A DNA stretch of 44,741 nucleotides from a virus: positions 1 to 44,741 of the IMG/VR virus record IMGVR_UViG_3300037116_000300. One strand, written 5' to 3'. How positions within the stretch are numbered: position 1 is the first letter of the stretch; every line of letters begins with the position of its first letter. The notes beneath the pieces are model-generated. The model was given only the letters and a program-made list of their open reading frames with translations, searched no databases and had not been told where the DNA came from. Made by a program: the position numbers and the translations under genes. Of this stretch, positions 1 through 44,741 are shown in pieces.

Positions 1-141
1 CAAAAAGCGATGTTTCCCTTCTTCTCTAGGTGGTTCGGAATCGATCAACTTTTTCAATAGGTCGCGCGGGTCAGTAGAGCGCTCGATTTTTAACTTATCA
101 GCGGTATCTTCCGATGGTAACTGCAACTCACTGATAGACAT
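1..141 (-). CDS. Partial early-operon protein, function unknown
   Basis: An open frame starts with ATG at 141 and runs off the left edge after 47 codons, so only the N-terminus is visible. It begins MSISELQLPSED and is rich in charged residues, with a predicted helix around DPRDLLKKLIDSEP. Its start lies 3 nt past the stop of the preceding HTH gene, so it belongs to the same leftward operon. No domain is recognisable in this fragment. It shows that the early operon continues beyond the window. Confidence 0.6.
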   Translation of the reverse strand, partial: MSISELQLPSEDTADKLKIERSTDPRDLLKKLIDSEPPREEGKHRFL

Positions 142-144
142 AAG

Positions 145-411
145 TCAGAACCTCTTTTCTAGGCCGTTCACTTCATGCAGTTGCTCGACGTGAGCTACCA
201 CCGAATCATAGTTCACCCGCCACGGGCTCTTCGGCTTGTTGGGGCGGACTTTGTAACCTTTAATGGTGCCGTCTTCGAGCATACGCCAGATCGTGTCCAC
301 AGAGACGTCGAGAAGACGCGCAGCATGTGAAGCGCTGATTGTGGCGCGCGGGCTCCACGGCAGCAAGAGCTGCTCTGGAACGCGAAAGCCAACGCCGCGC
401 CGTGGCGTCAT
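145..411 (-). CDS. Excisionase-type helix-turn-helix protein
   Basis: 88 residues. The central part (about 24-75) reads as a MerR/excisionase-like winged helix (HTH_17 type): ISASHAARLLDVSVDTIWRM is the helix-turn-helix, followed by the wing region EDGTIKGYKV and a closing helix. Such proteins bind DNA and in phages act as excision or transcription regulators. The start overlaps the upstream stop as ATGA, which supports translational coupling. In a transposing phage a true excisionase role is not expected, so a regulator of early or middle genes is more likely (inference). Confidence 0.7.
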   Translation of the reverse strand: MTPRRGVGFRVPEQLLLPWSPRATISASHAARLLDVSVDTIWRMLEDGTIKGYKVRPNKPKSPWRVNYDSVVAHVEQLHEVNGLEKRF

Positions 412-647
412 CGAGCCTCCAGATCGGGCTGGATGCGGATCGAGCGCAGGAAGTCGGCGTCGGTCTTGTTGGGCGTGGGCTGCTGCTCGCCGTTATCCAC
501 CTTCACTTGAATGTGAATCCCGATACGCGGCTTCAGACCGACCGCCGGCATGTCATCGAGTGCGGCGTCGAATTCAGGGCTGGCGCAGATCGCGTCGTAG
601 AGCGCGCGCATCAGCCTTTGCAGAACCTGATCTTGCTCTGGTGTCAC
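408..647 (-). CDS. Small early protein, function unknown
   Basis: 79 residues with a GTG start at 647, chosen because GTGA overlaps the stop of the GemA-like gene. The frame extends further upstream, but that part lies inside the neighbouring gene. The N-terminal half looks helical (EQDQVLQRLMRALYDAI). The C-terminal half has a beta-like stretch (RIGIHIQVKVDN) followed by DADFLRSIRIQPDLEAR. I do not recognise a family. Its position between GemA-like and HTH genes makes it part of the early or middle regulatory cluster. Confidence 0.65.
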   Translation of the reverse strand: MTPEQDQVLQRLMRALYDAICASPEFDAALDDMPAVGLKPRIGIHIQVKVDNGEQQPTPNKTDADFLRSIRIQPDLEAR

Positions 648-1180
648 GCGACTTTCTCCTTCCAGAGTCCGCGAGTTTTCGCCATGCGCTTCAACGCCCA
701 CCACACGCGGTTGGCATCGCCCAACGTGCGGATCGAGGGATGGGCGCGGCGGCCGAGCGGTGAACGCGCGCTGCTCAGCCATGCATCGAGCTGGGCCTGG
801 TTCCAGCCGATCAGATCGAGCACGTATTGGATCCGCGCAAACTCGGCCGCGCCGGCCATCGTCATCTCCTTGCTCTCGTTGCCACGGCGGCCTTCGGTAC
901 CGGCGCGATGTGCGGCGTCGCGATCGAGGCGGTGGTGTTTCGCGCCTTTGCGAACAGCCTGCGCAGGGAACTTCATCTGCATCTGGCCCTGCAGGCCGTC
1001 GATGAGCCGATGCGCTTCTTCGCCCGTCAGATCCCCGAAGCTGGCAACAGCGCGCCCCGTTTGCTCACTCGCCCAGGCCAGGCGCGCCTCGCGGTCGTTG
1101 CCCTCGATTGCGTGCGCGGCGAACTGGCCGTACAGCGTCTGCAGGCGCCGCATTTGCCCCGATGTGATCGACTGGGTCAT
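644..1180 (-). CDS. GemA-like (Mu gp16-type) early protein
   Basis: 178 residues. The N-terminus MTQSITSGQMRRLQTLYGQF resembles the opening of GemA/DUF1018 proteins. The segment AWASEQTGRAVASFGDLT followed by a helix ending HRLIDGLQ matches the W-x-x-x-x-TG pattern of that family. A second half (about residues 105-175: helix, LIGWNQAQLDAWL, DANRVWWALKRMAK) looks like a related repeat, so the protein may be a duplicated GemA-like module. In Mu, GemA modulates host gene expression and supercoiling after induction. The start has GGAGGGAGATC upstream, a strong ribosome site. It overlaps the preceding zinc-finger frame by 116 nt. Family assignment is by eye only. Confidence 0.5.
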   Translation of the reverse strand: MTQSITSGQMRRLQTLYGQFAAHAIEGNDREARLAWASEQTGRAVASFGDLTGEEAHRLIDGLQGQMQMKFPAQAVRKGAKHHRLDRDAAHRAGTEGRRGNESKEMTMAGAAEFARIQYVLDLIGWNQAQLDAWLSSARSPLGRRAHPSIRTLGDANRVWWALKRMAKTRGLWKEKVA

Positions 1181-1358
1181 GATCTCCCTCCGGTTTGTGC
1201 ATCAACCCACAAGTTGGGCATTTCCGTTTGCCGGCGCGGATCGCGTCGCGGAGCGCGCGCCGTTCCTCGTTGTAGTCATAGCGTCGACAATCTTTTGAGC
1301 AGAAGCGATTGGCACCCTCGACTGATTTGCTGCAGCCAGGGCGCTGACATTGGCGCAC
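1065..1358 (-). CDS. Small zinc-finger protein
   Basis: 97 residues if the whole frame is used, with a GTG start at 1358 preceded by GGGAG. Two cysteine pairs are visible: CQRPGCSKS with FCSKDC, then KCPTCGLMH, suggesting one or two zinc-binding knuckles joined by a basic helix (YNEERRALRDAIRAGKRK). The C-terminal third lies entirely inside the GemA-like gene and has no family character, so the true end may be earlier. It also overlaps the ASCH gene upstream by 157 nt. Such long overlaps are unlike the rest of this operon and could mark an indel. Role unknown; nucleic-acid binding is inferred. Confidence 0.5.
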   Translation of the reverse strand: MRQCQRPGCSKSVEGANRFCSKDCRRYDYNEERRALRDAIRAGKRKCPTCGLMHKPEGDHDPVDHIGANAAPADAVRPVRRARNRGQRPRGAPGLGE

Positions 1359-1756
1359 GATCCCATCTCCCGAGTACTCTGCGATTCAGGTGGAAACTTC
1401 CAGTAAATGATTTGGCCTACGAAAGGAAGCCGGCCTTCCCAAAACTGAAGCATATCGAAGCGCGACATGAAACCATCGCACCGCGCCAACTGTTCAAATT
1501 CATCGGCGGAGCACTGTGTTCCGTCGATCCACAGTTGCGTGCATGCCGGAACAAGGCCCGGTATGATCTCGATGGTCTGAACTCTGGTGCATCGCGCGCG
1601 CATCAGTAACTGCGCGCCCTTCTGGCGCAGGCCGGTGTAGAGGTGGAGGAGTTCGCCCGATTGCGTTATCCGCTTGCGCGTGGAGCGGATCGTGTGCCGC
1701 TTCTCACCGCTGAGGATCTTCGCTGCGAATCGCTTTTGGAAGTTATAGAGAGCCAT
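1202..1756 (-). CDS. ASCH-domain protein
   Basis: 184-residue frame. Residues 1-120 read as an ASCH (PUA-like) domain: NFQKRFAAKILSGEKRHTIR carries the G-x-K-x-x-T-I-R signature near the N-terminus, and the domain closes with FVGQIIYWKF. ASCH proteins bind RNA or modified nucleotides, and some are nucleases or amidohydrolases. Phage versions are common but poorly characterised. After residue 125 the frame runs into the zinc-finger gene, and the tail looks non-native (PPESQSTREMG onward), so the functional protein may end near 1390. ATG at 1756 is preceded by GGGGGGACC. Confidence 0.65.
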   Translation of the reverse strand: MALYNFQKRFAAKILSGEKRHTIRSTRKRITQSGELLHLYTGLRQKGAQLLMRARCTRVQTIEIIPGLVPACTQLWIDGTQCSADEFEQLARCDGFMSRFDMLQFWEGRLPFVGQIIYWKFPPESQSTREMGSCANVSALAAANQSRVPIASAQKIVDAMTTTRNGARSATRSAPANGNAQLVG

Positions 1757-1768
1757 GGTCCCCCCGCC

Positions 1769-2392
1769 TTACGCGTGTTCCAGTTGAGACATCAGCACGG
1801 AGCGGATCGCGACCGCCTTGTCTTCCAACGAGAACCTTTCCCAGAGTCCTGCCGCGACCTCCTCGTCGATATCGATCGAGATGGATATCTTTGCAACACT
1901 CGGCGTGGGCTGTGGCACTTTGACGATCTGCGTTTGCTTCACGAGGGTGCTTTTTAATTTCGGAGTGATCGCGCGCTTCTTCGGCTTCGCCGCGTGGGTT
2001 CCCTTCACGAGCTTGATGCCGGCCTGCTTGCGGATGTGGTAGACGGAGACATCGCTGACGCCGTGAGAGCGGGCAAGCTCTGAATGTGAAACAGATGGGT
2101 CTGCCGCGATGATCGCGTTGCGGATTTCATCAGAGATGCGAGCGTTTGAGGTTCTTGAGCTTATAACGGTCACTGGATTCTCCTTCGGTTTAATAGGGGT
2201 GGGCGGCTGGATGATTTGAGCAGCCGACGTTTTGAAAGGTCGCGGCCCAGGCCTCGGCGTCGCGGCCTGGCGCTTGGCTTTGCAGGTTTCTCCCGCATCG
2301 CATTCCCAGCAGAGCCAGTCGTCGCCGGCCTTGACGGTGGCGAGGCAGCAGCCGCAGTCCGTGCACTTCTTGCCGATCGGAACTTCGCTCAT
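1769..2392 (-). CDS. Zinc-ribbon and helix-turn-helix DNA-binding protein
   Basis: 207 residues. The N-terminal zinc ribbon has C10-x2-C13 and C28-x2-C31 (KKCTDCGC, WLCWEC). A proline-rich linker (about 44-72) leads to a helix-turn-helix at about 86-127 (ISDEIRNAII, HSELARSHGVSDVSVYHIRK). The tail is basic, and the last 40 residues form an amphipathic segment (SISIDIDEEVAAGLWERF). The fold suggests a sequence-specific DNA-binding regulator in the early operon. The stop lies 12 nt before the ASCH gene, and the start overlaps the stop of the Myb-like gene (ATGA). Confidence 0.65.
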   Translation of the reverse strand: MSEVPIGKKCTDCGCCLATVKAGDDWLCWECDAGETCKAKRQAATPRPGPRPFKTSAAQIIQPPTPIKPKENPVTVISSRTSNARISDEIRNAIIAADPSVSHSELARSHGVSDVSVYHIRKQAGIKLVKGTHAAKPKKRAITPKLKSTLVKQTQIVKVPQPTPSVAKISISIDIDEEVAAGLWERFSLEDKAVAIRSVLMSQLEHA

Positions 2393-3252
2393 GCCACTCT
2401 CCGCGGCGCGACGTGCACGCGCGCATTATGTTCGGCCCAGCCTTTGGGCGAATCGACGACGGGCGCGCAGCATTTCTCGCACCAGGCCAGAGTGCCCTTG
2501 TAGACGACGCGTCGCGGACGCGGCTGATAGATGCCTTTGCGCTCGCGAGGCGCGCTGTCGACCGCGGTGGCCACAGAAGGCAGCCGCCGCTCCGTGGGTG
2601 GCTTGCGCGCCCCGCGTGGGCGGCTGCGGCCCATGAGACGAAGCCCGAGAGTGCTTGCCTTCCGACGCACGCTGCGGGCCGCCTTGCCGAGATGCACCGC
2701 GATCTCGGCGCTGGTATGTCCTTCGCCGATCAGGCGCCGCAGTTCGGCGAGCTCGCCCGGCATCCATTTGAGCTGGATCCGCAGCGACAGGCCGAGCTGC
2801 ACGGCGCGCCACAAGACGCCGTGGCGTGTGCGCCCGATGCGCGCGGCGATTTCCTCGGCGGAACAGGTGCCCACCAGAGAGCGGAGCTGCGCATCCTCAG
2901 ATTCACTCCAGGGGCGTTGACGGTGCCGGATCTGGCTGAGGTTGAGCTTCTTCAGCTTGCGAAACAGCGTGGTCGAGGAGATCCCGAGATGCGCTGCTAT
3001 CTGCTCGCGGCTGGTGGTCGCGACATGCGCGCGCAGCCATGCCACCTGCTCCTCACTGAGGCGTTTCTCATTGGCGCCGCCGGAGCTTACGCGGCTTGGG
3101 AAGACGGCTCCGCGAGCTCGAAGCCAGTTGATGTGACCCTGCACCGATCCGGGCGTGCGGCGAAGAATGTGTGCGGCCTCGCGCCATTCCATGGTGCGGA
3201 TCAGCCGCAGCAGGCGGTCCGTAGCTTCTTTCGTCCAGCGCTCCTGTTTCAT
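2389..3252 (-). CDS. Four-repeat Myb/SANT-like DNA-binding protein with C2H2-type finger
   Basis: 287 residues from the ATG at 3252, chosen because it overlaps the upstream small gene stop as ATGA; a GTG at 3261 is the alternative. Four helix-turn-helix repeats of about 43 residues are visible: about 5-47 (RWTKEATDRLLRLIR), 64-106 (RLSEEQVAWLRAHV), 113-155 (PWSESEDAQLRSLV) and 163-205 (KWMPGELAELRRLI). Each has an acidic first helix and a later helix with A-x-x-(I/L)-(G/R)-x-(T/S). A C258-x2-C261-x13-H275-x4-H280 finger sits at the C-terminus. The protein is very basic, so DNA binding is likely. Target and role are unknown; an early regulator or chromatin-like factor is possible. Confidence 0.7.
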   Translation of the reverse strand: MKQERWTKEATDRLLRLIRTMEWREAAHILRRTPGSVQGHINWLRARGAVFPSRVSSGGANEKRLSEEQVAWLRAHVATTSREQIAAHLGISSTTLFRKLKKLNLSQIRHRQRPWSESEDAQLRSLVGTCSAEEIAARIGRTRHGVLWRAVQLGLSLRIQLKWMPGELAELRRLIGEGHTSAEIAVHLGKAARSVRRKASTLGLRLMGRSRPRGARKPPTERRLPSVATAVDSAPRERKGIYQPRPRRVVYKGTLAWCEKCCAPVVDSPKGWAEHNARVHVAPRRVA

Positions 3253-3356
3253 CGCAGGCACCCCCGGACGAAGAAGCCGGCGACGGCGCCGAGAGCCCAG
3301 ATCAGGAAGATGAGGACGGTACCAAGCATGATTGCGGGATCGCTCTCACGATGCAT
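3249..3356 (-). CDS. 35-residue single-pass membrane peptide
   Basis: ATG at 3356 overlaps the preceding stop (TGATG), and its own TGA overlaps the next ATG (ATGA). The peptide has one hydrophobic helix (MLGTVLIFLIWALGAVAGFF) flanked by charged ends (MHRESD and VRGCLR). The precise coupling on both sides supports real translation. Tiny membrane proteins in early phage operons can act on host membrane enzymes or superinfection, but nothing here shows a specific function. Confidence 0.6.
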   Translation of the reverse strand: MHRESDPAIMLGTVLIFLIWALGAVAGFFVRGCLR

Positions 3357-3586
3357 CACGACCTACTCCTTTCCTTGGTTTTGCGGGCGCGGTGGTGGGC
3401 GACGCTCTCGCAAATGAAATCAAGATTGTCGCGCAACGCTCCGTGCAGATCGGGCAACGGTAAACGCGGATCGCAGGAATGAAAGATGCGGCCGCCGGGC
3501 AGGATGCCGACGACGATCAAGGCATCAGACTGCAGGCGCGCCTGCTCGACCAGGTTGAGGATGGTGTTCTCGCGTTGACTATCCAC
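3356..3586 (-). CDS. Small early protein, function unknown
   Basis: 76 residues with a GTG start at 3586, which overlaps the upstream TAG as GTGGATAG. The sequence is predicted helix (MDSQRENTILNLVEQARL), strand (DALIVVGILPGG), then a helical C-terminus with NLDFICESVAHHRARK. I do not recognise a family. It is coupled to the membrane peptide that follows. Confidence 0.55.
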   Translation of the reverse strand: MDSQRENTILNLVEQARLQSDALIVVGILPGGRIFHSCDPRLPLPDLHGALRDNLDFICESVAHHRARKTKERSRS

Positions 3587-3737
3587 GGCGCTCCTCCATC
3601 TCTATGCGCAAATCGCTCGCCGCAACGCAAAGGATCCGGCTTGCGTCGATCAACGGACGCTCGTACCAGAACCGCGGGTTATCCATCAGGCGGTAGTGCG
3701 CGCGCAGCAATAGGGCTCTGGCTTCTGCTTTATTCAC
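3579..3737 (-). CDS. 52-residue early protein, function unknown
   Basis: A GTG start at 3737 overlaps the stop of the preceding gene (GTGA), and the frame ends with TAG at 3579-3581, inside the start of the next gene. The product is helical and charged: NKAEARALLLRAHYRLMDN, then a central WYERPL and ASRILCVAASDLRIEMEERR. It fills the only gap in this coupled series, and coupling on both sides is the main reason to believe it. No family recognised. Confidence 0.55.
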   Translation of the reverse strand: MNKAEARALLLRAHYRLMDNPRFWYERPLIDASRILCVAASDLRIEMEERRG

Positions 3738-4210
3738 AGCCTCGCCTCCAGTTCATCTTTCGAAGCTTCGAGGTGGAGCTGACCGACGAGTTCGAGCGTG
3801 GCCTGGCGGCCGGCGGCGGCGCGCACCACGGCCAGCTCCGCGCGCACCTGGTCGATGACGGTCTTGACCCACACGGCACGATCGCTGTCCGTGAGAATGA
3901 GGTAGTAGCCGCCGTCGGTGCCCGACTTGCTGCTGCCGATGGGAAGCCTGAAAGACATCCGTAAGGTCCGGACGGCTTCCTTGATCGAGCGCGCGCCCAG
4001 ATGTGTGCGCGCTTGAATATCGCGGATGTTGATCGCGTTGGCGATGCCGCGACAGAAGCGAATGGTGCGCAGCACCGCCTTTTCGTTGTCTTCAAGCTCG
4101 AGCGAGAGCGGGCCGCCGGCTTGGCCCATCAGCAGTGCGAGGATCTCGCTGTCGAGCCGGGCGACGAAGATCTCCGGCGTTTCGGGAAAAAGGAACGGCT
4201 GTGCGCTCAT
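3734..4210 (-). CDS. Winged-helix-like early protein
   Basis: 158 residues from the ATG at 4210, which overlaps the upstream stop as ATGA; the frame extends upstream but only into the neighbouring gene. After PFLFPETPEIF there is a helical region. Residues about 50-110 (RTIRFCRGIANAINIRDI, then HLGARSIKEAVRTLR, then FRLPIGSSKSGTDGGYYL) look like a winged helix: a recognition helix, then a beta wing carrying Gly-Gly-Tyr-Tyr. This resembles the DNA-binding domains of phage or plasmid replication and regulatory proteins. The C-terminal helix may dimerise. Function is inferred from fold only. Confidence 0.55.
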   Translation of the reverse strand: MSAQPFLFPETPEIFVARLDSEILALLMGQAGGPLSLELEDNEKAVLRTIRFCRGIANAINIRDIQARTHLGARSIKEAVRTLRMSFRLPIGSSKSGTDGGYYLILTDSDRAVWVKTVIDQVRAELAVVRAAAGRQATLELVGQLHLEASKDELEARL

Positions 4211-4506
4211 AGCTTCACCTTTCTTAATAGCGCCGCGGTGTGAACGTCGCGGCCAACGTGCCAGCCCTTCTTCCATGGGCAGGGGTAGGGGTGCAGTGTG
4301 CTCTCGCCGATGCGGGCCACGCGGCCGCGCTTGGAAAGCAGCAGCCCGATGTAGTTATGCGCATCCTCTTTGGTGCGCAGCGCGAGCTTTCTGCAGCGAT
4401 TACAGAATGCCGAATTGAGCAGCCGCCGGCGCGCCTCGGGCTCGCTGTCCCAGGTGATCGCGTACACGCGATGCGCCGGCTGCGTCTCTTCGGGGAGGGG
4501 CTTCAC
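4207..4506 (-). CDS. Small cysteine-containing early protein
   Basis: 99 residues, starting MKPLPEETQPAH. It has one C-x2-C pair (FCNRCRKLALRTKEDA) and a later YPCPWKKGWHVG segment. The pattern AFCNRCRKLALRTKEDAHNY resembles the start of small zinc-binding HTH or treble-clef proteins, but only one clear cysteine pair is present. The start overlaps the preceding gene (4503) by 4 nt. No confident function. Confidence 0.5.
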   Translation of the reverse strand: MKPLPEETQPAHRVYAITWDSEPEARRRLLNSAFCNRCRKLALRTKEDAHNYIGLLLSKRGRVARIGESTLHPYPCPWKKGWHVGRDVHTAALLRKVKL

Positions 4507-4808
4507 TTGCTTGCCTTCTTCCTTCGCCGCGCCGCGCGCTTGGCCGCGGATCTGCGACGATCTTTCTCATCAAAGAACTTCGAAGGGTTCTGCTGCATGC
4601 GAATGAAGCTCGCGTGGGCCGCATCCCACTCCCCGTCTTTCTTCGAATCCCGCACGGTTTTGAGTAGCGATTCGCGCCGCATCCCTCCCGTGATCCAATC
4701 CAGGTGGAATATGAGGCCGTCGATGAAGGACAACAGACCCAGCTTGTTCACGCCTTCCAATTCAGCGCGCCATTGCTCCTGCGGTCCTGGAAAACCCGGA
4801 TACAACAT
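4503..4808 (-). CDS. Small basic early protein, function unknown
   Basis: 101 residues from the ATG at 4808, which overlaps the previous stop (TGATG); the longer upstream frame is only a shadow of the zinc-ribbon gene. The N-terminal part is helical and acidic (GPQEQWRAELEGVNK, SFIDGLIFHLDWITGGMRRE). The last 25 residues are very basic (RRRSAAKRAARRRKKASK), suggesting nucleic-acid contact. No family recognised. Confidence 0.55.
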   Translation of the reverse strand: MLYPGFPGPQEQWRAELEGVNKLGLLSFIDGLIFHLDWITGGMRRESLLKTVRDSKKDGEWDAAHASFIRMQQNPSKFFDEKDRRRSAAKRAARRRKKASK

Positions 4809-5077
4809 CAGCGCGTCTCCTCGAAGAGGTTCTGTTGTGGCGGCTTGGCTTCGTGCTTGTGCTTGGGGCAATAGTCCAGATCCGGGCCGATTGAGGTTGC
4901 GCATTTGTCGCAGATCGGCGCGTCGCAGGTTTTGCCTTTCGGCCCGGTGACAAAGTCGCAGAGCTTCGTGCTCAGCTGGATGCGGCAGAACCTGCAAAGC
5001 TGCCATCGGCCCCGCGTGCAAGCGAAGCCGGTGACCGGGCCGTTCTTTGTGGGAATGGTGAAATGAGTGCAAGGCAT
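4808..5077 (-). CDS. Zinc-ribbon protein
   Basis: 89 residues from the ATG at 5077, which overlaps the stop of the preceding gene. Cysteine/histidine pairs are abundant: ACTRGRWQLCRFC, CDFVTGPKGKTCDAPICDKC and LDYCPKHKH. The arrangement fits two treble-clef or ribbon zinc sites. The C-terminal HEAKPPQQNLFEETR is polar. Proteins of this type are common orphans in phage early operons. No catalytic motif is visible, so only zinc binding is inferred. Confidence 0.55.
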   Translation of the reverse strand: MPCTHFTIPTKNGPVTGFACTRGRWQLCRFCRIQLSTKLCDFVTGPKGKTCDAPICDKCATSIGPDLDYCPKHKHEAKPPQQNLFEETR

Positions 5078-5253
5078 CAGCGCACCGTGCCTTTCAGAGG
5101 AATCACCGCGGCTTCGCGGAGTTCCTTCAATTCGAGAAGCGCGGCGATCGTCTCTTGGGCCTGCTCGATGCCATAACGGCGGAACCGCTTGTCGGTGAGC
5201 TGCAGGCGATACTTGCGCAGGAGATCGTCGATCTGGATGTCGGAGACCTTCAT
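5077..5253 (-). CDS. 58-residue early protein, function unknown
   Basis: ATG at 5253 overlaps the stop of the preceding 74-residue gene. The product MKVSDIQIDDLLRKYRLQL followed by FRRYGIEQAQETIAALLELKEL is almost entirely helical. Opening helices of this sort occur in short DNA-binding or adaptor proteins, but no family is recognised. The 1-4 nt junctions on both sides support it as a real gene. Confidence 0.5.
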   Translation of the reverse strand: MKVSDIQIDDLLRKYRLQLTDKRFRRYGIEQAQETIAALLELKELREAAVIPLKGTVR

Positions 5254-5477
5254 TACCTGCCTGCCTTTCGCTTCTGCTCGCGAACCATGCAGGAAAAGTT
5301 CTCCTGGAAGTGGCCCAGGGCGCGCTTGGCCTCCTTGACTGCATGCGGCGGCATCTGCAGCGCGGGATCCTCCTGCGCGATGGCGCACTGAAACTCCGCC
5401 ATCAGTGCGCAGAGTTCATTCAGCGCCTGCACCGCCCTGTCGTAGAACCCATACGCGTCGGCTGGCTTCGGGCTCAT
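5253..5477 (-). CDS. 74-residue helical early protein
   Basis: Starts MSPKPADAYGFYDRAVQALN. Two predicted helices (VQALNELCALMAEFQCAIAQ and VKEAKRALGHFQENFSCMV) could form a hairpin, and the tail is basic (REQKRKAGR). Coupled to its neighbours by 1-4 nt overlaps. No recognised family and no catalytic residues visible. Confidence 0.5.
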   Translation of the reverse strand: MSPKPADAYGFYDRAVQALNELCALMAEFQCAIAQEDPALQMPPHAVKEAKRALGHFQENFSCMVREQKRKAGR

Positions 5478-5689
5478 GCGGCCCTCCGGAAAAGCTTCGG
5501 GAACTGTTTGCGGAATCGATCAGCCGCGTCCTTCCATGCGAGCTTTGGCGAGGCGCAGATCGCGCTCCGCGCGGGACCTTGAAACCCGCTACGGATAAAC
5601 CAGCACGGTTGTCCCAGCCCGCGCTTGAACTCGTAGTAATCCAACCTGGCGCTCGGATCGGCGGTCTTGATGATCTGCTTGTTGGTCAT
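5474..5689 (-). CDS. 71-residue early protein, function unknown
   Basis: Starts MTNKQIIKTADPSARLDYYE. The short central region GLGQPCWFIRSGFQGPARSA and the basic helical end KDAADRFRKQFPKLFRR give no family match. The start overlaps the stop of the 245-residue gene by 4 nt (ATGA), and its own stop overlaps the next start. Likely a genuine member of the early operon. Confidence 0.5.
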   Translation of the reverse strand: MTNKQIIKTADPSARLDYYEFKRGLGQPCWFIRSGFQGPARSAICASPKLAWKDAADRFRKQFPKLFRRAA

Positions 5690-6423
5690 TGCTGCACCGC
5701 CGGTTCGGCTGCGCGCATTTCGCGCTCCGTGGCATCCGCCTCAGCTTCGAAGCGCATGTTGCAGACGTGGGACGCGCAGGTATACCGGCGCAGGATGAGA
5801 ACTGTGCCGACGCTGCGCTTGCGCTCCACCAGACAGTCGCGCCCTGGCAGGCCGCAATAGCAGCAGGTTGTGGGCAGCGCGCCGAGGGTGCGGGTGACCG
5901 GAACGCTCAAGTGGCTCGGCTCGACATAGACGTGCGAATCGTGGCCCTCGTGCATGTGCAGCGCGAACTGCGCGAAGGCATCGGCCTTGCATTCGACATC
6001 GAGCGAGGCCCACCAATCGTCGAGCTCGTCCTCGTCGAGGCAGATCAGCGCGGTCGAGGGGAGCTTCCGCTCTTCCGCGTTGCAGACGGAGACCTGGATA
6101 GGTTCGGGCCTGGGCGCGGCGGCCGCGGCATGCTTGTTATCCACGCGCTCGCCGAAGACAGCTTGGGCGTCGAAGGCGCAGAGATGCGCGCGGCCCTTGC
6201 AGGTGTCGTGATAGACGGGCGGATCGTTCGCGTCAATCATGCGCGTTAGTAAGCCCTCGGCTTCGAGGCTCAGAAGCAGGAAACCGAGCGCTTCGAGGCT
6301 CACCCATTGCTCGCGCGGGCAGACCAGCTCATGCAATACGGTGATGTTGACGGGGAGCGTGCAGTGCGTGAGCGCATCGAGGATCGCCATGTCGGGGCGG
6401 ATTTTCTTCTGATAGTCGGTCAT
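5686..6423 (-). CDS. Early protein with C-terminal cysteine cluster
   Basis: 245 residues. Residues about 1-70 (MTDYQKKIRPDMAILDAL, VNITVLHELVCPREQW, SLEALGFLLLSLEAEGLLTR) have the helix order of a winged-helix domain. The middle is acidic and Trp-rich (DEDELDDWWASLD). Near residues 195-232 there are cysteine pairs (TTCCYCGLPGRDC and RYTCASHVC) that look like a zinc site. The combination suggests a DNA-associated early protein. No close family is recognised. It starts 4 nt inside the end of the next gene upstream. Confidence 0.5.
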   Translation of the reverse strand: MTDYQKKIRPDMAILDALTHCTLPVNITVLHELVCPREQWVSLEALGFLLLSLEAEGLLTRMIDANDPPVYHDTCKGRAHLCAFDAQAVFGERVDNKHAAAAAPRPEPIQVSVCNAEERKLPSTALICLDEDELDDWWASLDVECKADAFAQFALHMHEGHDSHVYVEPSHLSVPVTRTLGALPTTCCYCGLPGRDCLVERKRSVGTVLILRRYTCASHVCNMRFEAEADATEREMRAAEPAVQQ

Positions 6424-6962
6424 TTCTGCGCGCCGCCCTTCTTGGCCTTCTTGGTGGCTTTGGCTGCCGCGAACGCTTCCTTCTCGCGCAGAGTGGAAGC
6501 CAGGTCGACGCTGAGTGTGGGAGCCTTGGAGTTGACATCGAAGCAGCGGGCGAAGATCGCGAACAGGCGGGTCTGGACTTCTTCAGCTAGGCCGCCGATC
6601 TTGAGCCGCAGCCTGTCGCCGGCATCCTTGAGGAGCTGGTGCTTGGTGGTGCGCTTGAAGAGCAGGCGGAACAGGCCCGGCTTCTTGAGGCGGGAAAGCT
6701 CGGCGTTCAGTTCGCCCACGGCCGATTCGTTGATCTCGATGGTCGAGCCGACGGTGGAGTCGGCGATGTACATCATGCCTTCGAGGCGCGTGGTCTTCTC
6801 GGCGCGCGGGGCGATGTGGCCCTGCGCCTGGACGGCCGCGAGCAGAATGCCCTTGGCTGCGGAATGGGCCTGCTGCGCGGTCTCAAGCTTGAGCCGGCAG
6901 TTATCGAACTCAATGCAGAGATCGTCGATCTCGTCAGGACTGTAGAACTTCTTGTCGGTCAT
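6420..6962 (-). CDS. Early helical protein, possible Gam-like
   Basis: 180 residues from the ATG at 6962 (MTDKKFYSPDEIDDLC). A helical N-terminal half (FDNCRLKLETAQQAHSAAKG) precedes a strand-rich part and a helix pair (GELNAELSRLKKPGLFRLLF, then TKHQLLKDA). The order of long helix, strands and helix with a G-L-x-R turn is reminiscent of Mu Gam (host-nuclease inhibitor), which sits in the same part of the Mu early operon. The similarity is weak and judged by eye. The C-terminus is strongly basic (AKATKKAKKGG). It overlaps the preceding zinc protein by 29 nt. Confidence 0.5.
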   Translation of the reverse strand: MTDKKFYSPDEIDDLCIEFDNCRLKLETAQQAHSAAKGILLAAVQAQGHIAPRAEKTTRLEGMMYIADSTVGSTIEINESAVGELNAELSRLKKPGLFRLLFKRTTKHQLLKDAGDRLRLKIGGLAEEVQTRLFAIFARCFDVNSKAPTLSVDLASTLREKEAFAAAKATKKAKKGGAQK

Positions 6963-7224
6963 CAGATGTGCCTTTCGGGGTGAGCAGCGTGAGCCGGGTG
7001 GGTTGGATGAGAGTTTCGAGCCATTGCGAGAAGCGCTTGTGCGCGCAGGCATGGCCGCAGATGTCTTCGTATTTGCCGTCGTTCGTGCCGCGGGTTCCCT
7101 CGGCAATATCGGCGGGAATGAACGCGATGCCGGCGAGCTCTGCGTAGGTGACAGCGACGAGCCAGTGATTGGTCTCGCGCTTCTCTGCGCCGCAAACGTC
7201 GCACTTGACCTGGGGGGCGATCAT
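6934..7224 (-). CDS. Zinc-ribbon early protein
   Basis: 96 residues from the ATG at 7224, coupled to the preceding gene by a 4-nt overlap. Opens VKCDVCGAEKRETNHWLVAV, a zinc-knuckle start, and has a second set of ligands in DICGHACAHKRFSQW. This looks like one treble-clef zinc site. The tail TLLTPKGTSDDRQEVLQS overlaps the next gene by 29 nt and may be dispensable. Function unknown beyond metal binding. Confidence 0.55.
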   Translation of the reverse strand: MIAPQVKCDVCGAEKRETNHWLVAVTYAELAGIAFIPADIAEGTRGTNDGKYEDICGHACAHKRFSQWLETLIQPTRLTLLTPKGTSDDRQEVLQS

Positions 7225-7436
7225 TGGTCGCCGCCTTTCGCATCGCAGCTTGCGTGGAGTTCGGCGCCGAATAGCTTCAGCTCTGAAGTAAAAACAGCGT
7301 CGCTCGTATAGGCCACGAGGCAGCCCGAGAAGAACGCGTCGCGCAGTTGCCGCCATTGATCCGACTCTTCCTGTGGAAGATCTGGATAGATGGTCTTGAG
7401 CCAGTTCTCGAATTCGCGGCGCAGTGAGATCGCCAT
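7221..7436 (-). CDS. 71-residue early protein, function unknown
   Basis: Starts MAISLRREFENWLKTIYPDL, overlapping the stop of the membrane gene upstream. The opening helix and the following DLPQEESDQWRQLRDAFFSG resemble small phage orphans often placed beside replication genes. No cysteine cluster or catalytic motif. Its role cannot be assigned. Confidence 0.5.
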   Translation of the reverse strand: MAISLRREFENWLKTIYPDLPQEESDQWRQLRDAFFSGCLVAYTSDAVFTSELKLFGAELHASCDAKGGDQ

Positions 7437-7726
7437 CAGCGTCCTCCGTGGAGGATGATCTGCTCGACGCGGCCGGAAGCAAGGGGCGCGATGATTTTGT
7501 AGAGAGTGACGGCGCTCAACAGGGCCGCGGCGACGAGCAGGAGTGGCCACAGGTAGCCGGCCCAGCGATACAGCTTGACGTAGATGTCGACGTGCGATCC
7601 GCGCACGGTGGTGGTGACGCGGCCGCGCGAGCGGTTCCAGCGCTCCACGTCGGCTTTGCTGAAGTTGGTGGCGCGGGGCTGATCGATATATTGGCGAAGC
7701 GACGGCGGTACCTGATTCGGGGTCAT
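7436..7726 (-). CDS. Early single-pass membrane protein
   Basis: 96 residues. A polar N-terminal half (about 1-50) is followed by one hydrophobic segment at about 56-78 (AGYLWPLLLVAAALLSAVTL) and a short C-terminal tail. It overlaps the MuB-like stop by 4 nt. In Mu the position just after B holds kil, a small protein that blocks host division, but no sequence link to Kil is visible here. Membrane location is inferred from hydrophobicity. Confidence 0.55.
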   Translation of the reverse strand: MTPNQVPPSLRQYIDQPRATNFSKADVERWNRSRGRVTTTVRGSHVDIYVKLYRWAGYLWPLLLVAAALLSAVTLYKIIAPLASGRVEQIILHGGR

Positions 7727-8742
7727 TGTTCCTCCTGGAGGACTTCGGCGGTTGTGGCCTCGATCCGGGCGGACTTGATTCGGTCGAGGGCGTTGGTGAG
7801 TGTGCGGACGTTGATGTAAGTGCGGTTGCCTTCGAAGGCGTCGCGGACGGTTGCGCCGGTGATGAGGGTGTCGATGAGCTTGCGAGCTTCAGTCTGCGAG
7901 CGGCGCGTGTTGAGCAGCTCGCCGATCTCGCGCTCGATGATGCCGACGGCCTCGGCGCGCTCCAGTCCAGGCAACCGGACCTTGGCGATGAGGCGGCTAT
8001 TCCACTGCTCCAACGTCGCGGAAAACTGATCGAACTTCGTTTTCAGATCATGCGATCCGGCCAGAAGCAGAGAGAAGTAAGGCGGCTGGTCGAGCAGCTC
8101 GCGCAAGGTCTCAAGACATTCGAGAGAGAGATGCTGCGCTTCGTCGACGACCAGCACCACGCGGTGATGCTGAAAATCGAAGCGGATGTTCGCGAGCATG
8201 GGATCGAGATCGTTGGAGGTGCGGCATCCACAGGCCACGGCCACGCGGCGGATGAGATCGCGCGGGCGAATGCCCTGACGGGCGTAGACGTAGAAAGCGC
8301 GGCGGCCGAGCGGCTTGGCCAGCTCCTCTTCATTGAGGCGCGCCACCTGGTGTTCGAGCACGAAGGACTTCTGGCTTCCGGGCGGCGCATAGATCATGTG
8401 GGCGACGGGCCGCGGCAGCAGCTTCTCGAAGGTCTCCTGGATGGCGCGGACGTTGGCCGTCTCGTAAAGCTCGCCCGAGATGCGCGAGGCCGAGCCCACC
8501 GGATGCAGGTCCATGAACTCCGTGGCGGCCTTGACTAATGAATGAGCCGAGCGGGAGACGTTCTGATACTGGCCGTGCATAAAGAAGCGCAGCGTGACTT
8601 CGCTGTAGCCGATGCGCCGCGCGAACTCAGGCGCGGTGAGGGCTGTGCGCGCGAGGTAATCGTCGATGCGCTTGGCGAGAGCGGCGTTGGTGTCGGCTTG
8701 TGCGGCAAGGATGCCGCGATCTTCACGGGCTGCCCAGGTCAC
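7723..8742 (-). CDS. MuB-like transposition ATPase
   Basis: 339 residues, close to the usual 300-340 of MuB-type proteins. Residues about 20-75 form an N-terminal HTH (LTAPEFARRIGYSEVTLRFF), as in MuB. The AAA+ core has a Walker A-like loop at about 119-126 (APPGSQKS) and a clear Walker B at about 195-203 (VVLVVDEAQ, D200 and E201), with a sensor-like LLLAGSHDL at about 225-233. In Mu the protein binds target DNA, activates the transposase and enforces target immunity. The P-loop departs from the G-x4-G-K-S/T pattern (Q instead of the second G). ATG overlaps the MuA stop (ATGA), so the two are translated together. Confidence 0.88.
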   Translation of the reverse strand: MTWAAREDRGILAAQADTNAALAKRIDDYLARTALTAPEFARRIGYSEVTLRFFMHGQYQNVSRSAHSLVKAATEFMDLHPVGSASRISGELYETANVRAIQETFEKLLPRPVAHMIYAPPGSQKSFVLEHQVARLNEEELAKPLGRRAFYVYARQGIRPRDLIRRVAVACGCRTSNDLDPMLANIRFDFQHHRVVLVVDEAQHLSLECLETLRELLDQPPYFSLLLAGSHDLKTKFDQFSATLEQWNSRLIAKVRLPGLERAEAVGIIEREIGELLNTRRSQTEARKLIDTLITGATVRDAFEGNRTYINVRTLTNALDRIKSARIEATTAEVLQEEQ

Positions 8743-10790
8743 TTCAATCCCTCCAGAAAGTTATTGGCGATGTCGGCCGCGGTCGATGGCGCCACGGCTT
8801 CTTTGTTGGGGCGCAGACGTTTGCGCTGGGTGATGACGGCGCTGGTATTGGTGGGGAGCTGCAGGCGGCCGTAGAGCATCTCCTCGGCCGACTTGGCGCC
8901 CATGCTGCGCGCCGCGCCCTCAATGGTGCGCAGCGTGGTCTTCGCGGCTTTCTCCAGGCCGCGGCGCGTGGCCATCGACTGCGCAATCTGCGCCTGCGTC
9001 TTGGGATCGTTAGGCGCGAAGCGGATCAGCGGCTCAGCCTCAAGCCAGGCCAGGAAGCGGCCGTCGAGTGTGAGCGCGACGGCAAACTCCGGATCGTCGG
9101 GGTTGTAGCCGACGAGCACTTCGCCATCGTTGGCCTCGTGCATCGCGGCCCAAGCCAGGCGGTCTTCAGGGCGCGGCGTGTAGCGGTGCTTGTTCAATTG
9201 CACCGCGCACTCGCGCACGCCACGGCGCGCAAACTCGGCCAGCAAGAGCGCCAGCGTTTCCGGATTGGGCACGGGCTTCTGATTGGGATTCGGGTCCGTT
9301 GCGAAGATCTCATCGGGGCTGCGGCCGTCCATGCCTTCGCCGGTCTGCGGCGTCGCGTTGTATTCGCGGATCCACGAGAGGCAGCCCAGGATGAAGCGGC
9401 TGGCTAGCGGGTGATTTGACTCTTCGACACGGCCGGCCTTGAGCAGCCGGCGGTGGCGCATCATGGCGAGTTCGGTCGCCTCGGGACGCGTGAACGGCGA
9501 GCCCGATGTGTAGGTCGAGTGCACCGCATCGAAGCGCATGTGCATGGTGCGGAAGAACCGCTCGACGTGCTTGGACTGCGGGTGGCGCGGGAGGCAATGC
9601 GTGACGGCGATGCCAAGCCGGGCGAGAAGGCCGGTGCGCTCGATGCGCTGGTACTCGTTTTCGTACCAGGCCTCGGGGGCCTTCGCGTCGTCGATGACTT
9701 CCGAGCCGTGCACCGCGCCCTTGGCGACTTTCTTGTAATCCTTGCCGTTGTCGACGTAAATGCCTTCGGGCGGTCCGACTTCGAGCATGGCGCGCAACAT
9801 GGTGGCGGCGATCGAGCGCGAGCTGCCTTCCCAGGCCCACGTCGCCCAGGCCTTGCGGCTGCGGTAATCGACGAAGGCCGACATGCGCAGGCGGCCGGGC
9901 GTGCCGAAAGGAACTCCCTCAAAATCAAGATCGTTCTGAATCTCGACGTCGTGAATCGCGTGATCGCCGACCCAGACCTGGTTGGCAAAAACGTCGACGT
10001 AGCCCCGCTTGACGTAGGGCGCCATGCGCTCGCGATAGACGCGCTGGCCATCACGGGCCAGCGTTCTCATGGCCGGCGAGATCGACTGCGAGAGAAAGAC
10101 GCGGACGGTTTCGCGGCTCGGCAGATCCGCCTTGTCCAGGCCAAGCATCGCCGTCTCATATTCGATCTGCTCGCAGACGAAGGTGACCGACATGCGCTCG
10201 ACCAGGTAGAGGTAGGCGGCGAAGATCTGCGCCTCGCGGTGGCAATTGAACCAACGGCTCTGGCCCTTGTCGGCGCGGATGCGATCGGCGAGTGCGGCAA
10301 AGCCCCCGCTGCGGTACTGCGCCAGCCAGCGCTTGATAGTGCGCGGGGACTGGCCATGCGCGGCGGCAGTGTACTCGATCATGCGTTCGAGGCTGGTGAC
10401 CGGCTTGCCGTTGACCTGGAGCGATACATAGCGCGATGGATTGTCGGGGAAGTTCAGAAGAGGTTCGAGGGCGGCGAGGCGTTTCTCTGCCTGCGCCTGA
10501 TCGGCTGGGTCCGGAAGCACGATGCGCTCCAATGAGGGAGGAAGGCTGGCGAAGAGCGGGAGCGTCTGGGCCGGAGCGACGAGCGCTAATTGGTGCGGAG
10601 CGGGCTTCGCGGGGAGAGCCGATTCGAGGTATTCGACCGAGCCCGACGCCGTTGCCCGCGAGATCAGCTCAGCGCGGCGGCGGAAGAAGGTTGCGCGCGA
10701 CCAGCCTGTGCGCTCCATAACCTCTTCCGGCGTGAGGATGACCCACAGACCGGCCGTGGGGATAAGCGAGAGCTGCGGGGCTGGCGTCAT
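8739..10790 (-). CDS. MuA-like DDE transposase
   Basis: 683 residues, similar to MuA (663). An N-terminal HTH (about 18-45, LTPEEVMERTGWSRATFFRR) and a second HTH near 135-160 (SPRTIKRWLAQYRSGG) precede the RNase H-like core. The catalytic triad is visible as D276 (VWVGDH), D347 (GIYVDNGKDY) and E410 (HVERFFRTMH), spaced 71 and 63 residues apart, compatible with MuA-type spacing. After the core comes a Mu-type C-terminal barrel region, with LNKHRYTPRPEDR. It cuts and joins phage ends during replicative transposition, with the MuB-like partner. The start overlaps the preceding small gene by 4 nt. Confidence 0.92.
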   Translation of the reverse strand: MTPAPQLSLIPTAGLWVILTPEEVMERTGWSRATFFRRRAELISRATASGSVEYLESALPAKPAPHQLALVAPAQTLPLFASLPPSLERIVLPDPADQAQAEKRLAALEPLLNFPDNPSRYVSLQVNGKPVTSLERMIEYTAAAHGQSPRTIKRWLAQYRSGGFAALADRIRADKGQSRWFNCHREAQIFAAYLYLVERMSVTFVCEQIEYETAMLGLDKADLPSRETVRVFLSQSISPAMRTLARDGQRVYRERMAPYVKRGYVDVFANQVWVGDHAIHDVEIQNDLDFEGVPFGTPGRLRMSAFVDYRSRKAWATWAWEGSSRSIAATMLRAMLEVGPPEGIYVDNGKDYKKVAKGAVHGSEVIDDAKAPEAWYENEYQRIERTGLLARLGIAVTHCLPRHPQSKHVERFFRTMHMRFDAVHSTYTSGSPFTRPEATELAMMRHRRLLKAGRVEESNHPLASRFILGCLSWIREYNATPQTGEGMDGRSPDEIFATDPNPNQKPVPNPETLALLLAEFARRGVRECAVQLNKHRYTPRPEDRLAWAAMHEANDGEVLVGYNPDDPEFAVALTLDGRFLAWLEAEPLIRFAPNDPKTQAQIAQSMATRRGLEKAAKTTLRTIEGAARSMGAKSAEEMLYGRLQLPTNTSAVITQRKRLRPNKEAVAPSTAADIANNFLEGLK

Positions 10791-11149
10791 AGGTCGATCC
10801 CCTGCAGCGTTTGCTCGGCCCGAATCTTTTGCTCATAGGCTTTACCGATTCGAATCAAGCGCGCTTCTTTCGGGCCGACCATTAAAAAGCCCGCGCGCTT
10901 CACTCTTTCAGTCAGGAGTTTGTAGCTGCCGACGACTTCGCAGAAGGCGATGTCGAACTGTGCTGGCCAGCGATGCAGTTCCTTCGATTGAGCCGTGAAG
11001 GACCCGAGCATACGTTGCGTGATTGGGGTACCGAGCAAATCCTGCATCTCGGCTGCGACTTGATCGCTCCCCTTACCGCACCGTTTGATCTCGCCGCGAA
11101 GCAGCCTCTGGATGAAGGCCGAGTCATCTTTGCGCGATGGGCGGCTCAT
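10787..11149 (-). CDS. Small protein between Ner-like regulator and transposase
   Basis: 120 residues from an ATG at 11149 that overlaps the Ner-like stop; its own stop overlaps the MuA-like start. It opens MSRPSRKDDSAFIQRLL, has a helix-rich middle (KGSDQVAAEMQDLLGTPITQ) and ends with basic helices (KEARLIRIGKAYEQKIRAEQ). The segment TPITQRMLGSFTAQS could be a turn of an HTH. The position between Ner and A suggests a regulator or transposition accessory. No family recognised. Confidence 0.55.
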   Translation of the reverse strand: MSRPSRKDDSAFIQRLLRGEIKRCGKGSDQVAAEMQDLLGTPITQRMLGSFTAQSKELHRWPAQFDIAFCEVVGSYKLLTERVKRAGFLMVGPKEARLIRIGKAYEQKIRAEQTLQGIDL

Positions 11150-11352
11150 GCAGCGCGCTCCGAAGACCGCTCGAACCGGGCGACTTCGCGCTCAACGCGG
11201 GCGTATTCCTTCGCAAGTGCCCGCTCGACTTTCGCCGAAGTGCGGTGTCCGTTGGCTACGAGGCTGATATGGGATCGGCTAAGTCCGAGAGTGTGAGCCA
11301 CCCGGCTCTGAATATTGCGGGTCAATTTACTTCTGAAGGTCCCGACGTTCAT
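11146..11352 (-). CDS. Ner-like small HTH regulator
   Basis: 68 residues from the ATG at 11352, which has AGAGGA a few bases upstream; the frame is open further up but lacks a ribosome site. The segment IQSRVAHTLGLSRSHISLVA is a helix-turn-helix, followed by NGHRTSAKVERALAKEYARV. It is the first gene of the leftward early operon, directly after the early promoter. In Mu, ner plays this part: it turns down early and repressor transcription. The assignment rests on position plus fold. Confidence 0.7.
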   Translation of the reverse strand: MNVGTFRSKLTRNIQSRVAHTLGLSRSHISLVANGHRTSAKVERALAKEYARVEREVARFERSSERAA

Positions 11353-11396
11353 GTATCCTCTGAGGCGAACGGAGTTTGCTTTGAACAGGTAACGAC

Positions 11397-11426
11397 ACAA
11401 TATCTGCTACCAGATAAAACTGTCAA
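11397..11426 (-). promoter_or_regulatory. Early promoter (sigma-70 like)
   Basis: On the minus strand TTGACA (11421-11426) and TATTGT (11397-11402) are separated by 18 bp and point into the Ner-MuA-MuB operon. The -35 is perfect. The -10 fits moderately (4 of 6). The distance to the Ner-like ATG is about 45 nt. This is the only good promoter in the divergent gap. Its function is inferred from sequence. Confidence 0.65.
11401..11416. promoter_or_regulatory. Candidate repressor operator
   Basis: TATCTGCTACCAGATA is a perfect inverted repeat with 6-nt arms (TATCTG/CAGATA) around CTAC. It lies between the -35 and -10 elements of the early promoter and 18 nt before the repressor start. That is the place where a repressor dimer would block early transcription and could also control its own gene. 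Binding is inferred; no second copy was noticed nearby. Confidence 0.55.
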
Positions 11427-11433
11427 GACAAAA

Positions 11434-12141
11434 ATGCGCAAGCAGATTACAGAAGACACACGAACGCCCCTGGCCCGAGCCGTCTCTGGCTTAAGAAAAT
11501 CGCGAAAGCTTACTCAAGCATCTCTAGCTCAACTGCTTGGGCTTCGGCACCAGTCAGCTATCGCGCGTTGGGAAGGGGGGACCGATAAGCCGTCGAGCAA
11601 GGCTCTCCTTCAATTATCCGAGTTAGCTCCCGACTCTGAGCGTGCATGGTGGCGGGAGCGCGCCGCGGAGCAAGCGGGCCTCGACGCGATCATTCATACA
11701 ACTTCCGGTGCCTATGAAATTCCCCATACGTCCCGTACAATTCCCCTCATCAAAGATCCAAAGAAGGTAGGAACCTTGGGCCAGCATGCGCTTGCGGATA
11801 TCGAGCAGAATCTGTTGTTTGCTCCCGAATTATTCCCTGAAGGCGGAAAGTTCGAAGCGGTTCGAATCGAAGGAGACACAACAGTTGATTTAATCGCCAT
11901 CGTTGATGTGAGCCGCCGCGACCCTGATCGAATGGTAGGGGATATGGTCGCCGTCCTGACGGCAACCGGGATTGAGGTCCGCTGGCTTAGCAGGGAAGAC
12001 ACCACCTATATTCTGCTACCATTCCAGCCTGGACAGACCATCAAGCTCTGGCGGCACCGGGGCGATGGAAGCATTGTCGGCCGCGTGCGATGGGTAGGCA
12101 ATTCGATTGCGCCGCCCAAGCCCGCGCCACGCGGCCGCTAG
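11434..12141 (+). CDS. XRE/S24-type phage repressor
   Basis: 235 residues from the ATG at 11434; the longer upstream frame crosses the divergent promoter and the Ner-like gene and is not credible. Residues about 10-65 are an XRE HTH (VSGLRKSRKLTQASLAQLLG, then HQSAIARWEGG). The C-terminal half (about 135-225) has the strand order of LexA/S24 repressors (VRIEGDTTVDLIAIVD, RMVGDMVAVLTATGIEVRWL), but I do not see a clear Ser-Lys dyad at the usual places. Cleavage competence is therefore uncertain. It is transcribed away from the early operon and is the likely lysogeny repressor. Confidence 0.78.
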   Translation: MRKQITEDTRTPLARAVSGLRKSRKLTQASLAQLLGLRHQSAIARWEGGTDKPSSKALLQLSELAPDSERAWWRERAAEQAGLDAIIHTTSGAYEIPHTSRTIPLIKDPKKVGTLGQHALADIEQNLLFAPELFPEGGKFEAVRIEGDTTVDLIAIVDVSRRDPDRMVGDMVAVLTATGIEVRWLSREDTTYILLPFQPGQTIKLWRHRGDGSIVGRVRWVGNSIAPPKPAPRGR

Positions 12142-12155
12142 AAAGCGAGCGAACA

Positions 12156-12353
12156 ATGAATCCCCGCGTGATCTTTGTCGGCGTCTCGGTCCTGATCTTC
12201 ACCATCATCGCGATCGAGAGAGCGACGCGCAAGGGGCAGCCCGCCCCCGATTTCAGACCTATGAGTTTTTGGAAGACGGTCGCAGCTGTCTTTATGGCGA
12301 TGTGGATATTCGCCGTCTGCGCCGAAATCTTCGCTTTTGTCTCGCAATTGTGA
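12156..12353 (+). CDS. Small protein with two membrane segments (A)
   Basis: 65 residues from the ATG at 12156, 14 nt after the repressor stop. Two hydrophobic segments are seen: about 4-22 (RVIFVGVSVLIFTIIAI) and about 40-62 (VAAVFMAMWIFAVCAEIFAF), with a short polar loop between them. Topology and place, two genes before the endolysin, fit a holin or antiholin, but small two-pass proteins also occur as lysogenic conversion factors. It shares its opening pattern (MNP, then a hydrophobic stretch ending AI) with the next gene. Confidence 0.5.
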   Translation: MNPRVIFVGVSVLIFTIIAIERATRKGQPAPDFRPMSFWKTVAAVFMAMWIFAVCAEIFAFVSQL

Positions 12354-12395
12354 AGTGAATCGGAGACGCACCGTCGCCGAGAAAGATGAGACGCG

Positions 12396-12647
12396 ATGAA
12401 CCCGGTAATGATATTGGGCGCGGTGGCCGCGCTTATGTTGACCGTTTTTGCGATATACAAAGCTGCAGGATCTCCAGAGCCCCGCCTCGATATTCAATCT
12501 CCGGCTGAGCCCGCGATGCCACTGCGGGTCATCCCGAAACCTGTGACGGTGGGAACCATCGCCTTCGGCGTCTTCCTCGGGCAGCTCCTCTTTGCGCTTG
12601 TTGCCGCCGTCGTCTATGCTTTTATCTACCTCATCAACTCTATATAA
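12396..12647 (+). CDS. Small protein with two membrane segments (B)
   Basis: 83 residues. Hydrophobic segments lie at about 4-22 (VMILGAVAALMLTVFAIY) and about 52-80 (VGTIAFGVFLGQLLFALVAA), separated by a proline-rich loop. It resembles the previous gene in start (MNP) and topology, so the pair may be duplicates. Position before the endolysin makes a holin-type role possible (inference). No strong ribosome site is seen. Confidence 0.5.
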   Translation: MNPVMILGAVAALMLTVFAIYKAAGSPEPRLDIQSPAEPAMPLRVIPKPVTVGTIAFGVFLGQLLFALVAAVVYAFIYLINSI

Positions 12648-12852
12648 AACCCCCTCCCCTAACCGCAACTTCCGCAGCGACCGCGCACTCCGCGTGGTCG
12701 GCCCTGCGTCTGCCGCACTCGCTCTAAGCTGGCCTCACCTAAACGGGGAGACAGGCACCGCGAAATCTGAAGATTGGATCGCGGAGAGCCAGAGCGGCGT
12801 GGATCAGGGCCGGCGTATCCATCTCATCCAGTCCGGATGAGTCCTATGCCGG
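12648..12852. other. Intergenic region before endolysin
   Basis: About 200 nt without a convincing gene. It begins with a C-rich stretch after the small membrane protein, and I see no good sigma-70 promoter in it. It ends at the hairpin that covers the endolysin start. Confidence 0.4.
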
Positions 12853-12889
12853 CGCCGCGCCAACCTCCCTTCGGGTGAGGGGCGCGGCG
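12853..12889 (+). promoter_or_regulatory. Strong UUCG-capped hairpin over the endolysin ribosome site
   Basis: Arms CGCCGCGCC (12853-12861) and GGCGCGGCG (12881-12889) pair perfectly over 9 bp. Inside, CCTC pairs with GAGG and CC with GG, with a 2-nt and a 1-nt bulge, closed by a TTCG tetraloop (12870-12873). The GAGG at 12877-12880 is the ribosome site of the endolysin, and the stem ends one base before its ATG (12890). The RNA would hide the start region. There is no T-tract, so it is not a standard terminator. Confidence 0.65.
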
Positions 12890-13363
12890 ATGCAAGTCAG
12901 TGCAATGGGAATCAAGCTCGTCATGCAGTCGGAAGGCTTCCGGCCGCGTGTGTACACGGACATTGCCGGCTTCCCTTCGATCGGCTACGGCCACCGCATC
13001 CTGCATCCCGACAGTTTTAAGAGCGGCGTCGACCAGGACCTCGCGCAGCACATGCTGAGCTGCGACCTGGACGATGCGGAAGCGGCCCTGGCGCGCCTGG
13101 TCAAGGTGCCCCTGCATCAAGGCCAATTCGATGCCCTGGTCGATTTCACATTCAATCTCGGCGCGGAGCGGCTTGAAAAATCAACGCTGCTGACCGATCT
13201 GAACGCGGGCAAATACGACGAGGCGGCCGAGCAGCTGCTGCGCTGGGATCACTCCGGCTTGAAAGAGATCCCCGGGCTCAAGTCGCGCCGCGAGGCCGAA
13301 TACATGCTTTGGCATTTTGATCCGCCGAACGACCCTGCGCAGGCGCAGGAAGTCGCGGCTTAA
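12890..13363 (+). CDS. GH24 phage lysozyme (endolysin)
   Basis: 157 residues from the ATG at 12890; a GTG at 12875 and an ATG at 12905 are alternatives. It matches T4/P21-type lysozymes: catalytic E15 in QSEGFRPRVY, D24 in YTDIAGFPS, and S30 where T4 lysozyme has Thr26, followed by IGYGH. The helical domain includes QFDALVDFTFNLGAE and the late motif GLKSRREAEYMLW. It cleaves peptidoglycan glycan strands at lysis. No signal peptide is present, so a holin would be needed to release it. Its start is covered by a strong hairpin, suggesting translational control. Confidence 0.9.
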   Translation: MQVSAMGIKLVMQSEGFRPRVYTDIAGFPSIGYGHRILHPDSFKSGVDQDLAQHMLSCDLDDAEAALARLVKVPLHQGQFDALVDFTFNLGAERLEKSTLLTDLNAGKYDEAAEQLLRWDHSGLKEIPGLKSRREAEYMLWHFDPPNDPAQAQEVAA

Positions 13364-13394
13364 CGAGAAAAACAAAAACGCGAAGGAGTATCAC

Positions 13395-13844
13395 ATGGCG
13401 ACAACAAGCACACCCGTAACAGCCGCACCCAAGGGGTCTTCATTTCTGAAGAGCTTCGGCACCAAGTTCAAGGCAGTTTTTGCGTGGCTCGGAACCCCAA
13501 AGGCGCAGGCCGCAATCACGGCCGGTGAAGCGTTAGGCGAGGGCGTTGTCGACGCCTTCAATCCGGCGCTGGCTGCACTCAACCCGCTCATTAACAACTG
13601 GACGCAGGAGATTTTCAAAGCTGAGTCTCTCGCGGCCGCGGCTGGCGTCCAGGATGGAACCGGCGAACAAAAAGCTGCAATGGTCCTCGGCTCGATGACT
13701 CCGCAGGTTGTTCAGTTCGCTGAGCAAAATGGCCTCTCCGTTCCGATTGGCGCCGATTTGACCCTCGCCAACAGCCTGCTCGTTCAGTTCCTCAATGTGT
13801 TTCAGGCCGCTCCGGTAGTAGTGCCGGCAGTGAAAGCGGCCTAA
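13395..13844 (+). CDS. Protein after the endolysin, function unknown
   Basis: 149 residues from an ATG preceded by AAGGAG 6 nt upstream, the best ribosome site in the area. The N-terminal third is basic with a hydrophobic patch (GTKFKAVFAWLGTPKAQAAI). The rest is Ala/Val-rich and helical, ending VFQAAPVVVPAVKAA. No signal peptide or clear transmembrane helix. The place between endolysin and outer-membrane barrel suggests a role in lysis or the envelope, but no family is recognised. Confidence 0.55.
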   Translation: MATTSTPVTAAPKGSSFLKSFGTKFKAVFAWLGTPKAQAAITAGEALGEGVVDAFNPALAALNPLINNWTQEIFKAESLAAAAGVQDGTGEQKAAMVLGSMTPQVVQFAEQNGLSVPIGADLTLANSLLVQFLNVFQAAPVVVPAVKAA

Positions 13845-13909
13845 CAAGCTCCCTGATTCCGATCCACCCCGGCGACGGGGACCTGTCGCCGGGGATCCCG
13901 GAGAAACGA

Positions 13910-14557
13910 ATGGCGCAGACCTTCCAACTCGCGAGCAAGCTGTTACTTTTAGCGGTCGCACTCGTGTGCCTGTTCCCGCCTCTTCATGCTCGCGCGGAAC
14001 AGGACCTTGTGCTTTTGGGAACCGGGAACCTCACGCGCTCCACGATCGGCACGTTTAAGAACGGCTCGAAGATCAGGCAGTACTCCGCTGACAAAGCCGG
14101 CGTGGGCATTGGCTACGAGTGTTTTTGTTTTGAGGATAAGAACGTAGCCATCGAATTCTTCTTCTCGTATGTGCCGACGAACTCGAAGCTGTCCTCGGTC
14201 GATGGCAAGACGGTCTTAGACATCTGGCCGATCAATCGGTATGAAGAAGGGATCATCCTGAAGTACCGGTGGCGGCGTGGCAAGGTGGTCTCTCCTTATT
14301 TTGGAGGCGGCATCCTGACCACGGTTCTCTATGGCGGCAATGCCTCAGATCACCAACCAGGTGGATGGTCTGGCTTCGATTGGCAGAATGGCTACGAGCT
14401 CGATTCTGGAATTGACTTCCGGCTGCAGAAGAATCTTGCTCTTCGTGTAGGCGGACTGACCGATGTCATCCAGGCCAGCACGTTCTCAGACCAGACCTAC
14501 GCGTCCTCCAACACGCTCATGGTTGAGCCACAGGTCGGGTTTGTTTGGAAATTTTAA
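13910..14557 (+). CDS. Secreted outer-membrane beta-barrel protein
   Basis: 215 residues. An N-terminal signal peptide (LLLLAVALVCLFPPLHARA) is followed by alternating beta-strand patterns (IEFFFSYVPTN, ILKYRWRRGKVVSPYFGGGI, LALRVGGLTDVIQAS) and a C-terminal strand ending in Phe (GFVWKF), the signature of outer-membrane insertion. Length and strand pattern suit an 8-stranded barrel of the PagL/OmpW/OmpA-like class. In a prophage such a protein could alter the lysogen surface or phage adsorption (inference). No catalytic residues are clear. Confidence 0.65.
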   Translation: MAQTFQLASKLLLLAVALVCLFPPLHARAEQDLVLLGTGNLTRSTIGTFKNGSKIRQYSADKAGVGIGYECFCFEDKNVAIEFFFSYVPTNSKLSSVDGKTVLDIWPINRYEEGIILKYRWRRGKVVSPYFGGGILTTVLYGGNASDHQPGGWSGFDWQNGYELDSGIDFRLQKNLALRVGGLTDVIQASTFSDQTYASSNTLMVEPQVGFVWKF

Positions 14558-14568
14558 GGAGTTTCGCA

Positions 14569-14988
14569 GTGAAGAGATTTTGTGCAATTTGTACAATGCT
14601 GGCGTTGAGCCTGCTGGCTGGCGCGGTGCACGCGCAGGCGGTTCCAGCAGCGAGCATTTACAAAACCCTTACGGCAACTTGGAGCGCTCCGATATCGAGC
14701 GTCCCCTGCAGCGCGACGGTAACGACGAACTGTGTCTCGGGATATACGGAGACAATCACTCCGCCGGCTGGAGTCACGGGAACGACTGCCGTTACTTCAA
14801 CGACCACGAGCTACGCCTGGAGCCCAGGCGGCCTTTTATATTGCGGGACCTGGGGGATCAGCCTTGTAGCCAATTGGTTGGACGGAAGCGGGGCTGCTGC
14901 AACATCGGCTCCGATTACGGCTTCAGCGGTTGCCGCCTGCCCTTTCATTCCGAACCCAGCCACGGCCGTAAGCATTGGTTTCAAGTAG
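14569..14988 (+). CDS. Small secreted protein, paralogue 1
   Basis: 139 residues from a GTG at 14569 with AAGGAG 7-8 nt upstream. The signal peptide is FCAICTMLALSLLAGAVHAQ. The mature part is Ser/Thr/Ala-rich and begins with a strand-rich unit, TATWSAPISSVPCSATVTTN, continuing CVSGYTETIT. The cysteine-bracketed CSATVTTNC loop and following strands are shared with the gene at 16049. A fibronectin/Ig-like sandwich is possible. The product probably acts outside the cytoplasm. Such proteins are common in Acidobacteriota secretomes, suggesting host-derived cargo (inference). Confidence 0.6.
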   Translation: MKRFCAICTMLALSLLAGAVHAQAVPAASIYKTLTATWSAPISSVPCSATVTTNCVSGYTETITPPAGVTGTTAVTSTTTSYAWSPGGLLYCGTWGISLVANWLDGSGAAATSAPITASAVAACPFIPNPATAVSIGFK

Positions 14989-15040
14989 CCGTGCGAGGAA
15001 AGAAAGGCAGATGGGCAAGCCCGATCGTAATGGAGGAGCG

Positions 15041-15376
15041 ATGACGCCGAGCGGGAATTCTCTGACGTGTCCGCATTGCGGATGCCGTCTGCAACTGGAG
15101 ACGAAGATCCTGGAATTCCCGGCGGCTGAACCGCTCGCCTTGCAGGCGCGCTTCGGTTTGAGTCCAAGCAACACGCGGCTCGGGCATCTCATCGCGAAAG
15201 GGCTCGGATACGGGGAGATCGCCGACCGGATGTGCACCACGGAAGGAGCCGTCAAGCAGATGGCCTTTCGTATGTTTCACAAGATTGGATGCGCAGGTCG
15301 AGAAGATTTTATGAAGGTTTTGTACGCTGGCGAGGCGAGGTGGGCAAATGAGGCGGCCAATGCCAAGAAAGTCTGA
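15041..15376 (+). CDS. Zinc-ribbon plus LuxR/GerE-type HTH regulator
   Basis: 111 residues from the ATG at 15041, selected for the GGAGGAGCG just upstream; an ATG at 15011 is a weaker alternative. The N-terminus has a half zinc ribbon (LTCPHCGCRLQ). Residues about 50-105 fit the GerE/LuxR DNA-binding domain: LSPSNTRLGHLIAKGLGYGE, then IADRMCTTEGAVKQMAFRMF and HKIGCAGREDF. It could activate late genes in the way Mor/C do in Mu. No other activator is seen in the region. That role is inference from position. It overlaps the next gene. Confidence 0.65.
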   Translation: MTPSGNSLTCPHCGCRLQLETKILEFPAAEPLALQARFGLSPSNTRLGHLIAKGLGYGEIADRMCTTEGAVKQMAFRMFHKIGCAGREDFMKVLYAGEARWANEAANAKKV

Positions 15377-15980
15377 CGGCTTCACCATCTTCGCGGTCGC
15401 GCTGAACTCTTTTTCGCTCGGCTTCGGTCTCTGTGTTGTCTGTGCTCTGATGCGCAGCTGCGGCGACGATGGCGGGTATGGACGTCGCGTCTTCGCGCAG
15501 ACCGCGCCTCAGGCGCAGTACGGACTCAGCGGCGGCATGGCGCTTCCGGACGCGTCGATCACGCCGGGCGTCGTCGATCCGGAAGCCGTCGCCGATATCA
15601 CGGGCAAGTCACATAAGTCGGCCGGCATCGAGCGGAACATCTGCGCCGACGATTTCCGCACCGGTCCGATCCGCGCAGGGATACACAACTTCGCCAAGTT
15701 GAAAAGAGAAGCCTGCGCCGAATACAGCGTGGCGAAGTGCGATGCGAGCGTCGAGGGCGACCATCTGATCTCGATCGAGATCGGCGGCTGCCCCGATTGC
15801 CTGACGAACCTCTGGCCGCAGCCGATGGACGAGGCGCGGATCAAGGATCACCAGGTCGAGGATGTTTTGCCGAAGCTGATCTGCGCCGGAAAGATGACCC
15901 TGGGCGCGGCGCAAAAATGCATGGCGACCGACTGGGTGGCCTGCGCGGACCGGCTGAAGGTCCTGGAGGGGCAAAAGTGA
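15348..15980 (+). CDS. HNH-like protein with N-terminal membrane segment
   Basis: 210 residues. The N-terminal hydrophobic stretch (FTIFAVALNSFSLGFGLCVV) should be a signal or membrane anchor. The C-terminal half has EGDHLISIEIGGCPDC, TNLWPQP and a late CAGKMTLGAAQKCM region. The spacing of D-H, then N-L-W-P, matches a treble-clef HNH family. A DNA- or RNA-cutting role is possible, but the outward location would be unusual; alternatively it is a non-catalytic relative. Its 3' end (DRLKVLEGQK stop) recurs almost intact at 17885-17921, marking a recombination junction. Confidence 0.55.
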   Translation: MRRPMPRKSDGFTIFAVALNSFSLGFGLCVVCALMRSCGDDGGYGRRVFAQTAPQAQYGLSGGMALPDASITPGVVDPEAVADITGKSHKSAGIERNICADDFRTGPIRAGIHNFAKLKREACAEYSVAKCDASVEGDHLISIEIGGCPDCLTNLWPQPMDEARIKDHQVEDVLPKLICAGKMTLGAAQKCMATDWVACADRLKVLEGQK

Positions 15981-15984
15981 CCTC
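15948..15984 (+). repeat. 37-nt direct repeat, copy 1
   Basis: Runs from GACCGGCTGAAGGTCCTGG through the stop codon of the HNH-like gene to CCTC. The second copy at 17885-17921 differs at two positions. Both encode DRLK(V/G)LEGQK followed by TGA in the same relative frame. Confidence 0.8.
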
Positions 15985-16048
15985 TCCTCATCTCCATCAT
16001 CATCGCGAGCATCCTCGACATTACCAAGTCCACGATAGGAGCCACCTT

Positions 16049-16456
16049 ATGAAACGGATCATCCTCTTCGCACTCCTCGCAATACTGGCAATTCCAGCCA
16101 CGGCACAGACGGCACTCCATGTAGTCACGAGCTGGACGCCTGGAGTCTGGCCGGCCGGCACGCCGAATTGCAGCGCCACAGTGACGACCAACTGCGCATC
16201 AGGGCAGACGCTGACCATCACGATGCCGACCGGGGCTCCCATTGTCATCCCGCTGGCGCCCGCGATAGCGACCTATGACTACAGCAACGGCGACCCACTG
16301 GCTTACGGGGTTTACACGGTCAGCGTAGTCACCAACGGCATCGGCGCGACGGCTACAACCTTACTTGCTTCCACGCCAGCCACAGGCACGACGGTTTATG
16401 CATTGACTCTCAATGTGGCCCCAGCCCCAAGCGGTGTGCAAGCGCAGATTCATTGA
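16049..16456 (+). CDS. Small secreted protein, paralogue 2
   Basis: 135 residues from the ATG at 16049 with AGGAG 7 nt upstream. A clear signal peptide (MKRIILFALLAILAIPATAQ) is followed by a beta-rich domain with NCSATVTTNCASGQTLTIT, nearly the same core as in the gene at 14569, then ATYDYSNGDPLAYGVYTVSV. Probably a secreted Ig/fibronectin-like fold. It lies inside the segment bounded by the 37-nt repeats, so it may have come as part of a mobile cargo cassette. Confidence 0.6.
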   Translation: MKRIILFALLAILAIPATAQTALHVVTSWTPGVWPAGTPNCSATVTTNCASGQTLTITMPTGAPIVIPLAPAIATYDYSNGDPLAYGVYTVSVVTNGIGATATTLLASTPATGTTVYALTLNVAPAPSGVQAQIH

Positions 16457-16464
16457 GGCCAGCT

Positions 16465-18090
16465 GTGCAAATCCGCCACGCCATTCCGATTCTCCTTGCG
16501 TCGCTATTTGCGATGATGTCGCCCGCTTGGGCTACGCAGTATCATCTCTCGCCCTTGGGCAGCGACTCAAATAACGGTCTGACGACGGGCGCGCCTTGGC
16601 TCTCCCCGAACCATGCTCTGAACTGCGGCGATGTCATTACCGCGGCGGCTGGCGCCTATTCTGCCAGCAACTTCACTTGGACTTTCGGTCCGGTGACTTG
16701 TCCTGCTGGGAACAACGTCGCATGGCTTGCGTGTGCGACGCCGTTTGCGTGCTCCATTACCACGTCAACCACCTACGATATGGATTTGACTAAAGGGTAT
16801 TGGGGGGTGACGGGCTGGGTCTTGAGTGTGACTGGTGGGACTGCCGCCTGCGTGGAAATCAATCCAAATTCAGGCGGAGAAATACACCATATCATCTTCG
16901 CCAACAATATCCTGAACGGCTGCATGGCGGATGGGATCGCCACCAACAACGGTACGTCCACTATGGGCGTAGACTACCTTGCTTACGTGGGCAACATCGC
17001 TTACGCCGCGGGCGGATCGTCCAGCACTTGCAGCGCCGGATTAAGTTTCGAGTCTCCGATAGCCTCCGACACGCTGCCGGGGACGCACATGTATATGGGT
17101 GGGAACTTTGCTTGGGGCAATACCAGCAATTGCGGCGATGGCGAAGGAATCATCTTCGATACTTTCGACGGTCGGGAATCCAGCCCGCCAACATCTGTGC
17201 CCTACGCGCAGCAGGCAGTCGCAGAAAATAATCTGCTTATTTACAACGCCACTGGCTTGCAGGTAGACATGAACAATGGTGGCAGCGGTTCGCATGCGCC
17301 CATTGTCTTCACGCACAACACCGTGGCTTACAACGGCGTAGGGCCGTCAACTTTCACCGTCTGCGGCGAAGTTGTCCTTAGCAGCACTGTCACGACGACG
17401 GCCACGGCAAACCTCGTGTACGCGCCTTCGCGGTATTGCTACGGCGGGAGTTCCATCACGCGATACGGCGATTTAGTGGACATCTCGTCAACCTCGACAA
17501 ATAGCGTCTCTGGGGAATTTGCCTATTCTGCTTACGGAAACGGAATAGGTACCTATGCTAGCCCTGGTTTTACGCCGGGAGCAGGCAATATCACGGGAAC
17601 TGACCCAGTCTTTGCGAATCCCGTGGAACCGGGAGCGCCGAACTGCACAGGGTATGCGACGACCACCGCTTGCATGGCGACCGTGATCGCAAACTTCACG
17701 CCGACTGCGGCGGGAGCATCGGCCTACGGCTATCAACTGCCATCGAGCACGCCGGTTTACGGTCCACTGTTTCCGCAATGGCTGTGCAATGTGAACCTGC
17801 CCAGTGGATTGGTGACAATGGGCTGCGGCGGAGCGCCCGCCCCGAAACAGTTGAGCATCATGGTGGCAGTGGTGGCGGCGCGAAGACCGTCTGAAGGGCC
17901 TGGAGGGGCAAAAGTGACCTCCGAAAACTTTGATTTGGGGCGATCGGACGGGCCGGGGAGGATGGTTTCCCCGCTGGCGGTTCGCGGGACGCGTCCCACG
18001 GGGTCAGAAATGCCGGGAAATTTAGTTCTGGCGTCCGGTCTTACCGGGTTGAAACCGGGTTTTGCCGGTCTGGAGGGGTTGGATGGGTAG
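16465..18090 (+). CDS. Secreted right-handed beta-helix protein
   Basis: 541 residues from the GTG at 16465 with GAGG 6 nt upstream; a TTG at 16453 is the alternative. A signal peptide (RHAIPILLASLFAMMSPAWA) precedes YHLSPLGSDSNNGLTTGAPW, the typical opening of pectate-lyase-like parallel beta-helix proteins. Repeats with N-x-(I/L) coils follow (HHIIFANNILNGC, AENNLLIYNATGL). Such folds bind or cut polysaccharides. The last 70 residues (from about 475, SIMVAVVAARRP) are low-complexity and overlap the second 37-nt repeat, so the native C-terminus may have been lost. In another frame the sequence ends HHGGSGGGAKTV at a stop at 17892-17894. Confidence 0.6.
   Translation: MQIRHAIPILLASLFAMMSPAWATQYHLSPLGSDSNNGLTTGAPWLSPNHALNCGDVITAAAGAYSASNFTWTFGPVTCPAGNNVAWLACATPFACSITTSTTYDMDLTKGYWGVTGWVLSVTGGTAACVEINPNSGGEIHHIIFANNILNGCMADGIATNNGTSTMGVDYLAYVGNIAYAAGGSSSTCSAGLSFESPIASDTLPGTHMYMGGNFAWGNTSNCGDGEGIIFDTFDGRESSPPTSVPYAQQAVAENNLLIYNATGLQVDMNNGGSGSHAPIVFTHNTVAYNGVGPSTFTVCGEVVLSSTVTTTATANLVYAPSRYCYGGSSITRYGDLVDISSTSTNSVSGEFAYSAYGNGIGTYASPGFTPGAGNITGTDPVFANPVEPGAPNCTGYATTTACMATVIANFTPTAAGASAYGYQLPSSTPVYGPLFPQWLCNVNLPSGLVTMGCGGAPAPKQLSIMVAVVAARRPSEGPGGAKVTSENFDLGRSDGPGRMVSPLAVRGTRPTGSEMPGNLVLASGLTGLKPGFAGLEGLDG
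17885..17921 (+). repeat. 37-nt direct repeat, copy 2
   Basis: GACCGTCTGAAGGGCCTGG through AAAGTGACCTC. It encodes the last residues of the HNH-like protein in frame, although no HNH gene precedes it. It therefore looks like a leftover 3' end, placed after the beta-helix gene. Confidence 0.8.
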
Positions 18091-18165
18091 TTTTGGACGG
18101 TTTTGGGGGTCCAGATGACCGGTTTGGGGCTCAGCTCGGGGTCGGTCCCTTCGGGTGAGGTCGCC
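17922..18165. other. G-rich region after the cargo cassette
   Basis: About 240 nt whose only open frame (to 18090) is a continuation of the beta-helix gene without protein character. It has imperfect short repeats of CCGGGTTT/CCGGTCT type. A 15-nt segment (18146-18160) is identical to the hairpin core before the endolysin. No separate gene is supported. Confidence 0.4.
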
Positions 18166-18624
18166 ATGGGTTTCCGGGCCGGCTGGCTGCGGCATTTCAA
18201 GGTGGCTCTCAGCTCGGCCGGAGGGGCCGCGGTGATCTTCGGTTTGTTTGAGCTGCTGCAGAAGCAACCCGTCCAGGGATTCAAGCTGCTCGGAGAATGG
18301 GGGCCCTGGCCGGTCCTCGCCATGGTTGGGCTGGTCCTGGTCGCGCCTTTCCTGGTTGGGCTGCAGGACACCGTGCGCACGGCCTTCGGCGCGATCGTGT
18401 CGAATTTCCAGCTTCAGACGCAGGCCAGCACCAAGACCGCCGACGCATTGACAAGGCTGGCAGACCAGGGCGGCAGGCAGGCGGAGGAGATAAGGCGCCT
18501 GGCCATCTTCAATGCGCAGGAGTTCCCCGGCATTTATTCGCGGTTCGACAAACAGGACGAAGTGCTGCAGGACTTGAGCAGCCTGGTCAAAGTGCTGGTG
18601 ACCCGAGGACGTGATGATCACTGA
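18166..18624 (+). CDS. Membrane protein with two segments and a coiled tail
   Basis: 152 residues from the ATG at 18166, with GAGG 5 nt upstream; an ATG at 18115 is a longer alternative. Hydrophobic segments lie at about 14-34 (VALSSAGGAAVIFGLFELL) and about 50-70 (WPVLAMVGLVLVAPFLVGLQ). A C-terminal helical tail follows (STKTADALTRLADQGGRQ) with charged periodicity. A holin or other lysis/envelope protein is plausible, as it stands just before the packaging genes where some Mu-like phages keep lysis functions. No family recognised. Confidence 0.55.
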   Translation: MGFRAGWLRHFKVALSSAGGAAVIFGLFELLQKQPVQGFKLLGEWGPWPVLAMVGLVLVAPFLVGLQDTVRTAFGAIVSNFQLQTQASTKTADALTRLADQGGRQAEEIRRLAIFNAQEFPGIYSRFDKQDEVLQDLSSLVKVLVTRGRDDH

Positions 18625-18934
18625 ACAGGAACTACGGCAGATAAAGCGGCGCCGCGGCAACATGCTGAAGTTCATTCGGCAAGGGCACGAGAGGCAGCTC
18701 GACCGGATGGACGACCTGATGATGCAGGCCATGATGCAGGATGTCGGCTCGAATATGAGCCAGCGTCAGGTGATGACCATGCTGCAGGATCTGCAGGTGC
18801 TCGGTTACGTCACGTTCAAACAAGCGTTCAGCGACGAGCTTGAGCGGTACACCGCCGACGAGATCATGCTCACATCGCCAGGGCTCGTCATGGTATCGCG
18901 CCGCAAAGACAACGACGAAGTGATGTTCAGCTGA
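18614..18934 (+). CDS. Small protein before the packaging genes
   Basis: 106 residues; ATG at 18614 (GTG at 18611 alternative) overlaps the preceding gene's end. It starts with a long charged helix (ITEQELRQIKRRRGNMLKF), has a winged-helix-like middle (MSQRQVMTMLQDLQVLGYVT, then FKQAFSDELERYTADEI) and ends with a strand (LVMVSRRKDNDEV). In Mu-like phages this position is taken by gp25/gp26-type proteins of unknown role. DNA binding or terminase assistance is possible. Confidence 0.55.
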   Translation: MITEQELRQIKRRRGNMLKFIRQGHERQLDRMDDLMMQAMMQDVGSNMSQRQVMTMLQDLQVLGYVTFKQAFSDELERYTADEIMLTSPGLVMVSRRKDNDEVMFS

Positions 18935-18940
18935 GGCGCG

Positions 18941-19657
18941 ATGACTAAGCCAAGACCGAGAACCGGCGAAGAGCGCAAGACGCATCAGCCGCTCAAGATC
19001 GATCTGCTGCCGCAAACCGCGAGGAATGCGATCGAGCAGCTCTATGACCGCGGCCGCACCTGGACGGAGATCGCCGAGCAATCCGCGCTGCCTTATAGCG
19101 GGAAATGGGAGTCGGAGGGCGGCGGCTTCGTCGATTGGGAGAAGCTTGAGCTGAAGGTGCTGGAGCAGTTCCCCGAGATGCGCCTGGCGAAGACGAGCCT
19201 TCTGCGCTGGTTCGATATCCGCGTTGCTCAGGCGCGCAAACAAGTGCTTCGCGAGAGTGCCCAGGCGCGCGCATTCGCCGCGTCCTTCGCCGGGAATAAT
19301 CTCTTCGACGCGAATTCCGCCGTGGTGAACGCACTGCGGGACCAGGTCTTCACGCTGATCCAGTCCGCGGGCAAGGGTGACAAGGCGGCCTTCGCAAAGG
19401 GCCTGAAGGATTTGACCCTGGCCATGACCCGCATGCAGCGGGTGGAGCTGCAGGCCAAGCGGGTCGCAGTGGATGAGCGCCGGGTAACGCAACTTGAGAA
19501 GGACGCCGAGCTGAGACATAAACAGTTCACCAAGGAGATGGATGACGCTGAAAAGAAAATCACGCGAGGCGAAGCCCTTACCGCAGACGACATCAATCGC
19601 ATCCGCGAGCGCGTCTTCGGGATCGGACCCGCTCCCGTCGCCGCCGACGCGCATTGA
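18941..19657 (+). CDS. DUF3486/Mu gp27-like protein (probable small terminase)
   Basis: 238 residues. The N-terminal half (KIDLLPQTARNAIEQLYDRG, TWTEIAEQSALPYSGKW) is an HTH with a W-x-E-I pattern typical of the gp27 family. The second half is a long coiled coil (RMQRVELQAKRVAVDERRV). It precedes the large terminase, as gp27 precedes gp28 in Mu, and probably recognises phage DNA for packaging. It overlaps the terminase by 116 nt. Confidence 0.75.
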   Translation: MTKPRPRTGEERKTHQPLKIDLLPQTARNAIEQLYDRGRTWTEIAEQSALPYSGKWESEGGGFVDWEKLELKVLEQFPEMRLAKTSLLRWFDIRVAQARKQVLRESAQARAFAASFAGNNLFDANSAVVNALRDQVFTLIQSAGKGDKAAFAKGLKDLTLAMTRMQRVELQAKRVAVDERRVTQLEKDAELRHKQFTKEMDDAEKKITRGEALTADDINRIRERVFGIGPAPVAADAH

Positions 19658-21143
19658 GGTCATCCCCCACGACTTCAAGCTGCCTCCGGTCATCCAGCTG
19701 CGGCCATATCAGCAGCGCTGGATCGACGATAGGTCGCGCTTCAAGCTGTCGGTGAAATCCGCCCGAATCGGCTATTCCTACGCGACGGGCGTGGATCACA
19801 TCTTCCGCCGGCTGGAAAACGGCGGCTCGACAACGACAGTGCTTTCGCCTTCTCAGGCCCAGTCGACGGAGTTTGTCGACGTCTGCAAGAAAAACATCCA
19901 GGCGATCGGCGCCGTAGCCCAGGTCTACGACGAAGCCTGGAAGGATGACATCAGCGCGACGGACTTCCTGGTACAGCGGATCCAGTTCGCGAATGGCTCG
20001 CGCATCATGGCGCTGGCCGCGAATCCTCGCACCGCCCGCGGATATCCGGGAGACGCGGTGCTTGACGAGTATGCACACCAGATGGACAGTTACGCGATCT
20101 GGGCAGCGATCTTCCGCCAGGTCGCGTTGGGCAACCGCCTGGATGTCCTGTCTACGCCGAATGGGGAACAGGGCAAATTCTTCGACTTGGCTAAAGACCT
20201 CGGGCTTTCCGATGGCTTCGCGCCGTCACCCAACCCGACGCGCAAAGGCCCGTGGAGCGGGCACTGGATCGACGTGAACATGGCCGTGGCCGACGGCTGC
20301 CCCATCAACATCGAGGAGATGCGCGAGGGCATCAAGGATAACGATACCTGGTCGCAGGAATTTCTCTGTGTATTCCTCAAGGCCACCGGCGCGTGGCTGC
20401 CGATCGAGTTGATCCAGCAGTGCGAGGACTCGGGGGCGACGGTTGACTGGCCTGCCGGCTATGCCGCGCGCGGCGCTCTTTATTCCGGCATCGACGTGGC
20501 GCGCGATCACGATCAAACCGTTCTTTGGATGGTCGAGCGGCTGGGCGACATCCGCATGACGCGGCTGGTGCTGCCGCTCCATGCTTTCCCATTCCCGAAA
20601 CAATACGACGCGCTCGATCCATGGGTGCGCATGACCACCAGGACCGCGATCGATTCGACCGGCATGGGCATCGCGCTCTATGACCTGCTGAACCAAACCA
20701 ACGGCGGCCGGGTGATGGGCGTGAGCTTCGGGGGAACCAACGACAACGGCGTGCGCATGAAGGTGGACCTGGCCGTGCGCTTCAAGAGGATCTTGGAGAA
20801 CGCGCACTTTCGGCTGCCGTACGATCCGCAGATCCGCATCGAGCTGCAATCGGTCAAGCGCGAGGCGACTTCGACCGGCGTCAGGTTTGATGCTCCGCGT
20901 ATTGAGCTTGAATCGGCAGTCGCGGGCGGCGCGAAGCGGAAGATCTACGCGCACGCTGACAGGTTCTGGGCCGCATCTCTGGCTGAGTTCGCTTGTGATA
21001 ACGGCCTCGAAGCGTCGATGGGATCGAGCAATGCCCAGGTGGGCGGCCGCGAGCCGGACGCGGGCCGCGGTGAGATATTGGCCGGCGTGAGCCGGGGAGG
21101 CGGTGACTTCGTGCGCCGCGACAGGAGATCGAGATGGGCTTGA
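19542..21143 (+). CDS. Large terminase, Mu gp28-like
   Basis: 533 residues. ATG at 19542 is preceded by AAGGAG, so the 116-nt overlap with the gp27-like gene seems real. The ATPase part has an atypical P-loop (about 70-82, SVKSARIGYSYAT), common in gp28 relatives that read K-S-R-Q-I-G, and a Walker B at 171-179 (DAVLDEYAH, D175/E176). The RNase H-like nuclease part shows D318 (SGIDVARDHDQT) and D371 (AIDSTGMG), with a later D409 candidate. It cuts and pumps DNA into the prohead; in Mu-type phages packaging starts at the phage end and takes host DNA. The last 40 residues are Gly/Arg-rich and not conserved-looking. Confidence 0.85.
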   Translation: MTLKRKSREAKPLPQTTSIASASASSGSDPLPSPPTRIEVIPHDFKLPPVIQLRPYQQRWIDDRSRFKLSVKSARIGYSYATGVDHIFRRLENGGSTTTVLSPSQAQSTEFVDVCKKNIQAIGAVAQVYDEAWKDDISATDFLVQRIQFANGSRIMALAANPRTARGYPGDAVLDEYAHQMDSYAIWAAIFRQVALGNRLDVLSTPNGEQGKFFDLAKDLGLSDGFAPSPNPTRKGPWSGHWIDVNMAVADGCPINIEEMREGIKDNDTWSQEFLCVFLKATGAWLPIELIQQCEDSGATVDWPAGYAARGALYSGIDVARDHDQTVLWMVERLGDIRMTRLVLPLHAFPFPKQYDALDPWVRMTTRTAIDSTGMGIALYDLLNQTNGGRVMGVSFGGTNDNGVRMKVDLAVRFKRILENAHFRLPYDPQIRIELQSVKREATSTGVRFDAPRIELESAVAGGAKRKIYAHADRFWAASLAEFACDNGLEASMGSSNAQVGGREPDAGRGEILAGVSRGGGDFVRRDRRSRWA

Positions 21144-22750
21144 TTCCAGGGAGAGTCAAATCGCTGTTCACGCGCCGCGGACTTTCGGAGCGCAATAGCC
21201 TCACGCTGCTGAACCTCAGCGACGCGGTGCGTTGGGATGAAGCACGCGCCGAGGCGGACGCGGCCGCGAAGGTCACGGCCGAGGCCGTGGCGCCGCAGCT
21301 CTTCACGCTGACCACCGGCGACGGCGAGGATCCTGGATTCCGGCGCATTACCTCACTGGCGACGCTCCGCGACCTCAACCCACTGATGCATGACCGCATG
21401 CTGCAGGTGTGCTACTTCCTGCGCGTGACGACGCCCTTCGGCAAGCGGATCGTCGAGATCATCACCAGCTACACGGTGGGCAAAGGCGTGCGCGTCACGG
21501 CCAAGGATCCGAAGGTTCAGGATGTGCTCGACGCTTTCTGGAAGGACGAGGTCAATAACCTCGACGAGAATCTCCCGGCCTGGTGCGACGAGCTCACCAC
21601 GTTCGGCGAGATTTGCCTCCCGGTGGCGCGCAATCCGGTGAGCGGCCTGGTGCGCGTGGGCTATATCGATCCCATGAACATCGACACAGTGCAGTTCGCG
21701 CAGATGGCGACGGCCGATGGGACGGCGTCGATCAATGTACCGTATGCGGTGCGGTTGCGGCGCGAAGTGGGCGAAGTGTTGCAGAAGCCCATGCTGCTGG
21801 TCCAGCGCATTGAGGATCCGAAACAGGAGAACTATGGCCGGCTCGCGGGCGAATGCTTTTATTTCGCGTTGAACAAAGCGAAATCGGCGAGCCGCGGTTT
21901 TTCCGAACTCTTCAGCCTGGCCGACTGGATCGATCTCTTCGACCAGATGATCTTCGACTTCGGCGACAAGGTGCGTTTCCTGAATTCATTCGTGTGGCAT
22001 TACATCCTGGAGGGCGCCGACGACAAGAAGGTCCAGGAATACAAAGACGAGTTCACCAAGGATCCTCCGCGGCAGGGGGGCGCCGTCTTCTCAAACGAAC
22101 GCGTCAAGATCGAGGCGCAGACTCCGGAGTTCCATGGTCAGGACATGGCCGCCGGCGCGTCGATGGTGAAGCTCTACGGCCTGGGCGGTGCGGGACTGCC
22201 TGCGACCTTCTTCGGTGACGGCGTCGACGCCAACCGCTCGACGGCCATTGAGATGAACGCTCCGGTCCACCGGAAGATTCAGGACAGACAGAATCACCTG
22301 GCGCGCTGCCTGGGCAAGATCCTTGATTTCGTAATCGAGTCGGCGCAGGATGCCGGCGTTCTGTCTATTGGCGTAGACGCTTCCTACACCATCGAGTTCC
22401 CTGAGATCGCGACGCAGGATCTGCAGAAGGGGTCCCTGGTGCTGGCCGGCGTGGCGACGGCGATGCAGGTGGGAACGCAGGAAGGCTGGGTCACCGGACT
22501 GACGGCGGCGCGGGCCTTCCACACGGTGCTGGCTGAGATCGGCGTCGACATTGAGGATTCACAGGAAGAATACGCAGCTGCGCAAACGGAGAAGGATGAC
22601 CGCGCCGCGAAACAGCAGGATCTGTTCGCCCCTCAATCCCAACTGAGCGCCGCGCTCAAGAAGCTGAATCCGAACGCCGCCGACGAAGCGGGGAACGGCC
22701 CCGATAACGATCTGCTCGATGAAGCCGAAGTTCGAGCGCGGGTGAATTGA
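21134..22750 (+). CDS. Portal protein
   Basis: 538 residues, the usual portal length. ATG at 21134 has GGAG about 8 nt upstream and overlaps the terminase stop by 10 nt. Portal features include an early NPLMHDRMLQVCYFLRVTTP helix region, DELTTFGEICLPVARN in the wing, a crown-type helix DLFDQMIFDFGDKVRFLN, and late SYTIEFPEIATQDLQK. The acidic C-terminus (DNDLLDEAEVRARVN) is variable. It sits at the capsid vertex and joins the terminase and tail. I do not place it firmly in the Mu gp29 (DUF935) family. Confidence 0.8.
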   Translation: MGLIPGRVKSLFTRRGLSERNSLTLLNLSDAVRWDEARAEADAAAKVTAEAVAPQLFTLTTGDGEDPGFRRITSLATLRDLNPLMHDRMLQVCYFLRVTTPFGKRIVEIITSYTVGKGVRVTAKDPKVQDVLDAFWKDEVNNLDENLPAWCDELTTFGEICLPVARNPVSGLVRVGYIDPMNIDTVQFAQMATADGTASINVPYAVRLRREVGEVLQKPMLLVQRIEDPKQENYGRLAGECFYFALNKAKSASRGFSELFSLADWIDLFDQMIFDFGDKVRFLNSFVWHYILEGADDKKVQEYKDEFTKDPPRQGGAVFSNERVKIEAQTPEFHGQDMAAGASMVKLYGLGGAGLPATFFGDGVDANRSTAIEMNAPVHRKIQDRQNHLARCLGKILDFVIESAQDAGVLSIGVDASYTIEFPEIATQDLQKGSLVLAGVATAMQVGTQEGWVTGLTAARAFHTVLAEIGVDIEDSQEEYAAAQTEKDDRAAKQQDLFAPQSQLSAALKKLNPNAADEAGNGPDNDLLDEAEVRARVN

Positions 22751-23652
22751 TGGCTGACTCCCGCGCACAGGCTTATGCCCAGCAGCTCGACGCGTTGACG
22801 CGCCAGGCCGAGGCGCTCACGCCCGAGGCGCGGATCCGCATCGTCAAGCTGCTGGATGAAGCCAACCGTGAGATCCTCGCAGATCTTGCGCGGAGCAAGC
22901 CGGGAAGCTATAACGCCGCGCGGCTGCAGGCGTTGAAGGCGCAGATCGATCGCGTGATGGAACAGTTTGCCAGGCAGGCCAGCAGCCAGGTGAGTGACCT
23001 CGAACGCCAGGCTTATCAGAAAGCCGCTCAATCTGTGGATGCAACCGTGGCCGCCGGCACGGGCGGCCTGATGGTGCAGCCAGTGATTGACACCGCGGCG
23101 CTTCAGGTAGTGCAGGGCTATACCGCAGACCTGATCACCGGCCTGACGCGGGATGCCAGTTCCAAAATCAATGCGGCGATTCAGCGTGCCTATCTCGGCG
23201 GCGCTAACCTTGAGCAGCTCGTCGAGCAGATCGGCTCAACGCTCGAGGACGGGAAGTTCTCCGGCCTGTTCAGCCAGGTGGGCGAGCGGGCAATGACCAT
23301 CGCAACCAACGAGATCATGCGTGTGCATTCGCTGGCATCGATGTCGCGCATCAAGGCGCTGGCGCCGCATCATCCGGGCCTGAGCAAGTTATGGAGGCAC
23401 ATTCCCGTCGCCCGCGTACCGCGTATTTCGCACCTCCTGGCGGATGGACAGATCCGCAAGCCAGGCGAACCATTCCTCGTCGAGGGCGAGGAACTGCAAT
23501 ATCCGCGCGATCCATCGGGATCCGCAGAGAACACCATCAACTGTCATTGCTTGCTTGTGCCGCATATCGGCGATGACGATTTAAAGCCCACAGACCAGGA
23601 GCGGCAACTGCTCGCGCACCACGGAATCTCCGTCGAGTCTGTATATGGATGA
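22750..23652 (+). CDS. Mu F-like minor head protein
   Basis: 300 residues from the ATG at 22750 (TTG at 22747 also possible), directly overlapping the portal stop. A helical N-terminal two thirds leads to the MuF/SPP1 gp7-type domain: MTIATNEIMRVHSLASMSR, LWRHIPVARVPRISH, LADGQIRKPGEPFLVEGEEL and the closing NTINCHCLLVPH. These are the ordered marks of the MuF C-terminus. The protein is injected or binds portal and DNA in known phages. No fused toxin domain is seen. It is shorter than Mu F (about 430). Confidence 0.8.
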   Translation: MADSRAQAYAQQLDALTRQAEALTPEARIRIVKLLDEANREILADLARSKPGSYNAARLQALKAQIDRVMEQFARQASSQVSDLERQAYQKAAQSVDATVAAGTGGLMVQPVIDTAALQVVQGYTADLITGLTRDASSKINAAIQRAYLGGANLEQLVEQIGSTLEDGKFSGLFSQVGERAMTIATNEIMRVHSLASMSRIKALAPHHPGLSKLWRHIPVARVPRISHLLADGQIRKPGEPFLVEGEELQYPRDPSGSAENTINCHCLLVPHIGDDDLKPTDQERQLLAHHGISVESVYG

Positions 23653-23714
23653 ACGCAACTTCAGCAGCTTCCGCGTCTGCCGCGGCTTCTGTGAGCACGG
23701 CGGCGCTCATTTAA
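23649..23714 (+). CDS. Possible 21-residue peptide
   Basis: ATG at 23649 overlaps the F-like stop (ATGA) and the frame ends TAA at 23714. The product is only Ala/Ser-rich (MNATSAASASAASVSTAALI). The coupling is the only support; it may be a chance frame. Confidence 0.2.
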   Translation: MNATSAASASAAASVSTAALI

Positions 23715-23763
23715 TAATCTGGCCGTACACACCCGCATGACCGCAACAAGGAGATAAATTCGA

Positions 23764-24087
23764 ATGGCTGACACGAAGATCACCGCACCCGACGCGCCCG
23801 CGCATCTTTCCGCGAAGGCCGCCAAGGCATGGCAGGCCCAATATCTGAAGGCGTACGCGCAGGCCGCCATCGACAGTCCCGACAATCTGGGCGCGCAGCG
23901 TTCAGCGGCGCTGAAATCGGCGAACGCGCTGCTCGCAGTTCCCGCGCCCACTTCCGCCAAAGGCATCGACGATCTAGAAGATTGGCAAGTTGCCCTGCGC
24001 GAGGTGCGTCAGGTGAAGGGCGTCGCGACGTCGGTCTGCGTCACGACGGACGGCCGGAAGTATGCGTTCCCCCTCGGCGGCAAGTAA
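23764..24087 (+). CDS. Small head-region protein
   Basis: 107 residues, with AAGGAG 9 nt before the ATG. An Ala-rich helical start (HLSAKAAKAWQAQYLKAYAQ) is followed by LEDWQVALREVRQVKG and a strand-like end VCVTTDGRKYAFPLGGK. The opening resembles the helix-hairpin of ChaB-like proteins often found among structural phage genes. It lies between F-like and capsid genes, so a head-related role is inferred. Confidence 0.5.
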   Translation: MADTKITAPDAPAHLSAKAAKAWQAQYLKAYAQAAIDSPDNLGAQRSAALKSANALLAVPAPTSAKGIDDLEDWQVALREVRQVKGVATSVCVTTDGRKYAFPLGGK

Positions 24088-24100
24088 CTCTGAGGTACGG

Positions 24101-26578
24101 ATGAAGCAAGGAATCGTTGTTCTCGGATCGTCGCTCTGCGTAGCCGTTGCTGCGCGGGGCGGCTTCCTGCTTACAGCCGAAGCTGATCGCTCGCTCGACG
24201 AGCAACTGCAGCTGATCAGCGACGGGCTCCGCGAGTCATTTGGGCTTGATGCGCTGGGAACCCCGCGCCTCTACGTCGTAGAGACTTTCGATGACTACCT
24301 GATCGCGTGCGGCATGCATGATACGAAGCTCTATCGCGTCCCTTACACCATCAAGGGCGATGAGATTTCGTTTGGCGATGCGCAGGAAGTAACCAAAGCC
24401 TATGTGCCGGTGGCCGAAGCCTGCGAGTTCATGGCCGCGGCTGAAGGCGATGCCCAGGCGCAATCAGGCAAATACAAAATTCGCGTGCTCAAGCCGGGCT
24501 GGGGAACCGGCGCCGTCAACGGCAAAGCAATCCCGCATTACTATCCTCCCGCGTTTGTCGCCACGGTGGCGGAAGCGGTTGCGGGCAAGCCATTCGGCCG
24601 CCGGCATCCCAACCAGCAGGGCCCCGATCCAACCGGCGCCACGGATCCCGATCGCATCGCGGGCTGGCTTGAGGGAAGCTCGCACGACGCGAACGGCGCC
24701 TATACGACCGTCAATCTCTTCACTGCGGAATCGGATCTGCGCTCGAAGCTCGATGACGCGCGGGAAAACAAGAAGCTTGATCTTTTCGCCGTGTCGATGC
24801 TTGCCGCGATTGGCTACAAGTCGGGCGTCGTCGAGGGCAAGCCATGCCTCGTCGCCGAAGCGCTCGGCACGCTTTATTCCGTCGATCTCTGTGCGCGAGC
24901 CGGAGCCGGCGGCGAATTTCTCACGGCCGCTGCATTCGCGGCCAACGATGTTGCGGCGGCGCAATTGCGCGCCGTGAACCCCAACTCAACCGCTATCGCC
25001 CCCAACCGGCGTAGCCATAACAGCGGCGGCGCTCCAGGCGCTACCGAAGGAGCAGCCTTTATGAAGGACACTCTTCGCAAACTGCTCGAAGCGCTTCGGC
25101 AGAAGAACGCCAGCCGCGCTGCCGAGCTCACCATGAAGTTCGCCACCGTCACGGAGGCTGAATATCCGGCCCTGCTGACCGAGGTGACCGATGCCGTCCT
25201 GGCTGAGCCCGCTGCTGCAGCTGCAGCCGCCGCTGCTGCGAACTCTGCGACCGTTACCGCCGAGGCCGCGCAGACCGCACTGACCGAAGCGCACCGCATC
25301 CAGTCGCGCAACCGCATCGCCGTCAAACTGACGGAGAGCAAGCTGCCCGAGGCCGCGCGCAAGCTCGCCAATGAGCACCTGGAGACGGCCCTGACTACCG
25401 AGGCGAACCTGCCCGAGGCCACGATCGATGCGGAGATCGCCCGCGTGCGCACAGCATTCGCGGCATTCAGTGCAGTCGGCCGCGTGGTCCCTGGCTCAAC
25501 GGTGACTCTCGACAGCGCCGATAAGATGTCTCTCGCCATGGAAGCGGCGATCGGCGTCAAGGCGTCGATGGGTAAAGGCGTCCCGGCTTTCCGCGGATTG
25601 CGCGAAGCCTACACCGCCATCACCGGCGACTTCAACCTGGACCGGCTGCGTAACGGCGGCTTCACCGGTCATGTGTTGACGTCGGAAGCTGTGATCACCG
25701 GCGACTTTCCGAACATCCTGCTGAACTCGATGACCAAGCGGCTGCTTCAGGATTACGCAGAGCTGGCGCTGGATGGCCTGAGCAATATCTACACCAAGGC
25801 CAACATCGCCGACTTCAAGCTGCAGGACAGAGTGCGCGAGGGTTACTTCCCCGAGCTCTCGACCGTGACGGAAGGCAATGCCTACACGGAAATCGCGTAT
25901 CCCACCGATGAGCGGACCAACTACACCGTGGTGAAGCGGGGCAACTTGCTCACCATCTCGGAAGAGACGATCCGCAATGACGATCTCGGCGCGATCGCCC
26001 GCTTCCCCGGCCGCCTGGCGCGCGCCGGCCGCTGGACGCTGAAGAATTACATCACAGCGTTCTTCGTCAGCAATCCGAACTACGGCGGCGACTCCGTGGC
26101 ATGGTTCAACTCCGCGCACGCCAACCTTAGCACCCTGGCGCTCTCGCAGGATTCGCTGATCGCCGATGAAATCGCGCTGCTTACCCAGACCGAGAAGGAT
26201 TCGGGCGAACCGCTGGGCCTGCCGCTCGATTGGTTGATGGTGCCCCCGGCTCTCGCAGCTACGGCGCGCCAGATCAACCAGACCAACACCGCAGGCTCGA
26301 ACGCCTTCTTCCAGCGGTTCGGTGCGCAGAACGAGCGCATCTACACCAACGAAAAGCTCACCGATGTGAACGACTATTACTACGGTTCCAACCAGGTGAA
26401 CGCGCCGTTCCTTGAGATCGGCTTCCTGGATGGGATCGAAGAGCCGCAGATCTTCCTGGCCAACCAGCCAACGATCGGCACTCAGTTCACCAACGACGAG
26501 CTGCAGTACAAGGTCAAGCACGTCTACGGTGGCGCGATCATCGACTTCCGCGGCGTGGGCAAGCACGTCGTAGCCTAA
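24101..26578 (+). CDS. Fused prohead protease, scaffold and major capsid protein
   Basis: 825 residues from the ATG at 24101 (GAGG upstream). Part 1 (about 1-300) looks like a phage prohead protease: YRVPYTIKGDEISFGDAQEV, then KYKIRVLKPGWGTG, H169 in GRRHPNQQ and S232 in LDLFAVSMLA as candidate catalytic residues. Part 2 (about 320-470) is Ala-rich and helical, scaffold-like, with a run of alanines near 370-380. Part 3 (about 500-825) is the major capsid: LTSEAVITGDFPNILLNSMT, GYFPELSTVTEGNAYTEI and NERIYTNEKLTDVNDYYYGS. In Mu, protease (I), nested scaffold (Z) and capsid (T) are separate products. Here one frame spans all. An internal ATG at 25061 (residue 321) has its own AAGGAG, so a shorter product is likely too. 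Confidence 0.8.
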   Translation: MKQGIVVLGSSLCVAVAARGGFLLTAEADRSLDEQLQLISDGLRESFGLDALGTPRLYVVETFDDYLIACGMHDTKLYRVPYTIKGDEISFGDAQEVTKAYVPVAEACEFMAAAEGDAQAQSGKYKIRVLKPGWGTGAVNGKAIPHYYPPAFVATVAEAVAGKPFGRRHPNQQGPDPTGATDPDRIAGWLEGSSHDANGAYTTVNLFTAESDLRSKLDDARENKKLDLFAVSMLAAIGYKSGVVEGKPCLVAEALGTLYSVDLCARAGAGGEFLTAAAFAANDVAAAQLRAVNPNSTAIAPNRRSHNSGGAPGATEGAAFMKDTLRKLLEALRQKNASRAAELTMKFATVTEAEYPALLTEVTDAVLAEPAAAAAAAAAANSATVTAEAAQTALTEAHRIQSRNRIAVKLTESKLPEAARKLANEHLETALTTEANLPEATIDAEIARVRTAFAAFSAVGRVVPGSTVTLDSADKMSLAMEAAIGVKASMGKGVPAFRGLREAYTAITGDFNLDRLRNGGFTGHVLTSEAVITGDFPNILLNSMTKRLLQDYAELALDGLSNIYTKANIADFKLQDRVREGYFPELSTVTEGNAYTEIAYPTDERTNYTVVKRGNLLTISEETIRNDDLGAIARFPGRLARAGRWTLKNYITAFFVSNPNYGGDSVAWFNSAHANLSTLALSQDSLIADEIALLTQTEKDSGEPLGLPLDWLMVPPALAATARQINQTNTAGSNAFFQRFGAQNERIYTNEKLTDVNDYYYGSNQVNAPFLEIGFLDGIEEPQIFLANQPTIGTQFTNDELQYKVKHVYGGAIIDFRGVGKHVVA
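25047..25066 (+). promoter_or_regulatory. Internal ribosome binding site for scaffold-capsid product
   Basis: AAGGAG at 25047-25052 stands 8 nt before an in-frame ATG (25061, MKDTLRKLLEAL). This is as strong as any ribosome site in the late operon. It would give a 505-residue product lacking the protease, in the manner of nested scaffold genes. Confidence 0.6.
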
Positions 26579-26686
26579 CCGGGCTGGTCAGGCGCGATTG
26601 CCTTACGCACCCGCTGCAGGTGAATGCAGCAACGGCCGCCGGGCTGGAGCAATCCGGTCCGGCGTTCCCTTAGAAGGAGCGATCCA

Positions 26687-27076
26687 ATGCAGGACAGTTT
26701 CCGCAAGAGCATGCTCACCCTTCCGCTGCTGCCCACGCTGGCCGTAGCCACCGCCGTGGCGATCTATATTGCTGAGCGGCCGTTTCGCATCCAGGGCGCG
26801 CAGCTCTGCCTTAGCGATCAGGGCACGGGCGCAGGCGCCACAACGGTCAATCTCAAGCTGAATGGCACCGCCATCAACGCGAGCGGGAGTTTGTCGATCG
26901 CCGTCGGCGCAGGGTCGAACGCAATCAACACGCCCATCACAACCAACTCCAACTATCCCGGCGGCCAGCGCGTGAACAAGGGCGATGTGCTCACTGTGGA
27001 TGTTGCGGCGGTTCCCGCGACCACGGTGCCCAAGAACGGCTACGTGGTGCTGGACCTGGTCGAGATCGACGTTTAG
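26687..27076 (+). CDS. Probable head decoration or minor structural protein
   Basis: 129 residues from the ATG at 26687 with AAGGAG 9 nt upstream. The start is slightly hydrophobic (MLTLPLLPTLAVATAVAIYI), not a clear signal peptide. The rest is beta-rich (GATTVNLKLNGTAINASGSL, GDVLTVDVAAVPATTVPKNG, YVVLDLVEIDV), fitting a beta-sandwich. It follows the capsid gene directly, the usual place for decoration proteins. No specific family. Confidence 0.5.
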   Translation: MQDSFRKSMLTLPLLPTLAVATAVAIYIAERPFRIQGAQLCLSDQGTGAGATTVNLKLNGTAINASGSLSIAVGAGSNAINTPITTNSNYPGGQRVNKGDVLTVDVAAVPATTVPKNGYVVLDLVEIDV

Positions 27077-27133
27077 CAGATCACAAACCGTCGCGGGGCA
27101 AAACGGCCGTGAGTAACCGCGATAGATCAACCC

Positions 27134-27159
27134 GCGGCGTTATGACGTTATAACGCCGC
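27134..27159. other. Perfect 10-bp stem-loop between head genes
   Basis: GCGGCGTTAT and ATAACGCCGC pair perfectly around GACGTT. No T-run follows on either strand, so it is not a standard terminator. It could be an RNA processing or stability site. Confidence 0.5.
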
Positions 27160-27179
27160 AAAACCTTAGAGGCTCGAAC

Positions 27180-27914
27180 GTGCCATTTCCTTACGCGATC
27201 TCGGACTTTGTAGCGGAGATCCCGAACGTGATCTCGGATGACGCTGCGCGCATCGCTTCCGGAAATTGGACCGCGCTGGTGATTCGCGCCATCCTGGAAC
27301 GCTACTCGGCAGACCGGCCGCTTTACCTGGTCTCCGACATCGATGGGAATGGAACGAACTATCTGCCGCTTCCCGTCGCGCCCGGCAGCGGAGACGATCT
27401 TCCCTTGTGGGAATCGAACTTCTCCGTCATCGAGCGGATTGAGTTCCCGATCGGACAGCAGCCGCCGCAGCTCGTAGACGATTCAGATTTCCGCATCTAC
27501 TCAACGCCCGGAGCTGCGGATCGGATCCTCATCAACTTCGACACGCCGAATTCCGGCGACTCGATGCGCGTGACCTGGACGGCGCGCCATCTTCGCGACG
27601 GATCCACAGTGCCCGACAAGGATTTCTACGCGGTGACGGACTTCGCCGCGAGCCTCGGCGCAGAGAAGCTGGCCACGTTCTATGTGGGCACAGGCGATTC
27701 GACGCTGCAGGCCGACGTGGTGAACTACCGTTCGAAGTCGCAGGAGATGCTGAACGTCGCGAAGGCGCTGCGCAAGCGCTATTACAACCACATGGGCATT
27801 GAGGAAGGCGCGACCGGCGAAGCTGAAGTAGGACCGGCGCTCGCGGTCGGCAACCAATATCTCGAACAGAACAGCGGCGTGGATCGCCTGGTCCACGGCA
27901 AATATACGAGGTAG
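27180..27914 (+). CDS. Probable head-tail connector protein
   Basis: 244 residues with a GTG start and AGAGG upstream. Opens MPFPYAISDFVAEIPNVISD, has a beta-rich middle (IERIEFPIGQQPPQLVDDSD, RILINFDTPN, MRVTWTARHLRD) and a helical C-terminus (QEMLNVAKALRKRYYNHMGI). The place after capsid and before gp10-like and terminator genes is that of adaptor or connector proteins. Family not recognised. Confidence 0.5.
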   Translation: MPFPYAISDFVAEIPNVISDDAARIASGNWTALVIRAILERYSADRPLYLVSDIDGNGTNYLPLPVAPGSGDDLPLWESNFSVIERIEFPIGQQPPQLVDDSDFRIYSTPGAADRILINFDTPNSGDSMRVTWTARHLRDGSTVPDKDFYAVTDFAASLGAEKLATFYVGTGDSTLQADVVNYRSKSQEMLNVAKALRKRYYNHMGIEEGATGEAEVGPALAVGNQYLEQNSGVDRLVHGKYTR

Positions 27915-27917
27915 GCG

Positions 27918-28457
27918 ATGGCGTGGGGAGCGAAGATTACCGGCACCGAAGGCGCGGCTCCCGAACTCCAGGCTGCGGTGCGCGAAGGAACGCAGGCCGG
28001 CCTCGAAGCCCTCGGCGTCAAAGGCGCGGAGATGGTACAGCAGAACATCATCACGCCGTTCGACGGCAAGCCAGCCGCGGTTTGTTTCGGCAATCTGGCC
28101 GGGTCGATCATCTCCGTGTTTCAGCCGGCTCCTGACATGCTGCGCGAAATCATCGGCGTAGGACCGACGCTGCAGGCCGACAAATATGCGGCTCCAGTTG
28201 AGACCGGCGCCAGGCCGCACATGCCGCCGCCCTCCGCATTGTTGCCCTGGGTTCAGAAGAAGTTCGGCTTCGAGAATGAGAAGGAAGCGCTCTCGATGGC
28301 GTTCGCTGTCGCCAAGTCGATTGCGAAGAAAGGCACGCAAGGGCATCAGATGTTTTCGCGCGCCCTGGTCGAGCTGGAGCCGCTCGCCGCGCCGGCTCTC
28401 GAAAAGGAGATCGCGCTATCGCTGGCGCGCCATGGCTTCGTCGGGGTGTCCGCATGA
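27918..28457 (+). CDS. HK97 gp10-like tail-completion protein
   Basis: 179 residues. Typical start helices (LQAAVREGTQAGLEALGVKG), a central AEMVQQNIITPFDGKPAAV, the marker YAAPVETGARPHMPPPSAL found in gp10/neck-type proteins (V-E-x-G-T-x-P-H-x-P), and a late KKGTQGHQMFSRAL. Such proteins close the head-tail joint. It starts 3 nt after the previous stop and overlaps the next gene. Confidence 0.65.
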   Translation: MAWGAKITGTEGAAPELQAAVREGTQAGLEALGVKGAEMVQQNIITPFDGKPAAVCFGNLAGSIISVFQPAPDMLREIIGVGPTLQADKYAAPVETGARPHMPPPSALLPWVQKKFGFENEKEALSMAFAVAKSIAKKGTQGHQMFSRALVELEPLAAPALEKEIALSLARHGFVGVSA

Positions 28458-28948
28458 GCGCCGTCGACGCGGTAACCGCCGTGTGGAACCGCCTGAAGAC
28501 CGTCGATGGCGTCGGCCCCAATGTCTACAACATGCTGCGCGAGGCAGCGACGGACGCGCAATTCCAGCAGCTCTTCGTCGACGCAATCACGGATCCGACG
28601 CACAAGATCCTGCGCGCCTGGCGCGTGACGCGCACCGCAACGCAGGGGCGCGACGAGACGATGGCCGCGATGAGCCGCACGCACACGGTCGAGATCTCGG
28701 GCTTCATGTCCTACCAGGACGGCGTCTCGGAGCCGATCTTTCAGCAACTCGTCGAGGACGTCTGCGCTGCATTTGATTCCTATGCTGATGGATCCGCGCG
28801 CAGGCGCTTTGTGAGCGATGCGTATCCACAAGGCGAATTTGAATGGTCGGGGCCGACGCAGGTACTTGCTGTGCGGCTCGGAACGCTGGGCAGCGTGCTG
28901 GTTCACGCGGCCCTTCTCAACTATCCGGTTCACGAATATCCGCTCTGA
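28454..28948 (+). CDS. Probable tail terminator protein
   Basis: 164 residues overlapping the gp10-like gene by 4 nt (ATGA). The order fits the tail-terminator fold: N-terminal helix (VDAVTAVWNRLKTVDGV), central strands around RAWRVTRTATQG and TVEISGFMSYQDG, helix IFQQLVEDVCAAFDSYAD, and a late LGTLGSVLVHAALLNYPVHE. It would stop tube growth and attach the tail to the head. Assignment is by order and fold. Confidence 0.6.
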   Translation: MSAVDAVTAVWNRLKTVDGVGPNVYNMLREAATDAQFQQLFVDAITDPTHKILRAWRVTRTATQGRDETMAAMSRTHTVEISGFMSYQDGVSEPIFQQLVEDVCAAFDSYADGSARRRFVSDAYPQGEFEWSGPTQVLAVRLGTLGSVLVHAALLNYPVHEYPL

Positions 28949-28960
28949 GGAGGAGCCACC

Positions 28961-29965
28961 ATGCCGTTTACGACACAACGATCTATTCTCCGCAACGTGA
29001 TCCTGGGCGGGAACGTCCAGGCGACGCTCGGCGAAGTGATGGCCGACGCGGATCTCACTTACCGCGGGCGTCCTGAGACCAACGGCTTCTTCCAGATCGC
29101 CCTGGAGAAGGAATCCGATTACCAGTACGCCGGCAAGGGCACTTCGTTTGCAACCGAAGCGCGGCTGATCGCGCAGAGCTCGGCCGGCGAGATCAATGCG
29201 CGCCTGGACGATTACCTGGCTGGATGGTTCCTCGCCATGGTGATGGGGAACGACGCCTACACCGCCGGCACTTCCCCGGCGCCCCACACGCACGTTCTCA
29301 CATGGCACGATACGGGCGAGCCCGCGCAGGTCACCAATGTCTATATCGAAGATTCGCCTGGCCTCAAGCGGAAGTTCCAGGACATGAGCTGCACCAAAGT
29401 CGTCCTGAGCGGCGCAGATAAGGGCTCCATCATGGCGAAGGCAAGCTTCATCGGCACCGGCCGCTATGCCGATGGCGCCATGACTACGCTGCCCGCATTG
29501 CCGACTGCGCAGTATCTCTATGGCTCCGACACCATCGTGTCGATCGGGCCGGCCGGATCTCCGGTCTCGATGGCTCCGCGCGTGCTGAGCTTCGAGGCAA
29601 CCTTCGATCACGCCAATGACTTGTTCCGCGGCTGCGGGGGCGGCGTCTATCCCGTCTTCCCGCGCTACGGCAATCCGCTCTGCACACTGAAGCTGGTCGT
29701 CGCCATCGACACCACGAGCGATATCCGCGACTGGATGATGGATCAGACGCTGCTTGAATTCAAGCTCGTCACCACCAGCGGCGCGACGGTTATCACCATC
29801 GACTACCCGAATGTCATCATCCCGAAGTCGGATCTCGGCGAGACCGACAAGTATGTGACGTACACCATCGAGCTCGATCAGAATGCCATCCTCAAGCCGT
29901 CCGGCTCCGAAGTCTGCACCGTGACGGTGGAGAATACGGCAACTGCATACCTGGTGTCTGCCTAA
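28961..29965 (+). CDS. Major tail tube protein
   Basis: 334 residues, with GAGGAG ahead of the ATG. Beta-rich throughout: NGFFQIALEKESDYQY, TSFATEARLIAQSSAG, VYIEDSPGLKRKFQDMSCTK, TDKYVTYTIELDQNAILKPS. It follows the tail terminator and is followed by a transcription terminator, the normal setting of a highly expressed tube gene. No sheath gene is nearby, which supports a noncontractile tail. The length is in the range of siphophage tube proteins with an added domain. Confidence 0.65.
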   Translation: MPFTTQRSILRNVILGGNVQATLGEVMADADLTYRGRPETNGFFQIALEKESDYQYAGKGTSFATEARLIAQSSAGEINARLDDYLAGWFLAMVMGNDAYTAGTSPAPHTHVLTWHDTGEPAQVTNVYIEDSPGLKRKFQDMSCTKVVLSGADKGSIMAKASFIGTGRYADGAMTTLPALPTAQYLYGSDTIVSIGPAGSPVSMAPRVLSFEATFDHANDLFRGCGGGVYPVFPRYGNPLCTLKLVVAIDTTSDIRDWMMDQTLLEFKLVTTSGATVITIDYPNVIIPKSDLGETDKYVTYTIELDQNAILKPSGSEVCTVTVENTATAYLVSA

Positions 29966-29981
29966 ACCGGATTTCTTCCGA

Positions 29982-30014
29982 GGGGGCGCATCATGTGTGC
30001 GTCCCCTTCCTTTT
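29982..30014 (+). terminator. Rho-independent terminator after tail tube gene
   Basis: GGGGGCGCA (29982-29990) pairs with TGCGTCCCC (29998-30006) with one G-T wobble, followed by TTCCTTTT. This is a good intrinsic terminator, placed between the tube gene and the less abundant tail-assembly proteins. Confidence 0.75.
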
Positions 30015-30045
30015 AAAGCGGTAACTGCACCATTTGGAGGACAAG

Positions 30046-30813
30046 ATGACAAAGCATATCGCCGTGCAACCGGCCGGAACTCCCGTCGAAGCCGAGTCCG
30101 AGAGCGCGCCCCTGCTGCCTCTCGATACGCCTCGCTCAATCGCATTCAAAACCGCCAAGCATTCCTTCGTGTATCGCTTCCGGCGCATCGGCCTGGCCGA
30201 CTGGACGCAGTACTTCCAGGCGATCGTTAACCAGGTGATCCAGATCAAGGAGCAGCGCGAGAACATCTTCGAGACTGAATCGGCGTTGCTGGAGCTGGTC
30301 GATCGCACCGTCATCGGCGTCGAGGGGTACGGCGAGACGATGCCTAAGGATTGGAAGAAGGCGCTGCCGCTGCATCATCGCATCGCTGCCGGCATCGCTC
30401 TGCGCAGCGTGAGCCCGGCCAAGATGGATCCGGACGGCCCCATGCTCTGCGACCTGGTCACGGTGAACCTCGACGCCAACTGGAGCGCGGGAGACGACGG
30501 CAGGACGAATGTCTATTCCGGGCTCATCCATCGCTTCCGGCAGCCAGGGATCGCGGATCTGAAGCGTTTCAACTTCGAAGCCGCCCGCGTGCGTGTGACC
30601 GGAACTGCCGACAACGGCGTCACCGTGTATCCATCGCGGCAGGCGATTGCGATGAAGATTTACGACGACCTGATCGAATCCGTTGAGGGCTATTCGGTGG
30701 CCGGCGTTGCGCTGGCCGGCGTCGATCCCATCAAGCGCGAGATGGATGGCGCTCACAAGGCAGCCGCGGCCCTGGCCCTATTTGTTCAAGACGATGAAAT
30801 CACCATTCAATAA
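30046..30813 (+). CDS. Tail-assembly region protein, function unknown
   Basis: 255 residues from the ATG at 30046, which has GGAGG 6 nt upstream. It begins with an acidic stretch, then KTAKHSFVYRFRRIGLADWT and helices with EQRENIFETESALLELVDR. A strand-rich second half follows (VRVTGTADNGVTVYPSRQAI). It lies after the terminator and before the tape measure, where tail chaperones are usual. No slippery frameshift site linking it to the next gene was seen. Confidence 0.5.
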   Translation: MTKHIAVQPAGTPVEAESESAPLLPLDTPRSIAFKTAKHSFVYRFRRIGLADWTQYFQAIVNQVIQIKEQRENIFETESALLELVDRTVIGVEGYGETMPKDWKKALPLHHRIAAGIALRSVSPAKMDPDGPMLCDLVTVNLDANWSAGDDGRTNVYSGLIHRFRQPGIADLKRFNFEAARVRVTGTADNGVTVYPSRQAIAMKIYDDLIESVEGYSVAGVALAGVDPIKREMDGAHKAAAALALFVQDDEITIQ

Positions 30814-30827
30814 GAACGAGGCACACG

Positions 30828-31196
30828 ATGCGCGACCAGGCGATGCTCAAGCGCGCGGCGGCCGAGTTCTTTCTCGAAGGCTTCCTCGCTCCGGAGGCGG
30901 AGCGCGCTCTTCGCAATACGCCTGCCGAGCAGCATGCGGAAGTGCTCAAAGCGCAGATGCCGCCGCGCACCGTGCCGGATGGAGCGTTCACATGGATCCG
31001 TTACCTGATCTGGCTGGAGAACGTGCTGGAGGTTGTGGATCTGCCGCTGCATGCGGTCGAAGTGGAAGCGTTACTGGCGCTGAAGCGCGAGCGCGATCGC
31101 TTCCAGGCCGAGCATCCGCCGTGTCCGCACTGCGGCATGCCCAACGAATCGCATGCGCTTCGCTGCAGAGAGTGCATGGGTGAGATAGGGAACTGA
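30828..31196 (+). CDS. Tail-assembly protein with C-terminal zinc ribbon
   Basis: 122 residues. The body is helical (FFLEGFLAPEAERALRNT, AFTWIRYLIWLENVLEVVDL, EVEALLALKRERDRFQAEH). The end is a four-cysteine ribbon, PCPHCGMPNESHALRCREC. A zinc ribbon on a protein just before the tape measure is not a usual chaperone feature. It may be the second tail chaperone. The stop overlaps the tape-measure start (TGATG). Confidence 0.5.
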   Translation: MRDQAMLKRAAAEFFLEGFLAPEAERALRNTPAEQHAEVLKAQMPPRTVPDGAFTWIRYLIWLENVLEVVDLPLHAVEVEALLALKRERDRFQAEHPPCPHCGMPNESHALRCRECMGEIGN

Positions 31197-34100
31197 TGGC
31201 GACCGTCGTACAAATCGAGCTGATGGTTGATGAGAAGGGCGCAGTCTCCGGCGTCCGGGCGTTCGACACCGCCATAAAGGGCACGTCCGGATCCGTGCGC
31301 CAGCTCGGGACGCAGCTCGATGCCGTGGGCACGCGCGCGACCGCGGCCGGGAAAAAGACGAAGATTGCCCTCGAACAGACCGGAGTGTCCGCTCTCTCCA
31401 GCGTCGAGAAGACGCGGCTTCTCACAGAAGAGTTTGGCGTCCATCTCCCGCGCGCGATGGTGCGGCTTGCCGCGGAGAGCAAGGTCGTGTCGGGGGTGAT
31501 CGGCGCGATCGGCCCGGCTCTGGTTGGCTTAGGCGCCATCCAGATCGGCGCACTCGTTTTCACGCAATTGATCGATGGCGCGCAAAAACTCTGGCACAAC
31601 TGGCTGAATGTCAACGCCGCGATCGAGGATTACAACGCAGAAGTCGCAAAAACGAAACAGCAGGATTTCGGAAACACGCGGTCAATCGAGACGACGAGGG
31701 TCCGGATTGCGCAAGCAACCGCCGAAGTGCAGGCATACCGCGCAGCCGCCGACGCTCTGGATCAGAAATATAACCACAGCATTTTGCACGCGTTGGATCC
31801 AGCCGCTCTCTATACCACTTGGCAGGCTCACGAGCTGAACAATACGGCGATGGAATCTCAGCGCCAGCTTGATCGACTTAAAAACGAGAAGGAGCCCGAG
31901 CAACGCCATCAGGGCAATATCGATCAGATAGAGCTTCAGCACGCTGGCGACGGGCGTCTGCGCGGCGAACAGAAGATCACGGCTGAACTTGAGAAGCAAC
32001 TTCAGCTCCTCCAGGAAGGTGCGAGGGCCGAGGCTGAGCAGGAGGGAAAATTAGGAAACCCCGTCGGCAATAGCAGCCTTTGGAACACAGGAAAACTCTC
32101 GAAACCTCAAATAGATCAAATGAAGGCTTACGCGGATGCCGACGCGCAACGGTTCAATCTTCGCCGCGAACAAGAACAGGAGATGATGAACCTTCGCCAT
32201 GCCGCGACCGAAGCGAGCATGCGAGGGGAAGCGCTTTACCACCAGCAGGAACTGGACGCCATCGAGCAGTTGCAATTCAAGGACATCGATCGGGCGAAGG
32301 CCACGGACTATATACAGCAGAAATTCCATAACGAGCAGATAAAGCGGCTCGAAGATGAAGGGCGTGAAACTCAGAAACTTCAGCTCGAAGCCGCTATGAC
32401 TGGGTGGACGGGCATCGCGAAGATCGGTGGCCAGGGCGATATCGATATCGGCGATGTGCGCGGCAACCAAGATCTGCCAGACGAGGAAAAGGACAAGCGG
32501 GTCGCGGCGATCAAACAGCGGACCAACGCCGAGATTATTCAGAGCGAGCAGCAATTTACGGATCGGGTCAATAGTCTCGTTGACGAGCGTGCAGCGCACC
32601 AGGTCTCAGGCTTCGCGCGAATCCGGAGCGAAGCTCAAAAACAGAGCAGTGCTTTTGAAAAGGACTATCAGAAGCAATACGGGACCAACGTCAATGCCCC
32701 TGAATATCAGGCACACATCGGCGAACTGAATCGCGGGGAGACCGCGATCGCGGGCAGCGCGCAGGATCAGACGGCCGAGCTGGCGAAGCGCAATGCCGAT
32801 GAGACAGCGCAGATCGAGTCGGAGGCGCATGTCAGGTCATTGAACGCTGAGAAGCAGCGTACTGCAGCCATTGAATCCGAATATCATGCCCGCACGGCGA
32901 AGTACCAGGAGGAGCTGGCAGCCAAGGAGATTTCAGAGAACGACTTCAGCCGGCGTATGGCAGCGGCCGCGCAGGAGCGCGATGCCGACATGGTGCAGGC
33001 CGCGCGCGAAGCCCGCGAGAAGATGGCGGCCGAGTTCGATTCATTCTTCAAGGGCCTCGATCATCCGACCCAAGCGCTGAAGAACCTGGGCGACAAGGTT
33101 GCCGGGGAAGCCGCGGCGGCCCTGATGCAGAAGATCCAGCAGCGCGGCCAGGGCGCTGGAGCCACGCCGGCCGCGCCCGAAGGCGGAATCGTCGGGATCC
33201 TGACGGGCGGCTTTGGCGGCCTCTTCGGAAAAAGATCGAAAACGCCTGGCGCAACCCAAGATGCAAAAGCGGAATTGCCGCATGTGCCAGGTGTGAGCGC
33301 CGCGCACGATAAGGTCTTCACTGTTGCGCAGGCCACGATCCACGTCGGCAGCGCCACCTTCGGTGGGTTCGGCGGAGGCGGATTCGCGGGCGGCGGCGGC
33401 GGCACATCTCTTCTCGCACCGAGCGCAACATCGTTCCGTCCTACTTACACAGGCGAATCGTCGCCGGCATGGAGTGGGAGCGGTACGACGACCTCAACGG
33501 CGCCTGCACTCAGCGTCAACGGGGCCGCCGTGCCGACAGGCGGCATGATGGGCGGTGCGGGCGATGCATCGAGCGCGCCTGCTGTTTCGAACTTCAACGC
33601 CGGCAGCGGAGCAGCTCCTGCGCCTGGTCAGAACAAAGTCGGCGGAATTCTCGGCGATCTGAAGCAGGGGATGGGCCTTGTCAAGCAGGGCGCGGGCATC
33701 TTTGGCGGCGGCGGCGGGAAATCGGGCGCGGCATCTCAGGATCAATATGCCGAGACGCAGGATGCGACCGTCGATGGGCAGTTTGACAAGGACGGGAACT
33801 TCGCTCAAAAGGGCAGCGGTACCGGCGGCATGCTCGGCGGCGGCGGAATTGCCGCCAACGCCGGCGGTGCAATCGGCGGCGCGCTGGGCTTGTATAGCGC
33901 TTACGAAGGCAATGGCGGAGTCGGTGGTGCTGCGAGCGGCGCGATGAGCGGCATGGAGCTTGGCATGTCCCTTGGCGGCCCGATCGGCGCGGCAGTCGGC
34001 GCCGTGGGAGGCGCCATCCTCGGCGCGATTGGATTCGGAGGGCGCGAGAAGGCGCGTGTCTATGACCTGAAACAGATCCGGCCGCGGCTCTCGAACGATA

Positions 34101-34642
34101 TCGACGGCTTCCAACAGGGTTCGATGGATTACACGTCCGCCTATAGCGATATCGAAGGCCTCTCGCGTGAAGCCAACATGACCACAAACGCGATGGGACC
34201 CGCCGGCAAGAGCTACTACCAGGACACCATCAAGAAAGAGATCAAGGATGCCGAGGGGAAGCTCACGGCTGAGCAGCGCGCCGGCCGCAGCATGTATACG
34301 ACGACGGCCGCGCAGTTCGCGACGGGCATTGATTCTGTGCCGCGGGACGGAATGGCGATGCTCCATCAGAAAGAGATGGTCTTCTCCGCTCCCCGCACCG
34401 AGCGCGCCACGAGGGCTCTTGAAAACGGCGCTTCCCTTGAATCCGTGCACCGCAGCTATCAGGCCGCGATGAGCACGCGGGATGCACGACGCGCACCCAG
34501 CGGCGGCGAGCGGACGATGAACATGAACGTCCACGCGATCGATGCGAAGGGCGTCGCGCAATTCTTCGACAAATACAAGCACCACATGCGCAGGGCCTTG
34601 AATTCGAGCTACGCCGAGAACTCCGGAGGCGCGGATGCCTGA
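31196..34642 (+). CDS. Tail tape measure protein
   Basis: 1148 residues. A beta N-terminus (VVQIELMVDEKGAVSGVRAF) leads to a hydrophobic segment (VIGAIGPALVGLGAIQIGAL, about 100-120) and a very long charged coiled-coil region (about 130-640). Gly/Ala-rich membrane-like repeats follow (about 870-950, GGAIGGALGLYSAYEG, GGPIGAAVGAVGGAILGAIG). Near the end stand FATGIDSVPRDGMAMLHQKE and MVFSAPRTERATRAL, a common closing motif of phage tape measures. It sets tail length; by the rule of about 0.15 nm per residue the tail would be near 170 nm (estimate). The start is coupled to the preceding gene. Confidence 0.88.
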   Translation: MATVVQIELMVDEKGAVSGVRAFDTAIKGTSGSVRQLGTQLDAVGTRATAAGKKTKIALEQTGVSALSSVEKTRLLTEEFGVHLPRAMVRLAAESKVVSGVIGAIGPALVGLGAIQIGALVFTQLIDGAQKLWHNWLNVNAAIEDYNAEVAKTKQQDFGNTRSIETTRVRIAQATAEVQAYRAAADALDQKYNHSILHALDPAALYTTWQAHELNNTAMESQRQLDRLKNEKEPEQRHQGNIDQIELQHAGDGRLRGEQKITAELEKQLQLLQEGARAEAEQEGKLGNPVGNSSLWNTGKLSKPQIDQMKAYADADAQRFNLRREQEQEMMNLRHAATEASMRGEALYHQQELDAIEQLQFKDIDRAKATDYIQQKFHNEQIKRLEDEGRETQKLQLEAAMTGWTGIAKIGGQGDIDIGDVRGNQDLPDEEKDKRVAAIKQRTNAEIIQSEQQFTDRVNSLVDERAAHQVSGFARIRSEAQKQSSAFEKDYQKQYGTNVNAPEYQAHIGELNRGETAIAGSAQDQTAELAKRNADETAQIESEAHVRSLNAEKQRTAAIESEYHARTAKYQEELAAKEISENDFSRRMAAAAQERDADMVQAAREAREKMAAEFDSFFKGLDHPTQALKNLGDKVAGEAAAALMQKIQQRGQGAGATPAAPEGGIVGILTGGFGGLFGKRSKTPGATQDAKAELPHVPGVSAAHDKVFTVAQATIHVGSATFGGFGGGGFAGGGGGTSLLAPSATSFRPTYTGESSPAWSGSGTTTSTAPALSVNGAAVPTGGMMGGAGDASSAPAVSNFNAGSGAAPAPGQNKVGGILGDLKQGMGLVKQGAGIFGGGGGKSGAASQDQYAETQDATVDGQFDKDGNFAQKGSGTGGMLGGGGIAANAGGAIGGALGLYSAYEGNGGVGGAASGAMSGMELGMSLGGPIGAAVGAVGGAILGAIGFGGREKARVYDLKQIRPRLSNDIDGFQQGSMDYTSAYSDIEGLSREANMTTNAMGPAGKSYYQDTIKKEIKDAEGKLTAEQRAGRSMYTTTAAQFATGIDSVPRDGMAMLHQKEMVFSAPRTERATRALENGASLESVHRSYQAAMSTRDARRAPSGGERTMNMNVHAIDAKGVAQFFDKYKHHMRRALNSSYAENSGGADA

Positions 34643-35483
34643 GACCGATGTCCTCAACCCAACGGCCGGATGGGACACGGCGCTCGGCGACTCGATGAAC
34701 CCGAGCTATGGATTCACGCGCAAGCGCGCCAGCACTCAACTGCATAAGAAAGCCATCGGAGGCACGCCCTGGACGCGCGAGACGCAGAACACGGGTCACA
34801 CCTTCACATTCAGCTGGCTGGGGCGCACCTGGGCCTGTGTGCAGCGGCTGAAGTGGTACTACGAGCAATACGAAGACGGCTATTTCACCATCAAGAATTG
34901 GGACGCCGGCGGCCGCGAGTATGTAGGCCGCTTCACATCCGAGCCACAGGAAGTGGAGACGGCGAATAACAAGTGGGACGTCCAGGGCGTCACCTTCGAA
35001 GAGATGCCGCAAGCGCCGATGATGAACTACCCATCGGACTGGGATCACGAATCGATTCTGTTCAACGTCACCAACAATCGCGGCGACATGAAGCTTGCCA
35101 CCAGCGGCGCGTGGACGCCGGTGCTTCTCGGCACCGCTCCGGAGATTACGCTGGGCGGCATTCTGCGCACGTCGCTTTCGAACATTACGATGTCCGATCC
35201 AGGGACGCTGGGCGATTGGGCGCAATACGAATATCGCGGCTACGGGTTCAAGCTCTGGATGGTGCAGGGAGCTGGGTTTGGGAAGGCCGATGTCTACCTC
35301 GACGGAGTACTCCTCACAACGGTCGACTGCTACGCGGCCACGGAGCTTGGCGCGCAGATGGTGCTTGCGCAGCAGAACGTTCCTCTCGACTTCCACCGCG
35401 TGAAGGTGATCTGCGACGCGACCAAGAACGGCTCGGCCACCACCACCACGATCAGTTGGTATGGGCTGCAGGTGATGCGATGA
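34635..35483 (+). CDS. Distal tail protein-like
   Basis: 282 residues, overlapping the tape-measure stop by 8 nt. Beta-rich: TFTFSWLGRTWACVQRLKWY, YFTIKNWDAGGREYVGRFTS, GFKLWMVQGAGFGKADVYLD. A distal-tail role is suggested by its place right after the tape measure and by beta-sandwich character. The C-terminal half could be a carbohydrate-binding-like sandwich. Assignment is from synteny mainly. Confidence 0.5.
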   Translation: MPETDVLNPTAGWDTALGDSMNPSYGFTRKRASTQLHKKAIGGTPWTRETQNTGHTFTFSWLGRTWACVQRLKWYYEQYEDGYFTIKNWDAGGREYVGRFTSEPQEVETANNKWDVQGVTFEEMPQAPMMNYPSDWDHESILFNVTNNRGDMKLATSGAWTPVLLGTAPEITLGGILRTSLSNITMSDPGTLGDWAQYEYRGYGFKLWMVQGAGFGKADVYLDGVLLTTVDCYAATELGAQMVLAQQNVPLDFHRVKVICDATKNGSATTTTISWYGLQVMR

Positions 35484-35523
35484 GGACTGGCCGTCCAGGC
35501 GACCTCGCTTCGCGGAGGTGCGC

Positions 35524-36717
35524 ATGATTGACTACCCCGTTGCCCTCAAAGCCACGGGCGGCGCGCGCACCGGCGTCCCGCCGGCGAACCTGCTCGACAT
35601 TCAGGATGTCAACGGGAACCTCTACTACTTTTCTGATCGCCTGATCAACGCGCCGGTTGCGATCACTGGCGCCATTGCACCATATTCTTCGCTTGTTCCC
35701 CCCGTTTCGATTCCAGGCGGCCAACAGGTTGCGTGGGCCGTTCCCACAACGGCGGTCGCAACTCCGGGCGTTCCTTCGATCGCGACCAACGCCACGGTCT
35801 CAGGCCTCAACGGCACGCTGACCCAGGGCGAAGGAGATCCGTTCTCGACGGCTGGAGGGATTGCGTGGAGCGGCTTCACGCCGCCAGCGCTACCTGCCGG
35901 CGCGGTGATCGATGCCGTTTACATCACTTGCCTCCTGGCGCGCGGTCAGGCCCTCGCCGTGGTGTTTACACCGTTTGAGCCGGTCGCGCCGACGGCTGGC
36001 GCAAGCGGCCAGTTCTCCGGGCTTGTGGGCTCCCTCACCACCCTGGCAGAGATTGCGGCTTACACGCTCTCGATCTCGATGCACTCGACGGTGGGCGGCT
36101 ACTGGCCCGACGAGCTCGATGTTTCCGACGTTGCGATCGCAATTTACTTTCACCTTCCCGGCGGCGGTTCCAATGGCGGCTACACCAACCCGGGCGAAGC
36201 TCCCTACGGCAACGGGCCTTATCTGCCCTGGCTGCTGCAGGTGCCCAACTTCACATTTCATCGCTCGATGCAGACCGACATGGGCAACTTTGTGGTTCAG
36301 AACGTCAGTGGCGACACGCTCTCGCGCGACATGGAAAAGATTCTGCGAGCATCTACGCTCGAAGGCGCGCAGTTTGTCTATCGCTGCTGGCAGCCTGACT
36401 CGGAGGCCGCGTGGATCGAGGTGCACGGGCAGCTCACTATGGGCAGCGACGGCGTCGACACCGTGCAGCTCACGGCCGCGGATACGATCAACGCCGCGCA
36501 GGACGACACGCCGCTTGAGCTCTCCTGCGAAACCTGCCAACTGAATTGGGCTCTGGCCCGATGCGGAGCCACGGGCGACACCGAGTGTCAGTACAGCTAT
36601 CAGACCTGCCAGGTCCCCGAAAAGATCATGGTGGTGATGAACAACTTCGAGAAGAATTACGGGGAATCGACGGCCTCGATCGCGGTGCGGCCGATCAACC
36701 GCGCGAGGAAGTTCTAA
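35524..36717 (+). CDS. BR0599-like tail tip protein
   Basis: 397 residues from the ATG at 35524 with GGAGG upstream. A variable region (about 30-200) rich in Gly/Pro is followed by beta parts (FTFHRSMQTDMGNFVVQNV). Near the C-terminus, LSCETCQLNWALARCGATG and CQYSYQTCQV carry the cysteine cluster typical of BR0599/minor tail protein L-type proteins, then FEKNYGESTASIAVRP. Those form a tail-tip hub, sometimes with a metal cluster. It has five cysteines in the cluster. It overlaps the next gene by one nt. Confidence 0.65.
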   Translation: MIDYPVALKATGGARTGVPPANLLDIQDVNGNLYYFSDRLINAPVAITGAIAPYSSLVPPVSIPGGQQVAWAVPTTAVATPGVPSIATNATVSGLNGTLTQGEGDPFSTAGGIAWSGFTPPALPAGAVIDAVYITCLLARGQALAVVFTPFEPVAPTAGASGQFSGLVGSLTTLAEIAAYTLSISMHSTVGGYWPDELDVSDVAIAIYFHLPGGGSNGGYTNPGEAPYGNGPYLPWLLQVPNFTFHRSMQTDMGNFVVQNVSGDTLSRDMEKILRASTLEGAQFVYRCWQPDSEAAWIEVHGQLTMGSDGVDTVQLTAADTINAAQDDTPLELSCETCQLNWALARCGATGDTECQYSYQTCQVPEKIMVVMNNFEKNYGESTASIAVRPINRARKF

Positions 36718-39700
36718 TGCCCAACTTTTCCACGACGCAGGCATCTTCCGCGAGCGACACCACCGGCGCGCCCATCCCGCTGAGCTATGGCTATGTGTGG
36801 GCCACGGGGAAGCGCCTCGAATACTACATGATCGAAAACACCGGCAATTCTCATATGGATTTCTCGCGTGTGGGATTCTGGCAGCTTGGCCACGGCGAGT
36901 GGGATGGGCCAAGCGAGCAATGGATCAACGACCAGCTGGTATGGAGAGGCGATGTGCCGGCGTCGCCGCCAACGGGCGGATTCGTCGGGCAAAACTGGAA
37001 GGCCGCGCTTGATGGCGGCGAGAGCTTCGTCTTCAACTTCCATTCGGGCTGCGATGCAGTCATTGGCTCTGGATTCACCCCTGTATCGAGCGGCCCGGAT
37101 CAAGGCCTCGATGTGCTCTGGTCGCTGTTTCCGAGCGCCATCAATCCGCTGCACTATTCGCGCGTCGCTTACTACGCGATCCTGCGTAAGCAGCAGATTC
37201 AGAATCAGGTCAATACGCACCAAAACGATCCGACGCAGTGGACCGACATCAACCCCGTGGGTCTGTGGCGCGCGCTGAAATGCCGTCTCTTCGATGCGAA
37301 CGGCAACATGACCGGTTATGCCTTCACCACCAACCCCGCCTGGCATTTCGTCGATCTGATGTTGAGGCGCAAGCTGTTTCCTGAATACATCCTCGATCTG
37401 ACGCTGGGTCCGGACGATCCGCCGGCTGCGGTGAAAGCTCGCTTTGACTGGAACAAGATCTACACCTCGGCGCAGTATTGCGACGAGTTCCTAGCCAACG
37501 GGCGCCGCCGCTTCGCGGGCAGCTACTCGTTCGTGCAGCAATCGACGCTGCAAGCGTGTGTCGAGCAGATTCTGAAGGTCTGCCGCGGATTCAATACTTC
37601 CTACGCCGGCAAGATCGCCTTCAATTGCGATATGGTGCGGCCTTCGGTGTTCACGTTCTCGCGCGAGCACATTCTGCCGGGCAGCTTTGATGCGAGCGAC
37701 GAGATTCCGCACACCGCGGCCAATCGCTATATCGCGCAGTTCCGCGATCTGCTGGTGCCGGCGATCATGGCCGGTCAAAATCCAAATGCCATCGTCTCGA
37801 TCACCGCAACGAGCAATGGACGGCCGGTGGTGACGATGGAGCAGCCGCATCCATTCAATGCCGGCGATTTCATCGCGATCGGCGGCACAAACACCACGTA
37901 TGACGGCGAGTGGCAGGTCTACAGCGTGCCGGACGTCCTGAACATAGGAACGCCGGAAGAGATCGATCCGACGACCTTTGTGATGAATCGCAAGGGCTCG
38001 AATTATCCCGCTGCGGTGGGCGCTGGCGGGCTCGTTGGGCTGCTCTACTCGCGGTTTGCGTCGAGGTATCCGGAGTTTTGGCACAAGAACAACATGATGG
38101 CGCGCGGCGCCGTGGGCGTCGGCATTCCACGCCAGCGCAACCGGCTCAAGGTGACGATCGACCTGGCAACGAGCACCTATGACCAGGACAGCCGCATTGC
38201 GCGCTACGAGCGCGATCGCGCCCTCGGTCTCGATGTCGCACCCTACGTGCTGCCGCCCTTTCCGAGGATCCGGACCTCGATGTACGCGCGCGATGAATTC
38301 GGGAATCTGGCCTGCGCGATCGAGCCGGGCGATCACGTCACCATTGACGACACCGCTAGCTTCACCTATGCCGGCGAATACGAAGTGTTGGATCCGAAAA
38401 CCTTTTATCCGCCGACCACCAGTGTTTCCAGCGACGGCGGATCGCTTGTGCGGACGCCGGACGCAAGCAGCGGCGAGCTCGAATTCGCGCTCGGGCCTTA
38501 CAACCCGGACGTCTTCTACGACACCAGCGATCCGACGCAGGCCGGCTGGCAAAGCGTGCCCGGCAGCGATCCGGGCAATGACGACAATTACACGAGCATC
38601 CCTCTCGCCGATGGAGGAATCTTCGTGTTCTTCACCGGGCTCTCCGGGTCGGGAACGCAGTTCCAGTTGCCGTCTAGCGGTTTTCCTCCTGCAAATATGC
38701 TGGCCTGGGCGTCGGCCGCGGGCACGATCGTCCAGTTTCATTCCGCGCACACCATTCAGCTTTGCGATGCCTCGGCCGCGCGGCTGCTCACGCTGCAATA
38801 CAGTGATGAGTCGATCACTTGGGGCGGCGACGTGGGCTATGCCGCGTTGACCTGGCTGGACTCATCCGTCGCAATTCAGACCATCGGCGCGATCCGCTGG
38901 GTGGTGCTCACCTTGCTCGGCGGCGAGAAGATCGCGTTTGGCATGGGAATTGTCGCCGACGGCACGGTCCTGAACAACGCGAGCATGCCGGCAGGCTTCA
39001 CATTTGATCCGCGCTTCGCGATGGCGTTCATGCACGATCAGGCGCCCAACGGAAACATCATGTTTCTTGCCGGCGCGACCGTCGACTCGGGCGGCGTGGC
39101 GCACTTCAACGTGTCGGATGACAGCGGCCACACCTGGCACGGCAATGTGAATGTGCTGATCTTCGCCCGTCAGAACAATATGGGCACCTTCGTCACTGAG
39201 ATCGTCGATGGCGCGGTGTGGGACGAGTGCACGCTCTCCAATGGAGCGAAGTTCGGCGTGGGTTGCTCGAAGGGCATGAACAACGGCGCTTCGTTTGGAA
39301 TTCCAGCCGCGGCCGGAGCGGCCACATCGCTGCAGGCCATCGTCGGATCGAGCGATGGGAACTACGAGGCCGGATCGAATCACGCGCAGGGCATCGGCGG
39401 GTGCTATCTCGATGGGAATAACAATGTCGTGATCTTCTTTCAGGACGGCCCGACTGTGGGCGCCGACACCTGGTACGGGCTGGCCGATGTCTTCGGGCTC
39501 TATTGCGAATCGGGCACTGGCGCCCCAACGCTGGTCAGCGTCGCACCAGCCTCGGCCAGTATCTCGGTCGCGACCTCGCAGCAATTCACGGCGACCGTCT
39601 CGGGCAATCCGAACCCTGGCGTCATCTGGAGCGTCGACGGCATCGCCGGCGGCAATCTGATCGTCGGCACAATCGACGCAAGTGGCCTTTACAACGCGCC

Positions 39701-39869
39701 CAACTTCGCAGGCACGCACACCATCACCGCGACCAGCGTCGCCGATCCAACTGCCAGCGGCTCGGCCACTGTCATCGTGTGGGGAACGTCGCCGCCTGAC
39801 ACGCTCAATTATCTCGGCACAGGCGGAAGCTATATCGATACGAGCGGCAATCCCATCGTGGTGGAGTAG
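36717..39869 (+). CDS. Large tail-tip protein with C-terminal Ig-like domain
   Basis: 1050 residues from the ATG at 36717 (TAATG overlap with previous stop); the frame extends upstream only within the previous gene. The N-terminal 500 residues carry a hub-like pattern (PIPLSYGYVWATGKRLEYYM, HYSRVAYYAILRKQQIQNQV, RARFDWNKIYTSAQYCDEFL-like regions), as in tail-hub/J-type proteins. A long middle beta-rich part follows. The last about 100 residues are a Big-2/Ig-like domain (LVSVAPASASISVATSQQFT, GTIDASGLYNAPNFAGTHTI). It probably forms the tail tip and binds the host surface. Confidence 0.6.
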   Translation: MPNFSTTQASSASDTTGAPIPLSYGYVWATGKRLEYYMIENTGNSHMDFSRVGFWQLGHGEWDGPSEQWINDQLVWRGDVPASPPTGGFVGQNWKAALDGGESFVFNFHSGCDAVIGSGFTPVSSGPDQGLDVLWSLFPSAINPLHYSRVAYYAILRKQQIQNQVNTHQNDPTQWTDINPVGLWRALKCRLFDANGNMTGYAFTTNPAWHFVDLMLRRKLFPEYILDLTLGPDDPPAAVKARFDWNKIYTSAQYCDEFLANGRRRFAGSYSFVQQSTLQACVEQILKVCRGFNTSYAGKIAFNCDMVRPSVFTFSREHILPGSFDASDEIPHTAANRYIAQFRDLLVPAIMAGQNPNAIVSITATSNGRPVVTMEQPHPFNAGDFIAIGGTNTTYDGEWQVYSVPDVLNIGTPEEIDPTTFVMNRKGSNYPAAVGAGGLVGLLYSRFASRYPEFWHKNNMMARGAVGVGIPRQRNRLKVTIDLATSTYDQDSRIARYERDRALGLDVAPYVLPPFPRIRTSMYARDEFGNLACAIEPGDHVTIDDTASFTYAGEYEVLDPKTFYPPTTSVSSDGGSLVRTPDASSGELEFALGPYNPDVFYDTSDPTQAGWQSVPGSDPGNDDNYTSIPLADGGIFVFFTGLSGSGTQFQLPSSGFPPANMLAWASAAGTIVQFHSAHTIQLCDASAARLLTLQYSDESITWGGDVGYAALTWLDSSVAIQTIGAIRWVVLTLLGGEKIAFGMGIVADGTVLNNASMPAGFTFDPRFAMAFMHDQAPNGNIMFLAGATVDSGGVAHFNVSDDSGHTWHGNVNVLIFARQNNMGTFVTEIVDGAVWDECTLSNGAKFGVGCSKGMNNGASFGIPAAAGAATSLQAIVGSSDGNYEAGSNHAQGIGGCYLDGNNNVVIFFQDGPTVGADTWYGLADVFGLYCESGTGAPTLVSVAPASASISVATSQQFTATVSGNPNPGVIWSVDGIAGGNLIVGTIDASGLYNAPNFAGTHTITATSVADPTASGSATVIVWGTSPPDTLNYLGTGGSYIDTSGNPIVVE

Positions 39870-39877
39870 GAGGTTTC

Positions 39878-40474
39878 ATGATCGTCGACCTGTCAACCGT
39901 GATCGTGCAAGGCGTCTATTCGGCGATCCCTGCTCCGAGCATCGCGGGGCGCTTGTACTTCGCCACCGACACAAAGAAGGTCTGGTACGACACGGGAACG
40001 GCGTGGGTCGACGTGACGCCGGCCGGCAGTGGCGGCGGTGGCGGAGGCGGCGGCGGTGGTGGTGGTGGAACGCCAACGAATGTTCCATTCACAGCTTCAG
40101 CCGCCGGCAATTTCACCCAGGCTCACGGCCTGGGCGCGGCTCCGGTTGCAGTGCTGATCGTGATGACCTCCGGAGCTGCGGTGTGGCTGCAGACGCCGAC
40201 CGGTTTCGATGGAACCAATCTGTATCTCACCGCGTCGGACGTGGCCACGGGCATCGCGATCTGTTTCATGACGCCCGTGACGGTCGCGCTCACTCCGAGC
40301 GCAGGCGGCAATTTCACCCAGGCACATGGGCTCGGCCGCATTCCCAACGCCGCCGCGATCGCGATGACCTCCGATGGTGCGATCTGGCTGCAAACGCCGG
40401 CCTCCTATGACGCGACCAACCTATATCTGACGGCTTCCGCAGGCGGAATTACCGCGAATGCAATTTGTTTCTGA
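39878..40474 (+). CDS. Short tail fibre protein with two repeats
   Basis: 198 residues, starting 8 nt after the tail-tip gene. N-terminal APSIAGRLYFATDTKKVWYD is a common fibre attachment segment. It is followed by a 13-glycine linker and two tandem copies of a 60-residue unit: (A/G)GNFTQAHGLG with MTSGAAVWLQTP or MTSDGAIWLQTP, ending NLYLTAS and AICF. Probably a trimeric fibre. The linker is coded by GGN triplets and could change length by slippage in steps of one glycine. Confidence 0.65.
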   Translation: MIVDLSTVIVQGVYSAIPAPSIAGRLYFATDTKKVWYDTGTAWVDVTPAGSGGGGGGGGGGGGGTPTNVPFTASAAGNFTQAHGLGAAPVAVLIVMTSGAAVWLQTPTGFDGTNLYLTASDVATGIAICFMTPVTVALTPSAGGNFTQAHGLGRIPNAAAIAMTSDGAIWLQTPASYDATNLYLTASAGGITANAICF

Positions 40475-40511
40475 GGAGATCGGGTATCACGCCCGATCTG
40501 AGGAGATGATG

Positions 40512-43500
40512 ATGAAAAATGCGATCCGTATTGTTGCCGCGATTCTGCTGGCGATCCCCCTGGCCGCGCAGCAGCCGCAGACCAACGCTCCGCTCTATCG
40601 CGTCAACGCGAAATACGCCAACGGCGTCGCGCCTGGTTACTGGCCTACGGCTGGATCCGGATTGACGCTGAATCTCTCGGCCGGCACGGCGAACTGCTCG
40701 GGCTCCATTGTGACCTATGCCGGGGGCACGCTCACCATGGCCGCGTCGACGACGAACTATGTATATCTCAATTCATCGTGCGCACCGGCGGTGAAGAACG
40801 GAGGCTTCGGTGCGAGCGATATCCCGGTGGCCACCGTGAACACCGGCAGCTCGGCGATCTCCTCGATCACGGACGATCGGACCATCTTTCAGACCCCCGG
40901 CAGCGGCGTCGGCGGCGGTGGCACGGGCCAGAATGGAGTCATCCTTACGGCCAGCGGCGCCGCGGTCTGCGGCCAGTTTCTTCGCGAGGACGCAACCGGC
41001 GCGACCACCATCACGCTGCCCGGAACAATCGTCACGGGATGCGGCATGGTGGTCGAGCGCGGCGTCGCGGCCGGTGTGGTGACCATCAATCCAAACGGGA
41101 ACTCCTATGATGGCGTCACGACGCAGCTTCCGCAGGGCGAGGCTATCTATATATATACGGATGGGACTGGCTATCACTCCAACGCACCGATGGTGGCTGG
41201 CAGCGGCTGCACCATAACGCCGTCGCTCACGGGTAATTCGTGGACCTGCAGCGGCGGCGGCTTCACTGCTGGGGGCGATTTGTCGGGAACGAGCAGCTCG
41301 CAGCAGGTCGGTGGCATCCTCGGCCATGCGCTGCCATCGTTGAGTTCCGGCTATCCGCACTGGAACGGATCGGCATGGGTATTCGACACGCCGAGCGGCG
41401 GCAGTGGAATGCCAACAGCGACCGCGCCTGGCCAGATCCCGAGCTCGACCGCCGCGGGCACGACCTACGCTCCGCAGGCCCAGATCTTCTTTAACCAGAC
41501 CGGCGATACCATCTCGATCATTGAAGGAGAATGCTCCAGCCCTTGCACCTATATAGTGACTGTGCCGCAGACCATCACGCTCTCGGCGAGCCACGCGATG
41601 AATTCCAATGTGCATCTCCAGTTCGATGCCGGCGGCAAGTGGACGGTGAACGGGGCCTACACACTATCAAATGTCCAGATCGAGAACAGCGCCTTGACGC
41701 AGCACCTCGCGGGCAGCTCGACGATCACCTTCGGCCCCTCTGTGTCGCTGGCGCCGGTCGAATGGTTTGGCGCGGTGGGATACCCGTCCATGTCGGCTAC
41801 AGCTTCGGGAACGGATAGCACAACCCCGATTCAGCTCGATATCAACGCGCTTTCGGTCTATGGCGGTCAGTTCCTGTTGCAAGCTCTTGGGTATAGAACA
41901 ACCTCGGCGCTCTCGATCGGCGCATCCGGCGTGGGTGGAAAGGGGATGAGCTATGGGTTCCAGCAGCAGACTGGTTTCACCTTTGTGATGAACCCGTCGT
42001 ACATTCTCTCGACCAGCGCCAGCGCTGACATTCTGGATGTGGATGGCAGCTCGGCGCCGGGGAGTTTTATTCTTTTCAATAAATTTGAAGATTTCAGCGT
42101 CCAGAGGTCCATCGCCCCGACCGGTACTCCAGCCGGTCTCTTGCTTCGGCATTTGGCGGGGTTCACGGTTTCACGCGTCTCCTCGGGCGACAGTATCTAT
42201 GATTTTTACCTCGATTATCCGCAGGGATACGGAACCGGCAGCATCAACTATTCGACCGCGCTCAACGGCCAGGCTGGGTTCACTTACACCGCGACAACCT
42301 ACGGCTACTACATGAGCGGCCATCTCTTTTCCCTGCAAATGGCCTATGATATGGCGACAACCCTCAACACGACCGGCACGCGCTACGGATTTTTCCTCGC
42401 CAGCGGGTCGGCCATCACCGATTTGATGGCTGACTGGCTCGAAACCTATCAGCAGACCATCGGGTTCGTCTCGCAGGCCACGCTCCAGGACGTGCACGTC
42501 AACAACATGGTGAACGACTCAGACTATACGTGCATGTCGATTACCAGCGGCTCGGTCGGCCCCGGCAGCGGATCCTTCGACAGCGGATGGTGCTACGGCC
42601 AGACGGCGGGCGCGGTGATCACCAATATGTCAGGCGTGAGCATCTCGCGCAAGCAGTTCTATAACCAGGGCATCGCAACGACCGGCTCGAACAACCTGAA
42701 CCTCTCGAACGATACGATCTTTCATCTGGCCACGAATCAGACCGCCATTGCCCTCGGAACGACGACGGACAGTGTGGTTTCAGGCAATACGATCACCGGC
42801 AATGGGGGCACACTGGTCGCGCTGACCGGATCGACCTACAACGCGCTTTCGGGAAATAACCTCAACGGCACCGCGACGACGGGCCTTTCGCTTGATTCGT
42901 CCAGCAATCACAACACGGCGACTGTGACAAATGTGATCGATCCAGCGAGCATCACGACTCCAGTTTCCGATTCAGGAACCGGGAATAATATCAGCGGCAC
43001 TTTCGCCGCGGCGGGCGATCTGTCGGGCTCGGGATCTTCACAGGAAGTGATCGGCTTGTTGAGCCATGCGCTGCCCTCCCTGACGTCCGGCTATCTGCAT
43101 TGGAATGGCTCGGCCTATGTGTTTGACACGCCGGGCGGTTCTTCGCCGCTCACCACCAAGGGCGATCTCTTTGGGTATTCCACCACAGGTGCGCGGATCC
43201 CGGTAGGAATCGATGGCCAGGTCCTCACCGCGCGTTCTAGCAACGCTGCGGGCGTTGATTATGAGAACCCGAGCGGCAGCTATCCAACCCCGGAGACGCA
43301 TGTGGCCAGCAGCTCTGCGGAACTCGATTTCACAACCTGCATCTCGTCGTCTTATCGGAATTACGTGATCACCTTCTCTGACCTCGTTCCCGCATCCTCC
43401 GCCAACCTGTTGTTGCAGTTTTCCTCGGACGGCGGGTCGACTTACGATGCGACGTCCGGACACTATATCTGGACGCGGACCTACGCCGGCCTCAACACAG

Positions 43501-43793
43501 GCGGAAACTCCACCTCTTCTAATAACTCAGATATCGGAGTGAATATAGGCAGCGGCGTCACTGGGGATTCGACTTACTCCAACAGCGGGACGGTCTATCT
43601 CTATAACCCCTCGGCAACGCGGTCCAAGAACATCATCGCCAACACGGTAGTGGATGGAGGAAGCAGCACGATGTACTGGATTGGAATTGGGGGCCTCTAT
43701 ACCCAAACCACAGCCCTCAACGCCTTTCGCATCATCATGGCCAGTGGCAATATTACTTCAGGCGAGGTGTCATGCCAGCCGCTCCCGCAATAA
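40512..43793 (+). CDS. Large fibre/adhesin with signal-like N-terminus and beta-helix
   Basis: 1093 residues from the ATG at 40512; two ATGs just upstream (40506, 40509) are alternatives after GAGGAG. The N-terminus is signal-peptide-like (MKNAIRIVAAILLAIPLAAQ). A beta-helix middle (ITNMSGVSISRKQFYNQGIA, TTTDSVVSGNTITGNGGTLV) is bracketed by two similar units (GDLSGTSSSQQVGGILGHAL and GDLSGSGSSQEVIGLLSHAL, each followed by an HWNGSA motif). The C-terminal domain (LDFTTCISSSYRNYVITFSD, LLLQFSSDGGSTYDAT) is typical of tail fibres. It is likely the receptor-binding or depolymerase fibre; the signal-like start is unusual for a tail protein. Confidence 0.6.
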   Translation: MKNAIRIVAAILLAIPLAAQQPQTNAPLYRVNAKYANGVAPGYWPTAGSGLTLNLSAGTANCSGSIVTYAGGTLTMAASTTNYVYLNSSCAPAVKNGGFGASDIPVATVNTGSSAISSITDDRTIFQTPGSGVGGGGTGQNGVILTASGAAVCGQFLREDATGATTITLPGTIVTGCGMVVERGVAAGVVTINPNGNSYDGVTTQLPQGEAIYIYTDGTGYHSNAPMVAGSGCTITPSLTGNSWTCSGGGFTAGGDLSGTSSSQQVGGILGHALPSLSSGYPHWNGSAWVFDTPSGGSGMPTATAPGQIPSSTAAGTTYAPQAQIFFNQTGDTISIIEGECSSPCTYIVTVPQTITLSASHAMNSNVHLQFDAGGKWTVNGAYTLSNVQIENSALTQHLAGSSTITFGPSVSLAPVEWFGAVGYPSMSATASGTDSTTPIQLDINALSVYGGQFLLQALGYRTTSALSIGASGVGGKGMSYGFQQQTGFTFVMNPSYILSTSASADILDVDGSSAPGSFILFNKFEDFSVQRSIAPTGTPAGLLLRHLAGFTVSRVSSGDSIYDFYLDYPQGYGTGSINYSTALNGQAGFTYTATTYGYYMSGHLFSLQMAYDMATTLNTTGTRYGFFLASGSAITDLMADWLETYQQTIGFVSQATLQDVHVNNMVNDSDYTCMSITSGSVGPGSGSFDSGWCYGQTAGAVITNMSGVSISRKQFYNQGIATTGSNNLNLSNDTIFHLATNQTAIALGTTTDSVVSGNTITGNGGTLVALTGSTYNALSGNNLNGTATTGLSLDSSSNHNTATVTNVIDPASITTPVSDSGTGNNISGTFAAAGDLSGSGSSQEVIGLLSHALPSLTSGYLHWNGSAYVFDTPGGSSPLTTKGDLFGYSTTGARIPVGIDGQVLTARSSNAAGVDYENPSGSYPTPETHVASSSAELDFTTCISSSYRNYVITFSDLVPASSANLLLQFSSDGGSTYDATSGHYIWTRTYAGLNTGGNSTSSNNSDIGVNIGSGVTGDSTYSNSGTVYLYNPSATRSKNIIANTVVDGGSSTMYWIGIGGLYTQTTALNAFRIIMASGNITSGEVSCQPLPQ

Positions 43794-43955
43794 GGGTTGC
43801 GCCGGGTGCCGCAGGGCAGTCTATGAAAAATGGAATCCCAGATTTATTTGTCATGACCTGTGACACGTAATTCTGGGAACCGGTGACACGTAAATCCGGC
43901 GGCCACAAACTTCATCTTCAGAAATTACCGATCGGCACGGCACTACAATAGGTCC
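43794..43955. other. Phage right end / host junction (probable)
   Basis: 162 nt without a gene. Besides the motif cluster it holds the 7-bp inverted arms TCCCAGA (43837-43843) and TCTGGGA (about 43872-43878). CA dinucleotides near 43904-43907 could be the phage terminus, since Mu-like ends are TG...CA. The left end is outside the window, so this cannot be confirmed. Confidence 0.4.
43844..43893. repeat. Three 11-nt motifs near right phage end
   Basis: The motif (A/G)TGACA(A/C)(A/G)TAA occurs at 43860-43870 and 43883-43893 on the plus strand (both GTGACACGTAA, spaced 23 nt) and at 43844-43854 on the minus strand (ATGACAAATAA). The cluster lies just past the last phage gene. Mu has several transposase sites at its right end, so this may be the same kind of element. 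Fragments of an IS end are the alternative. Confidence 0.5.
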
Positions 43956-44741
43956 TTGCTCCCTGCAGCCCAACGCGACCGGCTCGATGTCGTACTCGTC
44001 TCACCGCGCAATCCCCTCAATATAGGAGCGGCGGCGCGCGCCATGGCCAACTTCGGCTTTTCCCGGCTCGCCGTCGTCGCTCCCTACGCACCTCATTGGC
44101 GCGAGGCGCGGTCCGCGATCGGTGCCCCGGATCTACTCCAAGTCGCCAAAGAGACGGAGTCTCTCGCGGAAGCGATTGAAGAGTGCGCCCTCGTGCTCGG
44201 CACTGGCACCCTCACCCATCGTAAGCCGGAGCAGCAGGTCATCTCTCTTCCGTCATTGGCCCCGCTCATCCGCCGGCAACTGATCGAGGGAGGCCGTGTC
44301 GCCGTGGTCTTCGGCCCGGAAAAGCACGGCCTTACCCGCGAAGACCTGTCCTATTGCCATGTGCTGGTTGAGATTCCAACTGACGCGCGCCAACCTTCGA
44401 TGAATCTCGGTCAGGCCGTAGCTGTCTGCCTCTATGAGCTGGCAACCCGCGTGTTTTCCAATACCCAAACCCCGTCTGAAGAAATCCCGAATCAAGCCGA
44501 AAATGTGCCGCCCGCCGCCACCTCCGGCAACCTCGACACGCTGGCGAAACTCATTGAACAGGCCATGGCAGCGTCAGACTACTCCCCGCGCGCCATGCAA
44601 CCAGCCAACCGCCACGATCTCCGCTTGCTCCTGCGCCGTCTCCATCTGAACCTCGCGGATACACGGCGTGCCCTCGGCCTTTTTCGCCGCATCCTTTGGC
44701 GCATTGAACGGGAACAGCAGCAGGACGGTTTACCCCGATAA
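43956..44741 (+). CDS. TrmJ/SpoU-family RNA methyltransferase (host)
   Basis: 261 residues from a TTG start at 43956; no ATG or GTG lies before the conserved region. SpoU/TrmH marks: motif 1 (VSPRNPLNIGAAARAMANFG), motif 2 (GRVAVVFGPEKHGLT) and motif 3 (VEIPTDARQPSMNLGQAVAV), forming the trefoil knot that binds S-adenosylmethionine. A C-terminal helical extension (HDLRLLLRRLHLNLADTRRA) is usual in TrmJ. It probably 2'-O-methylates tRNA position 32. It is a chromosomal housekeeping gene, so the prophage lies just upstream of it, close to its promoter. The window ends exactly at its stop. Confidence 0.85.
   Translation: MLPAAQRDRLDVVLVSPRNPLNIGAAARAMANFGFSRLAVVAPYAPHWREARSAIGAPDLLQVAKETESLAEAIEECALVLGTGTLTHRKPEQQVISLPSLAPLIRRQLIEGGRVAVVFGPEKHGLTREDLSYCHVLVEIPTDARQPSMNLGQAVAVCLYELATRVFSNTQTPSEEIPNQAENVPPAATSGNLDTLAKLIEQAMAASDYSPRAMQPANRHDLRLLLRRLHLNLADTRRALGLFRRILWRIEREQQQDGLPR

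Follow-up and report, generated by a model that had tools for sequence, protein, structure and literature searches.

The ways in which phages acquire additional genes are still poorly understood, and the locus analysed here raises that question in a concrete form: did two genes for exported proteins enter between neighbouring genes of a phage, and by what route would their entry have left the 3' end of the adjacent gene in two copies? We addressed this in a single virus record, whose whole stretch of 44,741 nt we call the window, by comparison with related viral contigs. Its value is that of one concrete case, in which the scar is readable, a relative has the site unoccupied and the beta-helix gene has lost its stop at the joint (Table 1).

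Table 1. Coordinates of the window and of the features at and around the cassette site
Feature	Position	Strand	Description
Whole record	1-44,741	one strand shown	virus record IMGVR_UViG_3300037116_000300; Mu-like phage from soil
HNH-like gene	15348-15980	+	210 aa; hydrophobic N-terminal stretch; 3' end is repeat copy 1
Direct repeat, copy 1	15943-15984	+	last 38 nt of the HNH-like ORF including the stop, plus 4 nt
Left joint and cassette leader	15985-16048	+	AGGAG ribosome-binding-like motif ahead of ATG 16049
Small protein	16049-16456	+	135 aa; signal-peptide-like start (by eye)
Beta-helix ORF	16453-18090	+	545 aa from TTG; homologous part ends at ~17826-17879, remainder is an out-of-frame tail through copy 2
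Direct repeat, copy 2	17880-17921	+	orphan HNH 3' end; stop at 17915-17917
Conserved region	17932-18108	+	directly behind the HNH-like gene in L003 (empty site); blastn
Palindrome GGGACGCGTCCC	17986-17997		perfect, 12 nt; inside the conserved leader before the packaging genes
g18103	18103-18624	+	conserved gene downstream of the slot
Next gene	18611-18934		
Small terminase, Gp27-like	18941-19657		
Large terminase	19542-21143		

The cassette site lies between lysis and packaging genes of a Mu-like phage

The record is a Mu-like transposable phage, as seen from its genes for a MuA-type transposase (8739-10787, minus strand; PHROG match to phrog_310, transposase, E 1.9e-67) and a MuB-type protein (7723-8739, minus strand; PHROG match to phrog_296, DNA transposition protein, E 1.2e-20), together with a small terminase of the Mu Gp27 type (PF11985, E 2.7e-09) and the head genes downstream of it. 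Other genes matched in the record encode a repressor, a phage lysozyme, an outer-membrane-barrel-like protein, a large terminase, portal, capsid and tail proteins, and the cassette site has packaging genes on one side and lysis genes on the other. Just upstream of the site lies an outer-membrane beta-barrel gene (13910-14557; PF13505, E 1.9e-06, just below the cut-off), and the beta-barrel, HNH-like, small and beta-helix proteins form a run of likely exported products. Towards the right end of the record, a large late protein (40458-43793) with beta-helix matches to PF13229 and PF05048 is likely tail-associated, and the terminal stretch, which matches a SpoU-type rRNA methylase (43956-44741; PF00588, E 7.5e-26), may be host DNA past the phage end. 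Searches for RNA families and tRNAs found none in the window.

The gene on the left of the cassette, which we call HNH-like, encodes a protein that has no sequence match in Pfam, PHROG or PDB and whose relatives are 61-75% identical over aligned rows. Their alignment revealed conserved DH, N and KD..E columns, and Foldseek linked the core of the AlphaFold model weakly to HNH nucleases (no match better than E 0.9), observations that support the putative HNH label and do not prove it. Eight cysteines are common to eight aligned HNH-like proteins. Because most relatives share the hydrophobic N-terminal stretch of the window's protein, in many cases followed by a cysteine, the protein could be exported, perhaps as a nuclease. 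A search of the HNH alignment against bacterial genomes gave no match, and the phage GenBank collection, searched as protein and as DNA, held none to the HNH-like protein, the beta-helix protein or the 9 kb of DNA around the site. Supported forks in the HNH tree were too few to place the window's protein, and a literature search on exported HNH nucleases and superinfection exclusion listed nothing relevant.

Two copies of the HNH gene's 3' end flank the cassette

The two copies of the direct repeat are identical at 38 of 42 positions, with all four mismatches in the left 19 nt and the rightmost 23 nt identical. An earlier note on this DNA had reported a 37-nt repeat (15948-15984 and 17885-17921) with two mismatches, taken as the last 37 nt of the HNH-like gene including its stop. 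Those coordinates and mismatches hold, and the repeat extends 5 nt leftward to 42 nt, but the 37-nt form comprises only the last 33 nt of the gene, whose stop at 15980 leaves the repeat's final 4 nt behind it. The same note had read copy 2 as an orphan 3' end, which is correct in the HNH frame, where it is an open frame to a stop; copy 2 is not, however, intergenic, and the beta-helix ORF crosses it in another frame to its own stop at 18090.

The repeat is far above chance: the best ungapped score of the HNH side against the downstream side is 29, whereas 100 dinucleotide shuffles gave no score above 15, and a second scoring scheme gave 31, with no score above 14 among 200 simple shuffles. Its 22-nt core occurs at two places only in the 44,741-base record (up to 3 mismatches allowed), and an exact search for the identical 23-nt block found no match in other viral contigs. 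A search for paired inverted repeats at the ends of the insert found none.

The slot varies among related phages and is empty in some

For comparison we used nine contigs in which an HNH-like gene lies upstream of g18103 (L003, L004, L005, L006, L007, L063, L064, L080 and L096, with identical HNH proteins in L005 and L006). Two groups were excluded, namely more distant HNH-like loci with a terminase, in which g18103 was undetected (L079 and L086), and L100-L112, which had no detected counterpart of any packaging gene of the window. The two-gene cassette is present in none of the nine contigs with the same neighbours; four have no extra gene in the slot (L003, L005, L006 and L007), and the other five hold other small ORFs. 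Together with the differing GC3 described below, these counts support the earlier proposal of a moron-like cassette inserted beside the HNH gene, a proposal that would have failed had the HNH gene never been found alone or had all relatives carried both repeat copies. The HNH-like gene stands without the cassette in every one of the nine contigs, and a duplicated HNH 3' end was found in the slot of none of the eight relatives tested (scores 7-9, within shuffles).

The occupants of the slot differ between contigs. One similar cargo ORF of ~95 codons is seen in L004 (6586-6872) and L096 (4540-4818), another ORF in L080, and a common ORF, membrane-protein-like by eye, in L063 and L064, the latter having one more. 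The distance from the HNH stop to g18103, measured in the window and eight of the relatives, is 2123 nt in the window, compared with 228 in L003, 447 in L080, 474 in both L004 and L096, 527 in L063 and 871 in L064; for L005 and L007 it is 258 when counted from the match end, as the HNH ORF runs on there. Lysozyme-to-g18103 distances vary too (4.7 kb in the window and 1.7 to 3.7 kb in the others, in 27 rows of which several are duplicates of one contig), so the stretch is variable in general. Nearest relatives also differ by neighbouring gene (HNH, L064 at 76%; small terminase, L005 at 75%; large terminase, L009 at 85%), a patchy kinship that fits what frequent recombination here would produce.

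A look for relatives in which the HNH gene is followed directly by the sequence behind the second copy, as the earlier note had suggested, revealed such an empty site. In L003 the HNH stop lies at 6555, and the stretch immediately following it matches the window's sequence beyond copy 2 (window 17932-18108 against L003 6601-6777; 68.7% over 182 columns, E 1.6e-12, blastn). The palindrome GGGACGCGTCCC within this stretch also occurs at the equivalent place in L003 (6655) and in L004 (6948, behind the extra ORF) and nowhere else in the window or the other loci searched, and it is a possible operator.

The cassette genes and the lost stop of the beta-helix gene

The two cassette genes have a GC3 of 0.68 and 0.65, compared with 0.805 for the HNH-like gene and 0.71-0.81 for 13 core/late genes. 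Low values (0.63-0.68) are also seen in four ORFs that lie upstream of the HNH-like gene, and, as a point against an insertion, codon-usage correlation with late genes is low also for short core genes (0.61 and 0.67). A search by sigma-70 consensus only found no promoter-like site on the + strand of the cassette, and its one terminator-like site lies within the beta-helix gene, with totals not above those of shuffles. The cassette holds only its two ORFs, both for likely exported proteins, and no integrase, recombinase or transposase was matched in it with Pfam and PHROG. For the small protein, Pfam gave a sub-threshold SCPU match (E 0.012) and nothing else; no relative was found in viral contigs, and none at E <0.5 among all loci searched.

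The larger protein has no sequence match in Pfam, PHROG or PDB. Its structural model is weak (mean pLDDT 50.7), and Foldseek matched that model best to right-handed beta-helix enzymes, PL6 lyases and pectate lyase 9A among them (lowest E 0.01, none reaching E 0.001), from which a right-handed beta-helix fold is predicted. Judging by the make of the two proteins, the cargo would most likely act at the lysogen's cell surface or on surface sugars. Homologues of the beta-helix protein were found in viral contigs (L088-L090 and L113-L116) and in acidobacterial genome assemblies (L117-L120), where they sit in other settings, several of them adjoining genes that by eye look like those for terminase, portal or tail proteins, and such relatives occur only in contigs of a gene order unlike the window's. 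Beside portal-like or terminase-like genes, L116 (4181-4567) and L090 (4327-5063) hold what look like remnant or frame-shifted beta-helix genes, which suggests that this gene family is often gained and lost.

Comparison with these homologues bears directly on the right joint. The homologues end 4-21 residues past a conserved cysteine (seven in one comparison and further ones in a second, L120 aside), whereas the window's ORF continues for 87 residues, and copy 2 of the repeat starts ~18 codons past that cysteine. With homologues ending soon after the cysteine and the window's ORF running on out of the HNH frame, it follows from this comparison that the right joint removed the natural stop of the beta-helix gene. 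That the tail of the ORF might itself encode a protein was considered and rejected, as its tblastn match in L003 (46%, E 1e-7) looks like conservation of DNA outside any gene: its frame with respect to the HNH stop is a different one, and inspection by eye showed no matching ORF in L003.

Origin of the scar

We consider it probable that the locus arose by a moron-type insertion of cargo into a variable slot between lysis and packaging genes, leaving a recombination scar. The evidence for insertion consists of the absence of the cassette in relatives, its differing composition, the stop lost at the joint and the duplicated HNH 3' end. A gene pair for exported proteins, one small and one with a predicted right-handed beta-helix, would have entered the gap between the HNH-like gene and the conserved leader upstream of the packaging genes, and at the right joint the final codons of the beta-helix gene, without the stop, would have become joined to a duplicate HNH 3' end. 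The outcome would be an insert flanked by two near-identical 42-nt HNH 3' ends, with the HNH-like gene itself intact. Sequence comparison shows that the cassette was inserted and that the stop was lost, and we infer the route, which would most likely have been recombination with a related phage, the copies representing two alleles of the HNH 3' end, as the patchy kinship of the neighbouring genes would fit, or alternatively the capture of foreign DNA at a break; either route would need only short homology or none.

Several observations count against this reading. In likeness to the nearest HNH end, that of L004, copy 1 scores 15.5 and copy 2 scores 16.0, which neither tells the copies apart as alleles nor decides which of them is older; these scores do not bear out the idea that copy 2 resembles the L004 allele. 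Left of copy 2, beyond the 42 nt, homology to the window's own HNH gene scored 11.5 (shuffled 95th percentile 11.0, maximum 13.5) and thus gave no clear trace. The scar was found in one genome only, and nothing shows it to be typical.

Capture at a break is a somewhat unlikely but serious contender for the route. Fill-in of a staggered break at the HNH 3' end, with joining to a foreign fragment, would first have produced an exact 42-nt duplication, the copies diverging by drift afterwards; this would explain the duplication without requiring homology in the donor and fits the position of copy 2 in an unconstrained tail; the confinement of all four mismatches to the left 19 of 42 nt would, however, be rare under random drift (~0.035 by a hand count of combinations).

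Deletion is an improbable source of the second copy. Here an ancestor with the order HNH gene, small gene, beta-helix gene and second full HNH gene would have lost that second HNH gene except for its final 38 nt, and both the open HNH frame retained in copy 2 and its four mismatches to copy 1 over 42 positions, as between separate alleles, would agree with such a history. Yet among the nine related contigs there is no locus with a second HNH-like gene, the flank left of copy 2 holds no clear HNH trace, and a prior insertion of the cassette would still be required.

The identical block sits at the HNH 3' end and keeps the gene intact, as is the case with elements that target gene ends, and mismatches occur only in the left 19 nt, which would fit a mobile element with the HNH 3' end as its attachment site and the 23-nt block as the crossover core. 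Such site-specific integration is nevertheless very improbable, because the cassette has no integrase or recombinase and other cargo sits in the slot without the repeat (0 of 8 relatives); the 23-nt block is also absent, as an exact match, from other viral contigs. We give as little credence to the HNH 3' end being a reusable docking site, where cargo would bring its own copy, the gene would be rebuilt at each insertion, the slot would be refillable and the HNH-like nuclease would possibly make the break. A transposon with target-site duplication does not fit, the insert having neither a transposase match nor terminal inverted repeats. Least likely is chance or an assembly artefact, to which a single metagenome-derived contig is exposed, but against which stand a repeat score far beyond the shuffles, copies that differ at 4 positions and a right flank that matches L003, unlike a simple misjoin of identical repeats.

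Comparison with known systems

The favoured moron-type insertion resembles phage morons, as described in PMC4378225, in adding coding DNA between genes that are adjacent in relatives (here L003, L005, L006 and L007), in its differing composition (GC3 of 0.68/0.65 vs 0.71-0.81) and, by analogy, in a cargo that would likely be useful to the lysogen. Morons are usually single genes, whereas the cassette has two; neither a promoter nor a terminator belonging to it was seen (sigma-70 consensus search), and it differs by its readable flanking duplication.

A closer setting is offered by Pseudomonas Mu-like phages, in which variable genes lie at fixed places within a conserved gene order (PMC4378225). 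In that paper these regions of genomic plasticity are described as having no recognisable common flanking sequence and no clue to a common recombinase target, and the mechanism of acquisition is called mysterious. The window shares with them a Mu-like phage and variable genes at a fixed place, but differs in the 42-nt flanking repeat, seen for one insertion, where those regions have no common flank, and in cargo size, which is mainly 34-100 codons there as against >450 codons for the window's beta-helix gene.

The larger cassette protein is likened to right-handed beta-helix polysaccharide lyases and tailspikes (PL6, pectate lyase 9A) through its predicted fold; the protein has no Pfam, PHROG or PDB sequence match. 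Set against these systems, the locus represents an ordinary kind of phage cargo gain and not a novel type of system, and its scar is unusually easy to read.
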